Origin: Lachnospiraceae bacterium
Lineage (GTDB): Bacteria; Bacillota; Clostridia; Lachnospirales; Lachnospiraceae
NCBI GenBank assembly: GCA_021201665.1
Contig: JAJQEO010000038.1
Coordinates: forward strand, 62,001 to 126,000
Reading direction: 5' to 3'
DNA length: 64,000 bases
Under the pieces are notes generated by a model, which saw only the letters and a program-made list of their open reading frames with translations, was not told the DNA's origin and searched no databases. Both the position numbers and the translations under genes were made by a program. This document shows, in pieces, positions 1 through 64,000 of this stretch (positions are counted from its first letter, which is position 1; every line of letters starts with the position of its first letter).

Positions 1-25
1 TAGAGCGCTTAAGGGGAAATGTAAT

Positions 26-1417
26 ATGGATTTTTTTCCGGAAGAGGAGAATAGAGAAAAAGAGAAGACTGAGGAAACCATACAGGAGCATGAACCGAAT
101 CCGGATGAAGAAGCTCATCAGGACCAGCAGCTCATAGAGGCTCTCGAAAGGCGCGCCGACAGGCGCTTCTTCAATGGTATGATACTCGGCCTTGTGCTGG
201 GAATTGCGGCCATGGTTGTGGCGGCGTATGCGCCGGGCGTGATCCGCAGGCTGACCGGGCGGGGCAATCCCGGCGCGGAGGTGCTGACCCAGAGCAGCAC
301 GATTTCAAAGCTTTCCGAGGTACAGGAGCTGATTGAGGCTTATTATCTGAACGAGGTGGACGGCGAGTATCTGGAGTCGTATCTTTTTAAAGGGATCGCT
401 GCCGGGCTGGATGATGCGTACGCAAATTATTACACAGCAGAGGAGCTGTCGTCTGTGATAGATTCGACGAAGGGCGAGTATTATGGGATCGGTGCGACGA
501 TCGGCACGGACACGGAGACCGGCGAGTTTTATGTCGGCGAGGTTTATGAGGGCGGTCCGGCCGAAGAGGGCGGCCTGCAGCCGGATGACCTGGTGCGGGC
601 GGTGGACGGCGAGGCAGCCTCTGAGATGACTTTAAATGAGCTGGTGACGCTGATCAAGTCGAAGGAAACCTTTACGATGACCGTGTACCGCCCTTCCGAG
701 GAGGCGGAGCTGGAGCTGACGATTACCTGTGCGGATGTGATACCGACTTATGTGACCTGGGAGATGCTGGAGGACGGGATCGCATATCTGGAACTGACAG
801 AGTTCACCTCGAGCGCGGTGGAGCAGTTCCAGACTGCCGTAGCGGATCTGAACAGCCAGGGCATGGAGAGCCTGATCGTAGATCTGCGCGACAATCCGGG
901 CGGTCTGCTGACGGCGGTCTGCGATATCCTGGATGAGATTTTGCCGGAAGACGCCCTGATGGTCTATACGGAGGATAAAAATGGTAATCGGGAGGAATAC
1001 AGGGCGGATGATGAGCAGAGCGTGACCTGCACGGTGGCAGTGCTGGTGAATGATGGCAGTGCGAGCGCTTCGGAAATTTTCGCGGGAGCGATCCAGGACT
1101 ATGGAATCGGACCGGTCATCGGCACACAGACCTACGGAAAGGGCGTTGTGCAGAAGACCTATTCGCTCTCGGACGGCTCCGCGTTTAAGATGACGGTGGA
1201 GAATTATTACACGCCGAATGGGCAGGAGATTGACGGAAACGGCATCACGCCGGACATCATCGTGGATGAGGAGGATGAAGAAAACACAGAGACTGCTGTG
1301 GAAAATGTTTCCACAGAGGATGAGTCAGCGGAAGACGGCGATGACAGCACTGTGGATGATACAGAAACGGATGTCGTGCTTGATCGGGCACTGGAGGAGC
1401 TGAGAAGCAATGGATAA
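26..1417 (+). CDS. S41-family C-terminal processing peptidase (CtpA-like), membrane anchored
   Basis: Serine protease of the tail-specific/CtpA family, which trims exported or membrane proteins outside the membrane. The 463-residue chain has an acidic cytoplasmic start, one membrane segment (about 51-69), a PDZ domain (about 145-235) and the S41 catalytic domain. The nucleophile is Ser347 in the SASASE block, with the general base Lys372 in YGKG; the 25-residue spacing is usual for the family. The last 45 residues are a Glu/Asp/Thr-rich tail. AGGGGA precedes the ATG. The next gene starts before this one stops (8-base overlap), so the two are probably translated together. The substrate is unknown. 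Confidence 0.93.
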   Translation: MDFFPEEENREKEKTEETIQEHEPNPDEEAHQDQQLIEALERRADRRFFNGMILGLVLGIAAMVVAAYAPGVIRRLTGRGNPGAEVLTQSSTISKLSEVQELIEAYYLNEVDGEYLESYLFKGIAAGLDDAYANYYTAEELSSVIDSTKGEYYGIGATIGTDTETGEFYVGEVYEGGPAEEGGLQPDDLVRAVDGEAASEMTLNELVTLIKSKETFTMTVYRPSEEAELELTITCADVIPTYVTWEMLEDGIAYLELTEFTSSAVEQFQTAVADLNSQGMESLIVDLRDNPGGLLTAVCDILDEILPEDALMVYTEDKNGNREEYRADDEQSVTCTVAVLVNDGSASASEIFAGAIQDYGIGPVIGTQTYGKGVVQKTYSLSDGSAFKMTVENYYTPNGQEIDGNGITPDIIVDEEDEENTETAVENVSTEDESAEDGDDSTVDDTETDVVLDRALEELRSNG

Positions 1418-2138
1418 CAGAATCATTTTTCGCGGAATGTTGACTGAGCTGAAGACGGCGGCAGACGAAAGGGACGGAATTCTGACTCAGGCAGAAGTCC
1501 GGGAAATCCTTAAGAGTATGCCGCTGGAAGAGGAGCATTTTCAGTTAATTTATGAATACCTTGCGGAGCAGAATATCCGTGTGGTAGAATCCAGAGAGGA
1601 GGGCCAGGAAACGGAAACCGGCGTTCGTCAAAGCCTGACCTTTTACCTGGAAGAGCTGGAACGGCTCGCCCCTGTGGATGACGCGGAGGAGATGCGCCTG
1701 ATTGACCGCGCCAGAGCCGGGGACGGCGAGGCGAAGGAACGCCTGATAGGGATTTATCTCCCGCTAATCTGCTCGATGGCGGAGGAATACGGCGAGGAGA
1801 CCATGTCGGGCGAGGATTTGATTCAGGAGGGAAATCTGGGGCTGCTTCTGGCCGTGGACTCGCTGGGCGAGTTTGAGAGTGCGGCGGCCTGCCGCGCCTG
1901 GATGATCAACATGGCGCGCAAGGCGATGGAGGATGCCATTAAAAGCGGCCAGGACGGACAGAAAATGGACGCCGGCCTGCTTAGCCGGATCAATCATCTG
2001 AATGAGGCAGTACACAATCTGGAGCGCGATCTCGGCCGCAAGGTGTCTGCGGAGGAGGTGTCCGCGTATCTGGAGATGCCGCTGGAGGAGATCGAGGATC
2101 TGCTGCGCGTGGCGGGAGACCAGATAGAGGCCGGATAA
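1410..2138 (+). CDS. sigma-70-like protein lacking region 4
   Basis: The 242-residue protein resembles the front part of a housekeeping sigma factor. A stretch like region 1.1 (about 22-60) is followed by a region 1.2-like block beginning YLEEL (about 78), a region 2 core with EDLIQEGNLGLL (about 132) and a region 3-like helix pair (about 195-235, ERDLGRKVSAEEV). It then stops: no region 4 helix-turn-helix is present. The usual region 2.4 tryptophans are replaced (AWMINMARKA), so normal -10 and -35 recognition looks unlikely. It overlaps the upstream protease gene by 8 bases. It may be a regulator that binds RNA polymerase or a decayed sigma factor; its function is unknown. Confidence 0.7.
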   Translation: MDNRIIFRGMLTELKTAADERDGILTQAEVREILKSMPLEEEHFQLIYEYLAEQNIRVVESREEGQETETGVRQSLTFYLEELERLAPVDDAEEMRLIDRARAGDGEAKERLIGIYLPLICSMAEEYGEETMSGEDLIQEGNLGLLLAVDSLGEFESAAACRAWMINMARKAMEDAIKSGQDGQKMDAGLLSRINHLNEAVHNLERDLGRKVSAEEVSAYLEMPLEEIEDLLRVAGDQIEAG

Positions 2139-2423
2139 GGAGCTGTCGCGGAATCATATGCCCATCTTGCACTGCCTGATACGCGAACCGCAAATTCAAA
2201 AGGCCCCGACGCAGTAAGGTGGGAGCATCGACGGCTGCGCGAAGGAATCGCAGAGGCACCGGATGGATTGCCGCGTGAAGGAACAGCGAGCCAGAAACTA
2301 TTATGCGCAATATAACTTACAAGAAGTTCACCGACCGAAGCGAAGCGTAGATGAGCTTCGCAAGTTAACGACAGGGTTCTGCGAAGCAGGTTCCTGGAGT
2401 ATTACACATTGGAGGGAAAGAAA
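2139..2423. other. repeat-rich gap before pyruvate kinase
   Basis: No gene is seen. The gap is a mosaic of short dispersed repeats. TTGCGGTTCGCGTATCAG recurs, inverted, at 2173-2190 and after the DnaD gene near 28670. ACCGACCGAAGCGAAGCGTAG near 2331 recurs inverted near 51765, inside a larger element. A 35-base block at 2368-2402 recurs at 22081. The pyk ribosome binding site, GGAGGG, follows at 2411. Confidence 0.6.
2368..2402 (+). repeat. 35-base dispersed repeat, copy 1 (pyk leader)
   Basis: This block contains GGGTTCTGCGAAGCAGGTTC, with a short inverted repeat around CTGCGAAGCAG. It is identical over 35 bases to 22081-22115 in the leader of the GH115 gene. It ends nine bases before the pyk ribosome binding site, so it lies in the pyk mRNA leader. 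Confidence 0.85.
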
Positions 2424-3863
2424 ATGAAGAAAACCAAAATTATCTGTACCATGGGTCCTGCGTCGGATGACCGGGAGGTAGTAAAGGCGCTGGCACTTAG
2501 TGGAATGGACATTGCGCGCTTTAATTTTTCGCATGGCACGCACGAGGAACAGAAGGTGCGCTTTGACCGGATCAAAAGTGTGCGCAGGGAGATCAAAAAG
2601 CCGGTTGCCATTCTGCTGGATACAAAGGGTCCGGAGATTCGCACGGGACTGTTGAAAAACGGAGGTCCGGTGACCCTTACGGCAGGGGAAGAGTTTATTC
2701 TGACCTCCGAGGTGATCGAGGGAGATGAGAGAAAAGTCAGCCAGACCTATCCGCAGCTTTCAGAGGATGTGAAGCCGGGAGACCGGATCCTGATTGACGA
2801 CGGGCTGATCGGACTCAAGGTAAAGGAAATCAGGGGTACGGATATTGTCTGTACCATTGAGAACGGCGGCAGCCTCGGACAGAGGAAGGGCGTGAATGTG
2901 CCGAACGTAAAGGTAAATCTTCCGGGAATTACCGAAAAAGACCGGGAGGATATTATTTTCGGCATAGAAGAAGGCATTGACTTTATCGCGGCTTCCTTTG
3001 TGCGCGACGCGGATGCGATCAAAGAGATCAAAGCGATTTTAAAGGAGCATGGCGCGGACCATGTCGGCGTAATCGCGAAGATCGAGAATGCGGAAGGCAT
3101 TCAGAATATAGACAAAATCATTCAGGCGTCGGACGGCGTCATGGTGGCGCGCGGCGACATGGGCGTGGAAATCCCGGCCTATGAGGTGCCGCATGTGCAG
3201 CGGACGATTGTTGAGAAGTGCAATAAGAGATATAAGCCGGTCATCATCGCGACGCAGATGCTCGATTCCATGATCCGCAACCCGCGTCCGACCCGCGCGG
3301 AGGTGACGGACGTGGCGAACGCGATCCGCGAGGGCGCTGACGCGATCATGCTTTCCGGGGAGACTGCGGCGGGCAAATATCCGTTGGAGGCGCTGAAAAT
3401 GATGACCCAGATCGCGGAGACGACGGAGGGCTATAATCAGGACAAATTCCAGACAAAGGAGTACCGCGGGCTGCGCGGAGATGTGAATGTATCGAACGCG
3501 GTGGGTATGGCGGCAATCTCGACGGCCATCAATATTCAGGCGGACTGTATCGTGACGCCGACCATGACCGGACAGACGGCGCGCCTGATGTCGAATTTCC
3601 GGGCACCGATTCCGATTTACGCGATTTCGCCGAACGACTGGGCACTCAGAAGAATGCAGATTTACTGGGGCGTGACTCCGCTGCAGGGCTATGCGGAGGA
3701 TACGACCGAGCATATTATTTCCCACGCGATGTATATAGTGAAAAGAGACGGCTATGTAAAACCGGGCGATATGGTCGTGTTCACCGCGGGCGATCCCGCG
3801 ACCAATGAGGTAAAAGGGAAGGGTGCGATGACGAACATGATGCATGTCATTCAGGCGAAGTGA
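2424..3863 (+). CDS. pyk: pyruvate kinase
   Basis: Catalyses the last step of glycolysis, phosphoenolpyruvate plus ADP to pyruvate plus ATP, in the cytoplasm. Family hallmarks are all present: TMGPAS near the start, RFNFSHGTHEE, LDTKGPEIRTG, the metal and substrate site AKIENAEGI, and ATQMLDSM with SGETAAGKYP before the C-terminal allosteric domain. At 479 residues it is the short form, without the extra phosphohistidine-like tail seen in Bacillus enzymes. The ATG at 2424 is preceded by GGAGGG at the right spacing; a longer TTG start at 2409 is less likely. It appears to be transcribed alone. Confidence 0.97.
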   Translation: MKKTKIICTMGPASDDREVVKALALSGMDIARFNFSHGTHEEQKVRFDRIKSVRREIKKPVAILLDTKGPEIRTGLLKNGGPVTLTAGEEFILTSEVIEGDERKVSQTYPQLSEDVKPGDRILIDDGLIGLKVKEIRGTDIVCTIENGGSLGQRKGVNVPNVKVNLPGITEKDREDIIFGIEEGIDFIAASFVRDADAIKEIKAILKEHGADHVGVIAKIENAEGIQNIDKIIQASDGVMVARGDMGVEIPAYEVPHVQRTIVEKCNKRYKPVIIATQMLDSMIRNPRPTRAEVTDVANAIREGADAIMLSGETAAGKYPLEALKMMTQIAETTEGYNQDKFQTKEYRGLRGDVNVSNAVGMAAISTAINIQADCIVTPTMTGQTARLMSNFRAPIPIYAISPNDWALRRMQIYWGVTPLQGYAEDTTEHIISHAMYIVKRDGYVKPGDMVVFTAGDPATNEVKGKGAMTNMMHVIQAK

Positions 3864-4097
3864 CCTGCAGGAGATGTAATCGAAACAGATGTGCGGGAGG
3901 CGGCCGGCTGATAAAGCTAAGAAAACATTAATATTTTCTTGCCCTTTATTTAACAGCTGTTTGTTAATCTGAAAGAAAAAATTGTTCCTGCTGTTCTTCC
4001 TGCATTCTGACAGGAATACAGGATTTTCGGCAGGATGGCACAGGTAAGGCAGGATATTGCAGAAGTATTGGCGCGGCCAGGAGAAAAGAGGGCAGAT

Positions 4098-4799
4098 ATG
4101 TACAATATACTGGTATGTGACGACGAAAAAGAGATCGTGGACGCGATTGAAATTTACCTGACTCAGGAGGGCTTCCGTGTGATTAAGGCTTATGACGGCG
4201 AGCAGGCGCTTGCGATCCTGCGGCAGCAGGAGATCCACCTGCTGCTCCTCGACCTGATGATGCCGAAGATGGACGGCATCCACGCGATCATGAAGATCCG
4301 CGAAGAGTACAGCATCCCGATCATCATTCTTTCAGCAAAAACGCAGGACACGGACAAGGTCCTCGGTCTGAATCTGGGGGCAGACGATTACATCGCGAAG
4401 CCGTTTAATCCTCTGGAGCTGACCGCGCGGGTGAAATCTCAGATCCGGCGTTATACCAATTTCGGAGCGGCTTCTGAGGCGGCTGTTTCCGAGCATGTCT
4501 ATACCACCGGGACTCTGGTGATTAATGACGACCGCAAGGAAGTCACGGTGGACGGCGAGATGGTGAAGCTGACCAGGATCGAGTACAATATTCTTCTGTT
4601 CCTGGTGAAAAACAAGGGCAAGGTCTTTTCCATTGACCAGATCTATGAGGAGATCTGGAAGGAGGAGGCGTTTGGCGCGGACAACACGGTTACTGTGCAT
4701 ATCCGCCATATCCGCGAGAAGATTGAGATTGATCCGAAAAACCCCAAGTACCTCAAGGTAATCTGGGGAATCGGCTACAAGGTGGAGAATATCCAGTGA
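4098..4799 (+). CDS. OmpR/PhoB-family response regulator
   Basis: DNA-binding response regulator of a two-component system. The receiver domain (1-118) has the acidic pair Asp8/Asp9, the phosphorylated Asp52 in LLLLDLMMP, Ser79 and Lys101 (AKPFNP). The winged-helix output domain (about 133-233) ends with the RHIREKIE and GIGYK motifs of the family. The start at 4098 gives a normal 233-residue regulator; the open frame reaches further upstream without a ribosome binding site. The kinase gene begins inside this stop codon (4-base overlap), so the two form an operon. The signal sensed is unknown. Confidence 0.95.
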   Translation: MYNILVCDDEKEIVDAIEIYLTQEGFRVIKAYDGEQALAILRQQEIHLLLLDLMMPKMDGIHAIMKIREEYSIPIIILSAKTQDTDKVLGLNLGADDYIAKPFNPLELTARVKSQIRRYTNFGAASEAAVSEHVYTTGTLVINDDRKEVTVDGEMVKLTRIEYNILLFLVKNKGKVFSIDQIYEEIWKEEAFGADNTVTVHIRHIREKIEIDPKNPKYLKVIWGIGYKVENIQ

Positions 4800-7384
4800 A
4801 AAAACTGATTTGCAAAAAGCCGGTCCGGGTGCTTCTGATTCTTCTCGGGGCAGCCGCGGCCGGCATCCTTTTTTACTGCCTGGCGACGGTCAGCTTCTGG
4901 ATGGAGGATTCGTTCAGCCTGAGTGAATTTTCCAGGAGCTATGAGCAGTCGGAGCTGTTTTTCCGCCAGGTGGATACGGTGCTTTCCAATAAAATAAAGG
5001 GGCAGGACAACGCGCGCCTGCTGGAGACGGATGGAGAGCTGGATCTGGAAAAACAGATTGATATTCAGTCCTATGACACAGTGGGCAATACGGTTCAGGA
5101 TATGAATACCACCTATCTGCTGGGAGATTTGCTGAATTTTTATGAAAATGGAGGATGGCAGGCGCTTCATGATGCGATCACGGCGGCGGCAGGCGACAGT
5201 ACGCGTGATACAGGTGAGATACTCGACGAGCAGTCCGATACGCTGGAGACCATCACGCCGGTGACCGGGATTACGCTTGCGGAGTGCTCCCGCTGGTACT
5301 CAGATCCGGCAGGTTATGTCGAGGAGATGTATACGCTGCTTTGCGAGGCCTGTGAGGATATTTACGCGCACTATGTGGAATATACCACCGTACAGGATGA
5401 GAGCTGGTCGGCCAAGGCGCCGTCCAACCTGCTTTATTATATTGAAAATACTTCAAATGGCGAGGTTTATACAAATATCTCTGCGGACTCTTATGAAGAG
5501 GCAGTTGCCGCGGCAGAGGCGGAGGAAGCGTTTACCAGCCTTTATGAGGGCGAGCGCAGCTTCAATATTATGGTGACGAATCCAGACCGGGTGCTGAATG
5601 CCGAGGCGTCGGAATGGTTTTTGCAGGAACGTTTTGTCGGCACGAATGAAAAGATTTATCTGGCAGTGGATACCTCTTATCCGGTGAGCGATGAGCTGCA
5701 GACCTGGTCAGACTACTACGCGCAGCGGGAAACTATCGTCTGGAGGGCGAGTGCCGGGGCAGCTTTCAGCCTCGTGCTTCTGTTGTTCTGCTTTCTTTGC
5801 TCAGCAGCAGCGGCGGGCCAAAAAGAGGAAGACTCCTGGCCGATGCTTCTGCGGATTGATTCTGTTCCGACCGAGCTGGCCGCAGGGGTATATCTGATTG
5901 CCCTGATTATTTATGCGCTGATTGTGACCGGGTGGCAGCGTGTGGCTGGGGTGCTGCCGGGGGAGGAAAAACTGAAAGCGGCAGTTGTGGCGGCCTCCGC
6001 GTATCTGGTGTTTCTTTCAGCAGTACTGGCGTTTATCCGGCGGTTTCGGGCGAAAACTCTCTGGTCGAATTCCGTCACGCGCACGCTGCTCGTCACCTGG
6101 AGGCAGGTGAATTCCTCGCGGGCCGCTTCCGGCCAGCTGATCGTACTTTACATTGCCTTCTTTGTCCTGAATTTTCTGTTCCTTCTGCTGTTCGGGCGTG
6201 TCGGACTGGTGCTTGTGGTTCTGCTGGACATTGCTGTGCTGCTGTATCTGATGCGTGACATGGCCGGAAAGCAGAGCATCTATGAGGGCATACATCAGAT
6301 TTCCCAGGGAGATCTGAACTACCGGATTGACACCGGGGCTTTGCAGGGAGACTCCCGGAAAATGGCGGAAGCGGTCAATGAGATGGGAGAGAGTCTCTGC
6401 GGAGCACTGGAAGCCATAGTGAAAAATGAACGGCTGAAGGCAGAACTGATTACGAACGTTTCGCATGATCTGAAGACGCCGCTCACTTCGATTGTCAATT
6501 ATGTCGATCTGCTGAAAAGGGAGACGCTCCTGACAGAGCGGGCGAGGGGCTATATCGAGGTGCTTGACCAGAAATCCCAGCGGCTGAAGCAGCTGACCGA
6601 GGATCTGGTAGAGGCAAGCAAAATCAGCTCCGGCAATATCGAGCTGGATATTGTGCGGCTGCAGGTACAGAGTATGCTGATGCAGGCCTGCGGTGAGTTT
6701 GAGGAACGCCTGGAAGAGCATGGACTGACGACCATGTGGCAGCTGGAAAAAGAGCCGGTCTTTATCATGGCGGACGGACGGCAGCTCTGGCGCATCCTGG
6801 AAAATCTGCTGGGAAATGTCTGCAAATACGCGAAGGAGCATACCGAGGTCCGGGTTACCTTGAGACGGGGAAGTGCCTCAGACGTCTCTGTACCTGATCG
6901 ATCCGGAAACGTAGCAGATGCCTCTGTGGCTGATCGGTTCGGAAGCGTGGCAGACGTCTCTGCGCCTGATTGGCCCGGAAGCGTGGCAGACATCCCTGTG
7001 GCTGATCGGTCCGGAGGCGCCTCAGACGTTCATGCTCAGGATTTGCCCCGGAGCAAGTCAGCCATTGCCCGAAAGCTGAATTACTCCGGGAATGCCGCTT
7101 CCGGTCGCGGATTTTCCTTGTCGGAGCAGGAAATCATGATCGAGATACGAAACGTCTCCCGCGATCAGATCAACGTGGAGGTAGACGAGCTGACCGGGCG
7201 CTTTGTCCGGGGCGACGCAAGCCGCAGCACGGAGGGAAGCGGGCTGGGGCTTTCTATCGCGCAGAACCTGACGGAGCTGCTTGACGGTCGTTTTGAGCTT
7301 TCGCTGGATGACGGATTCTTCGCCGCACGTATGTATTTTTCAGTTGCTCCTGATTCTGAATCTTCTGAACCGCCGCAGCTTTGA
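4796..7384 (+). CDS. sensor histidine kinase with a tandem-repeat insert in the ATPase domain
   Basis: Membrane sensor partner of the response regulator just upstream. It has an N-terminal membrane segment (about 10-30), a large outside domain to about 315, then several more membrane helices (to about 488), a linker and a HisKA domain with phospho-acceptor His557 in VSHDLKTPL. The ATPase domain has its N box near 669 (ENLLGNVCKYA) and a GSGLGLS box near 816. The usual DxGxG box is replaced by an NVSRDQINVEV-type stretch, which is known in clostridial kinases. Between the N box and this stretch sits an insert of about 70 residues containing four 12-residue repeats. The start is GTG, overlapping the regulator stop. 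Confidence 0.9.
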   Translation: MKKLICKKPVRVLLILLGAAAAGILFYCLATVSFWMEDSFSLSEFSRSYEQSELFFRQVDTVLSNKIKGQDNARLLETDGELDLEKQIDIQSYDTVGNTVQDMNTTYLLGDLLNFYENGGWQALHDAITAAAGDSTRDTGEILDEQSDTLETITPVTGITLAECSRWYSDPAGYVEEMYTLLCEACEDIYAHYVEYTTVQDESWSAKAPSNLLYYIENTSNGEVYTNISADSYEEAVAAAEAEEAFTSLYEGERSFNIMVTNPDRVLNAEASEWFLQERFVGTNEKIYLAVDTSYPVSDELQTWSDYYAQRETIVWRASAGAAFSLVLLLFCFLCSAAAAGQKEEDSWPMLLRIDSVPTELAAGVYLIALIIYALIVTGWQRVAGVLPGEEKLKAAVVAASAYLVFLSAVLAFIRRFRAKTLWSNSVTRTLLVTWRQVNSSRAASGQLIVLYIAFFVLNFLFLLLFGRVGLVLVVLLDIAVLLYLMRDMAGKQSIYEGIHQISQGDLNYRIDTGALQGDSRKMAEAVNEMGESLCGALEAIVKNERLKAELITNVSHDLKTPLTSIVNYVDLLKRETLLTERARGYIEVLDQKSQRLKQLTEDLVEASKISSGNIELDIVRLQVQSMLMQACGEFEERLEEHGLTTMWQLEKEPVFIMADGRQLWRILENLLGNVCKYAKEHTEVRVTLRRGSASDVSVPDRSGNVADASVADRFGSVADVSAPDWPGSVADIPVADRSGGASDVHAQDLPRSKSAIARKLNYSGNAASGRGFSLSEQEIMIEIRNVSRDQINVEVDELTGRFVRGDASRSTEGSGLGLSIAQNLTELLDGRFELSLDDGFFAARMYFSVAPDSESSEPPQL
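6896..7039 (+). repeat. 36-bp in-frame tandem repeat in the histidine kinase
   Basis: Four imperfect copies of a 36-base unit encode 12-residue repeats of the form DRxGxVADxSVA, with a partial copy just before. They occupy residues 701-748, inside the ATP-binding domain. The unit length is a multiple of three, so copy-number change keeps the frame. Confidence 0.9.
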
Positions 7385-7501
7385 TCACTTTGAGGATACC
7401 GGGTCAGGCTGTTTTATGCCACAGGCGATTACGAGGGTATTCAGGACTGCAGCATCGCTCAAAAGATGTATAAAATTTCTGTGAAATTAAAAGGCTATCC
7501 G

Positions 7502-7530
7502 TTGACATTCCTTTGAATTAGGCGTAAAGT
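7502..7530 (+). promoter_or_regulatory. sigma-70 type promoter for the zinc-ribbon/DUF5685/DnaJ operon
   Basis: TTGACA (7502-7507) is followed after exactly 17 bases by TAAAGT (7525-7530). It lies in the AT-rich gap after the kinase and about 65 bases before the first gene of the operon. Confidence 0.6.
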
Positions 7531-7595
7531 TTCTTCAAATTAAACAATATTGTACCAAAACATATATTAACGAAGGAATGCGAGGCGTATTTTTT

Positions 7596-8003
7596 ATGAG
7601 AAGGAAAATATCAGATTTTTTTTCAAACTTTATGTCCGGGCGGTATGGCACGGATGACCTGTCCAAGTTTATGCTGGCCGTCTGCCTGGTACTGCTGATC
7701 ATTAATATTTTTACCAGCCAGCCGATTGTCTACATCCTGGCACTTGTTCTGCTGGTATGGAGTTACTTCCGTATGTTTTCGAGAAACTATGTGCAGCGCA
7801 GTGCGGAGAATGAGAAATATATGGATATCGTCCAAAGCATCCGGGGACGCTTTGGAAAAGCGGAACGGCGCGCAAAGCAGTCGAAGGATTTCCATATTTA
7901 TAAATGTCCTTCCTGCGGACAGAAGATCCGCGTCCCGCGTGGAAAGGGAAAAATCTGCATCACCTGCCCGAAGTGCCGCAAAGAGTTTCAGAAGAGAAGC
8001 TAA
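7596..8003 (+). CDS. small membrane protein with C-terminal zinc ribbon
   Basis: A 135-residue protein of unknown function. Two membrane helices (about 25-43 and 47-62) are followed by a basic cytoplasmic segment and a zinc ribbon made of CPSCGQ and, about 20 residues later, CPKCRKEF. I chose the ATG at 7596 because GAGG lies ten bases upstream; an ATG at 7578 has a purine run immediately against it. It is the first gene of a tight operon: the DUF5685 gene follows after 6 bases and a J-domain gene after that. The arrangement suggests a membrane-linked step in metal or protein handling, but this is only inference. Confidence 0.75.
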   Translation: MRRKISDFFSNFMSGRYGTDDLSKFMLAVCLVLLIINIFTSQPIVYILALVLLVWSYFRMFSRNYVQRSAENEKYMDIVQSIRGRFGKAERRAKQSKDFHIYKCPSCGQKIRVPRGKGKICITCPKCRKEFQKRS

Positions 8004-8009
8004 GAGCAG

Positions 8010-9116
8010 ATGTTTGGGTATATTTATATCAATGAGCAGGAACTGAAGCTGAGGGAGTATACGACCTACCGCAGCTTTTACTGCGGGCTGTGTCAGGAGC
8101 TGCACCACCGCTATGGCAGGAGAGCGCAGTTGGTGCTGAACTATGACACGACCTTTCTCGCAATCCTGCTGACAGGCCTTTATGAGCCGGAGACCCTCTT
8201 TGAAGAAAAGCGATGTCTGCTGCATCCGGTGCATAAGCATTCGATGGCTCAAAATGATGCGGTCAGCTACGCGGCGGATATGTGCGTGCTGCTGGCATAC
8301 CAGAAGGCTCAGGATGACTGGGAGGATGAACGCAGGCTGTCAGGAAAAACCCTTTCGGCATTATTGAAATCTTCCTATGAGAAAATCGCGGCCAAATATC
8401 CGAGGCAGTCAAAGGCAGTTGAGGAGAATATACGTCTGCTTCACGAGGTGGAAAAAGAGTGGCTCGATCAAAAGGAAGCATCCGGCCGACCAACAGATCT
8501 GGACTACGTGGCAGGCCTGACGGGGAATTTTCTGGCGGAGCTGTTTGTCTGGAAGGATGACATCTGGCAGGACGATCTGAGACAAATAGGCTTTTATCTG
8601 GGGAAATTTATTTATCTGATGGATGCCCTTGAAGATATTGAAAAAGACCGCAAAAAAGGGAATTATAATCTGTTTTCGGCTGTATTAACCTCTGCTGATG
8701 CTTCCGGCTGCACAGCATCTGGAAATGCTTCTTCCGGAAATGCTTCTTCCGGCGGCGCCGCGTCAAGCGTTGCCGCATCTGCAAATGCTGCACCAGATGG
8801 CATCGCTTCGGATGGCAATGCTTCCGGCGGCACTGTCTCCGGGACTGCCACGCCAGATAGTACTGCTGCCGGCGATGCAGCCCCGGTTTCTGCGGATTCG
8901 AATCTGGCCGAAGTGATCTGGCAGGAGCCTTTAAAGAGTGAGATTCAGAAGGTTCTGACTGGCATGATGACGGAGGCCTCGCGCGCGTTTGAGCGTCTGC
9001 CGGTTCTGGAATACGCGCCGATTATCCGCAACATCCTGTATTCCGGCGTCTGGTGCAAATATTCAGCACTGCAGGAAAAGACCGGGTCCCCAAAAAGCGG
9101 CGGCCGCTGGTCATGA
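8010..9116 (+). CDS. DUF5685 family protein with low-complexity insert
   Basis: I recognise the N-terminus (MFGYIYINEQELKLREY, then FYCGLCQELHHRYG) as the DUF5685 family, which has no known function. The chain looks all-helical; LMDALEDIEKDRKKGNYN resembles the acidic helix of terpene-synthase-like folds, but I do not claim that activity. Directly after that helix is an insert of about 70 residues (about 230-300) made of Ala/Ser/Gly/Asn repeats such as ASGNASSG, after which the conserved C-terminal part resumes. It lies 6 bases after the zinc-ribbon gene and 48 bases before the J-domain gene. Confidence 0.8.
   Translation: MFGYIYINEQELKLREYTTYRSFYCGLCQELHHRYGRRAQLVLNYDTTFLAILLTGLYEPETLFEEKRCLLHPVHKHSMAQNDAVSYAADMCVLLAYQKAQDDWEDERRLSGKTLSALLKSSYEKIAAKYPRQSKAVEENIRLLHEVEKEWLDQKEASGRPTDLDYVAGLTGNFLAELFVWKDDIWQDDLRQIGFYLGKFIYLMDALEDIEKDRKKGNYNLFSAVLTSADASGCTASGNASSGNASSGGAASSVAASANAAPDGIASDGNASGGTVSGTATPDSTAAGDAAPVSADSNLAEVIWQEPLKSEIQKVLTGMMTEASRAFERLPVLEYAPIIRNILYSGVWCKYSALQEKTGSPKSGGRWS
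8695..8912 (+). repeat. in-frame Ala/Ser/Gly-rich repeat region in the DUF5685 gene
   Basis: Degenerate short repeats built on GCTTCCGG and GCATCTGG encode a run rich in Ala, Ser, Gly and Asn. The region sits between two well-folded parts of the protein, and its composition differs sharply from the flanks. Confidence 0.8.
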
Positions 9117-9164
9117 CAGGATATACGGCGGTTTCGAAAGAGAAACACGGCGTTGGAGGAGAAT

Positions 9165-9929
9165 ATGAAAGATCCATATGAGGTTTTGGGTGTACCGAGG
9201 GGGGCTTCTGAGGAAGAAATCAAAAAGGCCTACCGTAAATTGAGCCGACAGTATCATCCGGACGCGAATATTAACAATCCAAACAAAGCACAGGCTGAGG
9301 AAAAATTCAAGGAAGTGCAGCAGGCCTACCAGCAGATCATGTATGATAAAGAGCATGGCGAGGGCAGCTACGAGGCAAAACAGAGCGGCGGACGGTCGTC
9401 TTCATCGTCTTCTTCCGGCAGCTATGGCCGGGGCTATGGCGGCTACGGCGGGTTCGGCGGCTATGGCAATTATAACGGCGGCTATGGGAATCGTGGCGGC
9501 AGCTCTTCCGGCAGCTATGGGTCTTCCTCCTCTGCGAATGATGACCCGCATCTGAGGGCGGCGGAGAACTATATCCGCAGCAATCATTACGATGAGGCGA
9601 TCAATGTGCTGAACGGGATTTCCAACCGCACCGCGCGCTGGTATTACTTAAGCGCGCTGGCCAATTCCGGGCGCGGCAACAATGTCCTGGCTCTCGACCA
9701 CGCGCAGAAGGCGGTACAGATGGAGCCGAACAATCTGCAGTACCGCCAGCTTCTCTCCGAGATGGAGGGCGGCGGACGGTGGTACCAGTCGATGGGCGAA
9801 GAGTATGGGAGTCCGATGTCATACGGCGGCAGTTATTGTACGAGACTGTGCATGGCCTGGCTGGTATGCAGCTGCTGCTGCGGAGGAGGAGGCGGTATGC
9901 GCATGGGAGTCCCGATCATGTGTTGCTAA
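9165..9929 (+). CDS. J-domain protein with Gly/Ser-rich linker, TPR-like domain and Cys-rich tail
   Basis: Probable Hsp70 co-chaperone. The J domain (about 1-68) carries the HPD motif in RQYHPDANI, which stimulates DnaK ATPase. A Gly/Tyr/Ser-rich linker (about 72-125) replaces the DnaJ zinc-finger region, so this is not DnaJ itself. A helical repeat domain resembling TPRs follows (about 128-205). The tail contains [10 protein letters not shown] and ends in MCC, which could bind metal or be lipidated. GGAGGA precedes the ATG at 9165; a longer TTG start is less likely. It is the last gene of the zinc-ribbon/DUF5685 operon and may recruit DnaK to their target. Confidence 0.88.
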
Positions 9930-9930
9930 A

Positions 9931-10095
9931 GTCCCGGGCAGCTGCAAAATGAACAGGCAGCCTTCGCGGATTTATCCGCAGAAAGCTGTATGCTCATTTT
10001 GGGATGGGCGGGACGCCCAATCAGTCGCAGATATTGGACGCGGACAGTGGACGATAGCCTGCGCAGCAGGCGGTCTGAAGTCCGCTGTCCGGAAA
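9931..10095 (-). repeat. large palindromic element, copy 1 (reverse orientation)
   Basis: First of three related elements; the others are at 46961 and 51677. Read on the minus strand it has a hairpin around GCCTGCTGCGCAGGC, then GGGCGTCCCGCCCATCCC, then a stem enclosing TGCGGATAAATCCGC. The outer ends, TCCGGACAGC and the complement of GCTGCCCGGGA, roughly pair with each other. It fills most of the 400-base gap between the J-domain gene and mscL, and no gene is seen there. Confidence 0.75.
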
Positions 10096-10329
10096 AATGG
10101 CAGCAAAATGAACATGCAGTTTGTGATAAGATATTTTGGAGAAAAAACGCCCGGCGGTGCATCTTATGTGCGCTTCGCCGGGCAAGTCTGTCAATATGAA
10201 TTTATCAAATATGAATCTGTAAAAGCGGTGTTTTCATTCAAAGCGGGTCGCGCCTGGGCTTTTGTGGTCTGCGATTCGCGCGTCAGGCGGCTGCAGGATG
10301 GGAAAGTTATTTCACGGCAGTTCCTTACA

Positions 10330-10767
10330 TTACAGTGCAGATGTGCAGTTCGGGCATTTGGTAGCATCCTTATGTACTTCTGACTTGCAGAAGGGACAGA
10401 TCTTTGTTGTGACTTCGGGTTCGGGGGCAGGCTTGTGGAGCTTATTGATCCCCTTGATTGCGAAAAAGATCACCAGCGCGGTCAGCAGAAATTCTACGAC
10501 CATCTGGATGAAATTACCGTAAGCGATAACGGAGGCTCCCGCTTCCTGCGCAGCGGCCAGTGAGGCGTAGCTGTTTCCATCGAGGGAAATCATCATGTCG
10601 GTGAAGCTGATGCGCCCGGTTACCAGGGTGACTACCGGCATCACGATGTCATTGACCAGGGAATTGACAATGTTGCTGAATGCCGCGCCTATGATTACGC
10701 CGACAGCCATGTCGATGACATTGCCCCGCATAATGAAGGCCTTAAACTCGTCTACCATTTTGCTCAT
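10330..10767 (-). CDS. mscL: large-conductance mechanosensitive channel with zinc-ribbon tail
   Basis: Stretch-activated channel that releases solutes on osmotic downshock. The start (FKAFIMRGNVIDMAVGVIIGAAF) is the conserved pore-lining helix, and a second membrane helix lies at about 85-105. The usual cytoplasmic helix is followed by a compact tail, CPFCKSEVHKDATKCPNC, with two CxxC pairs that should form a zinc ribbon. AGGAGGA precedes the ATG. It is transcribed away from the downstream nuclease genes and stands alone. Confidence 0.95.
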   Translation of the reverse strand: MSKMVDEFKAFIMRGNVIDMAVGVIIGAAFSNIVNSLVNDIVMPVVTLVTGRISFTDMMISLDGNSYASLAAAQEAGASVIAYGNFIQMVVEFLLTALVIFFAIKGINKLHKPAPEPEVTTKICPFCKSEVHKDATKCPNCTSAL

Positions 10768-10932
10768 TTCTTTGTTCCTCCTGTGATATGATTTGTAAAA
10801 AGTTACGAGAATTATAGCATAGCCTGGAGAAAAAAACTATGGTATACTATAAAAAATTTAGAGAAATATCAGGTGCCAGTACTTTAGCTGCGCGGGCACC
10901 ATTTTCCGGCCGTATAAAAGGGGGAGTATCGT

Positions 10933-11988
10933 ATGCGTTTTATGCATATCGCAGATGTGCATCTGGGGGCAGCCCCGGATCACGGCTATGTCTGGTCGAA
11001 GGACCGGGGGCGGGAGCTGTGGGAAACCTTCCGGCAGTGTATCGCGGATGCAAAGGAAAAGAAAGTGGATTTACTGCTGATCGCGGGAGATTTGTTTCAC
11101 CGTCAGCCGGATCCGCGGGAACTGAAGGAGGTCAACTATCTGTTTTCAACTCTGGAAAACACGGCTGTGGTACTGATCGCTGGCAACCATGACTATCTGG
11201 CACCCGGGTCGCCCTACAGGGATTATCCGTGGAATGAGAATGTAGTCTGCCTGTTTTCAAAGGAATGTGAACGCGTGCGGCTTCCGGATCTGAAAACAGA
11301 GATCTATGGCTTCAGCTACTATGAGCAGGAAATTCCGTTGCCTCTCTATGACAATATTGCGGTGGAAAAAAGTGATTATTTTAAGATTCTTCTCGCACAT
11401 GGAGGCGACGCGCGCCATGTCCCGATCAACCGGGAGAAGCTCTCGGCGGCGGGATTTGACTACATCGCGCTCGGGCATATCCACCGCCCGCAGGTATTTA
11501 TCCGCAACCTCGCTATGTATGCGGGGGCTCTGGAGCCGATTGACCGCGAGGATATCGGACCGCATGGTTATATGCTCGGGGAGGTACAGCGTAAAAAGGT
11601 AAAGCTGATCTTTGTGGAGAAGGCGCGGCGGCAGTACCGCAAAGAAGAGGTGTCTGTGACGGAAGAGGATACGACATTTTCCGTGCGCGAGAAGATTGCC
11701 GCCATGATACGTGAAAAGGGCAGCCAGGACACCTGGCAGATCACTCTTACAGGACTCCGCCATCCGGGATTTCGTCCGGATATCGGGGAGTATTTAAAGT
11801 GCGGGCGGATCCTGGAAATCGAGGACCGCACTGCCCCGGCGTTTCATCTGGAGGAATTGCGGCAGAGGTATAGAGGAAGCCTGATCGGCAATTATATTGA
11901 AAGCTTCGGGAATGAGCCGAAAAGCCTGGTGGAGCAGAAAGCGCTCACCCTCGGCCTGGAGGCACTGCTATATCCGGAAAACTGCTGA
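10933..11988 (+). CDS. SbcD/YhaO-like DNA repair metallophosphoesterase
   Basis: Nuclease subunit of an Mre11-Rad50-like pair. The N-terminal calcineurin-type fold has all metal-binding blocks: HIADVHLG (Asp8, His10), IAGDLFH, AGNHDY and ALGHIHRPQ. At 351 residues it is close to YhaO-type enzymes. GGGGGAG lies before the ATG at 10933. The partner ATPase gene follows after about 240 bases of repeat-containing DNA, the same order as in yhaO-yhaN. Confidence 0.9.
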   Translation: MRFMHIADVHLGAAPDHGYVWSKDRGRELWETFRQCIADAKEKKVDLLLIAGDLFHRQPDPRELKEVNYLFSTLENTAVVLIAGNHDYLAPGSPYRDYPWNENVVCLFSKECERVRLPDLKTEIYGFSYYEQEIPLPLYDNIAVEKSDYFKILLAHGGDARHVPINREKLSAAGFDYIALGHIHRPQVFIRNLAMYAGALEPIDREDIGPHGYMLGEVQRKKVKLIFVEKARRQYRKEEVSVTEEDTTFSVREKIAAMIREKGSQDTWQITLTGLRHPGFRPDIGEYLKCGRILEIEDRTAPAFHLEELRQRYRGSLIGNYIESFGNEPKSLVEQKALTLGLEALLYPENC

Positions 11989-12051
11989 GACGATGGGAAT
12001 AGCAGTGTTGAACATATATGCCGCAGCATTCTGCTGACTGCCGGGATGGTG

Positions 12052-12153
12052 GGAACTTCGCTGCGCGTGGAAGCGTACTGCTGCTTCTGAAATTCCGTTG
12101 AATGCATCAAATATGCTTTGGGAACACTGCTGCGCGTGGAAGCGTATTGCTGC
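12052..12153 (+). repeat. pair of 33-base direct repeats between the yhaO- and yhaN-like genes
   Basis: GGAAC followed by GCTGCGCGTGGAAGCGTA and TGCTGC occurs at 12052-12084 and again at 12121-12153 with four mismatches and a 69-base period. A weaker CTGCCGGGATGG match flanks both. The gap (11989-12227) holds no supported gene. Confidence 0.75.
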
Positions 12154-12227
12154 ATTCAGAGAATTGCCGGGATGATCGGGGAACGCGGATAATTTTGGCG
12201 CAGCACAGACTGAGGGAGAGTGGAAGT

Positions 12228-13829
12228 ATGGAGATACAGGAGCTGATTTTAAAGAAGTATGGGAGATTTTCGGATCATCACATCACATTTCGTTCCGGAA
12301 TCAATATCATTTACGGAGGCAACGAGACAGGGAAGACGACGATCCATTCTTTTATAAAGGCGATGTTTTTTGGCCTGAACCGTGCCCGCGGCAGGGCAGC
12401 GAAAATGGATGAATACCAGATCCGGCAGCCCTGGGATTCGCCGGGGGCTTTCCTGGGAAGCATGCGAGTGGTGGAAAACGGGGAAGTCTACCGCATTGAC
12501 CGCTGCTTTGACCGGAGTACGAAGCCGCTTGGTCTTGTCTGTGAGACGCGGATCCTCGAGTCCGAACATCCGCAGGAGGATCTGGACCGGCTGCTCGGTG
12601 GTATCAGCGAAGCTGCATTTGTAAATTCCGTATTTATTCCGCAGGCTAGATGTGAGACGGACGAGGCACTTGCCGAGGAGCTGCGCCGCCGTATGGTCAA
12701 CAATGATCAGTCTATGGACGGCGGGATCGACGTCTCCAGGGCCTTGCAGATTCTGCGCAAAAAGAAACGTCAGTGCGAGCAGCAGAAAAAGAAGGAGGAG
12801 GCCGCTCTGGAAGAAAAAATTTCCCAGAAGCAGAGCCGGGCGGACGCATTGAGGACGGAAATGGAGCTGCTGCGCGCACAGGCTGCGGATTACCAGGGCG
12901 GAAATGGCTCTTCGCGCAGCGCGGGCAGGGAAAGAAACGAAGCAGCCAGGACGCCAGGCCAGGGCAGATATGGAGAATATGAGGAATCAGGGGACGGTGC
13001 ATCCGGAAAATATGCGTTTCCCGCGGAGACAGATTTAAATGAGGAAACCGGGAACTCTGAAAAAGAGGAAGCAGGCATTTCCCCGGCCATGCGGAGACTG
13101 CTTACCGCCATGCTTTTTATCGCCGGAGCGCTGACGATGGCCGGGATTTTTTTCACGGCACAGGAGGCCTTGCAGATTTTCCTGGGCGTTTTCACCGTCA
13201 TTTTCTGGGCGATGGCACTGGGCGTTTATGCCCTGTTTGGACCGCGCAGAAAAGGAAACGAGTCAGAAGATGGCGCCGGGGAGGGTACGGCAAAATGCCC
13301 GCCGGAATTGTTGAAAGAGATCCAGAAGCGGGAAGAGGAATACAAGAGCCTGCAGGATGATCTGGAGATCCTGTATCAGCAGCATGTCTATGCTGGCGCG
13401 GATACGGAAATCGCGGCGCTGACACTGGCGATCGACCGCATCTGCGAGATATCGGACGGTATTTTCAGGACAAATGGGGGGCGTATCAACGAGATTGCCT
13501 CTGGAATTCTGGAACAGATTACGATGGGAAGATACAACCGCATCGTGCTGGACGACACGGCGGAGGTCCGGATCCACACACCCGAGCGGGTGCTGGGGTT
13601 AAATCAGGTCAGCGGCGGCACCCTGCAGCAGATTTATTTCGCCCTGCGCATGGCGGCGGGTGAGCTGTTCATGGAAAAGACCACGCTGCCGGTTATCCTC
13701 GACGAGACCTTCGCGATGTATGACGACCGCCGTCTCGAAGCCACCCTGCGCTGGCTGAAAAACAGCGGCCGCCAGGTCATTCTCTTCACCTGCCAGAGTC
13801 GCGAACGAGAGATCCTCAAGAGATTGTGA
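12228..13829 (+). CDS. compact YhaN/SbcC-like ATPase with internal membrane segments
   Basis: ATPase partner of the preceding nuclease, of the Rad50/SbcC/YhaN type. Walker A is GGNETGKTT (about 30-38); the ABC signature VSGGTLQQ (about 460) and Walker B/D-loop LDETFAMYDD (about 490) lie at the far end. The middle is short, with limited coiled coil, a low-complexity stretch (about 225-285) and two adjacent membrane helices (about 290-310 and 316-336). At 533 residues it is far shorter than YhaN or SbcC. The start at 12228 follows GGGAGA; the frame is open further upstream through the repeat region but without a start signal. Confidence 0.85.
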   Translation: MEIQELILKKYGRFSDHHITFRSGINIIYGGNETGKTTIHSFIKAMFFGLNRARGRAAKMDEYQIRQPWDSPGAFLGSMRVVENGEVYRIDRCFDRSTKPLGLVCETRILESEHPQEDLDRLLGGISEAAFVNSVFIPQARCETDEALAEELRRRMVNNDQSMDGGIDVSRALQILRKKKRQCEQQKKKEEAALEEKISQKQSRADALRTEMELLRAQAADYQGGNGSSRSAGRERNEAARTPGQGRYGEYEESGDGASGKYAFPAETDLNEETGNSEKEEAGISPAMRRLLTAMLFIAGALTMAGIFFTAQEALQIFLGVFTVIFWAMALGVYALFGPRRKGNESEDGAGEGTAKCPPELLKEIQKREEEYKSLQDDLEILYQQHVYAGADTEIAALTLAIDRICEISDGIFRTNGGRINEIASGILEQITMGRYNRIVLDDTAEVRIHTPERVLGLNQVSGGTLQQIYFALRMAAGELFMEKTTLPVILDETFAMYDDRRLEATLRWLKNSGRQVILFTCQSREREILKRL

Positions 13830-13848
13830 TCCGGATTTGTAACTGGTC

Positions 13849-13875
13849 GTAACTGTTCAGTACCTTCACAGTTAC
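13849..13875 (+). repeat. GTAACTGT palindrome, copy 1
   Basis: A 27-base inverted repeat: GTAACTGT, an 11-base loop TCAGTACCTTC, then ACAGTTAC. Related copies lie at 13982, 43752 and 58791, all between genes. Confidence 0.85.
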
Positions 13876-13877
13876 GA

Positions 13878-13920
13878 AGGAAAAGCCCATTGAAAATCGC
13901 TTCGCGATGGGGCTTTTCCT
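13878..13920 (+). terminator. terminator-like hairpin after the yhaN-like gene
   Basis: GGAAAAGCCC pairs with GGGGCTTTTCC around a loop containing a second small hairpin (ATCGCTTCGCGAT). It lies about 50 bases after the stop codon. Confidence 0.6.
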
Positions 13921-13942
13921 CGTATGCTATATACTTTCATAC

Positions 13943-13967
13943 GTACCTCGCAGCAAGTGCGAGGTAC
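13943..13967 (+). repeat. GTACCTCGC palindrome, copy 1
   Basis: GTACCTCGC and GCGAGGTAC form a perfect 9-base stem around a 7-base loop. The same arms with a different loop occur, inverted, at 49487-49511, and the flanking TTTCATAC is shared as well. Confidence 0.8.
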
Positions 13968-13981
13968 TGTGCTGAGTAGTT

Positions 13982-14008
13982 ACAACTGTTCAGTACCTTC
14001 GCAGTTAC
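13982..14008 (+). repeat. GTAACTGT palindrome, copy 2 (degenerate left arm)
   Basis: ACAACTGTTCAGTACCTTCG followed by CAGTTAC matches copy 1 except for the left arm end. It is joined directly to the TATCCC element that follows, the same order as at 58791-58850. Confidence 0.75.
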
Positions 14009-14075
14009 GAGGCATATCCCGCACAAAGTGCGGGATGCCCGCGCCCCGCAATCGAAGATTGGGGGCATAACCCGG
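14009..14075 (+). repeat. TATCCC double-hairpin repeat, copy 1
   Basis: GAGGCATATCCCGCAC, a short loop and GTGCGGGATGCC form the first hairpin; CCCCGCAATC, GAA and GATTGGGGG form the second; it ends in CATAACCCGG. Nearly the whole unit recurs at 31574-31641, and shorter forms occur at 31537, 42531 and 58818. It lies at the convergent 3' ends of the yhaN-like and AraC-family genes. Confidence 0.85.
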
Positions 14076-14081
14076 ACTTCG

Positions 14082-15029
14082 TCACTCATCATAAATTTTC
14101 CTGCTGCACAGCGCCCGGTATTCGGATGGCGTGCAGCCTTTTTTCTTTTTAAAAGTCCGGTTAAAGGTGGACAGGCTGGAAAAGCCGGACTGCAGCGCGA
14201 CCTCTGTGATGGACAGATCCGGCGACATCAGCAGAGTTTCTGCGGCCCGGATGCGCAGCACGCACAGATAGTCATAAAAATTGTAGCCGGAGCATTGCTT
14301 AAACAGCCTGGAAAAATGGTATTTGGAAAAGCCGGCCACCGAGGCGACAGTTTCCAGGGAGAGATCCTCGCTGTAATGCTGGTCCATGTAATCAAAAACG
14401 GTGTTCAGCTTTTCATGCAGGCGTATCTGTTTCTGGTCTGCCTTTTCCGAAGTACTGACGGGATCCTCCTGTTTCATGCGGTATTCGCCGAAATTGGCAA
14501 AAAAATGCAGCAGGCCTGCGTAGCAGTTCAGCTCACGCAGATGACCGCCGAGGAAATATTCCCGGATCAGGTACAGCAAAAGGGAGGTTTCTTCCTCATA
14601 AATAGAGGGAGAATTCTCCTTCGTAATCAGCACCTCGTGAGATAAAAAGGCTGTCAGATAGGCGTATCCCCGGATGCGGGAGAGAGCCTCCATGTCAAAA
14701 ATATAGATCAGCCGCAGGCCGGACGGCGGGGCGATCAGGTGGTGAAGCGCTCCTCCCGGGATCAGGAGAATGTCGCCGGGATTCAGCAGATAGTTCTTCT
14801 GTCCGACGATTACAGTGTAGCTGTTTTCGAGAGGCATGATCATCTCCGTGGCCTGGTGCCAGTGCATCGCGTAGGATTCGGTCTGGGTATTGATGAAAAA
14901 ACGCAGGGTAGTATCCGGGTGATAATTGACCCTTTCCTGGTTGCTGTCTATTTTCCGGTGATAGCCGTAAGAGTCCTGCATCCCGATCTGCAGAAGCTCG
15001 GGATCCAGCGCCAGAGAAGATTTTGTCAT
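14082..15029 (-). CDS. AraC-family transcriptional regulator with cupin sensor domain
   Basis: Probable regulator of the divergent sugar-uptake and glycan genes. The N-terminal part is a cupin fold (MHWHQATEMIMPL, then LLNPGDILLIPGGALHHL) that usually binds a sugar. The C-terminal hundred residues hold two helix-turn-helix motifs (LETVASVAGFSKYHFSRLFK and ITEVALQSGFSSLSTFNRTF) and end in the family SEYR block. I chose the ATG at 15029, giving 315 residues, with GGAAAGGAAG upstream; a TTG at 15092 is possible. It is transcribed away from the permease genes across a 500-base gap. Confidence 0.92.
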   Translation of the reverse strand: MTKSSLALDPELLQIGMQDSYGYHRKIDSNQERVNYHPDTTLRFFINTQTESYAMHWHQATEMIMPLENSYTVIVGQKNYLLNPGDILLIPGGALHHLIAPPSGLRLIYIFDMEALSRIRGYAYLTAFLSHEVLITKENSPSIYEEETSLLLYLIREYFLGGHLRELNCYAGLLHFFANFGEYRMKQEDPVSTSEKADQKQIRLHEKLNTVFDYMDQHYSEDLSLETVASVAGFSKYHFSRLFKQCSGYNFYDYLCVLRIRAAETLLMSPDLSITEVALQSGFSSLSTFNRTFKKKKGCTPSEYRALCSRKIYDE

Positions 15030-15529
15030 ATCAGTTGGCACTTCCTTTCCAAAGATATTATCTGGAATCTGATTCTCAGCTTTGATAAGCAAATATTGCG
15101 CAAAAAATACTGCCTAAATCCGGAGAAACGAATGCGGCAGAGTGAGCGCTCATTAAAAAATGCATGAATGATAAGTACACTCTGCAAGCACGTGTTATCT
15201 TCTTATAAAAACTATTGTAAATGACATAAGCTGCGTTACTTTGAAAAAGCAACAGTGACGGACAGAACAAAAACTGCCTCCGCCGTCTCTAAAAAAATAA
15301 CGCTATAGATGCCGAAAGTATAGCACATGGCTCAAAATATAGCAATAACTGAGAACTAAATTTCGACGGAAATAGAAGAAAACGACTGGTTTTGGAAAAG
15401 TTGACGGAGGGAAAAATAAAAAAGCAATAACTGGCGTCATAATGCGCAAAAACTGGTAAGCAACGAAAAAGTTTTTGTGCAATAATGTCATCATATTTGG
15501 TTGAAATTTATAAGAAGGGAGAAGCTAAA
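15030..15529. other. divergent control region between AraC gene and sugar permeases
   Basis: No gene is seen in this AT-rich 500-base gap. It should hold promoters for both directions and the AraC binding sites. AGCAATAACTG occurs twice (near 15342 and 15424), about 82 bases apart, and TATAGCA-like strings near 15317 and 15337 could be half sites. GCGCAAAAA motifs occur near 15098 and 15443. I cannot assign a promoter with confidence. Confidence 0.4.
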
Positions 15530-16492
15530 ATGGCTGAAACAACGAAAACCAAAAGCAGTAGTGCCGTCTCTGCGAAGAAGCCTCCGAAGGAGACTCTGGG
15601 CAGGCACATACGCAAGTACTGGCAGTGGTATTCGATGATGCTGATACCTCTTGCGTATTACATCATTTTCCGCTACGTACCGATGGCGGGCAATATCATC
15701 GCGTTCCGCCGCTACCGCGCAGGCAGCAGTATTTTCGGAGATGAATGGAGCGGGCTGAAGTATTTCCAGCAGTTCGTCCGGGATTCCAGCTTCTGGAGAG
15801 CTTTCCGGAATACCCTGCTTCTGAACTTTGAGTACCTGATCATCAGCTTTCCGGTCACGATTATCTTTGCTCTGCTTCTGAATGAGGTGAAGAATACGAG
15901 ATTTAAGAAAGTCGTGCAGACGATTTCTTATCTGCCGCACTTTATCTCCATGGTTATCGTAGCCGGTATGGTGCGTGAGATTGTCTCCACCAGCGGCCCG
16001 ATCAACAACCTCATCACCTCCCTTGGCGGAGAGGCGATCACCTTTATCAGTCTGCCGCAGTGGTTCCCGACGATCTTTGTGGTGACCGGTGTATGGCAGG
16101 GGCTTGGCTGGAATACGATCCTCTATCTGGCGGCAATGGCCGGTATCAGTCCGGATATGTATGAGGCGGCGGATCTGGACGGCGCGACCAAGTTCCAGCA
16201 GTGCATTTATATCACACTGCCGTCGATCCTCCCGACGATCTCGACGCTGCTGATTCTGAACATCGGATCGCTGTGCGGCTCCGGCGCGTTTGAAAAGGTT
16301 TTCCTTCTGTACCAGCCTACGACCTATGAGACGGCCGACATCATCGCTACCTATGTATACCGTATGGGTCTCGGGTCCGGTAATTACAGCTACGCGACAG
16401 CGGTTGGTCTTTTCCAGGGCTTAATTAACCTGACACTCCTGACTGTGGCTAATAAGGTGTCCAAGAAGGTCGCCGGCACGGGCCTGTATTAA
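15530..16492 (+). CDS. sugar ABC transporter permease, LplB/YteP type
   Basis: Inner-membrane subunit of a carbohydrate importer (CUT1 class). The 320-residue chain has six predicted membrane helices and the permease EAA loop (YEAADLDGATKFQQC) that docks the ATPase. The N-terminal pattern (MMLIPLAYYIIFRYVPMAGN) is typical of the LplB/YteP group associated with oligosaccharide uptake. AAGGGAGAAG precedes the ATG at 15530. It is followed by its partner permease after 17 bases and then the binding protein. No ATPase gene is present, as usual: a shared MsmX-type ATPase encoded elsewhere is expected. Confidence 0.95.
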   Translation: MAETTKTKSSSAVSAKKPPKETLGRHIRKYWQWYSMMLIPLAYYIIFRYVPMAGNIIAFRRYRAGSSIFGDEWSGLKYFQQFVRDSSFWRAFRNTLLLNFEYLIISFPVTIIFALLLNEVKNTRFKKVVQTISYLPHFISMVIVAGMVREIVSTSGPINNLITSLGGEAITFISLPQWFPTIFVVTGVWQGLGWNTILYLAAMAGISPDMYEAADLDGATKFQQCIYITLPSILPTISTLLILNIGSLCGSGAFEKVFLLYQPTTYETADIIATYVYRMGLGSGNYSYATAVGLFQGLINLTLLTVANKVSKKVAGTGLY

Positions 16493-16509
16493 GGAAGGAG
16501 GAAAATACG

Positions 16510-17403
16510 ATGGCAAAAGCAAAAACACATAATGGCAGCGCGATTAAGGTTTCGGCCGGCTACCGCAGATTCACCGTATTCAATACGATCCTTATGATAC
16601 TGATCTGCGTGGTGATGCTTTATCCGTTTTTGTACCTGATTGCGCAGTCGTTCTCTTCTTATGATGCGATTGTTGCCGGCAAGGTAGGCCTGATTCCAGT
16701 AGACTTCAGCATCAGCACATATGTGTACGTAGTGACAAACGGAGTCTTTATCCCGGACTACATCAATACGATTGTTTATTCCGTGACCGGTACCTGCCTG
16801 GCACTGTTCTTCTCGGCGCTGCTGGCATATCCGATGTCGAAGTCTGAGCTGTGGGGCAACAAATTTGTCGGACCGTTCATCATCTTTACGATGTATTTCG
16901 CAGGCGGCATGATCCCGAACTACCTGCTGATGATCAACCTGGGACTGCAGGATACCGTGGCAGCATTCCTCCTCCCGTCCCTGATCTCTACATACTATGT
17001 GATCCTGATGCGCTCCTTCTTTGAGACCGTTCCGAAGGAGCTCGAAGAGGCCGGCGAGATGGACGGGCTGAATAAATACGGTGTGTTTTTCCGGATTGCA
17101 CTTCCGCTCTCCAAACCGATCATCGCGACCATGGTGCTGTTTTACCTGGTTATGTACTGGAACGACTGGTTCAATGCGTTCCTGTATCTGGATACCCAGA
17201 GCAAATGGCCTGTAGCTTATTATCTGCGGAACCTGATTTCTACTTCGTCCACGACATCTCAGGATGCGGGTGAGACGATCGCGATCGCAGCGAATATCAA
17301 GTCCTGCGCGATGGTGTTGACGGCTGCGCCGATCATCTGCGTGTACCCGTTCATCCAGAAGTACTTTGTACAGGGCATGATGCTCGGCGGAGTAAAGGGT
17401 TGA
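16510..17403 (+). CDS. sugar ABC transporter permease, YtcP/LplC type
   Basis: Second membrane subunit of the importer. The 297-residue chain has six predicted helices and the EAA loop (ELEEAGEMDGLNKYGVFFR), and ends with KYFVQGMMLGGVKG, the usual C-terminus of this family. A strong AAGGAAGGAGG site precedes the ATG. It is co-transcribed with the upstream permease and acts with the binding protein at 17745. Confidence 0.96.
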   Translation: MAKAKTHNGSAIKVSAGYRRFTVFNTILMILICVVMLYPFLYLIAQSFSSYDAIVAGKVGLIPVDFSISTYVYVVTNGVFIPDYINTIVYSVTGTCLALFFSALLAYPMSKSELWGNKFVGPFIIFTMYFAGGMIPNYLLMINLGLQDTVAAFLLPSLISTYYVILMRSFFETVPKELEEAGEMDGLNKYGVFFRIALPLSKPIIATMVLFYLVMYWNDWFNAFLYLDTQSKWPVAYYLRNLISTSSTTSQDAGETIAIAANIKSCAMVLTAAPIICVYPFIQKYFVQGMMLGGVKG

Positions 17404-17464
17404 TTGTTTACAGATTTTGTAGTGCATTCGAAAATGAAAACAGGCGATTCTGCCTGGACAGTAC

Positions 17465-17532
17465 TATAGCAGAACAGGCTGTCCCGATCGGACAGAGTTA
17501 TAGCAAAACAGGCTGTTCTGATCGGACAGGGC
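17465..17532 (+). repeat. 34-base tandem repeat in the binding-protein leader
   Basis: TATAGCA, AACAGGCTGT and GATCGGACAG occur in the same order twice, 34 bases apart (17465-17498 and 17499-17532), and TATAA follows as the start of a third. It lies in the 341-base gap between the second permease and the binding-protein gene, where no other gene is seen. Confidence 0.8.
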
Positions 17533-17744
17533 TATAAAAGAAAAGCGGCCGGTCATTCTGACTGGATGATGCTGCAGCTAAAACAGATCGTTTGCCTTCT
17601 GCAGCGGACGAGCGACACAGGGTTCCGTTCCGGATTTTCCTTAATATTGTAATCGACGTAAGTCGTTTCACTATGCGGGAACTGAATGGGAACGCCTGCA
17701 GGAGGCTTATGATAAATTTACACAAATTTTAAGGAGGTTTATCA

Positions 17745-19460
17745 ATGAAAAGGAAAAGGATAATGAGCATTCTCCTTGCGGCAACGATGGTGGCGTCCCT
17801 GGCGACATCCTTCACCGCTTCTGCAAGCGAAGACACTGACAACGGCGACGGCAGCTATTACAACTCCGAGCTGGGCTATACCTACGGCACCACCTTCTAT
17901 TCAGATGAGCCGGTGACCTACACGATGTTCTTCAATGACAATGACGCATATCCGATCAACGACAGCTGGTTTGAAGAGGGCGGCATTTTCTATGAGATCA
18001 CGCAGGCGACAAACGTAACGCTGGATGTAACGATTGTGAACAACGCGAGCTACACAGATAAGGTAACACTGGCGATCGCGGGCGGCACCGCTCCGTATAT
18101 CATTCCGAAGATCTACAGTGAGACTTCTTATGTAACCGGCGGCGGCATTGTGGCAGTTTCTGATTATATTGAATATATGCCGAACTACTCCGGCATGATC
18201 GAGGAATATGATCTGCAGAATGAGGTCGACACCCTGCTCCAGGATGATGGCAGCTATTATCGTCTGCCGGGTCTGAAGGAGACGGCTCTTCAGGATTACT
18301 CTCTGCTGATCCGCTCCGACATCTTTGAAGCAGCCGGCTACGATGTGACAGAGCTTGAGGATGACTGGACCTGGGATGAGTTCACAGATATCCTGATTGA
18401 TGTCAAGGCTTACATGGTAGAGCAGGGCATGATCAGCGAGTCCGACTATATCTGGTCTGACCGCTGGTGCGGCGCTACGTCCGGCTACGGACAGGGCGGC
18501 TGCCTGCTGAACCTGATCGCTGCTTCCTACGGTATCTACAGTGGATGGGGAATTACTTCTAACTCCGCAGGTCTGTACTTTGACGAGGAGAACGATGAGT
18601 TCGCGCTCAGTGCTACGAGCGATCAGTACAAAGAGTATATGACCGTCGTACAGCGTCTGGTAAGCGAGGGCATCCTTGATCCGGAGACCTGGAGCCAGGA
18701 AGACGACACCGCTGACGGCAAGTTCTACCGCGGCGAGACCGCACTTATTTCCACAAACCGTTCTTCTTATACGACACAGGTTGACGGTCTGACCTCTCAG
18801 CTCGGCGAGGGCAACTTCTCCGTATATGAGATCGTAATCCCGGTCGGCAACAACAACTATCAGGCAGAGAAGACCCGCCTGGAGTGCGGCGTCTGCATTT
18901 CCTCCCTGGCACTGAGCGAGCTGGGCGAGGATGAGTTCATCAAGATGATGCGTTTCGTTGACTGGCTGTGGTACTCTGAGGCTGGACTGACCCTGACCAA
19001 GTGGGGCGTTGAGGGCGAGACCTACACTGTAGAGGACGGCGTTTACTCTCTGACAGACGGATACTACTGCGGCGGCCTTTCGATCGCGCAGACGTCTGAC
19101 GATCAGGTTGACCTTCGTATGGAGAAGGGTTTCGCATGCGGCAACTTTATGTACAGCGGCAGCCTTGAGCTTCTTACCAGCAACTTCTCTGAGGAACTGC
19201 AGGATTACTACAACCGAATGGCAGAATACAGAGAACTGAAGGATATTGACCCGGCTATTGCGATGACTGAGGACGACTCCGAGATGGCAAATCTCTGGGC
19301 GACTCCTCTGCAGGATACGATCAATACCTGGACACTGAAGTTCGCGATGGGTCAGGCGGACATCGAGGCTGACTGGGATACCTACGTAGCTGAGGTAGAG
19401 GCTCAGAATGCTTCCAGCCTTGTAAACCTGTACAATGACTATTATCAGGCTAGCAAGTAA
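17745..19460 (+). CDS. extracellular solute-binding protein, LplA type
   Basis: Captures an oligosaccharide outside the cell and hands it to the two permeases upstream. It has an N-terminal export signal (RKRIMSILLAATMVASLATS, likely cut after ASA near residue 27) and a large 571-residue binding fold rich in acidic and aromatic residues, as in the LplA/YtcQ family. Unlike most such proteins in Gram-positive cells, the signal has no lipobox cysteine. AAGGAGG precedes the ATG. The long leader with a tandem repeat, and a terminator after the gene, suggest it is expressed at a different level from the permeases. Confidence 0.93.
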   Translation: MKRKRIMSILLAATMVASLATSFTASASEDTDNGDGSYYNSELGYTYGTTFYSDEPVTYTMFFNDNDAYPINDSWFEEGGIFYEITQATNVTLDVTIVNNASYTDKVTLAIAGGTAPYIIPKIYSETSYVTGGGIVAVSDYIEYMPNYSGMIEEYDLQNEVDTLLQDDGSYYRLPGLKETALQDYSLLIRSDIFEAAGYDVTELEDDWTWDEFTDILIDVKAYMVEQGMISESDYIWSDRWCGATSGYGQGGCLLNLIAASYGIYSGWGITSNSAGLYFDEENDEFALSATSDQYKEYMTVVQRLVSEGILDPETWSQEDDTADGKFYRGETALISTNRSSYTTQVDGLTSQLGEGNFSVYEIVIPVGNNNYQAEKTRLECGVCISSLALSELGEDEFIKMMRFVDWLWYSEAGLTLTKWGVEGETYTVEDGVYSLTDGYYCGGLSIAQTSDDQVDLRMEKGFACGNFMYSGSLELLTSNFSEELQDYYNRMAEYRELKDIDPAIAMTEDDSEMANLWATPLQDTINTWTLKFAMGQADIEADWDTYVAEVEAQNASSLVNLYNDYYQASK

Positions 19461-19523
19461 TTGACGTTATAGATTGACAGAAGATTTGCAAATTTGATTC
19501 TGCGCTGCTGTGGGATCATAGGA

Positions 19524-19552
19524 GGGGATCGGCCGCAGGCCGGTCCCCTTTT
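19524..19552 (+). terminator. terminator after the binding-protein gene
   Basis: GGGGATCGGCC, loop GCA, GGCCGGTCCCC, then TTTT. It separates the importer from the esterase gene. Confidence 0.8.
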
Positions 19553-19600
19553 CAGGCACACGGCTGCGAAAGGAAATTAGCGGGAGGAAAAGAGAACGCC

Positions 19601-21886
19601 ATGGTTGCTGATAAAGACTTCAGGGTTCCAAAGCTGCTTGGACGCGGCTGCGTTTTGCAGCGCGGAGAAAAAACAAGAGTCTGGGGATGGGCACCGCCGG
19701 ATGCGTCTGTGGAGATTGTGTTGCTTGAGCAGGGAAAGGGCAGCGAAACTGGTTGGTTATGTTGTGCGCAAGATTTAAAGAACAGCGAAGCTGACAAGGG
19801 CTCTCACGAACAGGATGAGAGAAAAGCTAGGGATGTAGTGGCTCGCTGCACCGCGAAAGCGGATGCGGGTGGGATATTTTCCTCTTATTTTGAGGGACTG
19901 AAAGCGGGCGGCCCATATACTCTTGTCTTTTCATGCCGAGAGGAGTGCGTCAGAAGCGAGGATGTCTGGGTGGGCGATGTCTTTGTCTGCGCCGGACAGT
20001 CCAATATGGAGTTGCCGATGCGCCGGGTGAGAGAGAAGTACCCGGAGGAATTTATAAATGGAGGCAGTGATCACGTACACGTGTACAAAGTAAAGGAGGC
20101 ATATGACTTTAAGCAGGAAGCTTCAGAGCATGAAAATGCCTGCTGGAATCCTGATTTCGCAGAGACACCCGCTTTTTCTTATTTTCTCGGAAAGGAGCTT
20201 TCACAGGCAGAGAGAGTTCCCATCGGGATTTTGAATCTGAGCCTTGGCGGCACGCCGATCCAGGCCTGGATGAGCGCGGACGCTCTCAGAGACTGGCCGG
20301 ACTACCTGAAGGAGAAAGCAGCGCTGTCGGATGATGCCTGGTGCCATGCTTTGACAGAACGAAATGAGGCAGAGGAGGCCGCATGGCAGAAAGCGCTATA
20401 TGAAAAGGAAAGGATCGTCTGGCCTCATCATGAAGCTATTGGAGAGCAAACTGAGGTAAAGAAAACTAAAGAAAGGGAAACTGAAGAAAAGGAAAGCGTA
20501 AAGGAAGGAACGACAGAGAGGGAAATTACGGATAAGAAGGCTGCGGAAGTAAAGGGTGCGGAAATAAAAAACACAGAAAAAAATACTCCTGATACGCAGG
20601 CGGTCATAGGTATCAATGAAAAAAGCTGGCACCCGATCCTGCTCCCCGGATTCCTTTCAGATGGCGGTCTGACAGATTTCTGCGGAAGTGTGTTGCTGCG
20701 GAAAAAATTCTCAGTGCCTGATGAACTGGCCGGCAGAAAGGCTTTGCTGCGGCTGGGAACTCTGGCGGACGCGGATCGGGCATATGTGAACGGCGTTTTC
20801 GTAGGCGAGACGGGATACCGCTACCCGCCCAGACGATATACAGTGCCTGAGGGAGTACTGCAGGCCGGAGAAAATGAGCTTTTGATCCATCTGGTATGCC
20901 GAAATGGCGATGGACGCATGACAAAAGGAAAGACGGTGGAGCTGGCCTGGGAGGATGTTTGTGACGATGCATGGATTCCGGATACCACATTGAACGCCCC
21001 CATCTCTCTGGAAGGAGAATGGGAGTATCTGGTGCTGGCCGAAACGGATGATCCGGCGCCGGAGCAGATTTTTCTGAACAGGGGGGCGACCGGCCTGTTC
21101 AACGCGATGGTGGCTCCAGCTCTGGCATATACCGTTAAAGGCGTTGTCTGGTATCAGGGCGAATCGAATGATGGAAAGCCGGAAGAGTACGAAAAGCTTC
21201 TGCCGGACATGATTTCCGACTGGCGAAAGCGGTGGGGGCAGGAACATCTGCCATTTGTGATTGTACAGCTGCCAAACTGCGACATTGATATTGCAAAAGA
21301 GACCACGGATGGGCGGCTGCCCTGGCCGATGATCCGTGAGGCGCAGCGCCGTGCCGGTGAGCTTCCGGCTGTGGCTGTGACTGTAAATCTTGACATCGGA
21401 GAGGACAATGATCTCCATCCTCTGAATAAAAAGGAGGCTGCGCGGCGGGCGGCGCTGGCACTGCGGAAGATGGTGTACCAGGAGGATGTAGTGTGCTCCG
21501 GACCAAAGCTGTGCGGATGGGAAACACATGCAGACGGACTGGTTGTGTACTTTGACCGAATAGTAAGTGTGCCCGGTAAAGGGGAAATTCCGGATGGTCT
21601 GTTTGAACTTTTCTGCGAGGATACCGGCTGGATTCCGGCAAGAGCGAGTGTCTGCCAAAATGAGGTCTGGCTCCAATTGATTCCTGCAGTGAGTGATAGC
21701 TGCTCTGCAGAAAAATCCGCCGGGGGCAGGGACGGATCAGGCGGGAATAAAATGTCCGATTCTGCTGTTGATGCCGCATCTGTGCGTGCGATCCGTTACG
21801 CGTGGAGCAACGCGCCGGGCGAAACGCTGCTCTATGGAGAGGAGGGACTGTGCGTGTCCCCGTTTGTAGAGAGCCATGCCAATTGA
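19601..21886 (+). CDS. sialate O-acetylesterase family protein (SASA domain)
   Basis: Carbohydrate acetylesterase, probably removing acetyl groups from imported xylo-oligosaccharides. The catalytic serine is Ser134 in AGQSNMEL; the second block is VWYQGESN, and the Asp-His pair is Asp604/His606 in DLHPL. A beta-sandwich domain (about 345-480) is inserted between the halves, as is usual. There is no signal peptide, so it is cytoplasmic. Residues about 280-335 are an unusual Lys/Glu/Thr-rich insert. GGGAGG precedes the ATG. The last five codons and the stop lie inside a dispersed palindrome, so the repeat defines the C-terminus. The substrate is inferred from the adjacent GH115 gene. Confidence 0.9.
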   Translation: MVADKDFRVPKLLGRGCVLQRGEKTRVWGWAPPDASVEIVLLEQGKGSETGWLCCAQDLKNSEADKGSHEQDERKARDVVARCTAKADAGGIFSSYFEGLKAGGPYTLVFSCREECVRSEDVWVGDVFVCAGQSNMELPMRRVREKYPEEFINGGSDHVHVYKVKEAYDFKQEASEHENACWNPDFAETPAFSYFLGKELSQAERVPIGILNLSLGGTPIQAWMSADALRDWPDYLKEKAALSDDAWCHALTERNEAEEAAWQKALYEKERIVWPHHEAIGEQTEVKKTKERETEEKESVKEGTTEREITDKKAAEVKGAEIKNTEKNTPDTQAVIGINEKSWHPILLPGFLSDGGLTDFCGSVLLRKKFSVPDELAGRKALLRLGTLADADRAYVNGVFVGETGYRYPPRRYTVPEGVLQAGENELLIHLVCRNGDGRMTKGKTVELAWEDVCDDAWIPDTTLNAPISLEGEWEYLVLAETDDPAPEQIFLNRGATGLFNAMVAPALAYTVKGVVWYQGESNDGKPEEYEKLLPDMISDWRKRWGQEHLPFVIVQLPNCDIDIAKETTDGRLPWPMIREAQRRAGELPAVAVTVNLDIGEDNDLHPLNKKEAARRAALALRKMVYQEDVVCSGPKLCGWETHADGLVVYFDRIVSVPGKGEIPDGLFELFCEDTGWIPARASVCQNEVWLQLIPAVSDSCSAEKSAGGRDGSGGNKMSDSAVDAASVRAIRYAWSNAPGETLLYGEEGLCVSPFVESHAN

Positions 21887-21924
21887 AATCACGCTTACGC
21901 GTGATGGGCATGGCCTTCGTCCAT
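21870..21924 (+). repeat. CATGCC palindrome, copy 1, overlapping the esterase stop codon
   Basis: CATGCC, a spacer, TCACGC, TTAC, GCGTGA and GGGCATG form a nested hairpin. The esterase stop codon (21884-21886) lies within its left arm. A half copy follows at 21954 and another full copy lies at 27311. Between the first two is a further hairpin, TACTCGCTGCGCGAGTA. Confidence 0.8.
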
Positions 21925-21953
21925 ACTCGCTGCGCGAGTACGGACATATTCTG

Positions 21954-21979
21954 GAGAGCCATGCCAATTGAAATCACGC
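21954..21979 (+). repeat. CATGCC palindrome, left-half copy 2
   Basis: GAGAGCCATGCCAATTGAAA followed by TCACGC repeats the left half of copy 1 exactly but lacks the right arm. Confidence 0.75.
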
Positions 21980-22080
21980 CCCACACAATCTATACAGAGC
22001 GAAGATGGGAGCAATAAATGAGTACTTGACAGCAACAATCTGGAAGAAATCAGCTCACTTGTTTTTTATAATACTTGTCA

Positions 22081-22115
22081 ACGACAGGGTTCTGCGAAGC
22101 AGGTTCCTGGAGTAT
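22081..22115 (+). repeat. 35-base dispersed repeat, copy 2 (GH115 leader)
   Basis: Identical over 35 bases to 2368-2402 before pyk. Here it lies about 70 bases before the GH115 start codon. The flanking bases differ, so this is a discrete repeat and not a larger duplication. Confidence 0.85.
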
Positions 22116-22183
22116 GGCTTGCGCAAGTACAGACAAATACCGGGCAGTGAGATGATTGAACAGAAAGGGGACGCACGAAATTA

Positions 22184-25100
22184 ATGGCAAGACTGAGACT
22201 GAATGATTACATCAACGTGATTCTGGATCCGGCGGCCGCGCAGGGAATCCGCAAAATTGGGGCGAAGGTCGCGACGGATGTAGAGGCGACGACGGGGACG
22301 AAAAGCCAGGTGATTTTGCCTCAGATGGTTCCCAGACTGCCGCAGGCGATTATTGTCGCGGAGCTGGGACACGACGCTCTGGCAGAAAGACTGATGGAGA
22401 GGCTGCCGGAGCTTGAAAAGCTGCGGGGGAGATGGGAGAGCTATGGCTTTTTCCTGACCGAACAGCCTTTGCCGGGAGTGGAAGAGGGTCTCGTGATTGT
22501 GGGCAGCGACCGGATCGGCACGATCTATGGCATGTTCCATTTGTCAGAGCTTTTGGGGGTGACTGCCTGGGGATTCTGGGGAGACACCGCGCCGCCGGCA
22601 GCCAGAAGCGTGATCCTGACAGATACGGATCTGAACGAGGCTGCCGAAGCAGAAAAGACCGCACAAAAGACGAGTTCCCCCAAAGGGCAGAGCCTGGCGG
22701 ATGTGACAGACTGTGCGGACCAAAAGGGCGTGCGTGATACGGCATGGAGTTCCTCTCCCTTTGAACACATTTACCCGAGAGACGTGTATTCCTGGGAAGA
22801 AAAACGTCAGCGATCGATTCTGCCGACAGAGACGATCCGGGTGAAAAATGGGATTTCAAGGGAGCCGTCAGTCCGCTACCGGGGATTTTTTATCAATGAT
22901 GAATGGCCCTGCTTTGGAAACTGGACATTTTCCCATTACCAGGGGTTTACGGCAGAGATGTACGACAAGATTTTTGAGTATCTGCTCCGCATGAAGGGAA
23001 ATTACCTGTGGCCCGCGATGTGGTCGTCCTCCTTTTTGCTGGATGGTCCGGGACTGGCCTCGATGGAGCTGGCGACGGAGTATGGCATCTACATCGGAAT
23101 GTCGCACCACGAGCCCTGTATGCGCTCAGGCGCTGAGTTTTCTATATTTAAAGGGGAGCATTCTCCTTACGGAAACGACTGGAGCTATGTGACTAACAAG
23201 GAAGGGTTGCTGAAATTCTGGGAGGATGGCCTGGCGCGTGTGCGCGGACAGAATGTTTTTCCCACCATTGGTATGCGCGGGGAAAATGACAGCAAGATGC
23301 TGGGTGATGATTCCACGATTGAGGAGAATGTCCGCCTGCTGAAGGAAATTATCACGGAGCAGAGAAAACTGATCGCGAAGCATATCAATCCTGACCTGAA
23401 AAAGGTGCCGCAGCTTTTAGCGATTTACAAAGAGGTCGAGGATTACTTTTTTGGAAACGAAGAAGCGTCTGGACTGAGCGATTTTGAAGAGCTGGATGAT
23501 GTGACGCTGATGTTCTGTGAGGACAACTTCAACAACATGCGTGCCCTTCCGCAGGAGATGGCAGATCGCGAAAAACAGCGCAGGGAGGATGCTTCTGCTG
23601 CAGATGCCGGGAAAAATCAAGATCCGCAGACGGCGCATTCAGGAGAAAGCCTTATGCAGGATCCTCCCTGCACATCAGAGAACAATGGCGCACTGCCCGC
23701 GCACCCGGGCGGTTACGGCATGTACTATCATGTTGACTATCATGGCTCGCCGATTTCCTACGAATGGGTGAATTCCACGCCGGTCACAAAGATCTGGGAG
23801 CAGATGACCGAGGCCTGGGAGTATGGCATTCGCGAGGTGTGGATTCTTAATGTCGGCGACGTCAAGTTCAACGAGTACCCACTGGGATATTTTCTTTCGC
23901 TGGCATATGATTTTGACACCTACGGACTGGGCGGCCAGGAAAATACGCTTGCCTATACAAAGGAGTGGATCCGCTCTTTATTTGGAAAACATGTTGACGA
24001 AGAGACGGTTTCTGAGATAACATGGGTGCTGAAGGAATCGGTCGCTTTGCACAGTCTGCGCAGGGCAGAGGCACTGAACGATACTATTTACCATCCGGCG
24101 CATTATGGAGAGGCTGCCGGGATGCTGCTTCGCGTCGAGAAGCTGGAAAAGAAAAATGAGGAGCTGTATCTTTCGCTGCGGGACTCTCCCTGCGCGGACG
24201 GCTACTACAGTATGATTTATTTTCCGGCAGCGGGGATTGCGAATCTGCTGAAAATGCACCTCTGCTCAGGGCTGAACCATCTTTACAGCGCACAGGGGAA
24301 AGCAGTGGCAAATCAATATGGGGAAATGCTGGAGGCGTGTATTCTTCGTGACAGGGCACTCGCAAAGGAGCTGGCGGCATTTGGCGGCGGAAAGTGGAGC
24401 GGCATGGAGCGCGAGGAGCATATTGGCTTTGTGAACTGGAATGATGAGGATTTCCGCTATCCCGTCAGACACCTGGTAACGCTCCCGGATCATCCGAGGC
24501 TGGTGGTCTCCCGCGCGGACCGCACGAAGACCTTTACCAACCAGTATTTTCCGGTGCCGCTTACGATCCGGGATTTTGAAAATGCCGGGACCGACCAGGT
24601 GACGCTGCAGGTGGCGAACGGCGGCTGCGGGACGGTGGACTGGCAGATTGACGGAGAGAGCGAATACTTTGAGATCACTCCATCCTCCGGCAGTACGGCA
24701 TTGCAGACGGAGGTGACGGTACGTGTGATCAGAGAGCGCATTCCGGCGCATGAGACGGTTGAGCTTCGCTGCCGCGTCAGAGCCGGAAGAGAAAGTGTGC
24801 CGCTGTTAATCACGGCACGCAATCCGGATCTACGCGGGATCCCGGATGGAGCCATCCTCGTCCAGGAGGGTGTCTGCGTCTGGGACGCGGCGGATTTTGC
24901 GGCAAGTACCCCAGGCAGGAACATGCATTCGGATGCAGTCGGATGTTGCGGAACGGATGTTTCATACAGATCATCAGCAAAAACTAGTGCGGCAGAAGAA
25001 AAGTGCGTTGCGGAAGGAACATGCACGATGGAAGACGCATGCATAGAGAAGACCAGGTGCGAATCATCGGATGTAGAAAAGACAGCGTCCGGGGATGCAC

Positions 25101-25600
25101 TTACACCTGCATTTCGGATGCTGCGGGAGTATGGCAAATATGGCTCCGGGATGAAAGTCTTCCCTGCAACGGCCTCCTTTGATGAATCCGACTGGAAGCA
25201 AGACCGGGCGCCGGGGCTGTCATACGAAATATGGACGCCGGAGGAAGGCATGTACCGTCTGACGCTGCACACCTCGCCTGCCAACCCGCTTGTCTATGGA
25301 GGGACGCTTCGATACGGCATTTCCGTGAATGGAGAAGCAATCCGGACGCTGTATGTCACATCGGATGGCTATCGCGGAGGCGATCCGGGGTGTGCCGCCT
25401 GGTGTGAAGCGGTGCTGAATCAGGAGCATGTGGCAGAAATTCAGGTGAGTCTGAGTAAAGGCTTAAACCGAATCACAGTTTACGCGGGAGACGCCGGGAT
25501 CGTCCTGGAGCGGCTGACCTTGGAACGGGAAGGCGTCAGCATTCTGCCGTCCTACCTGGGAGCGCCTAAAAGCTACCGGGTACGGCAGATGGAAGAGTAA
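22184..25600 (+). CDS. GH115 family alpha-glucuronidase, cytoplasmic
   Basis: Removes glucuronic or 4-O-methylglucuronic acid branches from xylan fragments. The central barrel contains the family landmarks RYRGFFINDEWPCFGNW, LWPAMW, MSHHEPCMR and GMRGENDSKM. A C-terminal beta-sandwich region follows (from about 760). The 1138-residue chain lacks a signal peptide, so its substrates must be imported. Three low-complexity inserts interrupt it: about residues 150-185, 465-510 and 910-970. The last is unusually cysteine-rich. It follows the esterase after 297 bases of repeats and precedes a dehydrogenase by 51 bases. The ribosome binding site (AAAGGGG) is rather far from the ATG. Confidence 0.92.
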   Translation: MARLRLNDYINVILDPAAAQGIRKIGAKVATDVEATTGTKSQVILPQMVPRLPQAIIVAELGHDALAERLMERLPELEKLRGRWESYGFFLTEQPLPGVEEGLVIVGSDRIGTIYGMFHLSELLGVTAWGFWGDTAPPAARSVILTDTDLNEAAEAEKTAQKTSSPKGQSLADVTDCADQKGVRDTAWSSSPFEHIYPRDVYSWEEKRQRSILPTETIRVKNGISREPSVRYRGFFINDEWPCFGNWTFSHYQGFTAEMYDKIFEYLLRMKGNYLWPAMWSSSFLLDGPGLASMELATEYGIYIGMSHHEPCMRSGAEFSIFKGEHSPYGNDWSYVTNKEGLLKFWEDGLARVRGQNVFPTIGMRGENDSKMLGDDSTIEENVRLLKEIITEQRKLIAKHINPDLKKVPQLLAIYKEVEDYFFGNEEASGLSDFEELDDVTLMFCEDNFNNMRALPQEMADREKQRREDASAADAGKNQDPQTAHSGESLMQDPPCTSENNGALPAHPGGYGMYYHVDYHGSPISYEWVNSTPVTKIWEQMTEAWEYGIREVWILNVGDVKFNEYPLGYFLSLAYDFDTYGLGGQENTLAYTKEWIRSLFGKHVDEETVSEITWVLKESVALHSLRRAEALNDTIYHPAHYGEAAGMLLRVEKLEKKNEELYLSLRDSPCADGYYSMIYFPAAGIANLLKMHLCSGLNHLYSAQGKAVANQYGEMLEACILRDRALAKELAAFGGGKWSGMEREEHIGFVNWNDEDFRYPVRHLVTLPDHPRLVVSRADRTKTFTNQYFPVPLTIRDFENAGTDQVTLQVANGGCGTVDWQIDGESEYFEITPSSGSTALQTEVTVRVIRERIPAHETVELRCRVRAGRESVPLLITARNPDLRGIPDGAILVQEGVCVWDAADFAASTPGRNMHSDAVGCCGTDVSYRSSAKTSAAEEKCVAEGTCTMEDACIEKTRCESSDVEKTASGDALTPAFRMLREYGKYGSGMKVFPATASFDESDWKQDRAPGLSYEIWTPEEGMYRLTLHTSPANPLVYGGTLRYGISVNGEAIRTLYVTSDGYRGGDPGCAAWCEAVLNQEHVAEIQVSLSKGLNRITVYAGDAGIVLERLTLEREGVSILPSYLGAPKSYRVRQMEE
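24925..25095 (+). repeat. Cys-rich low-complexity insert in the GH115 gene
   Basis: This stretch encodes GCCGTD, EKCVAEGTC, EDACIEK and TRCESSD-type segments, with six cysteines in about 55 residues. It interrupts the C-terminal part of a glycosidase in which cysteine is otherwise uncommon. Reading frame is maintained on both sides. Confidence 0.7.
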
Positions 25601-25605
25601 ATAAG

Positions 25606-25632
25606 GTCCTGCATCAAAACCCGATGCAGGAC
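25606..25632 (+). terminator. hairpin between GH115 and dehydrogenase genes
   Basis: GTCCTGCATC, loop AAAACCC, GATGCAGGAC: a perfect 10-base stem without a following T run. It may attenuate transcription or stabilise the mRNA between the two genes. Confidence 0.55.
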
Positions 25633-25651
25633 AGATAAAGGAGGAATTTTT

Positions 25652-26698
25652 ATGAACGGAACAATGAAAACTGCGGTGATGACAGACCTGCGCAAGGTCG
25701 AGATTCAGAGAAGGCCGATCCCGGTGCCGATGGAGGACGAGGTCCTGGTAAAGGTCGAGTACGTGGGGATCTGCGGTTCCGACCTGCATTATTATGAGGC
25801 CGGGAGAATCGGTGATTTTATCGTAGAGACACCCTTTGTGCTTGGCCATGAGGCCGGAGGCACGGTCGTGGAGGTCGGCGAGAATGTGAAGAACCTGAAG
25901 GTCGGGGACCGGGTGGCTCTGGAGCCGGGCAAAACCTGCGGACACTGCGAGTTTTGCAAGCAGGGCAAATACAATCTGTGCAAGGACGTCATCTTCTTCG
26001 CGACACCGCCTGTGGACGGCGTGTTCCAGGAGTACGTAGCTCACGAGGCCGGGCTGTGCTTTAAGCTTCCGGATAATGTGAGTACGATGGAGGGCGCACT
26101 GATCGAGCCGCTGGCCGTGGGTATGCATGCGGCGTGCCAGGGCGACGCGCATCTTGGTCAGACCTGCGTTGTGACCGGCGCAGGGTGCATCGGCCTGGTG
26201 TCGTTGCTTTCTCTGAAGGCCAGGGGCGTTTCGAAGGTGATCGTTGTGGACGTGATGGACAAACGTCTGGAAAAAGCGAAGGAGCTTGGTGCGGACGAGG
26301 TGATCAATGGCGCGAAGGAAGACACGGTCGCGCGAATTATGGAAATTACCGGAGGCGCGGGCTTTGATCTGGGCATTGAGACGGCCGGCTCTCAGATCAC
26401 GGCGCAGCAGCAGATCAAAGCCGCCAAAAAGGGCGCGACAATCGTGTTTGTAGGCTACAGCCCGTCCGGCGATATGACACTTCCGATCGGCACGGCCCTT
26501 GATAAGGAGCTGACCTTCAAGACGGTCTTCCGTTACCGGAACATCTATCCGATGGCGATTGACGCAGTATCGACCGGCAAGATCCATATCAAGGACATCG
26601 TGACCAATTATTTTGAGCTGGACGATATTCAGAACGCGCTGGATTCCTGCGTGGACAACAAGGCGGAAATCGTAAAAGGCGTGATAAAGGTGTGCTGA
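25652..26698 (+). CDS. zinc-dependent polyol dehydrogenase (sorbitol/xylitol dehydrogenase family)
   Basis: NAD-linked medium-chain dehydrogenase that interconverts polyols and ketoses. Catalytic zinc ligands are Cys41 in GICGSD and His66-Glu67 in GHEAGG. A structural zinc site is formed by CGHCEFCKQGKYNLC. The Rossmann motif is GAGCIG, and an Asp follows the second strand (VVDVMD), which favours NAD. The closest types are sorbitol, L-iditol and xylitol dehydrogenases. A clear AAGGAGGA site precedes the ATG. Its place directly after the GH115 gene suggests a role with pentose or uronate breakdown products, which is inference. Confidence 0.93.
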   Translation: MNGTMKTAVMTDLRKVEIQRRPIPVPMEDEVLVKVEYVGICGSDLHYYEAGRIGDFIVETPFVLGHEAGGTVVEVGENVKNLKVGDRVALEPGKTCGHCEFCKQGKYNLCKDVIFFATPPVDGVFQEYVAHEAGLCFKLPDNVSTMEGALIEPLAVGMHAACQGDAHLGQTCVVTGAGCIGLVSLLSLKARGVSKVIVVDVMDKRLEKAKELGADEVINGAKEDTVARIMEITGGAGFDLGIETAGSQITAQQQIKAAKKGATIVFVGYSPSGDMTLPIGTALDKELTFKTVFRYRNIYPMAIDAVSTGKIHIKDIVTNYFELDDIQNALDSCVDNKAEIVKGVIKVC

Positions 26699-26946
26699 GT
26701 GTGCAATCCTTATGATGTATTACGGTAAGAGCGTGAAGGCAGATGACGGTCTGCGCCCTCTGACCGTAAAAAAGATACGAACAATTTTTCCACACCCGGG
26801 AGACTGGTATTTTGCTGGTTTTTCCCGGGTTTTCCACATTATCCACAGACTTATTCACATTTTTTCAGGGGAAAACTCCCCTGTTTTTGGTGGACAACTG
26901 ATTTACATAATATAATTTGCAAGAGGTTTGCGGCGCTTGCGGCAGT

Positions 26947-26983
26947 GAACTTCGCAAGTTAATGGGCAGCTGGTTTTGCTGCG
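26947..26983 (+). repeat. TTCGCAAGTT direct repeat, copy 1
   Basis: GAACTTCGCAAGTTAATGGG followed by CAGCTGG and TTTTGCTGCG. Repeated 73 bases later at 27020; a related start occurs before pyk near 2354. Confidence 0.8.
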
Positions 26984-27019
26984 AGTAACTTATCGGAAGG
27001 AAAACGTGCCTGAAACAGC

Positions 27020-27057
27020 GAACTTCGCAAGTTAATGGGCAGCTGGCTTTTGCTGCG
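27020..27057 (+). repeat. TTCGCAAGTT direct repeat, copy 2
   Basis: Same block as 26947-26983 with one inserted base. It lies between the two groups of DnaA boxes. Confidence 0.8.
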
Positions 27058-27310
27058 GATTATATTACGACAGATTTCGTGAAAATTCGACCTTAATTGG
27101 CAAACAGACAATTATTGTCAACCAGTTATCCACATTATCCACACTGTCCACAGGAAAATGGGCGGCTCATTGTTGACCGGAAGTGTGGAAAAGTTCCTGT
27201 TCTCTTTTTGAGAAAAGTGTGTTATGATGAAACACAGAAAAATTCCTGCGCAGGATGATGCAGATTCGGGCTTTACATACTGGTGAAGACGTTGAGGTGT
27301 TTAAGGAGTG

Positions 27311-27359
27311 TCATGCCATTGGAATCGTGTTCACGCACGATGGGCATGACCTTTGTCCG
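27311..27359 (+). repeat. CATGCC palindrome, copy 3
   Basis: CATGCC, TCGTG, CGCACGA and GGGCATG make the same nested hairpin as 21870-21924, with compensating changes in the inner arms (TCACGC/GCGTGA there, TCGTG/CACGA here). It lies in the DnaD leader. Confidence 0.75.
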
Positions 27360-27401
27360 GCAGCGTAACCGGTGCCGGATATAGAAAAGGAAGGCATGGC
27401 A

Positions 27402-28652
27402 ATGAAGATATACACGGATACTTCGGAAGGCTCTACAGTGGTGCAGAATTCGTTTATTGACCAGTACATGCCCCATGCAAATGGGGAGTTTGTCAAGGTG
27501 TATCTGTATCTGCTCCGCTGCGCGGACAGCGGGCGGGAGCTTTCACTTTCTTCTATTGCTGATGTTTTTGAACATACGGAGAAGGATGTCCGGCGCGCGC
27601 TGACCTACTGGGAGCGGCAGCGGCTTTTGCGGATCGGGAACGGACCTGACGGAGAGCTGGTGTCTGTAACCTTTACGGATCCTGGATATTATTCGACGCA
27701 CACAGATCAGGAAGGGGAGATGGAAGGTGCGACCGGTCTTTACAGCGATGGGATTTCCTCCTACCAGGAGCGTCCCCTTCAGAATATTCGCACCCACAGG
27801 GAGCAAAAGCCTGACCCTAATGACGCAGAGGCGACACGTCCTGAGGCGGCATCCGGCGTCGGCACTGCTATTGGCACTGGTGTATCGGGAGATGGCAGAA
27901 AGAATGCTTCAGGGAGAAATACATCCGGTGAAAAAAGGGAAGAGCAGGACATGGACAAAGAGCTGACGGAATCAGGAGAGGAGATTCCTCTGCCAGGTTC
28001 CCTTTCTGAGAAGGCTCAGACTGATTTGAAGGAACTCTTTTTTGTGGCAGAGCAGTATCTTGGCAGGCCTCTTTCCGCTACGGAGCAGAATGATTTTGTC
28101 TATTATTATCATACACTCGGGTTTTCAGCGGATCTGATTGAGTATCTGCTGGAATATTGTATCACGAAGAACGCGACGAGCCGCCATTATATGAGGAAGG
28201 TCGCGCAGGGCTGGGCCCGTTCCGGGATTAAGACCGTGCAGGAGGCAAAGAAAGAATCCGGCCGTTATAATAAAGATTATTACACCATTATGAAGGCATT
28301 CGGGATCAAAAACCGTGCTCCCGCTCCGTCTGAGCAGGAGACGATGGCGCGCTGGCTCCATGAATACGGTTTTTCCATGGATCTGATCCTGGAGGCCTGC
28401 CGCCGCACGATTGACCAGATTCATGAGCCGAATTTCCAGTACGCGGACAAGATTCTGACACAGTGGCTTGATACGGGCATCCAGTCCATGAAGGATGTCG
28501 GGGAGGCAGACCGGAAATGGGAGCAGGAGCAGGCTGCGAAGAAGGTTTCCCAGGGCCGCCCTCGCACCGGGCAGCCGAACCGGTTTAACAATTTTAGCCA
28601 GAGAAGCTATAACTATGAAAAGCTGGAGAGAAGACTGTTCGGGCAGTCTTAG
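27402..28652 (+). CDS. DnaD-like replication protein with two DnaB_2 domains
   Basis: Likely helper in loading the replicative helicase. The N-terminal winged-helix part (about 1-100, with VKVYLYLLRCADSGRELS) matches DnaD. Two tandem DnaB_2-type domains follow (about 215-285 and 295-365), each ending in a W-x-x-x-G-I pattern (WARSGIKT and WLDTGIQS). A low-complexity linker (about 125-190) separates the two parts. GGAAGG lies seven bases before the ATG at 27402. The DnaC-like loader gene follows about 100 bases later. Upstream is a DnaA-box cluster, suggesting control by DnaA. Confidence 0.9.
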   Translation: MKIYTDTSEGSTVVQNSFIDQYMPHANGEFVKVYLYLLRCADSGRELSLSSIADVFEHTEKDVRRALTYWERQRLLRIGNGPDGELVSVTFTDPGYYSTHTDQEGEMEGATGLYSDGISSYQERPLQNIRTHREQKPDPNDAEATRPEAASGVGTAIGTGVSGDGRKNASGRNTSGEKREEQDMDKELTESGEEIPLPGSLSEKAQTDLKELFFVAEQYLGRPLSATEQNDFVYYYHTLGFSADLIEYLLEYCITKNATSRHYMRKVAQGWARSGIKTVQEAKKESGRYNKDYYTIMKAFGIKNRAPAPSEQETMARWLHEYGFSMDLILEACRRTIDQIHEPNFQYADKILTQWLDTGIQSMKDVGEADRKWEQEQAAKKVSQGRPRTGQPNRFNNFSQRSYNYEKLERRLFGQS

Positions 28653-28751
28653 CCAAGGCTTTTTGGGCTTGCGGTTCGCGTATCAGACGATTTTAGAAAT
28701 CTGGAGCAAAACGGCTTATGTCGTTTACTATAGTTATGGACGGGGGCAGCT

Positions 28752-29960
28752 ATGGCATTGACGAATGCGCAGTATGATGAGATTATGCGGGAGTATCAAA
28801 GGCGTCAGAATCAGGTGCGGGAAGCACTTTCGGCCAGGGAGAGGGAGGCTTATGAACGCATCCCGGAGCTGGCCGGACTGGACGAGAGGATCGCGTCTGA
28901 AAGCACGGCGTACGCACGTGTGCTGCTGGCGGAGGATGGTACAGCTGAAGGCTCGCCGGCTCCCAGGAGCGGCGGTGAAAGCAGCATGGCACCTCTTTCG
29001 GATGAGGCTGGCAAGGCTGGTGGTCCGGCAATTTCCCGGGACAGCGAAAGCAGGCTGCCAGAGGATACTGCACGTTTTCAGAATGATGGGCACAGCAGGG
29101 CTGACCTTCCGGCGAAGGACGACAGGGCAGGCAATCACGGCGCAGCGCACTCTCAGCCGCCCGGGATCTCTGCCTTAAAGGCGCGCATTGAAGAGATCAG
29201 CTCCCAAAAGGAGCGTTTGCTAAAGATGGCCGGGTTTCCGAAAGGGTATCTGGAGCCGGAGTATTTTTGCGCGGACTGCCAGGATACCGGCTATATCGGC
29301 CGGGAGAAATGCCATTGCTTCCGCCAGGCGAGCATTGATCTGCTGTACGCGCAGTCGAATCTTCGCAGAAGCATGCAGGGAGAGACATTCTCTGCATTTT
29401 CTCTGGACTATTATCCGAAAACCATGACGGATCCAGTCACCGGACTTACGGCTGCAGAGATGGCCAGACGTGCACTGCAGGAATGCAGACATTTCGTGAA
29501 GGATTTTGACAGGGAACCGGGCAATCTTTTCCTGTCAGGGGATACGGGGCTTGGCAAGACCTTTTTGTCGCACTGCGTCGCGAACGCTCTTCTTGAGAGC
29601 ACACATTCTGTGGTTTATTTTTCCGCGTTCCGGCTGTTTGAGCTGCTGGCGGACGCTTCTTTCGGGCGGACCGATGAGAACGAGGCGGGGGAAATGGACC
29701 GGTATATTTATGACTGTGATCTGCTGATCATTGACGACCTGGGGACAGAGATGACCAATTCGTTTGTCGCGTCAGAATTATTTCTGGTGTTGAACGAACG
29801 GATTCTGCGCAGAAAGAGTACGATGATCTCGACGAACCTTTCGCTGGCTTCGATTGCGGATCTCTATTCGGAGCGCGTACTTTCCAGGATTTCGAGCAAT
29901 TACCGGATGCTGCGCCTGATCGGGGATGACATCCGTATACAAAAACGCATTCATACATAA
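28752..29960 (+). CDS. DnaC/DnaI-like helicase loader ATPase
   Basis: AAA+ ATPase that places the DnaB helicase on DNA. A zinc-binding segment (CADCQDTGYIGREKCHC, about 175) precedes the ATPase domain. Walker A is GDTGLGKT (263-270), Walker B is LLIIDDLGTE (about 325), and a sensor-like STNLS and an arginine-finger region follow. The N-terminal part has a low-complexity insert (about 60-135) rich in Ala, Ser and Gly. GGGGG precedes the ATG. The order DnaD then DnaC is typical of clostridia and supports an initiation role. Confidence 0.93.
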   Translation: MALTNAQYDEIMREYQRRQNQVREALSAREREAYERIPELAGLDERIASESTAYARVLLAEDGTAEGSPAPRSGGESSMAPLSDEAGKAGGPAISRDSESRLPEDTARFQNDGHSRADLPAKDDRAGNHGAAHSQPPGISALKARIEEISSQKERLLKMAGFPKGYLEPEYFCADCQDTGYIGREKCHCFRQASIDLLYAQSNLRRSMQGETFSAFSLDYYPKTMTDPVTGLTAAEMARRALQECRHFVKDFDREPGNLFLSGDTGLGKTFLSHCVANALLESTHSVVYFSAFRLFELLADASFGRTDENEAGEMDRYIYDCDLLIIDDLGTEMTNSFVASELFLVLNERILRRKSTMISTNLSLASIADLYSERVLSRISSNYRMLRLIGDDIRIQKRIHT

Positions 29961-30147
29961 CTTCGTATACAAAGACGAATTTTTGCGTAGCATGCATATA
30001 TAAAAACACATTTTGCGTTACATTTGTTTATAATGCACAGGGCCGGGTAAGGAAATTTTCGTTGGGAGCCGGAATGATCTGTTCATCCGGAGCTTTTCAA
30101 ATAGCTATAATCCTTTTTACCACAACTTATTTCAGGAGGCAAAAAAG

Positions 30148-31332
30148 ATGGAGTTTCAAACGGGTTATGAACGCAATCTGGACTCGATTCCGGTCGGAGA
30201 CCTGGGAATTATTGCGCTGTCAAGCTGCGAGGAGATGGGACGCAAAATTGATGCCCACATTGTAAACTGGCGCTCGGAGCGCATACACGAGCATCAGGGA
30301 AGTCCGCTGCTCGCGGGATATGCCAGGCCGTCCTATCTGGTGAGTACCGAGGTACCGCGGTTCGGCTCCGGCGAGGCCAAGGGACAGATCAATGATTCTG
30401 TGAGGGGCAAGGATATTTATATTTTGGTTGACGTATGTAATTACAGTGTGACCTACCCTCTGAACGGCTATACGAATTGTATGTCTCCGGACGATCACTT
30501 CCAGGATCTGAAACGCATTATCGCCGCGATCGGGGGAAAGGCGAGGAGACTCAATGTCATTATGCCGTTTCTCTATGAAAGCCGTCAGTTCACCCGTATG
30601 GGCAGAGAATCTCTGGACTGTGGGCTTGCCCTTCAGGAGCTTGTCAAGATGGGCGTGGAAAATATTATCACCTTTGACGCCCATGACCCGCGCGTACAGA
30701 ACGCGATTCCGCTTCATGGATTTGAAAACATCCTTCCTGTGTATCAGTTTATCAAAGGACTGTTTCGCGCAGCCGGGGATCTTCAGATTGACCCGGACCA
30801 CCTGATGGTCATCAGTCCGGACGAAGGCGCCGCCGGGAGAGCGATCTACATGGCGAACCTGCTCGGGGTCGACATGGGGATGTTCTACAAGAGGCGCGAC
30901 TATGCCCGCGTGGTAAACGGCAAGCACCCGGTGGTCGCACATGAATTTCTGGGTAGAGACTTAAGCGGGAAGGACGTAGTCCTGATCGACGACATGATTG
31001 TCAGCGGAAAAAGCATGCTGGCCGCAGCGAAACAGCTGAAAAAGAGGCATGCAAACCGCGTGCTGATCTGCGCGACGTTTGGGCTGTTTACAAAGAGTCT
31101 GGAGAAGTTTGACAAGGCTTATGAGGAAGGCGTGTTTGACGCGCTGGTGACTACCAACCTGGTGTACCAGCCGCCGGAGCTGCTGGCAAAGCCGTATTAT
31201 ACGGGCTGTGATATGAGCAAATATATCGCGCTTCTGATTGACACGCTGAATCATGACAGCTCGGTCAGCAGTCTCCTGACACCGACCGGCAGGATTCATA
31301 AGTTCCTTTCGGAACATAAAAAGCAGCCCTGA
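30148..31332 (+). CDS. prs: ribose-phosphate pyrophosphokinase (PRPP synthase), long form
   Basis: Makes PRPP from ribose 5-phosphate and ATP for purine, pyrimidine, His, Trp and NAD synthesis. The ATP and metal sites are seen in SRQFTRMGRE, FDAHDPRVQN and the flexible loop YKRRDYARV. The PRPP-binding loop is VLIDDMIVSGKSM. At 394 residues it is about 75 longer than classical Prs, mostly at the N-terminus (a conserved-looking SERIHEH region) and C-terminus, a form I associate with clostridia. CAGGAGG precedes the ATG. Confidence 0.94.
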   Translation: MEFQTGYERNLDSIPVGDLGIIALSSCEEMGRKIDAHIVNWRSERIHEHQGSPLLAGYARPSYLVSTEVPRFGSGEAKGQINDSVRGKDIYILVDVCNYSVTYPLNGYTNCMSPDDHFQDLKRIIAAIGGKARRLNVIMPFLYESRQFTRMGRESLDCGLALQELVKMGVENIITFDAHDPRVQNAIPLHGFENILPVYQFIKGLFRAAGDLQIDPDHLMVISPDEGAAGRAIYMANLLGVDMGMFYKRRDYARVVNGKHPVVAHEFLGRDLSGKDVVLIDDMIVSGKSMLAAAKQLKKRHANRVLICATFGLFTKSLEKFDKAYEEGVFDALVTTNLVYQPPELLAKPYYTGCDMSKYIALLIDTLNHDSSVSSLLTPTGRIHKFLSEHKKQP

Positions 31333-31490
31333 CCTTCGCGAAGCGAACAGATTGGGAACTGTTGTGCAGCCCCAAATTAATTCGCGATTGGCGCGGCTGC
31401 AGTAAAGCTCTGCTGCAGGCTGCCGCGATTATGTGATGCGTAGAGACCTGTGGGAATGATGCATCCTGATGGAAAATATCGCGCAAGAGG

Positions 31491-31522
31491 GCAGGAGACG
31501 GAAAACCGCCTCCTGCTTTTTT
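31491..31522 (+). terminator. rho-independent terminator after prs
   Basis: GCAGGAGACGG, loop AAAA, CCGCCTCCTGC, then TTTTTT. Just before it, about 31397-31432, is another GC-rich hairpin (CGCGGCTGCAG with CTGCAGGCTGCCGCG). Confidence 0.9.
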
Positions 31523-31536
31523 GCGCAAGGCCGGGC

Positions 31537-31571
31537 AAGGCATATCCCATGCGAAGCGTGGGATGCCACCC
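31537..31571 (+). repeat. TATCCC repeat, short copy
   Basis: AAGGCATATCCCATGCGAAG followed by CGTGGGATGCC forms the first hairpin of the TATCCC family only. It abuts the full copy that follows. Confidence 0.8.
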
Positions 31572-31573
31572 GG

Positions 31574-31641
31574 CGAGGCATATCCCATGCGAAGCGTGGG
31601 ATGCCCACGCCCCACAATCGAAGATTGGGGGCATAACCCGG
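31574..31641 (+). repeat. TATCCC double-hairpin repeat, full copy
   Basis: Same order as 14009-14075: the CATATCCC/GGGATG hairpin, then CCCCACAATC, GAA, GATTGGGGG, then CATAACCCGG. The stem bases differ from copy 1 (ATGC/GCGT against GCAC/GTGC) but still pair. It lies at the convergent ends of prs and murC. Confidence 0.85.
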
Positions 31642-31758
31642 CGAGGGAGTTTTGCGGCTAAAGCCGCACCCGGCTCGCGCAGGCGGATAGGGGAGAAGTT
31701 CGTTCCCCTATCCGATAATGCGCCTGGCAGGCGCACGTTCTAAAAAGTCTGTCTGTCT

Positions 31759-33153
31759 TTATTGTCCAAGCAGCTTTTCACCGATTTTTACTACATCGCC
31801 GGCGCCCATGGTGATGATCAGATCGCCGGGGGTGCACATTTCAAGCAGAAAGGTCTCAATCTCATCAAAGGTCGGAAAATACCAGGCGTCGGTTCCTTTT
31901 TCCGCTACCTTCTGCCGCAGCAGCTCCGAGCTGACGCCGAGCGTATCGGTCTCCCTGGCTGCGTATATATCAGCCAGAACCACTTTGTCTGCCAGTGTGA
32001 GCGCGTCTGCAAATTCATCGAGCAGCGCTTTTGTGCGGGAATAGGTGTGCGGCTGGAACACACACCAGATCCGCCTCGCCGGGTATTTTTTTGCTGCCAG
32101 CAGCGTGGCCCGGATTTCCGTCGGATGGTGCGCGTAATCGTCGATAATGGTGACATTTCCAACCACACCTTTTTTCTGGAAACGGCGGTCTGTACCGTAA
32201 AAGCCGGAGAGTCCCTCCGCGATCGTTTTCCCGGAGACACCGAGGAGATCCGCACAGGCAATGGCGGCTGCCGCGTTGTCAATGTTGTGTGCACCGGGGA
32301 CATTCAGTGAAAAATGTCCGAGGAGCCGGTCTTCGTCTTTTTCACCGCCCGTTACATACAGATCAAAGCTGGCGCATCCAAGCTTGTCCCAGGTGATATG
32401 CTCCGCGTGATAATCACCGCACCCGGAGCCGAAGGTCACAACACGGCAGGAGAGACCTTCACAGAATGTATCCAGGTCTGGGATCTGTGCGTGAATGAGG
32501 AGTGTCCCTCCGGCAGGGATCTTCTCCGCGAAGAGACGAAAGGAATGGCGGATATCGTCCAGATCGTGAAAGAAATCCAGGTGGTCTGCATCTATATTCA
32601 GAACCACGCCGATCATCGGCTCCAGATGCAGGAAGCTGTTTGTGTATTCACAGGCTTCTGTCAGAAAGTAATCAGAACCGCCTATGCGGATATTTCCGCC
32701 GATCGAAGGCAGGATGCCGCCGACAGATATGGTCGGGTCCAGCTCCTGCGCCATCATAATATGGGCAATCATGGAGGTCGTGGTGGTCTTGCCGTGCGTA
32801 CCGGCCACGGCGACCGAGACCGGGTAATTCCTCATCAACTGGCCGAGCAGCTCCGCGCGGGACATCATGGGAATCCCCGCTGCTTCCGCCGCAGCATATT
32901 CCGGGTTGTCCGGATGAATGGCTGCCGTGTAGACGACCAGGTCGATGTTGTCCGTCACATTCGCCGCACTCTGCGGAATGGAGATCCTGGCTCCCAGATC
33001 GCCAAGGTGAGCGGTCAGTTCACTTTTCTTTGAATCTGAGCCGCTGACAGTAAAGCCCCTGTCCAGAAGAATGGCCGCCAGGCCGCTCATACTGATGCCG
33101 CCAATGCCAATAAAATGAATGTGGGCAGGGCGGCTAAAATTTATCTGATACAT
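31759..33153 (-). CDS. murC: UDP-N-acetylmuramate--L-alanine ligase
   Basis: Adds L-alanine to UDP-MurNAc, the first amino acid step of peptidoglycan synthesis. The N-terminal Rossmann motif is HFIGIGGISMSGLA, the ATP loop is GTHGKTTTTS, and the C-terminal domain has DDYAHHPTEI and QPHTYSRT. The 464-residue length is normal. The ATG at 33153 follows AAAGGAGAAT; the frame is open further upstream through a dispersed repeat, giving a false 41-residue extension. It is monocistronic and convergent with prs. Confidence 0.97.
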   Translation of the reverse strand: MYQINFSRPAHIHFIGIGGISMSGLAAILLDRGFTVSGSDSKKSELTAHLGDLGARISIPQSAANVTDNIDLVVYTAAIHPDNPEYAAAEAAGIPMMSRAELLGQLMRNYPVSVAVAGTHGKTTTTSMIAHIMMAQELDPTISVGGILPSIGGNIRIGGSDYFLTEACEYTNSFLHLEPMIGVVLNIDADHLDFFHDLDDIRHSFRLFAEKIPAGGTLLIHAQIPDLDTFCEGLSCRVVTFGSGCGDYHAEHITWDKLGCASFDLYVTGGEKDEDRLLGHFSLNVPGAHNIDNAAAAIACADLLGVSGKTIAEGLSGFYGTDRRFQKKGVVGNVTIIDDYAHHPTEIRATLLAAKKYPARRIWCVFQPHTYSRTKALLDEFADALTLADKVVLADIYAARETDTLGVSSELLRQKVAEKGTDAWYFPTFDEIETFLLEMCTPGDLIITMGAGDVVKIGEKLLGQ

Positions 33154-33232
33154 ATTCCAAAATTCTCCTTTAACTGTTCCTGTCTGCAATGTCCCGAATT
33201 CAGGTGAGAACCGAGTCCCTGGAATTAAATTT

Positions 33233-33300
33233 CTAACCCGGATAAACCGGAATAGAAATTTTGCCATTTTGCGCAAAAAATCGTTTGTAAGTGCTTAATT
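33233..33300 (-). repeat. GATAAACCGG repeat, copy 1 (murC leader)
   Basis: TAACCCGGATAAACCGGAAT, then a stretch ending GCGCAAAAAATCGTTTGTAA and GTGCTTAA. Two more copies lie in tandem upstream of the plsC-type gene at 37606 and 37671. On the minus strand it encodes FRFIRVR in the open frame of both genes. The rest of this 528-base gap holds GAGTCCCTGGAATC-like short direct repeats (33214-33355) and no gene. Confidence 0.8.
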
Positions 33301-33571
33301 GAGTCCCTGGAATCATGTCCTTGAAATGAGTTCCTGAAATCGACCACCTGGAATCGAACCCTTCTATGATTATACTCATATTTTTCAGATTGTCCATGAA
33401 AAAATACGAGGGGACGGCCCGCCAGCCAACAAACAGGAATTGTGAACAAAAGAAATCAAAAAAAACGCCAAAATGGCAAATATCTTTTTCTATAATAAAC
33501 AGCTATATTCAATTAGCCTGTTATTTAAGATAAAAAACAGAGAAAAAATATAAAATTAATTGTAAAAAATG

Positions 33572-33600
33572 TTCACTATTTGAAAAAGGTGTGGTATAAT
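33572..33600 (+). promoter_or_regulatory. promoter of glgC-glgD
   Basis: TTCACT (33572-33577), 17 bases, TATAAT (33595-33600). A structured leader begins immediately downstream. Confidence 0.75.
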
Positions 33601-33603
33601 CTG

Positions 33604-33642
33604 CCACAAGGGGGACCGGCGGAGCCGGTGGATCCCTTGTGG
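33604..33642 (+). promoter_or_regulatory. leader hairpin of glgC
   Basis: CCACAAGGG pairs with CCCTTGTGG, and inside it ACCGGC pairs with GCCGGT. The stem starts three bases after the -10 box, so it would form at or near the mRNA 5' end. There is no T run, so it is not a simple terminator. Confidence 0.7.
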
Positions 33643-33681
33643 CTCCTGCCATTCCCCATTCTGACTTGCAGAGGTGATAAC

Positions 33682-34965
33682 GTGATTAAAAAAGAAATGA
33701 TAGCGATGCTGCTGGCGGGAGGCCAGGGCAGCCGGTTGGGCGTGCTGACATCGAAGGTAGCGAAGCCGGCAGTCGCGTTTGGCGGGAAATACCGGATTAT
33801 CGATTTTCCGCTCAGCAATTGCATTAATTCCGGCGTGGATACGGTGGGGGTGCTTACGCAGTACCAGCCCCTCCGGCTGAATTCGCACATCGGCATTGGC
33901 ATTCCGTGGGATCTTGACAGGAACGAGGGCGGCGTGACCGTCCTTCCGCCTTATGAAAAGGTGGAGAAGACAGAATGGTATACCGGTACCGCGAATGCTA
34001 TTTATCAGAACCTTGCTTATATGGAGTCGTTCCATCCGGATTATGTGCTGATTCTGTCGGGCGACCATATCTATAAAATGGATTATGAGGTGATGCTTAA
34101 TTTTCACAAGGCGCACGGCGCGGACGTCAGCATCGCCGTGATGCCCGTGCCGGAATCGGAGGCGGGCCGTTTTGGCATCGTAGTGACGAATGAGGACGGC
34201 CGGATCCTGGAGTTTCAGGAAAAGCCGGAGCATCCGAAGAGCAATCTCGCGTCCATGGGCATCTATATTTTCACATGGAAGGCTTTGAAGGAGGCACTTT
34301 TAGCCCTTTCTGAGCAGAGCGGCTGTGATTTCGGGAAGCATGTGATTCCCTATTGCCACGAAAAGGGAGAGACCCTTGTGGCATATGAGTTCAACGACTA
34401 CTGGAAGGATGTGGGTACTCTTGGTTCCTACTGGGAGGCCAACATGGAGCTGATCGATATTATTCCGGAATTCAATCTTTACGAGGAATTCTGGAAAATC
34501 TATACGAAAAACGACTTCCTGCCCCCACAGTATGCCTCCGCAGATTCGGTGATTGAGCGCTGCCTGGTCGGAGACGGTTCCGAGATCTACGGTAAGGTCT
34601 ATAATTCCATTATCGGCTGCGGCGTAGTGATCGGAGAAGGAGCCGAGGTGCGCGACTCGATCATCATGCAGAATGCTGTCATCGGTGCGGGGGCGAACCT
34701 TTATAAGGCGATTGTCGCGGAAAATGTGACAATCGGTGAGCGGGTAAAAATGGGGGTCGGCGAGGAGGTACCGAACCGGGAAAAGCCCTCCGTGTATGCG
34801 TATGGTTTGACGGTGGTCGGAGAAAACTCTGTGATCCCGCCTGACGTCTGCATTGGCAGGAATACGGCCATCACGGGTTATACCATTTGGGAGGATTATC
34901 CGGGAGGGTGGCTTGCCTCCGGTGAGACGCTGGATGTTCAGAGAAAGGCAGGTGATGCGCTATGA
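33682..34965 (+). CDS. glgC: glucose-1-phosphate adenylyltransferase, catalytic subunit
   Basis: Makes ADP-glucose from glucose 1-phosphate and ATP, the committed step of glycogen synthesis. The nucleotidyltransferase domain has [25 protein letters not shown] and [12 protein letters not shown] left-handed helix domain (about 290-427) supplies the allosteric face. GAGGTGATAAC precedes a GTG start at 33682, giving 427 residues. The stop overlaps the glgD start by 4 bases, so the pair is co-translated. Confidence 0.96.
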
Positions 34966-36077
34966 GAGCGGTAGGGATGATTCTGGCCGGCGGCAACAGC
35001 TACCGGATGAAGGAGCTTTCCAATCGGCGCGCGGTCGCAGCCATGCCGATAGCCGGGAGCTTCCGCGCGATTGACTTTTCCTTAAGCAGCATGTCCAACT
35101 CGGGCATACAGAAGGTGGCGGTGCTGACACAGTTCAACTCCAGGTCTCTGAATCAGCACTTAAGTTCTTCGAAGTGGTGGGACTTCGGCAGAAAACAGGG
35201 AGGATTGTTTATCTTTCCGCCCATGCTGACGACGGACAACAGCCACTGGTACCGGGGAACAGCCGACGCCATCCACCAGAATCTTGATTTCTTAAAGGAG
35301 TGCCATGAGCCCTATGTGGTGATTGCCTCGGGCGACGGCATTTACAAGCTTGATTATACGAAGGTGCTGGAATATCATATCGCGAAAAAAGCGGATATTA
35401 CGGTCATATGCAAGGAGTTTCCGCCGGAGGAGGACGTCACCAGGTTCGGCCTCGTCCAGATGGATGAGGACCGGAGGATTGTCCAGCTTGACGAGAAGCC
35501 GGTGACAGCCGTGTCCCATACGGTATCCTGCGGCATTTATGTGATCCGGCGCAGGATGCTGATTGAGCTGATCGAGCAGGCGATTTACGAAGGAAGGCAT
35601 GATTTTGTGAGAGACATTCTGATCCGCTACAAGGATGTCAAAAGGATCTATGGGTATGTGATGGACGGCTACTGGAGCAACATCGCTTCCGTTGATTCCT
35701 ATTACCGGACAAATATGGATTTCCTGAAAAAGAATGTGCGGGACTACTTTTTCCGGGAGCATCCGGACGTGCACTCAAAGGTGGACGACAACCCTCCTGC
35801 CAAATACAACCCGGGCAGCCATGTGAGAAACAGCCTGGTTGCCAACGGCTGCATTCTCAACGGCACGGTGGAAAATTCCATCATCTTCAAAAAAGTGTTT
35901 GTCGGAAACAATTGCGTGATCAGAAATTCGATCGTGTTAAACGATGTTTATCTGGGCGACAATGTTTATCTGGAGAACTGCATCGTAGAGAGCCGGGGAA
36001 CGATCCAGGCGGATTCCCGGATCGTGGGAGAGGACGGCGTGAGGATTGTGATCGAATCAGATGAGAGATATGCGTGA
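34962..36077 (+). CDS. glgD: GlgD, regulatory subunit of ADP-glucose synthase
   Basis: Paralogue of GlgC found in Firmicutes, where it forms a mixed complex with GlgC and modulates its activity. The start [19 protein letters not shown] keeps only part of the GlgC nucleotide loop, and FRAIDFSLS replaces the usual KYRIIDF-type block. It is 371 residues, shorter than GlgC. The ATGA overlap with glgC shows coupling. Catalytic power by itself is expected to be weak or absent from what is known of the family. Confidence 0.95.
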
Positions 36078-36222
36078 GAGGCGTTACAGGTCACACCCTG
36101 ACCAAATTTACGATGCTTTTGCTTCTACAGGTGTGGACAGTAACTGAGAGTTTTTTCGCATAGGACAGAGATACTCATTTTGGTTAATTATTCCGGGTGA
36201 TCCGGGTCAGGAGGTAAGGTCA

Positions 36223-36498
36223 ATGACGATAACTGACGTAAGAGTACGAAAAGTTGCAAAAGAAGGCAAAATGAAAGCGATCGTGTCGATTACGCTCGAC
36301 GGAGAATTTGTCGTACACGATATTAAAGTGATCGAAGGAGAGAAAGGACTGTTTATCGCGATGCCCAGCCGGAAGGCCGCGGACGGCGAATACCGGGATA
36401 TCGCTCATCCGATCAATTCCCAGACGCGTGAAAAAATACAGCAGATCATTCTGGACGAATATGAAAAAGCGATGGTCACGGAGCCGGAAGAAGAGTAG
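36223..36498 (+). CDS. spoVG: SpoVG family RNA/DNA-binding regulator
   Basis: Small site-specific nucleic-acid-binding regulator linked with sporulation and cell division in Firmicutes. The 91 residues match the family throughout ([11 protein letters not shown], then [13 protein letters not shown] and FIAMPSRK, ending in a helix with [11 protein letters not shown]). GGAGG lies before the ATG. It is transcribed alone and followed by a strong terminator. Confidence 0.97.
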
Positions 36499-36639
36499 CA
36501 GGGTGTAATACAGTGCTTTTGCATATTCATGTATAAGAAAAAGCGATGGCTGCAAAGACGGAGGAAGAGCAGGACGAGTGGCCTGGTCGCCAGGTTCCGT
36601 TTGCGGAAAATTTGTCGGACATTTGTGTGTAATTGAAAA

Positions 36640-36677
36640 AGGACAGGGGGATCCGTTAATCCCCTGCCCTTTTTTAT
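36640..36677 (+). terminator. rho-independent terminator after spoVG
   Basis: GGACAGGGGGAT, loop CCGTTA, ATCCCCTGCCC, then TTTTTTA. It lies about 140 bases after the spoVG stop. The rest of the 360-base gap to the convergent acyltransferase gene shows nothing I can identify. Confidence 0.9.
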
Positions 36678-36858
36678 TTCCAGAATCAACGGGACAGATA
36701 CCCGGAGCTGTAAGGAAACCGCCGATATACCGACATTTTTTATCCACTGAGCCGGGCAAGTAGTTTTGCGGCTTATGCGGATAATTCGGTGACCGCCGCA
36801 CTGCTGTGTTCGTATTTGGCGAAACCTGAAATATTGCCGCCGCCCATATGGAAGACGA

Positions 36859-37593
36859 TCAGCAGGCATGCTTTTCCAGCATTTTCGCGATTTCCGCGCT
36901 CACATATTTGCCGAGAGCCTTCTGATCCTCCTTTGAGAGTTCCGACGGATAGATGGGCTTGCCGTATTCAAGAATGATAGGGCCTTTTCGCACGTGGGGC
37001 GTATGGTCCTCGAAGATCGCGGAGGAGCCGCTGATCGCCATCGGGATAATGGGGCAGCCGGTTTTGGTCGCGATTTTGAAGGAGCCTTCATGGAAAGGAA
37101 GCATGTCAAGCTCACTCTTTCCCCGGCCGCGCGTCCCTTCCGGGAAGATGGTGATGGAGACCCCGCTTTTGATGAGACTGATGCATTCAAGAATGGTCTG
37201 CATCCCTGCCCGGATGTCTTTGCGGTCGAGGAACTGGCAGTGCAAAAATTTCATCCAGCGGGAGAGCAGAGGAATTTTAAGCATCTCCTTTTTGGCCACA
37301 TAGCCGGTCGGCCGCGGGCAGCGCGCGTAGGATATCACGATGTCAAAATAGCTGCGGTGGTTGCCGATATAGAGCACCGGCGTATCTTTGGGTACGTTTT
37401 CCTCACCGATCACGGTGAGGGTAATCCCGGCCAGGCGCGAGATCACCCGCAGTGCCCACTGGACAATCCGCAGCGAGCTTTTGTCGCGCACATCAGGATG
37501 GCGCTTGCCGATCAGCCATTCCGCCAGAAAAATCGGAATGGACGCGGTCAGAAAGCAGATTAAAAAAATAATGATCAGAAAAAAGCGAATCAT
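36859..37593 (-). CDS. 1-acyl-sn-glycerol-3-phosphate acyltransferase (PlsC type)
   Basis: Membrane enzyme that adds the second acyl chain to make phosphatidic acid. An N-terminal membrane helix (about 2-24) precedes the acyltransferase motifs: NHRSYFD (the HX4D catalytic pair), then FPEGTRGRG, then CPIIPMAISG. The 244-residue length is normal. I use the ATG at 37593; the open frame continues upstream only through the GATAAACCGG repeat, which gives the same FRFIRVR peptide as before murC. The ribosome binding site (AGGGTG) is weak. Confidence 0.92.
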   Translation of the reverse strand: MIRFFLIIIFLICFLTASIPIFLAEWLIGKRHPDVRDKSSLRIVQWALRVISRLAGITLTVIGEENVPKDTPVLYIGNHRSYFDIVISYARCPRPTGYVAKKEMLKIPLLSRWMKFLHCQFLDRKDIRAGMQTILECISLIKSGVSITIFPEGTRGRGKSELDMLPFHEGSFKIATKTGCPIIPMAISGSSAIFEDHTPHVRKGPIILEYGKPIYPSELSKEDQKALGKYVSAEIAKMLEKHAC

Positions 37594-37605
37594 CTGAATA
37601 ATCAC

Positions 37606-37672
37606 CCTAACCCGGATAAACCGGAAGCAAAATTTTGTCATCTTGCGCAAAAAATCGTTTGTAAGTGCCTAA
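37606..37672 (-). repeat. GATAAACCGG repeat, copy 2
   Basis: CTAACCCGGATAAACCGGAA through GCGCAAAAAATCGTTTGTAA and GTGCCTAA closely matches 33233-33300. It begins just upstream of the acyltransferase start. Confidence 0.8.
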
Positions 37673-37725
37673 GCCAGATAAACCGGAAGCAAAAATTGCA
37701 GTTTTGCGCAAAAAACAATCTTAAG
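37671..37725 (-). repeat. GATAAACCGG repeat, copy 3
   Basis: Tandem to copy 2 and sharing its end: AAGCCAGATAAACCGGAAGC, GCAGTTTTGCGCAAAAAA and a diverged end CAATCTTAAG. It runs into the last codons of malQ (stop at 37721-37723). Confidence 0.75.
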
Positions 37726-39268
37726 CTCCTGATCTTCCGTATAATTTCGTCGTTTCCAGCAGCCATTTTGCCAGTCCGTCGTGCAGGTCGCCCTTTTTAA
37801 AACGGAACGCCCAGTTCGCAGCCGCGACGCCTGGCGTGTTCATGCGCGCCTCACTTCCGAGCTGCAGAAGATCCTGCAGCGGGAATACGACATATTTAGC
37901 GATGCTGTTCATGGCGATACAGATGAAATCATGTCCCACATTGCTGCCGTCCGCGTTCACCATGCGCCGGATGCGGTCCTGGACAATGTCAGGCTGTACC
38001 CTGTACCAGCCCATGGTAGTGTCGTTGTCGTGTGTGCCGGTGTAGCAGATACAGTTCGGCGTCGTGTAGTAAAACGGGATGTAGGTGGTATCGTTCATAT
38101 CGCCGAAGCCAAATTGCAATACCTTCATGCCGGGGAACCCGAAGAAGTCCCGAAGATGCTCGACCTCCGGCGTGATCACGCCCAGATCCTCCGCCCAGAT
38201 CGGCAGGCTTTCGCCAAGCTCCTTTTCGATAGCCTGGAAAAGCTTCTCGCAGGGCCCCTTGATCCACTGGCCGTTGACCGCGGTCTCTTCATCCGCCGGG
38301 ACGGACCAGTAGGCCTCGAAGCCGCGGAAATGGTCGATGCGGAGAAAGTCGGTCAGGGAGAGCTGGCGGTGTATGCGGCTGATCCACCACAGATAGCCGG
38401 TTTCTTCGTGATAATCCCAGTCATAAAGAGGATTTCCCCAGAGCTGCCCGGTCTCGCTGAAATAATCAGGCGGAACTCCCGCCACGTGGCTGGGGTATCC
38501 CTTTGTGTCCAGCTGGAACAGCCGTTTGTTGCTCCAGACATCCGCACTGTCCGTAGAGACAAAGATCGGCATATCCCCGATGATCCGGATTCCTTTTTCA
38601 TGCGCGTAATCGCGCAGGGCCAGCCATTGCTCCTGAAACAGAAACTGCAGGAAGCAATAGTATCGGATCTGCTCGGAAAGCCCGGCGCGAAGCTCTTTCT
38701 TCTGCTTTTCGGTCGGATCGCGGAATTCCGGCTCCCATTCCAGCCAGGAAATACCGCCCTGCTTATCCTTGCACGCCATAAAGAGCGCGTAATCATCCAT
38801 CCAGCTCTTTTCTTCCTCGCAGAAGGTCTCGAAATTTTCAATCATGGTCTTATCCGGCGTATGTAAAAATGCGGCCCAGGCTTTTTTCAGAAGAGAATTC
38901 TTAAAATTGATCGCCGGTCCGTAGTCTACCTTGTCCGGATCCCATTTTGGCATATCTGCGAGATCCTCTTTGGTCAGCAGCTTCTGCCGGATCAGGATGT
39001 CCGGGCTGATCAAAAGCGGCTGTCCGGCAAAGGCGGACGGCCCCTGGTAGGGCGAGTCGCCGAAGCCGGTGGGCCCGAGCGGAAGCACCTGCCACAGGTG
39101 CTGGCCGGATTTTTCAAGAAAATCAATAAAATCATAGGCTCCTGGCCCCAGATCTCCGATCCCGTAAGGGGATGGGAAGGAGGTCGGGTGAACCAGAATG
39201 CCGGATGTCCGGACCTTTTTCGGCTTTTCTGCCAGCTCGGACGGAATGGATACGGTCTGTGTGCTCAT
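37721..39268 (-). CDS. malQ: 4-alpha-glucanotransferase (amylomaltase)
   Basis: Transfers alpha-1,4-glucan segments between chains in glycogen or maltodextrin metabolism (GH77). Motifs include SGQHLWQVLPLGPTG near the start, DMPIFVSTDSADVW, the nucleophile region LRIDHFRGFE, the acid/base region WAEDLGVI, and GTHDNDTT. The 515-residue length is typical. AAAGGAG precedes the ATG. Its closeness to glgC-glgD suggests a glycogen neighbourhood, although it is on the other strand with its own promoter. Confidence 0.96.
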   Translation of the reverse strand: MSTQTVSIPSELAEKPKKVRTSGILVHPTSFPSPYGIGDLGPGAYDFIDFLEKSGQHLWQVLPLGPTGFGDSPYQGPSAFAGQPLLISPDILIRQKLLTKEDLADMPKWDPDKVDYGPAINFKNSLLKKAWAAFLHTPDKTMIENFETFCEEEKSWMDDYALFMACKDKQGGISWLEWEPEFRDPTEKQKKELRAGLSEQIRYYCFLQFLFQEQWLALRDYAHEKGIRIIGDMPIFVSTDSADVWSNKRLFQLDTKGYPSHVAGVPPDYFSETGQLWGNPLYDWDYHEETGYLWWISRIHRQLSLTDFLRIDHFRGFEAYWSVPADEETAVNGQWIKGPCEKLFQAIEKELGESLPIWAEDLGVITPEVEHLRDFFGFPGMKVLQFGFGDMNDTTYIPFYYTTPNCICYTGTHDNDTTMGWYRVQPDIVQDRIRRMVNADGSNVGHDFICIAMNSIAKYVVFPLQDLLQLGSEARMNTPGVAAANWAFRFKKGDLHDGLAKWLLETTKLYGRSGA

Positions 39269-39350
39269 AAAAATCTCCTTTTTCGTTCGTCACGGATGGG
39301 CAGCAGGCTCATTCGCCACGAATATTCTTTAGTCGTGTAATGATTGCCTT

Positions 39351-39379
39351 ATTTTAGCACAGAACAGAAACCGAAACAA
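39351..39379 (-). promoter_or_regulatory. likely promoter of malQ
   Basis: On the minus strand TTGTTT (39379-39374), 17 bases, TAAAAT (39356-39351), about 85 bases before the malQ start. The -35 is weak. Confidence 0.45.
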
Positions 39380-39564
39380 CATAAAAAAGAATACTTTTTC
39401 TGCGATTGCTTTTTTGTGCAGAAAGGGAAGAATTATCTCATAGCACATGCAAAAATATGGAATACTTTTTCCGCCCGGACAATAAAAATGAAAAAGACGA
39501 GTCAGAACGGCAAAAGGCAGGGAAGCTCCATGCCAGGCAGCCATGGTTCTGGGCGGTTTGAAAA

Positions 39565-40017
39565 ATGAAGATAGGGGAGCGTGTCAGATTGGGAAAGCGT
39601 GGGGAAATGGCCGGACTCTTCCGAAACGTGCTTATCTCATGTGTTCTGTGCATGTGCGTAAGCATGATTCCGGGCTGTCAGAAGCGCACGGAAAGTGAAC
39701 AGACGGAGGTGGAATATACCATCATGACAGCCAGAGAGCTGCCGGAGGAGCTGCTTGCGATTATTGAGGAAAACAAAGAGCAGGAGATGCGCCTGACGTG
39801 GATGGACCAGGATGAAATGTATCTGATCCGGGGCTATGGTGAGCAGCTGACGGGCGGTTACAGCGTCGCGGTGGCAGGGTGCACCGAAGACGAAACGACC
39901 CTGTGGTTTGATACCAGGCTGATCGGACCAGACGAGGGGGATGCCTCCGGGGCAGCTTCCTATCCATATCTGGTGGTGAAAATTGAAGCGACAGAAAAAG
40001 AAGTGATCATTGAGTAG
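39565..40017 (+). CDS. lipoprotein with PrcB-like C-terminal domain
   Basis: A 150-residue exported protein. A hydrophobic segment (about 20-36) leads to a lipobox-like MIPGC, so it is probably lipid-anchored. The rest, from about 80, resembles the PrcB C-terminal domain (YLIRGYGEQLTGGYSVAV, then YPYLVVKIE), a small fold of unknown role first noted in protease complexes. The ATG at 39607 is an alternative start that still keeps the signal. The DUF3794-LysM gene follows after 30 bases, suggesting a shared envelope or spore function. Confidence 0.7.
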   Translation: MKIGERVRLGKRGEMAGLFRNVLISCVLCMCVSMIPGCQKRTESEQTEVEYTIMTARELPEELLAIIEENKEQEMRLTWMDQDEMYLIRGYGEQLTGGYSVAVAGCTEDETTLWFDTRLIGPDEGDASGAASYPYLVVKIEATEKEVIIE

Positions 40018-40047
40018 AGGGAATCACCGTATGCAAGGAGGCAGAAA

Positions 40048-41661
40048 ATGGAATTGTTAATGAAAAATATTCATATGTGCCATCGGGCGAAGGCTGCCGT
40101 GTCGCAGATAACGCTGGATGAAGATCTGAATGTGCCGGATGTAAAGCCGGATGTGGGAATGATCATTCAGAGCCGGGGACATCTGACGCTGGAGCATACA
40201 AGAGCTGAGAGCGGGAAGCTCTTTGTAGATGGCTTCATGGAGACGGGCATTTTGTACATGGATGATACAAAGGAGCGCCAGATCCACCGGCTGGATGTAA
40301 AGCTGCCGTTTGAAGAGATAATATCGGCAGAGGGACTTGAACCTGGAGAGAGTGTGCGGCTGCGCCATGAGACGGAGGACTTGAACGTCTCACTGATCAA
40401 TTCCAGAAAGCTCTCGATCCGCGCCCTGGTCCGATTTGAGGTGTCGTCAGAAGAAACTTATGACCTGTCGGCGGCGGCAGGAGTGCGTGTAGATGATCCG
40501 GATGGATCCACCTCGAAAGCTTCGCCGGCTTTTTGCGAAAAAAAGGAAACCTTTGAATTTCTGCAGCTGGAGGTGCAGAAAAAAGACATCCTGCGCCTCA
40601 AGGAGGATATACCGCTGCAATCGGGCAAGCCGAACATCCGCGAGGTTCTGTGGGAGGATATTCAGATGCGCGGCTGCCGGACACAGCTGGAAGAAGGGAG
40701 CCTGCAGGTGAGAGGCAGCCTGTTTCTCTTTGTGCTGTACCGTGCGGAGGATGAAAAAGAAAGCCTGCAGTGGATGGAACAGAGCGTTCCGCTGGAAGGA
40801 ACACTTGTCTGCGATGGATGCTCCCCTGGACTGATTCAGGACATTGGTCTGACTCTTTCTGAAACAGATCTGACGGTGAAAGAGGATCTGGACGGCGAGC
40901 TTAGAACCTTCCACCTGGAGGGCATTCTCGACCTGAATATCGGTCTGTATAATACCGGCACCGCCGAGATTCTTGCCGATGTATTTTCCCCGGAAAAGGA
41001 TCTGGAGCTGGTAACAGCTGATGAAACGTATGAGTCCCTGGTCGTACGCAATGAATCAAAATGCAGAGCACAGGGGAAACTGAAAATTCAGGGCGCGAAC
41101 CCGCGCATCATGCAGATCTGTCATTGCAGCGGAAGTGTGCAGGTCGATAAGACCGAGATGGTGGAGGACGGGATCCGGATAGAAGGCGCAATGCCAGTAT
41201 CCATTTTATACATCTCCTCCGATGATGCCATGCCATTCGCTGTTCTCGAAGGGACGATTCCCTTCTCTCACACCGCCGAAGCCCAGGCCGTCCCAACGCG
41301 AAGCGTTCAGTACACCCTGACGCCGACTCTGGAACAGCTTTCCGCTACGATGTCTGACGGGGAACAGATTGAAGTGCGCGCGACCGTCGGACTGGATCTT
41401 TTTGCGACACGGATCGGCCAGAAGAGGTGTATTCACGAGATCCGCGAAAAAGACATTGCCCCTGAGCGCATCGAGGCAGTGCCTGGAATCACCGCTTATC
41501 TTGTGCAGGAAGGGGATACTCTCTGGGAGATCGCGAAGGAATATTTATTAACTCCGCGGCAGATTATGGAATCAAACGGTCTTTCCTCGGAGCAGGTCAA
41601 AAAAGGAGACTGTCTGATACTGATGAAAAATGTAAGAGAAAGTTACAGGTCACATCAGTAG
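40048..41661 (+). CDS. DUF3794 and LysM domain protein, spore-coat type
   Basis: The 537-residue protein has several DUF3794 beta-domains (about 1-140, 185-325 and 330-450), each with the DVKPDVG- or DLTVKEDLDG-like core. A C-terminal LysM motif (YLVQEGDTLWEIAKEY, about 480-530) should bind peptidoglycan-like sugar chains. This architecture is seen in clostridial proteins related to spore-coat and cortex assembly. There is no signal peptide, in keeping with action in the mother cell. AAGGAGG precedes the ATG. It is probably co-transcribed with the lipoprotein gene. Confidence 0.88.
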   Translation: MELLMKNIHMCHRAKAAVSQITLDEDLNVPDVKPDVGMIIQSRGHLTLEHTRAESGKLFVDGFMETGILYMDDTKERQIHRLDVKLPFEEIISAEGLEPGESVRLRHETEDLNVSLINSRKLSIRALVRFEVSSEETYDLSAAAGVRVDDPDGSTSKASPAFCEKKETFEFLQLEVQKKDILRLKEDIPLQSGKPNIREVLWEDIQMRGCRTQLEEGSLQVRGSLFLFVLYRAEDEKESLQWMEQSVPLEGTLVCDGCSPGLIQDIGLTLSETDLTVKEDLDGELRTFHLEGILDLNIGLYNTGTAEILADVFSPEKDLELVTADETYESLVVRNESKCRAQGKLKIQGANPRIMQICHCSGSVQVDKTEMVEDGIRIEGAMPVSILYISSDDAMPFAVLEGTIPFSHTAEAQAVPTRSVQYTLTPTLEQLSATMSDGEQIEVRATVGLDLFATRIGQKRCIHEIREKDIAPERIEAVPGITAYLVQEGDTLWEIAKEYLLTPRQIMESNGLSSEQVKKGDCLILMKNVRESYRSHQ

Positions 41662-41742
41662 GGAAGAAGAATTGTAAAACTGGTCGGGGTTTGACCTGCG
41701 GCAAGAGAAATTCTGCAGGCGCGATTCATAAAAGTGTTGAGG

Positions 41743-41771
41743 TAGACAAAAGTCAATTTTTATGCTATGCT
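41743..41771 (+). promoter_or_regulatory. promoter of ispE
   Basis: TAGACA (41743-41748), 17 bases, TATGCT (41766-41771), about 100 bases before the ispE start. Confidence 0.5.
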
Positions 41772-41872
41772 TTCCCCATTGCGAAAGCTAAGGATCTGTT
41801 ACAAAATAACGTGCGTAAATTATGTCGTAACCGATCCACAGGGCAGCGGCGAAAAGCATGGAGCGTGATTCT

Positions 41873-42892
41873 ATGAGAGAGATGACGAGAAAAGCACGGG
41901 CGAAAATCAATCTCGGTCTGGACGTGATCGGACGTTTTCCGAATGGGTACCATGATCTGCGCATGGTCATGCAGACGGTGGATTTGTGCGATGAATTGAT
42001 CCTTCGCGCCTCGGACGAGGGAGGGGATGGAAGCATTCGCCTTCTTTTAAAACAGGATACTTCGGTTTCCTCAGGGGAGGAGCTTATTCCTGCCGATGAG
42101 AGCAATCTGGCCTGCCGTGCCGCGCGGATGCTGATGGATGAGTTTGGCGTCCGCAAGGATCTGGAAATTGTTTTAAAGAAACAGATTCCCGCGGCTGCCG
42201 GACTGGCCGGGGGCAGTGCGGACGCCGCGGCAGTATTTAAGGGAGTGAATGAGCTGTTTGCCCTGGGGCTGGGTGAGCAGGAGCTGAGAGAACGAGGGGT
42301 AAAGATCGGGGCGGATGTCCCCTACTGCATCATGGGAGGCACCGCCCTTGCAGAAGGCATCGGAGAGCGTCTGACCCGCCTGCCGGACGCCCCGCAGGCA
42401 TACGTCCTGCTGGTAAAGCCGCCCATCTGCGTCTCTACAAAATACGTATATTCCAGCCTCGACAGTCTCGACAGCTTCGACCTTCGCGAAGCGAATTCAG
42501 ATGGTCGAAGCGTTCTGCCCCTCGCCGGGCGGCATCCCACACTTCGTGCGGGATATCCGCCGACCGCAGGGAGAGGGCGTTTTCGTGACGGTCAGATAGT
42601 TTTCCATCCTGATATTGACGGAGAGGTACAGGCGATCCGCGGCGGGGATTTTTCCCGCATGGCGGCGCTTATGGGAAATGTACTCGAATCCGTGACGATT
42701 CCTGCGTTCCCGGTGGTTGGCGAGATCAAAGAAAGGATGCTTATCCGCGGCGCGGTAAATGCGATGATGAGCGGAAGCGGACCGACAGTGTTCGGCCTGT
42801 TTGACGACCGAGGGAAGGCGGAACGGGCATACGCGGATTTTTCCGGGGAGGAAAGTCTGAACGAAGTATTTCTGACGACCTTCTGGCCGTAG
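41873..42892 (+). CDS. ispE: 4-diphosphocytidyl-2-C-methyl-D-erythritol kinase with a repeat-derived insert
   Basis: GHMP kinase of the non-mevalonate isoprenoid pathway. The N-terminal ARAKINLGLDV and the ATP loop AAGLAGGSADAA (about 110-121) are intact, as is the C-terminal SGSGPTVFGLF. Between VSTKYVYSSLD and HPDIDGEV, where related enzymes are contiguous or nearly so, lie about 45 extra residues (about 197-241). Their DNA carries an inverted TATCCC repeat and a CTTCGCGAAG palindrome. The frame is open throughout, so the enzyme may be functional. GGAG precedes the ATG at 41873; an ATG at 41858 has no binding site. Confidence 0.93.
   Translation: MREMTRKARAKINLGLDVIGRFPNGYHDLRMVMQTVDLCDELILRASDEGGDGSIRLLLKQDTSVSSGEELIPADESNLACRAARMLMDEFGVRKDLEIVLKKQIPAAAGLAGGSADAAAVFKGVNELFALGLGEQELRERGVKIGADVPYCIMGGTALAEGIGERLTRLPDAPQAYVLLVKPPICVSTKYVYSSLDSLDSFDLREANSDGRSVLPLAGRHPTLRAGYPPTAGRGRFRDGQIVFHPDIDGEVQAIRGGDFSRMAALMGNVLESVTIPAFPVVGEIKERMLIRGAVNAMMSGSGPTVFGLFDDRGKAERAYADFSGEESLNEVFLTTFWP
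42531..42558 (-). repeat. TATCCC repeat inside ispE
   Basis: GGCATCCCACACTTCGTGCG followed by GGATATCC is the reverse complement of the TATCCC hairpin found at 14009, 31537, 31574 and 58818. It is read in frame within the ispE coding region. Confidence 0.8.
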
Positions 42893-43008
42893 AAGCGAGG
42901 GCGGCAGATCGGAAACTCTGATTGTCAGGAACGCACGTCCTTGTCTCCTGGACGGATATTTGCGGACTGCCGGGAAAACAGTTGTCTTGTACGAGAGGGG
43001 AGGAACAG

Positions 43009-43701
43009 ATGATAGATACCTTGCATATGGAAATGAACGAATACCTGCCCCTGCGCGACGTGGTGTTTCAGACACTGCGGCAGGCGATTCTCAGGGGGGA
43101 AATCAGCCCGGGAGAGCGTCTGATGGAGATTCATCTGGCGCAGAAGCTTGGCGTCAGCCGGACTCCTGTGCGGGAAGCGATCCGGATGCTGGAGCTGGAG
43201 GGTCTGGTGACGACGGTTCCGCGCAAAGGTACGGTAGTGGCAGAGATTACTGTCTCGGATCTGGAGGATGTGCTGGAAGTGCGCCAGGCACTCGAAGAGC
43301 TGGCGGTCAGGATTGTCTGCAAAAAGATTACGAAAGAGCAGCTTGCCGAAATGAAGGGACTTGCGGCCCGGTTTCGTGAGACATTAAAGGGTGACGACGT
43401 GGTGGCATGTGCGGAAGCGGACATGAAATTTCATGACGCTATATACAACGCGACCGGGAACCGACGCCTGATCCAGATCCTGAACAACTTAAGAGAGCAG
43501 ATGTACCGCTACCGCATGGAATATTTGAAAGATAAAAGCTCCCATCAGATTCTGGTAAAAGAGCATGAGGAGATCCTTCAGGCTCTGCAGGAGCAAGACG
43601 AACAGAAAGCGCTTGCGGCGATCAGCTGCCATATCGACCGGCAGAAGGAGCATATTATTGCGGAGCTGAGCGGGAAGAAAGCGAAAAACATCAAAAATTA
43701 G
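43009..43701 (+). CDS. GntR-family regulator, FadR/FCD subgroup
   Basis: DNA-binding regulator, usually a repressor of a metabolite pathway. The winged helix (about 12-75) has LRQAILRGEISPGERL and LGVSRTPVREAIRMLELEGL. An all-helical FCD domain (about 85-215) follows, with Asp and His residues (MKFHDAIY, and later SCHIDRQ) that in relatives bind a metal and an organic acid. The ATG at 43009 follows GGGGAGGAA and gives 230 residues. Its target is unknown; it lies between ispE and argS with no obvious partner. Confidence 0.93.
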   Translation: MIDTLHMEMNEYLPLRDVVFQTLRQAILRGEISPGERLMEIHLAQKLGVSRTPVREAIRMLELEGLVTTVPRKGTVVAEITVSDLEDVLEVRQALEELAVRIVCKKITKEQLAEMKGLAARFRETLKGDDVVACAEADMKFHDAIYNATGNRRLIQILNNLREQMYRYRMEYLKDKSSHQILVKEHEEILQALQEQDEQKALAAISCHIDRQKEHIIAELSGKKAKNIKN

Positions 43702-43708
43702 ACAACCC

Positions 43709-43740
43709 CGATAACGAGAGCGTTAGCGCCTTCGTTATCG
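43709..43740 (+). terminator. hairpin after the GntR gene
   Basis: CGATAACGA and TCGTTATCG form a 9-base stem around an inner AGCGTTAGCG loop, followed by ATCTATTATA and not a clean T run. Terminator function is likely but unproven. Confidence 0.55.
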
Positions 43741-43751
43741 ATCTATTATAT

Positions 43752-43778
43752 GTAACTGTTCAGTACCTTCACAGTTAC
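43752..43778 (+). repeat. GTAACTGT palindrome, copy 3
   Basis: Identical over all 27 bases to 13849-13875. It lies in the argS leader, 31 bases before the start codon. Confidence 0.85.
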
Positions 43779-43808
43779 CATTATACTTATAAATGGAGAG
43801 TACAGATT

Positions 43809-45584
43809 ATGGAAAAATTTCTGGATTTAATCAGCCGGGAGGTATCGGGCGCGTTTGCGGCGTGCGGATACGAGGCCTCCTATGGAAAAACGGGCATCTC
43901 AAACCGCCCGGATCTTTGTGAATATCAGTGTAACGGCGCGATGGCCGCGAAAAAGAAATATCAGAAGGCGCCGATACAGATTGCAAAAGAGGTTGTGGAA
44001 AAGCTGGCAGGTAACCCGGTGTTTTCCGGTGTCGAGGCGGTAAACCCCGGCTTTATTAACCTGCGGGTATCGGGCAGCTATCTCGCCGGTTACCTGGATA
44101 AAATGGCGGCGGATCAGAACCTGTCGGTGGAAAAGACTGACCGCCCGAAAACGATTATCATTGATTATGGCGGGGCGAATGTCGCGAAGCCGCTCCATGT
44201 GGGTCATCTGCGCTCGGCGATCATCGGAGAGAGCGTGAAAAGGATCTGCCGCGCGGCGGGACATCAGGTGATCGGCGACGTGCATCTGGGCGACTGGGGC
44301 CTGCAGATGGGGCTGATTATCACGGAGGTGAAGCACAGGATGCCGGATCTGCCTTATTTTGATGAGACCTTTGCAGGAGAATATCCGGCAGAGGCGCCGT
44401 TTACGATCTCGGAGCTGGAGGAAATCTATCCGACTGCCAGCGAAAAGTCCAAGAAGGACGAAGCGTACAAAGCCGAGGCCCTGGAGGCGACGGCCCGTCT
44501 GCAGGATGGTGTGCGCGGCTACCGGGCACTGTGGCAGCACATCCTGAATGTGTCTGTCGCGGATCTGAAGAAGAATTATGGAAGCCTGAATGTGGAGTTT
44601 GATCTCTGGAAAAAGGAATCAGACGCGCAGCCGTACATCGCAGATATGGCGGAATATATGAAGCGTGAAGGGTACGCATATGAGGATCAGGGGGCGCTGA
44701 TTGTGGATATCAAAGAGGAGAGCGATACGAAGGAGGTGCCGCCCTGCATGATTCTGAAATCGGACGGCGCGGCTCTCTACACGACCACGGACCTGGCGAC
44801 GATCATTGACCGCGTGAGAAATTACGATCCGGATGAGATTATCTATGTCGTGGACAAGCGGCAGGAGATGCACTTTACACAGGTTTTCCGCTGTGCGCGT
44901 AAGACGAAGCTTGTAAAGGATGACATGGAGCTGAAGTTCTTAGGATTCGGCACAATGAACGGCAAGGACGGCAAGCCGTTCAAGACCCGCGAGGGCGGCG
45001 TGATGCGCCTGGAACGGCTCATTGGCGAGATCAATGACGAGATGTACAAAAAAATCATGGACAATCATGAGGCGGATCCCGACGAGGCCCGGCAGACCGC
45101 CGCGATGGTCGGTCTTTCTGCGATCAAATACGGCGACCTTTCCAACCAGGCCTCCAAGGATTACGTCTTCGACGTGGACAAGTTTACCTCCTTTGAGGGC
45201 AACACCGGGCCTTATATTTTGTATACCATCGTCCGGATTAAATCAATCCTGACAAAGTACCGCGCACTTTCCGGTATCGGAGAAGGCACCCTTCCGACAA
45301 AGGTTCTTGCGCCTGCGAATGAGAGTGAAAAAGCGCTGATGCTGGAGCTGACGAAGTTCAACAGTGTGATGGAGCAGGCATTTGAGGAGCTTGCCCCGCA
45401 CCGGATCTGCTCCTTTATTTATGACATCTCCAACGCGCTCAACCGCTTCTACCATGAGACAAAGATCCTCGCGCACGAGGACGAGACGCAGAGGGCAGGC
45501 TGGATCGCGCTGCTGGATCTGACCAGGCGCGTGCTGGAGACGGGCATTGATCTGCTGGGATTTTCCGCGCCGGAGAGGATGTAA
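43809..45584 (+). CDS. argS: arginyl-tRNA synthetase
   Basis: Class I aminoacyl-tRNA synthetase charging tRNA-Arg. The HIGH-type signature is KPLHVGHLRSA (about 128-138). The N-terminal tRNA-recognition domain and C-terminal anticodon-binding helices are present, and it ends in the family pattern GFSAPERM. The 591-residue length is normal. GGAGAG precedes the ATG. I see no T-box in the short leader. Confidence 0.97.
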   Translation: MEKFLDLISREVSGAFAACGYEASYGKTGISNRPDLCEYQCNGAMAAKKKYQKAPIQIAKEVVEKLAGNPVFSGVEAVNPGFINLRVSGSYLAGYLDKMAADQNLSVEKTDRPKTIIIDYGGANVAKPLHVGHLRSAIIGESVKRICRAAGHQVIGDVHLGDWGLQMGLIITEVKHRMPDLPYFDETFAGEYPAEAPFTISELEEIYPTASEKSKKDEAYKAEALEATARLQDGVRGYRALWQHILNVSVADLKKNYGSLNVEFDLWKKESDAQPYIADMAEYMKREGYAYEDQGALIVDIKEESDTKEVPPCMILKSDGAALYTTTDLATIIDRVRNYDPDEIIYVVDKRQEMHFTQVFRCARKTKLVKDDMELKFLGFGTMNGKDGKPFKTREGGVMRLERLIGEINDEMYKKIMDNHEADPDEARQTAAMVGLSAIKYGDLSNQASKDYVFDVDKFTSFEGNTGPYILYTIVRIKSILTKYRALSGIGEGTLPTKVLAPANESEKALMLELTKFNSVMEQAFEELAPHRICSFIYDISNALNRFYHETKILAHEDETQRAGWIALLDLTRRVLETGIDLLGFSAPERM

Positions 45585-45756
45585 AACCGGATACGAAAGA
45601 GTCGGCTGATCTTGCTATACAGCTTTCAAAAAAGCAGGCGTTGAACATCCGGTGGACATTCGCCCCTCATCGACCGAAGCGTAGACCTGCAGCCGCTTTC
45701 TGAATAGTTATATTTTGAAATGATTTGCGTGTAATTGTTAAATACAGAGGAATATT

Positions 45757-46947
45757 ATGCTCGAAGTGATATCAGACGCTCTGACGGACTGCGTCAGGCT
45801 GCTGCCCTTTCTTTTCCTGTCTTATCTGGCGGTGGAATATATTGAACACCGGATGGACGAACGTTCAAAAGAGATGATATATCGCGCCGGAAAGGCAGGT
45901 CCGCTGCTAGGAAGCCTTCTGGGCGTGATCCCGCAGTGCGGATTTTCTGCTGCCGCGGCCGGTCTCTATGCCGGCCGCGTAGTGTCGCCCGGGACTCTGA
46001 TTGCGATTTTTCTCTCCACCTCGGACGAAATGCTCCCGTTGATGCTATCGGCAGGCGTCGGTCCGGGACTCATCTGCCGGGTACTGGCCGGCAAAGTAGC
46101 CGCAGGCACCGTGATCGGTCTGCTCGTCGATTTAGTCGCAGTGAGATTGCATCTGTGGAACCCTGCCTGTCTGGAAAAGCCAAGAATTTCTCCCTACAAA
46201 AAGAGAGGGGACGCGGCCCGTCCTTCATCTTATGGGGAGAAGCGGAAGGCAGCATCTTATGGGGAACAGCAGACAGCAGCATCTTATGGGGAAAAGCGGA
46301 AGGCAGCGTCTTACGGGGAACATCAGACGACAGCGTCTTACGTGGAACACCAGACGGCGGCATCTTATGGGGAGCAGTCGGCGGCTCCGGCTCAGAGAAC
46401 AGATTCCCAGACGAAAGACTCTGTGGGCGAGCGGCGCGAAAGGGCGTCTGCGGCTCATAAAGAGAAAAAGTCGGAGTACTATCTGACACCGGGAGAAGCG
46501 GAACACAGAACCCGGATGCACATGTGTGAGCAGGGGCATTGCCACTGCAATGAGGACGGGATTTTTCTGGCCGCTCTTCGCCACACGCTGCAGACATGGA
46601 TTTTTATCTGGCTGATTTCTCTGGCTCTGGGCTTTGGGATGGAGTGGTTTCAGGGTACGGCATTTTCCAGAGGGATTTTTTCCGTCCCGCAGATCCAGGC
46701 GGCGCTCTCAGCGCTGATTGGCATGATTCCGAACTGTGCTGCATCCGTACTCATCACCCAGCTTTATCTGGAAGGGGTCTTAGGCAGCGGAGCGCTTTTT
46801 TCCGGACTGCTTTGCGGAGCAGGCACGGGTCTGCTCGTATTGTATCGCGAAAACGACCGGCCGAAGGAAAATCTGGCGCTCACCGGCGTGTTGTATATCA
46901 GCGGAGTCCTGGCGGGAATGCTTCTGGGGTGGAGCGGGCTTCTGTAG
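45757..46947 (+). CDS. putative metal or arsenical efflux permease with 9-residue tandem repeat
   Basis: Polytopic membrane protein of a family annotated in clostridia as arsenic efflux protein or putative manganese transporter. Two related halves each carry a helix pair with the block VIPQCGFSAAAAGLYA or MIPNCAASVLITQLYL. The cytoplasmic loop between them holds six 9-residue repeats (ASYGEKRKA-type), then a metal-binding-like CEQGHCHC. The repeats extend a loop that is normally shorter. The substrate cannot be told from sequence. No clear ribosome binding site decides the start, but the ATG matches the family N-terminus (LPFLFLSYLAVEYIEH). Confidence 0.75.
   Translation: MLEVISDALTDCVRLLPFLFLSYLAVEYIEHRMDERSKEMIYRAGKAGPLLGSLLGVIPQCGFSAAAAGLYAGRVVSPGTLIAIFLSTSDEMLPLMLSAGVGPGLICRVLAGKVAAGTVIGLLVDLVAVRLHLWNPACLEKPRISPYKKRGDAARPSSYGEKRKAASYGEQQTAASYGEKRKAASYGEHQTTASYVEHQTAASYGEQSAAPAQRTDSQTKDSVGERRERASAAHKEKKSEYYLTPGEAEHRTRMHMCEQGHCHCNEDGIFLAALRHTLQTWIFIWLISLALGFGMEWFQGTAFSRGIFSVPQIQAALSALIGMIPNCAASVLITQLYLEGVLGSGALFSGLLCGAGTGLLVLYRENDRPKENLALTGVLYISGVLAGMLLGWSGLL
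46225..46386 (+). repeat. 27-bp in-frame tandem repeat, six copies, in the efflux permease gene
   Basis: Six consecutive 27-base units, each beginning with a form of GCATCTTATGGGGAA, encode ASYGE plus four variable residues. Units 1 and 3 are nearly identical at the DNA level, which points to recent copying. Confidence 0.95.
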
Positions 46948-46960
46948 CGCTATTGTCTGG

Positions 46961-47172
46961 AACAGTTCAGAACAGCAGGCCACAGACCGCTGCTGTTTGG
47001 AACAGTTCAGAACAGCAGGCCACAGACCGCCTTCTTCGAAGGCTATATGCCGCTTACGCGTCATATGTCTGAGGCTTGATGGGCGTCCCGCCCATCCCGA
47101 AATAAAAATACAGCCTTTAGCAGGTAAACCTGCAAAGTCTGTATTTTTATTTCGCTGCTGTTCTGGACTGTT
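46961..47172 (+). repeat. large palindromic element, copy 2
   Basis: Terminal inverted repeats AACAGTTCAGAACAGCAG (47001-47018) and CTGCTGTTCTGGACTGTT (47155-47172) bound the element. A 32-base direct duplication of the left end starts at 46959. Inside are hairpins around CCTTCTTCGAAGG, ATATGCCGCTTACGCGTCATAT, GATGGGCGTCCCGCCCATC and AATACAGCC with a nested GCAGGTAAACCTGC. It fills the 361-base gap between the efflux permease and GH3 genes; no gene is seen. Confidence 0.8.
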
Positions 47173-47308
47173 GTACCAAGTTTAGCAAAAACTGGCATGC
47201 GCAAAGCAATAAATACAGAGAACAAAAGAGCACTTTTTGTTATCTTTTAATAGAGATGACACAAGGGTGTTTTATGTTGCAATATTTTACAGGGAGGGAA
47301 ACGGCGCT

Positions 47309-49459
47309 ATGAGACGTGAAGAGGCTAGAAGAAGGGCTAAGGAGCTTGTTTCCAGGATGACAATCGAAGAAAAGGCCAGTCAGTTAAGGTATGATGCTCC
47401 CGCTGTTGAGCGGCTGGGGGTACCGGCTTATAACTGGTGGAACGAGGCGCTCCACGGCGTGGCGAGGGCCGGACAGGCGACGGTGTTTCCGCAGGCGATC
47501 GGCCTGGGGGCGACCTTTGACGCCGCCCTGGTTGGTGAGATTGCGGATGTGATCGCGACAGAGGGCCGCGCAAAATACAATGCATATTCAGCAAGAGGAG
47601 ACAGGGATATTTATAAGGGTTTGACCTTCTGGTCGCCGAACGTGAATATTTTCCGTGACCCGCGCTGGGGACGCGGACATGAGACATATGGAGAGGATCC
47701 CTGCCTGACCGGCACGCTGGGTGTGGCTTATGTAAAGGGACTGCAGGGGGATGGAGAGACGATGAAGGCGGCGGCCTGCGCGAAGCATTTCGCAGTGCAT
47801 TCCGGACCGGAGGCGATCCGCCATGAGTTCGACGCGGAGGCGTCCGCAAAGGATATGGAGGAGACCTACCTGGTCGCTTTTCAGAGGCTTGTGAAAGAGG
47901 CAAATGTGGAGGCCGTGATGGGTGCGTACAACCGTGTGAATGGGGAGCCGGCCTGCGCAAGCCGGGTACTGCAGGAAAAGCTTCGCGGCGAGTGGGGATT
48001 CGAAGGACATTTTGTCTCCGACTGCTGGGCGATCCGCGATTTTCATGAAAATCATCTCGTAACTAAAAACGCGACGGAATCCGCGGCACTCGCGGTCAAC
48101 ACCGGCTGTGACCTGAACTGCGGAAATACCTATCTTTATATTATGAAGGCATATCAGGAAGGTCTTGTGACGGAGGAGACCATCACGGAGGCGGCCGTCC
48201 GTCTCTTTACGACACGATATATGCTCGGATTGTTTGACGGCAGTGAGTACGATCAGATTTCTTATCTGGAGGTAGAGTCTCCGGAGCATCTGGCACTGGC
48301 GGAAAAAGCCGCCGAAGAGAGCTTTGTATTGCTGAAAAACAATGGAATCCTTCCTTTGCAAAAGGAAAAGCTGACGACCATCGGGCTGATCGGCCCGAAT
48401 ATGAACAGCCGCGCGGCGCTGATCGGAAATTATCATGGCACTGCTTCCCGCTATGTCACGATCCAGGAAGGCATCCAGGACTACCTCGGAGAAGATGTGC
48501 GCGTTCTGACGAGTGTGGGCTGTGATCTCTCCCGCGACCGCTCAGAGATGCTCTCCGTGGGGCGGGATCGCTTAAGTGAGGCGCGCACAGTGGCGGACTG
48601 CAGCGATGTTGTGATCCTCTGCGTGGGACTTGACGAGACTTTGGAAGGCGAGGAAGGCGATACCGGCAACCGCGACGCTTCCGGAGATAAGATGGATCTG
48701 CAGCTTCCTCAGGCGCAGCGCGAGCTGATGGAGACTGTCGCCGCATGCGGCAAGCCGACCGTACTTTTGCTGGCGGCGGGAAGCGATATTGACCTCAGTT
48801 ATGCGGCGGAGCATTTTGACGCAGTCATGGTATTGTGGTATCCGGGCTGCCAGGGAGGAAGCGCGGCCGCAAAGGTGCTGTTCGGGGACGTTTCCCCGTC
48901 AGGTAAGCTGCCGGTGACCTTTTACGAATCCCTGGAGGAGATGCCGGCATTCACTGATTATTCAATGCGGGGGCGGACCTACCGCTATATGTCCCAGAAA
49001 GCGCAGTTCCCGTTCGGATACGGACTCACCTATGGCAAGGTCGAGATGACGGGAGCGGAAATCCTGCCGGAGAAGGAACTGTTGAGTGAGGACTGCCTGG
49101 CGAAGAATCAAGATAGAGAAATGCCGGATTCCGGCGGCGTTACCATTCTGGCAGATGTTATAAACCGCGGCAGCTTCGATACACAGGAGGTTGTGCAGGT
49201 CTATGTAAAAAAAACAGACAGCCCGGACGCGGTGCCGAACCCGCAGCTGCAGGCATTTGCACGCATATTCCTCAAAGCAGGCGAAAGCGGACACGTAAAG
49301 CTGGTTCTTCCTCTGGAGGCGTTTACCGTGGTGGATGCGGAAGGAATGCGAAAAGAGCAGGGCGGCGTCTATGAGATTTATGTAGGCTGCAGCCAGCCGG
49401 ATGAGCGCAGCATCGAGCTTACTGGGATCCGCCCCATAAAGCTGCTGTACGAAAAATAG
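47309..49459 (+). CDS. GH3 family glycoside hydrolase (beta-xylosidase/beta-glucosidase type)
   Basis: Exo-acting beta-glycosidase. The barrel domain has WWNEALHGVARAG near the start, NVNIFRDPRWGRGHETYGEDP, and the nucleophile Asp238 in VSDCWAI. The alpha/beta sandwich follows (about 350-570) with VGLDETLEGEEGD, and a fibronectin-like C-terminal domain (about 620-716). The WWNEALHG and NIFRDPRWGR blocks favour the xylosidase/arabinofuranosidase side of GH3. There is no signal peptide, so it acts on imported oligosaccharides, possibly products of the GH115 step. AGGGAGGGAA precedes the ATG at 47309. Confidence 0.93.
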   Translation: MRREEARRRAKELVSRMTIEEKASQLRYDAPAVERLGVPAYNWWNEALHGVARAGQATVFPQAIGLGATFDAALVGEIADVIATEGRAKYNAYSARGDRDIYKGLTFWSPNVNIFRDPRWGRGHETYGEDPCLTGTLGVAYVKGLQGDGETMKAAACAKHFAVHSGPEAIRHEFDAEASAKDMEETYLVAFQRLVKEANVEAVMGAYNRVNGEPACASRVLQEKLRGEWGFEGHFVSDCWAIRDFHENHLVTKNATESAALAVNTGCDLNCGNTYLYIMKAYQEGLVTEETITEAAVRLFTTRYMLGLFDGSEYDQISYLEVESPEHLALAEKAAEESFVLLKNNGILPLQKEKLTTIGLIGPNMNSRAALIGNYHGTASRYVTIQEGIQDYLGEDVRVLTSVGCDLSRDRSEMLSVGRDRLSEARTVADCSDVVILCVGLDETLEGEEGDTGNRDASGDKMDLQLPQAQRELMETVAACGKPTVLLLAAGSDIDLSYAAEHFDAVMVLWYPGCQGGSAAAKVLFGDVSPSGKLPVTFYESLEEMPAFTDYSMRGRTYRYMSQKAQFPFGYGLTYGKVEMTGAEILPEKELLSEDCLAKNQDREMPDSGGVTILADVINRGSFDTQEVVQVYVKKTDSPDAVPNPQLQAFARIFLKAGESGHVKLVLPLEAFTVVDAEGMRKEQGGVYEIYVGCSQPDERSIELTGIRPIKLLYEK

Positions 49460-49486
49460 AAGATTTTGCAATAACCATTCAAGACA

Positions 49487-49511
49487 GTACCTCGCATTCA
49501 CTGCGAGGTAC
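49487..49511 (-). repeat. GTACCTCGC palindrome, copy 2
   Basis: GTACCTCGC, a 7-base loop, GCGAGGTAC; inverted relative to the copy at 13943. It is the first of a stack of hairpins after the GH3 gene. Confidence 0.8.
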
Positions 49512-49560
49512 GTATGAAAATGGACTTCTCATCTGCTGCGAAGACCGAATACAAGCATAT

Positions 49561-49662
49561 ATTATGAGAAGAAAACCGCTTCTCATAATCTCCAGAATCT
49601 GACGATTCTGTCGTTGACTTATCGGTTCCGAGTACGCAAGCGTCCTCTCCTTCCGATAAGTC
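49561..49662 (+). other. stack of three hairpins downstream of the GH3 gene
   Basis: ATTATGAGAAG pairs with CTTCTCATAAT (49561-49589, perfect 11 bases); CAGAATC pairs with GATTCTG (49593-49610); GACTTATCGG pairs with CCGATAAGTC (49616-49662). A terminator follows. The spacing is regular and there is no coding potential, so a structured RNA or a repeat cluster is possible. Confidence 0.65.
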
Positions 49663-49684
49663 ATATTATATTTTCTCATTACAG

Positions 49685-49712
49685 GAATCCTGCCCGGCAG
49701 GATTCTTTTTTA
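49685..49712 (+). terminator. rho-independent terminator after the GH3 gene
   Basis: GAATCCTGC, loop CCG, GCAGGATTC, then TTTTTTA. Confidence 0.9.
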
Positions 49713-49744
49713 CTCATTTTTTACATCATATTTTTTTCGTGCAT

Positions 49745-49788
49745 TTTTCACAATTTTTATTGATTTATTTGTGAAAATATATTATAGT
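49745..49788 (+). promoter_or_regulatory. promoter and overlapping inverted repeat upstream of the CdaR-type gene
   Basis: TTGATT (49760-49765), 17 bases, TATAGT (49783-49788). TTTTCACAA (49745-49753) and TTGTGAAAA (49769-49777) form a perfect inverted repeat spanning the -35 box and spacer, as expected for a repressor or autoregulator site. Confidence 0.65.
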
Positions 49789-49884
49789 AGTCCATGAATG
49801 CAGGATTGCTTTACGAAAGCTTTACAAAAGATAATAAAGGGCTGTTTTCAGGCACGGGCGTGTATGATAAGGAGGGTTTTACGA

Positions 49885-50973
49885 GTGATTTCAAATCAGG
49901 TTTTACAGACGACATTGGATGGGTTGAAGGCGATCAGCAGAGTGGATCTTTGCGTGCTGGATACAGAGGGCGTGATGTTGGCGACGACATTTTCTGAGGC
50001 GGAGGAATTCCGCGATTCCGTGCTGGCCTTTGCCGGCTCGCCCGCCGACAGTCAGGTCGTGTCAGGCTGTCAGTTTTTTAAGGTTTTTGATGACCATCAG
50101 CTGGAATATGTTCTTTTAGCGAATGGAAATAATAATGACGTCCACATGGTGGGGAGGATGGCTGCCTTCCAGCTGCAGAACCTCCTGGTAGCTTACAAGG
50201 AACGTTTCGACAAGGATAATTTTATTAAGAACCTGCTGCTGGACAATCTGCTGCTGGTTGATATTTATAACCGCGCGAAAAAGCTTCATATAGATACAGA
50301 GGCCCGCCGTGTCGTTTTCATCGTGGAGATTGACCATGAAAAGGAGATGGGACTTCTGGAAAATATCAGGGCTCTTTTTGGTACGCGTTCCGGCGATTTT
50401 ATTACGGCGGTCGATGAAAAGAGCATCATCGTGGTAAAGGAGCTTAGCGAGCAGGATACCTATGAGGATATGGACCGGACCGCGGAGATGATTCTCGACG
50501 CGCTCGGCGAGGAAAAGAAAAAGGAAGCTCTGATTGCTTACGGCACGATCGTCAGCGAGATCAAGGAGGTCTCGAGATCCTATAAGGAAGCACGTATGGC
50601 GCTCAATGTCGGCAAGATTTTCTTCGAGGAGCGCAAGGTAATCGCCTACAGCTCGCTCGGGATCGGACGGCTGATCTATCAGCTCCCGATTCCGCTGTGC
50701 AAGATGTTTATCAAGGAGATTTTCGACGGCAAGTCGCCGGAGGACTTTGACGAAGAAACCCTGACCACGATTAACAAATTCTTCGAAAACAGCCTGAATG
50801 TCTCGGAGACCTCCCGGCAGCTTTACATCCACAGGAATACGCTCGTCTACCGTCTCGACAAGCTCCAGAAGCAGACCGGACTTGACCTGCGCGTGTTTGA
50901 GGACGCGATCACGTTCAAGATTGCCCTGATGGTCGTCAAGTATATGAGCTATATGGAGACGCAGGAGTATTAG
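49885..50973 (+). CDS. CdaR/PucR-type transcriptional regulator
   Basis: Regulator with a C-terminal PucR-like helix-turn-helix (about 305-355: SLNVSETSRQLYIHRNTLVYRL). The N-terminal part (about 1-115) resembles a sugar-diacid or small-ligand sensing domain (AISRVDLCVLDTEGVML), and a GGDEF-like CdaR middle domain follows. A GTG at 49885 is preceded by AAGGAGGG and gives 362 residues; the frame is open further upstream but without a start signal. It may respond to uronates or other sugar acids, given the GH115 and GH3 genes in the window, but this is inference. Its promoter carries a perfect inverted repeat. Confidence 0.87.
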   Translation: MISNQVLQTTLDGLKAISRVDLCVLDTEGVMLATTFSEAEEFRDSVLAFAGSPADSQVVSGCQFFKVFDDHQLEYVLLANGNNNDVHMVGRMAAFQLQNLLVAYKERFDKDNFIKNLLLDNLLLVDIYNRAKKLHIDTEARRVVFIVEIDHEKEMGLLENIRALFGTRSGDFITAVDEKSIIVVKELSEQDTYEDMDRTAEMILDALGEEKKKEALIAYGTIVSEIKEVSRSYKEARMALNVGKIFFEERKVIAYSSLGIGRLIYQLPIPLCKMFIKEIFDGKSPEDFDEETLTTINKFFENSLNVSETSRQLYIHRNTLVYRLDKLQKQTGLDLRVFEDAITFKIALMVVKYMSYMETQEY

Positions 50974-51055
50974 TGGCTGAAACACTGGGTTTTTCGGCAT
51001 TTGAGTGTAAAAAATGCGTGCAGGGGCTGACAGGTCGGAAAGGAGAATAAAACGG

Positions 51056-51220
51056 ATGGAGGTAATTGAAAGCATGGGAATGACAGATTTACAGTTTAAG
51101 AGTTGGTTAAAACAGATCATCCGGGGCCTTGAAGGTGCAAAAGAAGAGCAGACGAAAGAAGAAACAGATAAGAGAATTAATGAGCTGCTGAAAGACTTGA
51201 AAGAAGATTTACAGGGCTGA
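51056..51220 (+). CDS. small protein of unknown function, WL motif (1)
   Basis: A 54-residue charged helical protein with the start MTDLQFKSWLKQIIRGLE inside it (Met9 is an alternative start). AAAGGAGAAT precedes the ATG at 51056. I do not recognise a family, but the MTDxQ-x-F-x-x-WL pattern is shared with the third tiny gene at 51432, so the two look like distant paralogues. The three small genes follow the CdaR-type gene in the same direction and may be one transcript. Confidence 0.6.
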   Translation: MEVIESMGMTDLQFKSWLKQIIRGLEGAKEEQTKEETDKRINELLKDLKEDLQG

Positions 51221-51269
51221 AATCTGCGGGGTTTGCTCCCCGCAATAGTACATGAGCTATGGGGGACTT

Positions 51270-51410
51270 ATGGAAGAGGAGTATGGCGAAGTTATCAGGG
51301 ATTTAGCTGAAGAGAACCAGACCAGAAAGATTCTCGAAATTCTGAATGAATGTTCAGATATGGAAGAGGCGAAGAGGAAAGCCAGAGAATTGCTTAAAAA
51401 TGAACGGTGA
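51270..51410 (+). CDS. small protein of unknown function (2)
   Basis: A 46-residue, very charged helical peptide (MEEEYGEVIRDLAEE, ending RKARELLKNER). GGGGGA lies three bases before the ATG; an in-frame ATG at 51252 would add six residues. It resembles C-terminal tails of Rpn-type nuclease/transposase proteins (TRKILEILNECSD), so it could be a remnant of one or a free-standing small protein. It sits between two other tiny genes. Confidence 0.5.
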   Translation: MEEEYGEVIRDLAEENQTRKILEILNECSDMEEAKRKARELLKNER

Positions 51411-51431
51411 AGTCAGAATGGGGGAAAGGAT

Positions 51432-51596
51432 ATGGTGACAACTATGACTGACAAACAGATGCAATTTATAGCTTGGCTGATTACTACAGCGACGGATAAA
51501 TGCAAAGACATGGATGAAGTCAGAGCCATGAACGAAGAGATCCGCAGGCATTCGGCAGGAATAAAAACGGACGAGGATAGTAATAAATCAGAATGA
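51432..51596 (+). CDS. small protein of unknown function, WL motif (3)
   Basis: A 54-residue protein beginning MVTTMTDKQMQFIAWLITT. The MTDKQMQF-x-AWL core matches MTDLQFKSWL in the first tiny gene. GGGGAAAGGAT precedes the ATG at 51432. The second half is acidic and basic without hydrophobic structure. Its role is unknown. It ends next to a repeat element. Confidence 0.55.
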   Translation: MVTTMTDKQMQFIAWLITTATDKCKDMDEVRAMNEEIRRHSAGIKTDEDSNKSE

Positions 51597-51603
51597 TTGT
51601 TTT

Positions 51604-51648
51604 GTGAAAAAACAGCCTTTAGCGGATAAATCCGCACAGGCTGTTTTT
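51604..51648 (+). repeat. extra hairpin of the large palindromic element
   Basis: AAAAAACAGCC and AGGCTGTTTTTT enclose GCGGATAAATCCGC, followed by TTTTGCTGTTG. It repeats the right-hand hairpin of the element that starts 30 bases later and could work as a terminator in either direction. Confidence 0.75.
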
Positions 51649-51676
51649 TCGTTTTGCTGTTGTTTTGCTTTCGGAC

Positions 51677-51889
51677 GTTCGAAACAACAGGCCGCAGGCC
51701 GCCTGCTTCGCAGGCTATATGCCGTTTGCGCGTCATATGCCTGTGGCTGATGGGGCGTTCTCTACGCTTCGCTTCGGTCGGTGCTGGACGAGCGCCACTG
51801 GCGCTCAGCACCCCATCCCAAAATGAAAATACAGCCTTTAGCGGATAAATCCGCACAGGCTGTTTTTTCATTTTGCTGCTGTTTCGAAC
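51677..51889 (+). repeat. large palindromic element, copy 3, with nested insert
   Basis: Terminal repeats GTTCGAAACAACAG (51677-51690) and CTGCTGTTTCGAAC (51876-51889) pair with one mismatch. Internal hairpins match copy 2: GCCTGCTTCGCAGGC, ATATGCCGTTTGCGCGTCATAT, and AATACAGCC with GCGGATAAATCCGC. The GATGGGGCG/CCCCATC hairpin is enlarged by about 50 bases that include CTACGCTTCGCTTCGGTCGG, a repeat also found inverted before pyk. The element ends at the 3' end of the ABC transporter gene. Confidence 0.8.
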
Positions 51890-51892
51890 TGG

Positions 51893-53854
51893 TTACTCAA
51901 ATTGTGATGCGTATAATTTGTAGTAGAACCCTTTCTGCGCGATCAGCTCGGAGTGGGTGCCCTGCTCGACGATGTTGCCCTGGTCGACGACGAGGATGCG
52001 GTCGGCGTTCTGGATCGTGGAGAGGCGGTGCGCGATGACGAAGCAGGTCTTGTCTGCCATCAGCTCGCGCATGGCGGCCTGGATCTGGCGCTCAGTGCCG
52101 GTGTCGACGTTGGAGGTGGCCTCGTCGAGGATCAGCATCCGCGCGTCATAAAGCATGGCGCGGGCGATGGTCAGAAGCTGCTTCTGACCTTTGGAAATGT
52201 TGCCTCCGTCCTCGCCGATGACGGTATCATAGCCGTCAGGCAGCAGCATGATGTAGTGATGGATTTTCGCAGCCTTCGCGACGGCGATGACCTCTTCCTT
52301 TGTGGCTCCTTCTTTTCCGTAAGCAATATTTTCGTAGATTGTCCCGTTGAACAGCCAGGTATCCTGCAGCACCATCGCGTAGGCGCGGCGCAGGCTGTCG
52401 CGGGTCACGTCGCGGATATCTTTCTCATCCACAAAAATCTGCCCTTCGTCCACATCGTAGAAACGCATCAGGAGATTGATGATCGTGGTCTTGCCTGCGC
52501 CGGTCGGGCCTACGATCGCGATCAGCTTTCCGGCGTCCGCATCCAGGCTGAAGTGATGAATGATGGTTTTCTGCGGATCATAGCCGAAGGAGACATCCTG
52601 AATCTTCACATCCCCGCGCACATCGGTCAGCACCGCCGCGTCTTCCCTGTCCGGGATTTCCTCCGTCTCATCGAGAATGTGAAATACACGCTCTGCCGCA
52701 GAAAGTGCGGAGAAAATCTGCGTGATCACGTTCGCAATTTCATTGATCGGCCCGGAAAATTTCCGCGAATACAGGACGAAGGAGGAGATGTGCTCCAGCG
52801 TCACAGTACCGCCCATATAGAGCAGAGAACCCAGGATGCCGATCAGTGCCAGGCCGAGGTTGTTGATGCTGCCGACGGTCGGCCCCATGGTCATGCCGTA
52901 ATAGTTTGCCTTGTAAAAGGATTCGGTGGCTTCCTGGTTATATTCCTCAAAATGGTTCAGGAAGGTGTCCTCCTGCGCATAGGCGAGGACGGTCTTCTGC
53001 CCGGAAAAAATTTCCTCTACATAACCATTCATGGCGCCGTAGGCGGCGGAGCGGCGGGAGAAAAGCGGACGGGTGATGCCGCTCATGTGCTTTGTATACC
53101 AGGTGGCCAGCGGGATTGTGACGGCCATGGTCAGTGTCAGAGGCGGGCTGATGTAGATCATCATCACCAGAGAGCCGACAACCGTGACCACGCTCGTCAT
53201 GATCTGCGTCAGATCCGTCGAAATACAGACGCAGGTGACGTCGATATCATAGGAAACATGGCTGATAATGTCGCCGGCCGCGTTCTGGTCAAAGTAGCGG
53301 ACGGGAAGCTTCATCAGCTTATTGAAGACGTCGGTGCGCATCTGCTGCCCGATTTTCCGCCCGACATTCATCATGATAAAGTTGATGAGCAGCGTGATCA
53401 GGGAGGAAGCCACATAAAAAATTAGCATCAGCTTCGCGTAATAAAGGACACGCTCAAAATTGACCTGTCCCACACCGGCTTCGGCTTCAGCGATCGCTTT
53501 TCCGGCGAGAATCGGGCCGGTCAGCGCCATCACGTTGCTCACCAGGCAGAGAAAGAGCGCGAGGATCATGATATATTTATAGTTTGCCGTATAGCGGACC
53601 AGCCGCAGAAGCGTGCCCTTGCGGTCCTTTGGCTTCGTGCTGCGCGTCTGCCCGGAGATGACGTTTTTATCACCTGTCTCACTGCCGGCGCCATGCTTTT
53701 CGGGCTTTTCGGAATTCCTTCCGGTTTTATGCGGCGCAGGATTGCTGCCGGTATTATGTTTTGCCTGACTGACCCCGGTATTATGCTCTTTGTTTGCCCG
53801 GGTTTCAGGATTTTGTATGCCGGAAACGTTGTCTTTTACCTGTGATTTACTCAT
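51893..53854 (-). CDS. ABC exporter half-transporter, consensus ATPase, with repeat-rich N-terminal tail
   Basis: One half of a heterodimeric export pump. About 85 N-terminal residues are low complexity, with HNTG/HKTG-type repeats. Six membrane helices follow (to about 390), then an ATPase domain: Walker A GPTGAGKTT, signature ISKGQKQ, and Walker B LILDEATSNVD with the catalytic Glu. It pairs with the gene upstream (15-base gap), whose ATPase site is non-canonical, as in BmrC/BmrD-like pumps. GGGGTGAG precedes the ATG. The MarR gene leads the operon. The substrate may be a drug or peptide; unknown. Confidence 0.93.
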   Translation of the reverse strand: MSKSQVKDNVSGIQNPETRANKEHNTGVSQAKHNTGSNPAPHKTGRNSEKPEKHGAGSETGDKNVISGQTRSTKPKDRKGTLLRLVRYTANYKYIMILALFLCLVSNVMALTGPILAGKAIAEAEAGVGQVNFERVLYYAKLMLIFYVASSLITLLINFIMMNVGRKIGQQMRTDVFNKLMKLPVRYFDQNAAGDIISHVSYDIDVTCVCISTDLTQIMTSVVTVVGSLVMMIYISPPLTLTMAVTIPLATWYTKHMSGITRPLFSRRSAAYGAMNGYVEEIFSGQKTVLAYAQEDTFLNHFEEYNQEATESFYKANYYGMTMGPTVGSINNLGLALIGILGSLLYMGGTVTLEHISSFVLYSRKFSGPINEIANVITQIFSALSAAERVFHILDETEEIPDREDAAVLTDVRGDVKIQDVSFGYDPQKTIIHHFSLDADAGKLIAIVGPTGAGKTTIINLLMRFYDVDEGQIFVDEKDIRDVTRDSLRRAYAMVLQDTWLFNGTIYENIAYGKEGATKEEVIAVAKAAKIHHYIMLLPDGYDTVIGEDGGNISKGQKQLLTIARAMLYDARMLILDEATSNVDTGTERQIQAAMRELMADKTCFVIAHRLSTIQNADRILVVDQGNIVEQGTHSELIAQKGFYYKLYASQFE

Positions 53855-53869
53855 AATCTGCTCACCCCC

Positions 53870-55588
53870 TCACGCGATTTCGCCCATCTGCGACTGGTAA
53901 ATATCCAGATAGACGGGGCAGCTTTTTAACAGTTCTTCATGTGTGCCGTAGCCGATCATTTCGCCATTTTCCAGCACCAGGATATGATCCAGAGCCATGA
54001 TGGAGCTGACCCTCTGCGCGATCATGATCATAGTTGACTCACTGTAATCGGACTGGATGGCCTTGCGCAGGGCGGCGTCCGTTTTGTAATCCAGCGCACT
54101 CGAGGAATCGTCCAGAATCAGGATCTGCGGGTGGTCGGCGATCGCGCGCGCGATCAGCGTCCGCTGCTTCTGACCGCCGCTTAAGTTTGCGCCCTTGATG
54201 TCTGCCTTGTACTGGTAAGCCTCGTCCAGCCCGTCAATGAAGTCTGAAATATTCGCCGCCCGCGCCGCGCGGCGCACCTGGAAGTCGCTTAAATGTCGGC
54301 CGAAGGAAATGTTTTCAAACAGCGTGTCATTGAAAATGGTATCATTCTGGAAGACCACGCCGAACATTTCCCGCAGCTCGTCCTTGCCGTAGGTGCGCAC
54401 ATCCTTTCCGTGGATGTAGATGCCGCCCCTGTCACAGTCGTAAAAACGCATGAGCAGGTTGATGATCGAGGTCTTTCCGCTGCCGGTCGCGCCGATGATG
54501 CCCAGAGACTCGCCCTGCTTCAGCGACAGGTCGATGTCAGAGAGACACTGCTCGCCGGTCTTGTGGTAGCTGAAGGATACGTGATCAAATACAATGTGCG
54601 CGTTCGTCTGGATCTCGTGTCCTTCCACCGACAGAACCGGCTGATCATCCTGCACTTGCAAAATGAGATCGATACGGTCCGCGGACGCGATGGCCTTGGA
54701 GGCCATCATGAAAATACGGTTGAGTCCCATGACACTTTGCAGAATCATGTTGAAATAGGTCAGAAACGCCAGAATGACGCCGGGCTGGATCAGGCCGTTG
54801 TTGACACGGCGTGCGCCGACGATGACGACCAGTGTCAGGCCGATGTTGAGCGTCAGCTGCATCAGCGGACCGGGCGTGGCCATTGTGATGCTCGCGCGGA
54901 TATCGTCGTTCGTGAGCTGACTGTTGGCTTCGCCAAACCGATTCCTTTCGTAGGATTCCTTAGAAAGTGCCTTGACCACACGGATGCCGGTGATGTTCTC
55001 GCGCATCACGCGGATCACCCGGTCCAGACTGGTCTGGACCTTATCGTAAAGCGGAATTCCGTGCCGGGTGACAAGATAGATCACCACGCCCAGGATCGGC
55101 ACCAGTACGCAGAGGATGCCGGAGAGTACCGGATCCATGATCATGGTGATCACGATGCCTCCGATCAGTGTGATCGGGGAGCGGATGCCCATGGCCTGCA
55201 CAGAAACCATGAAATCCTGGACATTGTAGGAGTCTGAGGTCATTCTGGAGGTCAGAGTCGGCAGTCCGAACGCGTCAAACTGGGAACCGGAGAGGTTCAT
55301 GGTCTTTTGGAACATATCATGGCGCAGTGTGCTGATGGAGTCCGCCGCGACCGCGACCGCGTGCCGGTTGGCAGCTACGTTCAGGGAGCGGCAGATGACC
55401 GCGACAGCCACCATCAGTACGCCCCAGAGCAGCACCCGCGATACATCGCCGAGCGGGACGATCTGGTCGATCATGTATTCCAGAATATAAGGGATCAGTA
55501 ATTCCGAGAGCGTGCCGAACAGCTTCAGCGTCATACTGCCGGCAATCCGCTTCGCGTGAGGCTTCATATAGCGTATAATCAGGTTCAT
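53870..55588 (-). CDS. ABC exporter half-transporter, degenerate ATPase site
   Basis: Second half of the heterodimeric pump, 572 residues, with six membrane helices and an ATPase domain: Walker A GATGSGKTS, signature LSGGQKQR, and Walker B LILDDSSSALD. The usual catalytic Glu after Walker B is Asp here, the typical sign of the degenerate partner in heterodimeric exporters. The start overlaps the MarR stop by 4 bases, so the three genes are translationally coupled or nearly so. Confidence 0.94.
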   Translation of the reverse strand: MNLIIRYMKPHAKRIAGSMTLKLFGTLSELLIPYILEYMIDQIVPLGDVSRVLLWGVLMVAVAVICRSLNVAANRHAVAVAADSISTLRHDMFQKTMNLSGSQFDAFGLPTLTSRMTSDSYNVQDFMVSVQAMGIRSPITLIGGIVITMIMDPVLSGILCVLVPILGVVIYLVTRHGIPLYDKVQTSLDRVIRVMRENITGIRVVKALSKESYERNRFGEANSQLTNDDIRASITMATPGPLMQLTLNIGLTLVVIVGARRVNNGLIQPGVILAFLTYFNMILQSVMGLNRIFMMASKAIASADRIDLILQVQDDQPVLSVEGHEIQTNAHIVFDHVSFSYHKTGEQCLSDIDLSLKQGESLGIIGATGSGKTSIINLLMRFYDCDRGGIYIHGKDVRTYGKDELREMFGVVFQNDTIFNDTLFENISFGRHLSDFQVRRAARAANISDFIDGLDEAYQYKADIKGANLSGGQKQRTLIARAIADHPQILILDDSSSALDYKTDAALRKAIQSDYSESTMIMIAQRVSSIMALDHILVLENGEMIGYGTHEELLKSCPVYLDIYQSQMGEIA

Positions 55589-56226
55589 GACATCTGCTTC
55601 TCCTTTTCACCTTTGCTTTGTATCGAGTCGGCTGACAATACCATTTTATCCGAATGCTCCGGACATTGATCTGTTTTTAAGGGTTTTCGGCAGTGGCCCT
55701 GTGCAGGTGATATATCCTCCCAGCTCTGATGCAGCTTGCGCAGAATCCGGATCAGCTCTTCCTGCTCTGTCATCTCCAGACCACGGTAAAGCTGTCCCTG
55801 CTTCCGGAGGCGCATCCGGTCGTGCTCTTCTAAATCCTTCCGCCCGGCGTCCGTGATGGCGATAATGCACCTGCGCCGGTCTGATTCATCCCTCGTGCGG
55901 GTAATAAAGCCTGCGTTTTCCAGCTTGGTGAGAATCTCGCTCACACTGCCAGACTGGATGCAGAGCTGGTTTTGCAGATCGTGCTGCGTCGTCGGTCCCT
56001 GGCGGGAGAGCATGCCGAGGATTTTCCCCTGCCCGCGGCGTCCGGAATAATGATGGACAAAATGGCAGGTGTAATTCATCAGATCCGAGAGCGTGTCCAG
56101 CCGGGCCTGCTCTTCGGCGGAAAGGCTTTCGCCGGATGCTTTTTCATCGGAAATGTTTGCACAAGGAGTGCGCTTGGCAGAAATGCGGGAGATATCTGTC
56201 GGAAAGTTTTGGGATTCTCTATTCAT
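55585..56226 (-). CDS. MarR-family repressor of the ABC exporter operon
   Basis: Winged-helix regulator, 213 residues. The DNA-binding part (about 65-140) contains LSRQGPTTQHDLQNQL, SGSVSEILTKLENAGFI and the wing TRDESDRRR. Both ends are extended: an N-terminal stretch of about 40 residues and a polar C-terminal tail of about 45 residues. GGAGG precedes the ATG. As first gene of the exporter operon, with two palindromes next to its own promoter, it is most likely a ligand-released autorepressor. Confidence 0.93.
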   Translation of the reverse strand: MNRESQNFPTDISRISAKRTPCANISDEKASGESLSAEEQARLDTLSDLMNYTCHFVHHYSGRRGQGKILGMLSRQGPTTQHDLQNQLCIQSGSVSEILTKLENAGFITRTRDESDRRRCIIAITDAGRKDLEEHDRMRLRKQGQLYRGLEMTEQEELIRILRKLHQSWEDISPAQGHCRKPLKTDQCPEHSDKMVLSADSIQSKGEKEKQMS

Positions 56227-56268
56227 AAAAACCTCCGTCCGGGAAATTCGATCAATTGTACCGTGAGC

Positions 56269-56297
56269 ATTCTAACAGAGACGGGTATAGATGTCAA
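56269..56297 (-). promoter_or_regulatory. promoter of the MarR-ABC exporter operon
   Basis: On the minus strand, TTGACA (56297-56292), exactly 17 bases, TAGAAT (56274-56269), about 43 bases before the MarR start codon. Confidence 0.85.
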
Positions 56298-56327
56298 GGT
56301 ACCTAACGAAAAATCTCAAGGTACCTT
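56296..56327. promoter_or_regulatory. probable MarR operator, two palindromes
   Basis: AAGGTACCTA (56296-56305) and the perfect palindrome AAGGTACCTT (56318-56327) are 22 bases apart, about two helical turns. The first touches the -35 box. This is the layout expected for two dimers on one DNA face. Confidence 0.75.
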
Positions 56328-56496
56328 ACAAAAAAATCTGATTGGTATTGTTGGCAGATATGTGCTATTCTTAAACAATAAATAAATTATAGTAGAAAAG
56401 ATGAGGTGATTGTTCGGAACAGGTTTTCGCACCTGCTGCGAAATCATTGAGCAGTTGCAGGATGAGATTTAAAATGATCAGCTTGGAGGGAGTATT

Positions 56497-57039
56497 ATGC
56501 CATTAGCAAAAGAACGCCTGTATACTTCGGAAGATTACTGGAATTTACCAGATGGACAGCGCGCGGAACTGATCGATGGGCAGATCTGTGATATGGTTCC
56601 GCCAGGATATATCCACCAGAAGCTTGTTATGGAGCTGTCTGCCACCATCAGAGACCATATCCGTAAGAATGCCGGATCCTGTGAAGTTCTGCCCGCGCCA
56701 TTCGCGGTAAATCTGAATGCGGATGACAGGACTTATGTAGAGCCGGACATCAGTGTCATCTGTTCGTGGGACAAGATTACAGAAAAAGGCTGCAAGGGAG
56801 CTCCGGATGTTATCATAGAGGTGGTTTCTCCGGGCAGCCAGCGCATGGACTATCAGATAAAACTGTTTAGGTACCGCACTGCGGGAGTGCGGGAATACTG
56901 GATTGTGAATCCAGCCACGAAAACTGTAACGGTATATGGTTTTGAGAAGGACGAACACTCCGGTCAGTACAGCTTTGATGATCATATTCAGATGTCGGTA
57001 TTTCCGGGATTGCGTATCTGTATAGCGGATTTATTATGA
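56497..57039 (+). CDS. Uma2 family (DUF820) PD-(D/E)XK nuclease-like protein
   Basis: A 180-residue protein with the restriction-endonuclease-like core of the Uma2 family: EPDISVIC, then PDVIIEVVSPGS and YQIKLFRYRTAGVREYWIV, supplying the Asp, Glu and Lys of the fold. The N-terminal TSEDYWNLPDGQRAELIDG is also typical. The role of this family is poorly known; copies are often scattered and linked with mobile DNA. GGAGGG precedes the ATG. It stands alone, divergent from the MarR operon. Confidence 0.9.
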   Translation: MPLAKERLYTSEDYWNLPDGQRAELIDGQICDMVPPGYIHQKLVMELSATIRDHIRKNAGSCEVLPAPFAVNLNADDRTYVEPDISVICSWDKITEKGCKGAPDVIIEVVSPGSQRMDYQIKLFRYRTAGVREYWIVNPATKTVTVYGFEKDEHSGQYSFDDHIQMSVFPGLRICIADLL

Positions 57040-57083
57040 TGCGCAGGAGCGCGAACTCCTCCTGTCCGGTTAAAAATAATGCC

Positions 57084-57118
57084 GATAACCGGATTCATGC
57101 CATAAGAATCCGGCTATC
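57084..57118. terminator. hairpin between convergent Uma2 and membrane-protein genes
   Basis: GATAACCGGATTC, loop ATGCCATAA, GAATCCGGCTATC, with T-rich sequence (CTTTTTGTG) shortly after. It probably ends transcription of the Uma2 gene. Confidence 0.7.
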
Positions 57119-57183
57119 AGACTTTTTGTGCGCTGCAAAAACTGCTGCATGATAATTTATCGGAAAGCACTGGAACTCAGGCG

Positions 57184-58749
57184 TTATCGCAGCAGCAGCT
57201 CCAGAATCTCGTCCGCACAGTCATCAGCGGGAAAAACGGCGTATCCGGCGAGCAGCTCCTGACCGGTGTGATCTACCGAAATATCTTCGACCAGGGAGTA
57301 GGCACCTGCTTCGAGCGCGGCGAGAGTCGGTACGTCTGCCCAGGAAAGTCTATCAGAGGCATCGACCTGGTCCTCATAGAGCGCGAGGAATCCGTCCGCG
57401 TCCTCTACGATATAAATGCTGCTGATGGCCTGCGAAAGGTCGGTAACCAGAAGGGTCATGCCGGCAGTCTGCATGTCGGAATCCGTCGCGCTGCCGTCAA
57501 AAACCACTTCATAGTCATTGATTTCAACATAGGAAACGCCGTCACCATTCAGATCGCCGACCAGCTCTTCCAGAGATTTTTCCAAGGCGCTTTTGACGTT
57601 ATCCGGGAGTGAGTCGCTGTGGACAAAGGCGATGGAAAGATCCGCTTCCCGCAGGGAGAGGATGGTCCGCAGCGCACCGAGTCCGAGACTTAGGACCACC
57701 AGAATTCCGACCACAAGAGGCCAGAAACGGCGCATCAGGATCTCAAAGCGTTCACTTAAGGTGAGCGGTTCTTTGCCGTCAGGCTCACGGCGGTGCCAGG
57801 CACCTTCGGAGTAGGCGATATCCGAATCGGGAACACTGCCTGCCAGGGATTCGGCGGCAGATTTGGACCTGTGGGCTGCCGCGTTTGTCCCGCTTTCGGA
57901 AAAATCAGAAGATTTCCGCTTAGTGGATTCCTGTGTCGCATATGTGTTCCGCTGAGTGGATTCCTGTGCTGCGCAAGTGTTCCGTTCGGTTGATTCCTGT
58001 GTCGCGTATGCGTCCTGCTCAGTGAGGATCGGTCTTTGCAGCTGCGCGATCAACAAGAGCATCGGCCAGAACGCCAGCAATACCGCGAAAGGTACGCTGA
58101 CCGGGAACATGGAAAGCCAGAAGGTATACCAGACAAGAAACACCAGCGCAGAGCAAATAATCCGCCCGGGATGCATTTTCAGGAACGTGAGCGCACTCTC
58201 AAGCTGCGCGGAAAATGGCTGCACTGCAAAGCACAGAGGGGTGCCAAAAGCCACGGTGGCCAGGGAAAACAGGAAAAAATCCACGACAAGGATCATCCAC
58301 ACCATCGGCGCGGGCAGCATACCTTCCTCAATGACATTCAGAAAAAACTGCCCCACAAAAAGCAAGACGGAGAGGAGAAGTCCCCAGAGGGAGCCTTGTA
58401 TGGCAGCGCGTTTCCAGATGGCGGCAAGTGTCTGCCTCCATTCCCAGAACCAGGCATTATGGGTGGGACTGAAATAATGAAAGCTCTGCCGCAGAAAGGC
58501 ACACCAGACGGGCGCGGCGATGGCGCCGCCTGTGAGTCCGAAAAGAATGCTCAGCCAGAAATTTTCATAGATTAGTCCGAGGCTGACACCCAGCATCATG
58601 GGCAGAAACGCGGCAAAACAGACCACATTCATGAGCAGGTTCTTGCCAAGATGGTCCCAGAGAACCTGGAAATAGAGTGCGGCCCCTGTCTTTGGGGGAC
58701 GGTCATGCTCCGGAGCTGAATTGAAAAAGCTGTTTCCAAATAGATTCAT
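57184..58749 (-). CDS. multi-pass membrane protein with repeat insert and C-terminal outside domain
   Basis: I do not recognise this with certainty. The N-terminal 250 residues have five or six membrane helices and some likeness to the YesL/DUF624 family, which is often found beside sugar importers like the one next door. A cytoplasmic loop (about 255-365) contains three 11-residue QEST-type repeats. One more helix (about 370-395) leads to a C-terminal domain of about 125 residues, probably outside, rich in acidic residues. The ATG at 58749 has only a weak binding site (GGATGAT). A consensus promoter lies 226 bases upstream. Confidence 0.6.
   Translation of the reverse strand: MNLFGNSFFNSAPEHDRPPKTGAALYFQVLWDHLGKNLLMNVVCFAAFLPMMLGVSLGLIYENFWLSILFGLTGGAIAAPVWCAFLRQSFHYFSPTHNAWFWEWRQTLAAIWKRAAIQGSLWGLLLSVLLFVGQFFLNVIEEGMLPAPMVWMILVVDFFLFSLATVAFGTPLCFAVQPFSAQLESALTFLKMHPGRIICSALVFLVWYTFWLSMFPVSVPFAVLLAFWPMLLLIAQLQRPILTEQDAYATQESTERNTCAAQESTQRNTYATQESTKRKSSDFSESGTNAAAHRSKSAAESLAGSVPDSDIAYSEGAWHRREPDGKEPLTLSERFEILMRRFWPLVVGILVVLSLGLGALRTILSLREADLSIAFVHSDSLPDNVKSALEKSLEELVGDLNGDGVSYVEINDYEVVFDGSATDSDMQTAGMTLLVTDLSQAISSIYIVEDADGFLALYEDQVDASDRLSWADVPTLAALEAGAYSLVEDISVDHTGQELLAGYAVFPADDCADEILELLLR
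57917..58015 (-). repeat. 33-bp in-frame tandem repeat in the membrane-protein gene
   Basis: Three imperfect 33-base units, each with a form of GATTCCTGTG on the plus strand, encode QESTERNTCAA-like 11-residue repeats in a cytoplasmic loop. Confidence 0.85.
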
Positions 58750-58790
58750 AATATCATCCGATCTCTTTCTAAATCTGATTTTGATTCCTC

Positions 58791-58817
58791 GTAATTGTTC
58801 AGTATCTTCACAGTTAC
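58791..58817 (+). repeat. GTAACTGT palindrome, copy 4
   Basis: GTAATTGT, loop TCAGTATCTTC, ACAGTTAC; the changed base keeps a G-T pair in RNA. Immediately followed by a TATCCC repeat, as at 13982. Confidence 0.8.
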
Positions 58818-58850
58818 GAGGCTTATCCCGCACTCTGTGCGGGATACCGG
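58818..58850 (+). repeat. TATCCC repeat, short copy, in the membrane-protein leader
   Basis: GAGGCTTATCCCGCACTCTG followed by TGCGGGATACC. Only the first hairpin of the family is present. It lies within the 5' leader transcribed from the promoter at 59003. Confidence 0.8.
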
Positions 58851-58974
58851 CAAGAATTTATCAAAGAAGAAATTGCCCGCCGCTTTTCTTCATGAAAGAA
58901 GAAGCGTGTCTCTGGCGCAGTGCTTTCGCATATGGATTGCTTATGGGGATACGCCGGGAGTCTATCCTGCCTGA

Positions 58975-59003
58975 ATTATAGCGAGGTGCTTCCAAACTGT
59001 CAA
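58975..59003 (-). promoter_or_regulatory. full-consensus sigma-70 promoter on the minus strand
   Basis: TTGACA (59003-58998), exactly 17 bases, TATAAT (58980-58975): both boxes match consensus fully. It points to the membrane-protein gene, leaving a leader of about 220 bases that holds the composite palindrome. The rest of the gap to 59310 shows only a weak TACAAT box (59207-59212) for the binding-protein gene. Confidence 0.85.
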
Positions 59004-59310
59004 TTTTATAGTAGAGAAAATTAAGGGATCCGCCCGCCGGCATGGCCTGCAATTTATGACATAGCCTGCCTGGACATCCGGATATCTGGTGATTGTGGAC
59101 AGAACAATGAACATATTTTACGAGAATGATGTAAAGTTTCCAAAAGTAATTCACAAAATTTTCAGAAATTCATAAAAACCCTCTTCCTTTCTCCGGAAAA
59201 TTGTGCTACAATACCAAAGACGTTCGGGGTTAGACCCGAAAATCGTTGTGAATTTTATCCTGCGGCGCAGGATCCTGTTTCACGAAAATATTAAAAGGAG
59301 GAAATACAAT

Positions 59311-60588
59311 ATGAAAAGAAAACTTTTAGCAGCAGCACTGGCGGCAGCGATGTGCCTGTCCCTGTGCGGCGGGGTCACCGCCGGCGCGAGTGATGAGGAA
59401 GTCACCCTGAACTGGGCAGTATGGGATGTGGAGAGCACGGCATACTGGTCGGCAATGGCAGACGGCTACATGGCGAGCCATGAGAACGTGACGATCAACA
59501 TGGTAGACCTTGGCTCTACCGATTACATGACCCAGCTGGCGACTCAGATTGCGGGCGGCAATGGCGAGCTGGACGTCCTTTCCATTAAGGATATCCCGGG
59601 CTATTCCAACCTGATCAACCTGGAGATGCTGGAACCGATGAATGACAACCTCGACCGCGATACTGCTGATTTCAACGGCGTGATCGAGCAGCTGACCGCG
59701 AGCGACGGCAATTTCTACGCAGTACCGTTCCGTTCTGATTTCTGGGTAGTATTCTACAACAAGGATCTGTTTGACGCGGCTGGCGTTGACTATCCGACAA
59801 ATGACATGACACTCGAAGAGTTTGATGCCCTGATGCGTGAGATGACCAGCGGCGAGGGTTCCGAGAAGGTATATGGCAATCATTATCACACCTGGCGTTC
59901 AGACGTGACTCTGTTTGGCATCCTGGATGGCGAGCACACCATCATCGACGGCGAATACGATTTCCTGGAGCCGATCTATGAGATGGTTCTCGCAGAGCAG
60001 GAAGACGGCGTGGTTATGGATTACGGCGAGCTGAAGACCTCCGGCCTGCACTATTCCGCAGCGTTTGAGAACGGCCAGGCGGCGATGTGCAACATGGGCA
60101 GCTGGTTCATCGCGACCCTGCAGACCTACAATGCTGAGGCTGAGGCAAACGGCGTAGAAGAGATCAACTGGGGCATCGTGAAGTATCCGCATCCGGAAGG
60201 CGTTGAGGCTGGTACGACACTCGGCACCGTTACCTCTCTGGCAGTAAATGCTTATTCTGAGAACAAAGACGCGGCGATCGACTTCATCAACTGGTGCGTA
60301 TCTGACGAGGGCGCTGAAATCATCGCGAATACTGGTACATTCCCGGCAGTCAGCAATGACAATATCAACGAGATCATCGCGGCTACAGACGGTTTCCCGG
60401 ATGACGAGGCTTCTGTAGAGGCGCTGAACACGGTAGCTGTATATCTGGAGATGCCGCTTTCGGATCAGGCTTCCGAGATCGAGACCATCCTCAACACCGA
60501 GCATGACGCTATCATGACCGGCGCAGAGACGATCGAAGAAGGTATCGCTAATATGAATGAGCAGGTACAGGCACTTCTGGCGGAGTAA
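59311..60588 (+). CDS. carbohydrate ABC transporter substrate-binding protein
   Basis: Binding protein of the second sugar importer, 425 residues, of the family 1 (maltose/glycerol-phosphate-like) fold. The export signal is RKLLAAALAAAMCLSLCGGV; a cysteine is present but the residue before it is Leu, so this is a poor lipobox and cleavage near AGA is possible. Family features include WYNKDLFDAAG-like FYNKDLFDAAGVDYP and a C-terminal DKAVEF-like DAAIDFINW. AAAAGGAGG precedes the ATG at 59311. The sugar cannot be told from sequence. Confidence 0.93.
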   Translation: MKRKLLAAALAAAMCLSLCGGVTAGASDEEVTLNWAVWDVESTAYWSAMADGYMASHENVTINMVDLGSTDYMTQLATQIAGGNGELDVLSIKDIPGYSNLINLEMLEPMNDNLDRDTADFNGVIEQLTASDGNFYAVPFRSDFWVVFYNKDLFDAAGVDYPTNDMTLEEFDALMREMTSGEGSEKVYGNHYHTWRSDVTLFGILDGEHTIIDGEYDFLEPIYEMVLAEQEDGVVMDYGELKTSGLHYSAAFENGQAAMCNMGSWFIATLQTYNAEAEANGVEEINWGIVKYPHPEGVEAGTTLGTVTSLAVNAYSENKDAAIDFINWCVSDEGAEIIANTGTFPAVSNDNINEIIAATDGFPDDEASVEALNTVAVYLEMPLSDQASEIETILNTEHDAIMTGAETIEEGIANMNEQVQALLAE

Positions 60589-60721
60589 TAACAATTGACA
60601 ATTAATCTGTGACAGAACATAGCAGGATACAGATCCTGACACAGTGTTACTTTATGAGCTGTGATTTTACGATTGTGACTGTAATGATTCAGAACAGGAA
60701 CCTGTGACACATAATGAATGC

Positions 60722-60752
60722 AGCGGGCCGGGCCAATGCCCGGCCCGCTTTT
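60722..60752 (+). terminator. terminator between binding protein and permease genes
   Basis: AGCGGGCCGGGC, loop CAAT, GCCCGGCCCGCT, then TTTCT. A partial terminator here would give more binding protein than permease, which is common in such operons. Confidence 0.85.
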
Positions 60753-60773
60753 CTATGAAAGGGGGCCTCTTTT

Positions 60774-61688
60774 ATGGCAGGTCAGGCGGTGCAGACGACC
60801 GGGCAGAAGCGCGTGATGAAAAAGCAGACGCGGACAAACCTGATCGCTTATTCCTTCATTGCGCCGAACTTTATCGGGTTCGCGGTCTTTACGCTGATTC
60901 CGATGGCGGCTTCCATTATTCTGGCTTTTTGTAACTGGGACGGCGTACACGCGGTTACCTTTGCCGGACTGGACAATTTTGCCAGCCTGACGAGCGACCG
61001 TGTTTTTATCGCAGCGTTTAAAAATACGATCGTATATACGGTAGCGGTGGTTCCGCTGACGATGGTATGCGCGCTGGCGCTGGCAGTTTTGCTGAACCAG
61101 AAGATCCACTTCCGCAACTTTTTCCGTACGGTAGCCTTTTTCCCATACGTGGCGTCCCTCGTGGCGGTGGCCGCTGTCTGGAACATGATTTTCAGCCCGA
61201 GCATGGGTCCGGTCAACATGATTCTCTCCAGCCTGGGCGTGAAAAACCTTCCGCGCTGGGCGGCGGGCAAAGAGACGGCTATGTTGACGGTCGTCCTGTT
61301 TTCTGTCTGGAAAAACATGGGCTACTATATGGTGATTTTCCTCGCCGGCCTGCAGGGCACCAGCCCGCAGCTGGAGGAGGCTGCCACACTTGACGGCGCG
61401 ACCCGCTGGCAGGTGTTCTGGCATGTGGTGCTGCCGCAGCTGCGGCCGACCACCTTCTTCGTGACAATCACGCTGACGATTGCCTCCTTCAAGGTGTACG
61501 ACCAGATGTACATGATCACCCAGGGCGGCCCGGGCAACGCGACCATCACCCTCGTTTACTATATCTATAATGTGGCATTTGTGAATACTCCGAAATACGG
61601 CTACGCAAGCGCCATCGCCATGGTGCTGTTCGCGCTGGTGCTGATCGTGACGATCATCCAGTTCCGTGGCTCATCCAGCAATGACTGA
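60774..61688 (+). CDS. sugar ABC transporter permease, UgpA/MalF type
   Basis: First membrane subunit of the importer whose binding protein lies upstream. The 304-residue chain has six predicted helices; the EAA loop is EEAATLDGATRWQVFWHVVLP. The start region (NLIAYSFIAPNFIGFAVF) is typical. GAAAGGGGG precedes the ATG. The partner permease follows after 14 bases. Confidence 0.96.
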   Translation: MAGQAVQTTGQKRVMKKQTRTNLIAYSFIAPNFIGFAVFTLIPMAASIILAFCNWDGVHAVTFAGLDNFASLTSDRVFIAAFKNTIVYTVAVVPLTMVCALALAVLLNQKIHFRNFFRTVAFFPYVASLVAVAAVWNMIFSPSMGPVNMILSSLGVKNLPRWAAGKETAMLTVVLFSVWKNMGYYMVIFLAGLQGTSPQLEEAATLDGATRWQVFWHVVLPQLRPTTFFVTITLTIASFKVYDQMYMITQGGPGNATITLVYYIYNVAFVNTPKYGYASAIAMVLFALVLIVTIIQFRGSSSND

Positions 61689-61702
61689 AAGGAGGGGAGA
61701 GC

Positions 61703-62557
61703 ATGGCAAAAGAAGAAAAGCTTCATTCAAAAACAACTTCAAACCGCATCATGATGACGATCATCTATGTAGTGCTGATTCTGCTGGCGTTCTTAATGCT
61801 GATCCCCTTCGTATGGATGCTTTCCGCGTCCCTGAAGCTGAACAAGGACGTGTTCGCGTTCCCGATTGAGTGGATCCCGTCGAATCCGCGCTGGAGAAAC
61901 TATGTGGATATCTGGACTAAGATTCCGCTGCTCACCTTCATCAAAAACAGCGCGAAGCTGACCATCATCGTTACCTTACTGCAGCTGTTCACCTCAAGCT
62001 TTGCGGCGTATGCGTTCGCCAAGCTGAATTTCAAGGGCAAAAACGTGCTGTTCCTCGGCTACATAGCGACCATCGCCGTGCCGTGGCAGGCGTACATGGT
62101 GCCGCAGTTTATGATGATGCGCTCCTGGCATCTCAACAATACGCACCTGGCGATCATCTGCCTGCAGGCATTTTCCGCCTTCGGCGTGTTCCTGATGAAG
62201 CAGTTCTATGAGGGCGTACCTGATGAACTATGCGAGGCGGCCCGGATCGACGGCCTCTCCGAGTACGGTATCTGGATGCGGATCATGCTGCCGCTCTCCA
62301 AGCCGGCTCTCTCTACGCTGACGATCTTCACCTTCGTCAACACGTGGAACGACTTCCTCGGACCATTGATCTATCTGACCAAGACCGAGCTGAAGACGAT
62401 CCAGATCGGCCTGCGTATGTTCATCAGCCAGTACTCTGCCGAGTACGGCCTGATCATGGCAGCATCCATCATAGCGCTGATTCCGGTGCTGATCATCTTC
62501 CTCTCCCTGCAGAAATACTTCGTTCAGGGCGTGGCGTCCACCGGTATCAAGGGATAA
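61703..62557 (+). CDS. sugar ABC transporter permease, UgpE/MalG type
   Basis: Second membrane subunit of the importer, 284 residues with six predicted helices. The EAA loop is CEAARIDGLSEYGIWMRIMLP, and the C-terminus KYFVQGVASTGIKG is characteristic. GAAAGGAGGGG precedes the ATG. No ATPase gene is present, so a shared ATPase from elsewhere in the genome is expected. Confidence 0.96.
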   Translation: MAKEEKLHSKTTSNRIMMTIIYVVLILLAFLMLIPFVWMLSASLKLNKDVFAFPIEWIPSNPRWRNYVDIWTKIPLLTFIKNSAKLTIIVTLLQLFTSSFAAYAFAKLNFKGKNVLFLGYIATIAVPWQAYMVPQFMMMRSWHLNNTHLAIICLQAFSAFGVFLMKQFYEGVPDELCEAARIDGLSEYGIWMRIMLPLSKPALSTLTIFTFVNTWNDFLGPLIYLTKTELKTIQIGLRMFISQYSAEYGLIMAASIIALIPVLIIFLSLQKYFVQGVASTGIKG

Positions 62558-62609
62558 TTTTTCGGCACGAATATTTTATGCAGATTAATTTTCACTGCGT
62601 ATACAAAAA

Positions 62610-62644
62610 CACCCGAAAGCCAATTATAAGCTTTCGGGTGTTTT
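62610..62644 (+). terminator. rho-independent terminator after the second sugar importer
   Basis: CACCCGAAAGC, loop CAATTATAA, GCTTTCGGGTG, then TTTT. Confidence 0.92.
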
Positions 62645-62715
62645 GACTTCTTGGCCCTGATATGGTTCACACAACCAGAATTGAAACAGAATGCGTGATT
62701 GTGTTAAAAAACAAA

Positions 62716-62744
62716 TTGACAGTATCCCCTTTATTTGTTAGTAT
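62716..62744 (+). promoter_or_regulatory. promoter of the amino-acid importer operon
   Basis: TTGACA (62716-62721), 17 bases, TAGTAT (62739-62744), about 60 bases before the binding-protein start. Confidence 0.7.
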
Positions 62745-62805
62745 AAGCGTGGTTTAGCGTACTACAGTGATAGCACACGAAAGCAAATGGATGGAGGAGA
62801 TTACT

Positions 62806-63663
62806 ATGAAAAAACGATTTATGGCAGGAGCGATTGCTGCAGCACTGGCAGCGTCTATGACACTGGGCAGTGTCAGCATGGCAGACGAGAGGACGACCTT
62901 TACTGTAGGATTTGATGCGGAATATCCGCCGTACGGCTACATGGACGACGACGGCGAGTATACCGGATTCGATCTGGAGCTGGCGCAGGCCGTCTGCGAC
63001 CTGTTAGGCTGGGAGCTGATCAAGACTCCGATTGACTGGGATTCCAAGGATCTGGAACTGGAGTCCGGCTCGATTGACTGCATCTGGAGCGGGTTTACGA
63101 TCAATGGACGCGAGGACAATTACGCATGGTCTTATCCGTACGTGGACAACAGCCAGGTGATCGTAGTGGCTGAGGATTCCGGAATTGCCAGTCTGGACGA
63201 CCTGGCGGGCAAGATCGTCGGCGTACAGGCAGCTTCGGCGGCACTTGAACTCCTGAGCGAGGGCGGCGACCAGGCGGATCTGGCGGCAACCTTCGGCACT
63301 CTGCAGGAATTCGCAGATTACAATACGGCATTTGTAGAGCTGCAGGCGGGCAGCATCGACGCAGTTGCGATGGATGTCGGCGTAGCGCAGTACCAGATCA
63401 AGGAAAAGGAAGGCTATATTATTCTGGATGAGGAACTGAATTCTGAGCAGTACGGTGTTGGCTTCCGCCTGGATGATGAGGAGCTGCGCGACACGGTAAA
63501 CGAAGCATTGCTTGCGCTGGTAGAGGACGGCACTGTGGCGGAGCTGGCTGAGAAGTACGAGCTGAGCGACATGGTCTGCCTGGGTGAGGGCATCCTTGAC
63601 GAGGCCGGGACTGAGATCGGGACAGAGGCAGCAGAGACTGAAACTGAGACAGCCGCAGAGTAA
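62806..63663 (+). CDS. polar amino-acid ABC transporter substrate-binding protein
   Basis: Family 3 binding protein, 285 residues. After an export signal (KKRFMAGAIAAALAASMTLG) with no lipobox cysteine come the family blocks VGFDAEYPPYGYMDDDGEYTG, FDLELAQAVC, ELESGSIDCIW and the second lobe with AVAMDVGVAQYQI. The last 20 residues are a Glu/Thr-rich tail. GGAGGAG precedes the ATG at 62806. The gene after it, cut by the window edge, begins like the matching permease. The exact amino acid is unknown. Confidence 0.93.
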   Translation: MKKRFMAGAIAAALAASMTLGSVSMADERTTFTVGFDAEYPPYGYMDDDGEYTGFDLELAQAVCDLLGWELIKTPIDWDSKDLELESGSIDCIWSGFTINGREDNYAWSYPYVDNSQVIVVAEDSGIASLDDLAGKIVGVQAASAALELLSEGGDQADLAATFGTLQEFADYNTAFVELQAGSIDAVAMDVGVAQYQIKEKEGYIILDEELNSEQYGVGFRLDDEELRDTVNEALLALVEDGTVAELAEKYELSDMVCLGEGILDEAGTEIGTEAAETETETAAE

Positions 63664-63704
63664 AAATATAAAGGCTGGCCGTAGAGGAGTAAGTGTGATA
63701 AGAT

Positions 63705-63738
63705 AAGGGCATCTCGTAATTACAGGATGCCCTTCTTT
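63705..63738 (+). terminator. terminator after the amino-acid binding protein
   Basis: AAGGGCATC, loop TCGTAATTACAG, GATGCCCTT, then CTTT. It may attenuate transcription into the permease gene that follows. Confidence 0.8.
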
Positions 63739-63964
63739 ATGCGCGGGGCTGCGAGAGGAGTTTTTCCGGCTGCTGCCGGACGCAGCCCGCGCGGGCGAGC
63801 AGGGGAGAGGTCTCCCTGCTCAATTTCCCTGCGAAGCATGAAAGGAAGATGCCGTGAGTGCCAGATGTCTTCAGAATATCTGACCGCAAGGCAGCTAAAG
63901 GGGCATCGCTCTTGATGAAAAACAAAAATGAGAAATAAGTTGTAGTGCGTACAGAGGTGAGATT
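63739..63964 (+). other. leader of the partial permease gene
   Basis: No gene is supported here. GC-rich hairpins occur, the clearest being GAGCAGGGGAGA with TCTCCCTGCTC (63797-63821). I do not recognise a known riboswitch class. GAGGTGA (63954-63960) is the ribosome binding site of the next gene. Confidence 0.45.
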
Positions 63965-64000
63965 ATGAAATTTTCAGTAATGCTGAGTCAGCTGAGCAGC
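63965..64000 (+). CDS. start of a probable amino-acid ABC transporter permease (partial)
   Basis: Only 12 codons are inside the window: MKFSVMLSQLSS. GAGGTGA lies five bases before the ATG. The short sequence fits the N-terminus of polar amino-acid permeases, and the upstream gene is a matching binding protein. The identification rests mainly on position. Confidence 0.5.
   Translation, partial: MKFSVMLSQLSS

Follow-up and report, generated by a model that had tools for sequence, protein, structure and literature searches.

A 176-bp repeat of Lachnospiraceae, present in three full-length copies in the 64,000 nucleotides analysed here (the window: Lachnospiraceae bacterium GCA_021201665.1, contig JAJQEO010000038.1, forward strand, positions 62,001–126,000), is a MITE, small, non-coding and mobile. 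It makes 8-bp duplications and carries a conserved interior fold; probably it is mobilised by IS66-like transposases, and the fold is one which the element itself uses.

All three window copies match one covariance model of the element, R1 (176 positions), from end to end, and lie at or near the places where an earlier reading made without database searches (the sequence-only reading) had put three related elements; the fixed order of hairpins it described is seen in each, R1 being written on the opposite strand. Copy 3 is the most divergent of the three, and the family-B repeat within copy 2 has homologous copies elsewhere. Branch H3 corresponds to the GCGGATAAATCCGC stem that the same reading saw in the other copies, and the two hairpins of branch H1 to its GCCTGC/GCAGGC and ATATGCC/CATAT. 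The flanks of the sister element, AACTGGTC and AACTGTTC, are alike at 7 of 8 positions.

Table. Copies of the element and their parts in the window (positions counted from its first letter).
Feature	Positions	Strand	R1 positions and remarks
Element copy 1, full length, 176 bp	46999..47174	- (R1 strand)	R1 1-176, 193.5 bits
Copy 1 terminal stem, 5' arm on R1 strand	47156..47174	-	R1 1-19; own-arm pairing 16/19
Copy 1 terminal stem, 3' arm on R1 strand	46999..47017	-	R1 158-176
Copy 1 branch H3, long hairpin	47099..47153	-	R1 22-76; tip GCAGG-TTTA-CCTGC
Copy 1 branch H2, GGGCGTCCCGCCC hairpin	47078..47096	-	R1 79-97
Copy 1 branch H1, stem carrying two hairpins	47019..47075	-	R1 100-156
Tandem partial repeat of copy 1 left end	46961..46998	.	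by eye
Element copy 2, full length	51671..51895	-	R1 1-176, 150.8 bits; family-B insert in branch H2
Family-B repeat, 52 bp, inside copy 2	51761..51812	+	47/52 letters of hand-typed consensus
Partial copy, branch H3 only, adjoining copy 2	51606..51650	-	R1 27-71, 39.5 bits
Element copy 3, full length	9925..10101	+	R1 1-176, 126.8 bits
Sister element, 135 bp, ends of same kind, different interior	13849..13983	.	ends GTAACTGTTCAG / GTAACTACTCAG

Further copies, which the sequence-only reading proposed be sought in this genome and its relatives, are numerous. The window's own genome has 13 spanning matches and G010, G015 and G018-G021 have 24-33 each; within the genus a DNA search matched 36 of 47 genomes, and in a 299-genome sample of the family (Lachnospiraceae) an R1 search matched 44, while in a phylum sample, also of 299 genomes, R1 matched only in the window's own genome. 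Among 97 distinct full-length copies the commonest length is 176 bp (54 copies) and 88 fall between 168 and 182 bp, and to judge from this length the element has no transposase gene.

The terminal inverted repeats run GTAAC..GTTAC, and exactly at these ends 8-bp target duplications are found, perfect in 8 of the 34 copies scored (those of 85 with ends fitting preset patterns) and at 7/8 in two more; as controls, mismatched flanks gave 0.0009 perfect and slides of one to three bases gave 0-1 copies at 7/8 or better. Other genera supplied 49 loci, and 13 of these, in 5 genomes, have 8/8 duplications beside matching ends; a scan of the three window copies showed none. Orthologous sites between species are seen both occupied and unoccupied, with junctions that are not clean, and no clean empty site was found, the joined flanks of the copy at L156 giving one-sided matches only (in 11 of the 47 genomes searched). 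The sequence-only reading had held the structure to be under selection and "not simple copying"; structural constraint there is, as set out below, but the second part needs correction because the family does spread by copying, being a transposon that duplicates 8 bp of its target.

IS66 ends begin GTAA. Because the ends are alike and the duplications equal in length, the MITE is most likely moved in trans by IS66-like transposases. At L212, L287 and L295 complete IS66-like elements have related ends and are flanked by 8/8 duplications, and a table in the available text of PMC3281130 lists 8-bp duplications for two captured IS66 elements. The three complete elements share GTWAC ends and 8-bp duplications with the MITE, although they begin GTTAC, unlike its GTAAC..TTCAG, and the MITE is geneless and has a conserved three-branch interior; 21 IS66-like loci gave no R1 match at E <= 0.1, and the fold was rejected as a part of autonomous elements. 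A further locus (L283) has GTAAC at one end, GTATC at the other and no duplication. An end near-identical over 21 bases occurs in G075, but the adjacent frame is cut by the contig end and matches the L212 protein weakly (E = 1.1e-5), with no Pfam or NCBIfam match. No IS66-like element was found that is complete, bounded by GTAAC..TTCAG on both sides and flanked by a duplication. Classic IS66 was rejected as the direct partner: PF03050 matches, seen in 21 of 47 genus genomes, do not track MITE copy number, with none in the copy-rich G010, G015 and G018-G021, and the GTAA..TTAC pairs at the loci include none with flanks alike at 7/8 or better. Also rejected was a 3.1-kb end pair in G010 (L214), which lacks a duplication (flanks alike at 4/8) and holds long frames that by eye resemble host genes. 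The want of a complete partner with exact ends, and the copy-rich genomes without PF03050, would suit a transposase of some other kind; this is nevertheless fairly unlikely, as related ends together with 8-bp duplications were found here only in IS66-like elements, the sole family searched.

The fold, a closing stem and three branches in fixed order, is kept as the helix sequences drift. The 97 distinct copies were reduced to 50 representatives at 93% identity and 47 of these aligned, L052, L170 and L064, all of which hold family B, being left out. Across the whole structure 89.4% of 3318 cells are paired, against 81.6% in shuffled and 34-40% in slid alignments, and 53 of 71 pairs are altered on both sides, against 28.2 in shuffles. 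None of 500 shuffles attained any of five measures of covariation and the slid controls fell far lower, relatedness being only partly controlled in these comparisons; the test of covarying pairs that the sequence-only reading had called for finds covariation beyond both kinds of control. The terminal stem also covaries, with 74.2% of its cells paired in the 47-copy alignment. That each left end pairs with its own right end is borne out in the three window copies, which form 16, 13 and 12 Watson-Crick pairs of 19, against means of 11.9, 11.0 and 8.6 when the same pairs are scored with the ends of other rows of a 103-row alignment; where the left arm is divergent, in 25 copies, the score over the inner 13 pairs is 10.36 when the right arm is the copy's own and 7.0 when it comes from another copy. 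Folded singly, within the bounds of the earlier reading, the window copies give z = -13.25, -9.25 and -6.97. At gathering cut-offs Rfam has no match in the window, and in 12 further loci just T-box and tRNA matches, both outside the elements.

Arms may also come to match by mutation, a palindrome correcting itself through template switching or intrastrand repair such that both arms change. Such self-correction accounts for the matched changes of the terminal stem, where G.T and A.C mismatches number 111 and 106, with cells that are not independent, and so show no strand asymmetry. That symmetry is equally what is expected of duplex transposon ends, and the covarying ends, earlier taken as a sign of RNA or cruciform structure, do pair but are the terminal inverted repeats of a transposon. 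For the interior the self-correction account seems improbable. On one strand of the interior helices G.T outnumbers A.C by 90 to 36, again with cells that are not independent; a sign test over pairs gives 28 to 10 (p = 0.005), and the excess, for which self-correction offers no reason, holds in A-T pairs (49 to 17) and in G-C pairs (41 to 19) alike. One interior pair, with consensus T.T, is omitted from these counts. A family-wide count using 29 of 35 rows gives G.T to A.C ratios of 32 to 13 in the interior and 19 to 16 in the terminal stem. Self-correction should moreover act on inserted copies, and there it fails to appear, since orthologous copies show no double compensatory (doubly Watson-Crick) change among 25 changed interior pairs (7 comparisons, one triplet sharing a site).

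An excess of G.T on one strand is expected of a folded RNA or of a folded single strand of DNA, and the asymmetry does not distinguish them. We infer that it points to folded RNA, folded single-stranded DNA being less likely. A working fold in single-stranded DNA, arising for instance during replication or in an intermediate of transposition, would sit more easily with the random orientation of the copies to genes, which is odd for read-through RNA; it is rather unlikely in that 8-bp duplications and IS66-type DDE transposases suggest transposition through duplex DNA, a mechanism we infer.

In a wider set of inserted copies double Watson-Crick changes occur in 1 of 56 changed interior pairs, and between non-orthologous copies of similar divergence double compensation is about 24%. 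Compensation between insertions and its absence between orthologues imply that the fold seems to be retained in the mobile lineage and not at host sites, which suggests that the conserved shape serves the element itself and not the adjacent genes. The sequence-only reading had all copies at the 3' ends of genes. In such places an element could work for the host as a terminator or as an RNA structure of the 3' UTR. Copies are indeed intergenic, none of 80 with a called gene on both sides lying inside one, and the arms of branch H3 are A- and U-rich in the window copies. The 3'-end rule does not hold: by a simple purpose-made gene caller the 80 copies lie in 59 tandem, 12 convergent and 9 divergent gaps, near a background of 426, 80 and 76, and within tandem gaps there is no preferred orientation (30 against 29). 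A host role is very improbable given this lack of preference, the orthologous copies without double compensation in the interior, and several other genera that by eye lack the U-rich arms.

Likenesses to known repeats can be drawn by description. The bcr1-bcr3 repeats of the Bacillus cereus group are described in the available text of PMC3446304 and PMC2267715 as intergenic, high in copy number, MITE-like and foldable, much as the present MITE is; their mobility is tied to a TTTAT motif in that of PMC6542083, as against 8-bp duplications here, and the host group differs. The Efa-1 stem-loop repeats found in Enterococcus faecalis, 163 bp long (PMC2267715), resemble it in size, in their many copies and in their strong folding, the accessible description noting no link to IS66. 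REP palindromes, as outlined in the available part of PMC3733652, are likewise extragenic and palindromic, but measure 20-40 bp, against 176 bp and target duplications for the MITE. A literature search found no report of the family, a weak negative since most subscription journals lay outside it.

Insertion, which duplicates 8 bp, mostly AT-rich, would then follow from IS66-like transposases binding the GTAAC..TTCAG ends and moving them in trans. The interior RNA fold, or less likely a single-stranded DNA fold, would aid the spread or the tolerance of a new element. Inserted copies appear to gather single changes without compensation, the host probably not maintaining the fold at each site, as judged from few orthologues.

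MITEs are usually held to require their ends alone. An interior fold on one strand in many genera, together with the apparent decay of inserted copies without compensation, sets selection acting on the mobile lineage apart from selection by the host, and turns a bacterial MITE with a working RNA or single-strand part into a testable claim. R1 provides a covariance model for a large Lachnospiraceae repeat class that has no Rfam family. A more specific and only tentative proposal is that the interior is a functional RNA from one strand of the MITE, needed for mobilisation by IS66-like transposases. Were it true, the MITE would parasitise a DDE insertion sequence in an RNA-dependent way, the autonomous elements doing without the RNA part, and the fold of the MITE would have been kept across Lachnospiraceae though most helix positions have changed letters.

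We class this element as a MITE whose ends are of IS66 type and whose fold is conserved on one strand. The sequence-only reading had seen a family of three copies in the window and proposed searching the same genome with a covariance model: R1, a model of 176 positions on the strand opposite to the reader's, finds at least 13 element-spanning places among 19 rows when the best 150 of 1433 candidates are scored (E-values rough), the other rows being partial matches or opposite-strand shadows. Queried with copy 2, this genome (4.7 Mb, 121 contigs) gives 49 DNA matches, many of them the nested 52-bp repeat of family B. Family B is itself scattered across the genome by DNA search, lies within element copies and within itself (L030, L033), and at L018 stands, by eye, in an apparent coding frame. 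Three element copies on contigs C105, C94 and C106 (L009, L010 and L014), two of which hold family B, have flanks alike on both sides, so the element was there duplicated along with a larger segment.

Across the genus a DNA search with another element copy matches at least 36 of 47 genomes, the own genome among them, the counts being lower bounds with 17 candidates scored in many genomes. Of the 299 genomes in the family sample R1 matches at least 44, in 43 of 298 genera (9 candidates scored per genome), and in the phylum sample of 299 the own genome is the only one matched among the 9 candidates scored in each. Scanning the species-genome collection for an exact pattern gives at least 110 stretches, and the 80 matches listed have record titles of Lachnospiraceae or Clostridiales MAGs. 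The window has no match in Rfam, and no report of the family was found in the literature searched; the nearest known kinds are IS66 elements and bcr1-type repeats (PMC3281130, PMC3446304, PMC2267715, PMC6542083).

Element copies have the termini GTAAC..GTTAC. End patterns were recognised in 34 of 85 distinct copies, and on these 34 the scoring of duplications places 8-bp direct repeats exactly at the ends, perfect in 8 and at 7/8 in 2 more; mismatched flanks give 0.0009 perfect and slides of 1-3 bases give 0 or 1 at 7/8 or better. When 234 sequences are scanned for inverted end pairs with 7 or 8 of 8 flank letters alike, 17 short elements (134-279 bp) and one long element, L212 (2267 bp), come out; window copies 1-3 are absent from this set. 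Perfect duplications with matching ends occur in 13 of 49 loci fetched from other genomes (G075, G097, G102, G219, G329). Between species, some sites are filled in one and unfilled in another, in the comparisons of L161 with L151 and L104 and of L110 and L104 with L151, the junctions being not clean. Some short elements, L218 and window 13849-13983 for example, have the end type in common with the element and a different interior; this sister group, to which L216, L217 and L090 also belong, has GTAACTGTTCAG-type ends and an interior that is different but likewise palindromic.

Element copies in the window, related small elements and complete IS66-like elements
Feature	Location	Length	Duplication	Remarks
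Element copy 1	window 46999-47174			
Element copy 2	window 51671-51895			
Element copy 3	window 9925-10101			
Sister element	L218	134 bp	8/8	
Sister element, window copy	window 13849-13983		7/8	
Minimal element	L215 1068-1124	57 bp	none clear	hardly more than two ends
Minimal element	L224 1040-1104	65 bp	none clear	hardly more than two ends
Family B	window 51761-51812; also L009, L010, L017-L033	52 bp		palindromic repeat, CCACTGG loop
IS66-like element	L212	2267 bp	ACTATTTT 8/8	ends GTTACTATTCAC
IS66-like element	L287	2358 bp	8/8	complete; related ends; PF03050 90.4 bits
IS66-like element	L295	1984 bp	8/8	complete; related ends; frame interrupted, weak match

The protein of 520 aa encoded by L212 scores 41 bits against PF03050 (DDE_Tnp_IS66), where the cut-off is 23.1, and 140 bits against NCBIfam IS66, under the cut-off of 180; related proteins are present in 5 of 47 genus genomes and 23 of 299 family genomes. 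L283 has an IS66 transposase that at 222.6 bits passes the cut-off of NCBIfam; it is flanked by TTCAGAACCCCC ends, of which one is GTAAC and the other GTATC, with no duplication at them, and the ends of L282 and L286 are 16/16 alike, with no duplication in the flanks (2/8 and 4/8). In G075 the end GTAACAGTTCAGCCTTGCGGC precedes a frame truncated by the contig end, whose match to the L212 protein has E = 1.1e-5 and which matched no Pfam or NCBIfam model; MITEs of this genome start GTAACAGTTCAGCCATGCGGC (in L261), and among 8 fetched copies the duplications are 8/8 in 5 and 7/8 in 2. The MITE-like matches L275, L279 and L270 have L212-like ends, GTTACTATTCAC or GTTACTGTTCAC. In the own genome, close to the end of contig C43, there is an IS66-like transposase fragment with a GTTACTATTCACAGC end (L235), of 85% identity to the L212 transposase over 235 residues. 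On good but indirect evidence from sequence, IS66-like elements are the likely partner of the MITE. Counting against such a partner, several copy-rich genus genomes (G010, G015, G018-G021) have no PF03050 match, a result qualified by the loss of multi-copy insertion sequences from draft assemblies.

The folds of the window's three copies greatly surpass those of shuffled sequence, with z = -13.25, -9.25 and -6.97. The fold, a terminal stem with three interior branches, was scored as 71 pairs in 47 representatives aligned on the strand opposite to the reader's, and 89.4% of cells are paired as against 81.6 in shuffles and 34-40 in slid versions, over which a structure taken from one aligned sequence has an advantage. 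Pairs changed on both sides number 53 of 71 (28.2 in shuffles) and double-change cells 290 (95.2), and 0 of 500 shuffles attained any of the pairing or covariation measures, the relatedness of copies being uncontrolled in the shuffles for covariation. The paired share is 91-99% in the interior helices and 74% in the terminal stem. Family-wide, 29 full-length matches have at least three Watson-Crick types at 46 of 52 interior pairs and keep some of their loop letters (T 27/28, T 25/27, A 24/29, A 22/24), in an alignment fitted to R1 and so biased towards it.

The next results concern whether the fold is kept where copies have inserted or in the lineage that spreads. A gene was called to either side of 80 copies (13 further copies have no called gene on one side); by orientation 30 and 29 of the 80 lie in tandem gaps, with 12 in convergent gaps and 9 in divergent ones, on a background of 426 tandem, 80 convergent and 76 divergent gaps, and none lies inside a called gene. 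In 7 comparisons of orthologous copies, orthology being assigned by flank matches and for L107 by eye, 0 of 25 changed interior pairs are double Watson-Crick changes; for non-orthologous copies of similar divergence the share is about 24%. Eight comparisons in a wider set, which covers all 71 pairs and takes in paralogous loci of the own genome, have 1 double change in 56 changed pairs. From the difference between orthologous and non-orthologous copies, a small sample, the fold seems to be maintained in the lineage that spreads, not where copies have inserted.

In 103 copies read on the R1 strand, consensus Watson-Crick pairs of the interior are replaced by G.T in 90 cells and by A.C in 36 (sign test across pairs 28 to 10, p = 0.005, cells not independent), and in the terminal stem by 111 and 106. 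The interior excess is present in both A-T pairs (49 vs 17) and G-C pairs (41 vs 19), and thus a one-way C-to-T bias is insufficient alone. Family-wide the counts are 32 vs 13 in the interior and 19 vs 16 in the terminal stem. Of 88 copies, 75 fold more stably on the R1 strand and 12 on the opposite one, and the R1 strand has the more stable fold in 28 of 29 family-wide matches, themselves picked by the strand-specific model. We read this as two constraints, in which the ends would be held as duplex for the transposase and the interior as a folded single strand, which may be RNA or single-stranded DNA, since either fits the strand asymmetry.
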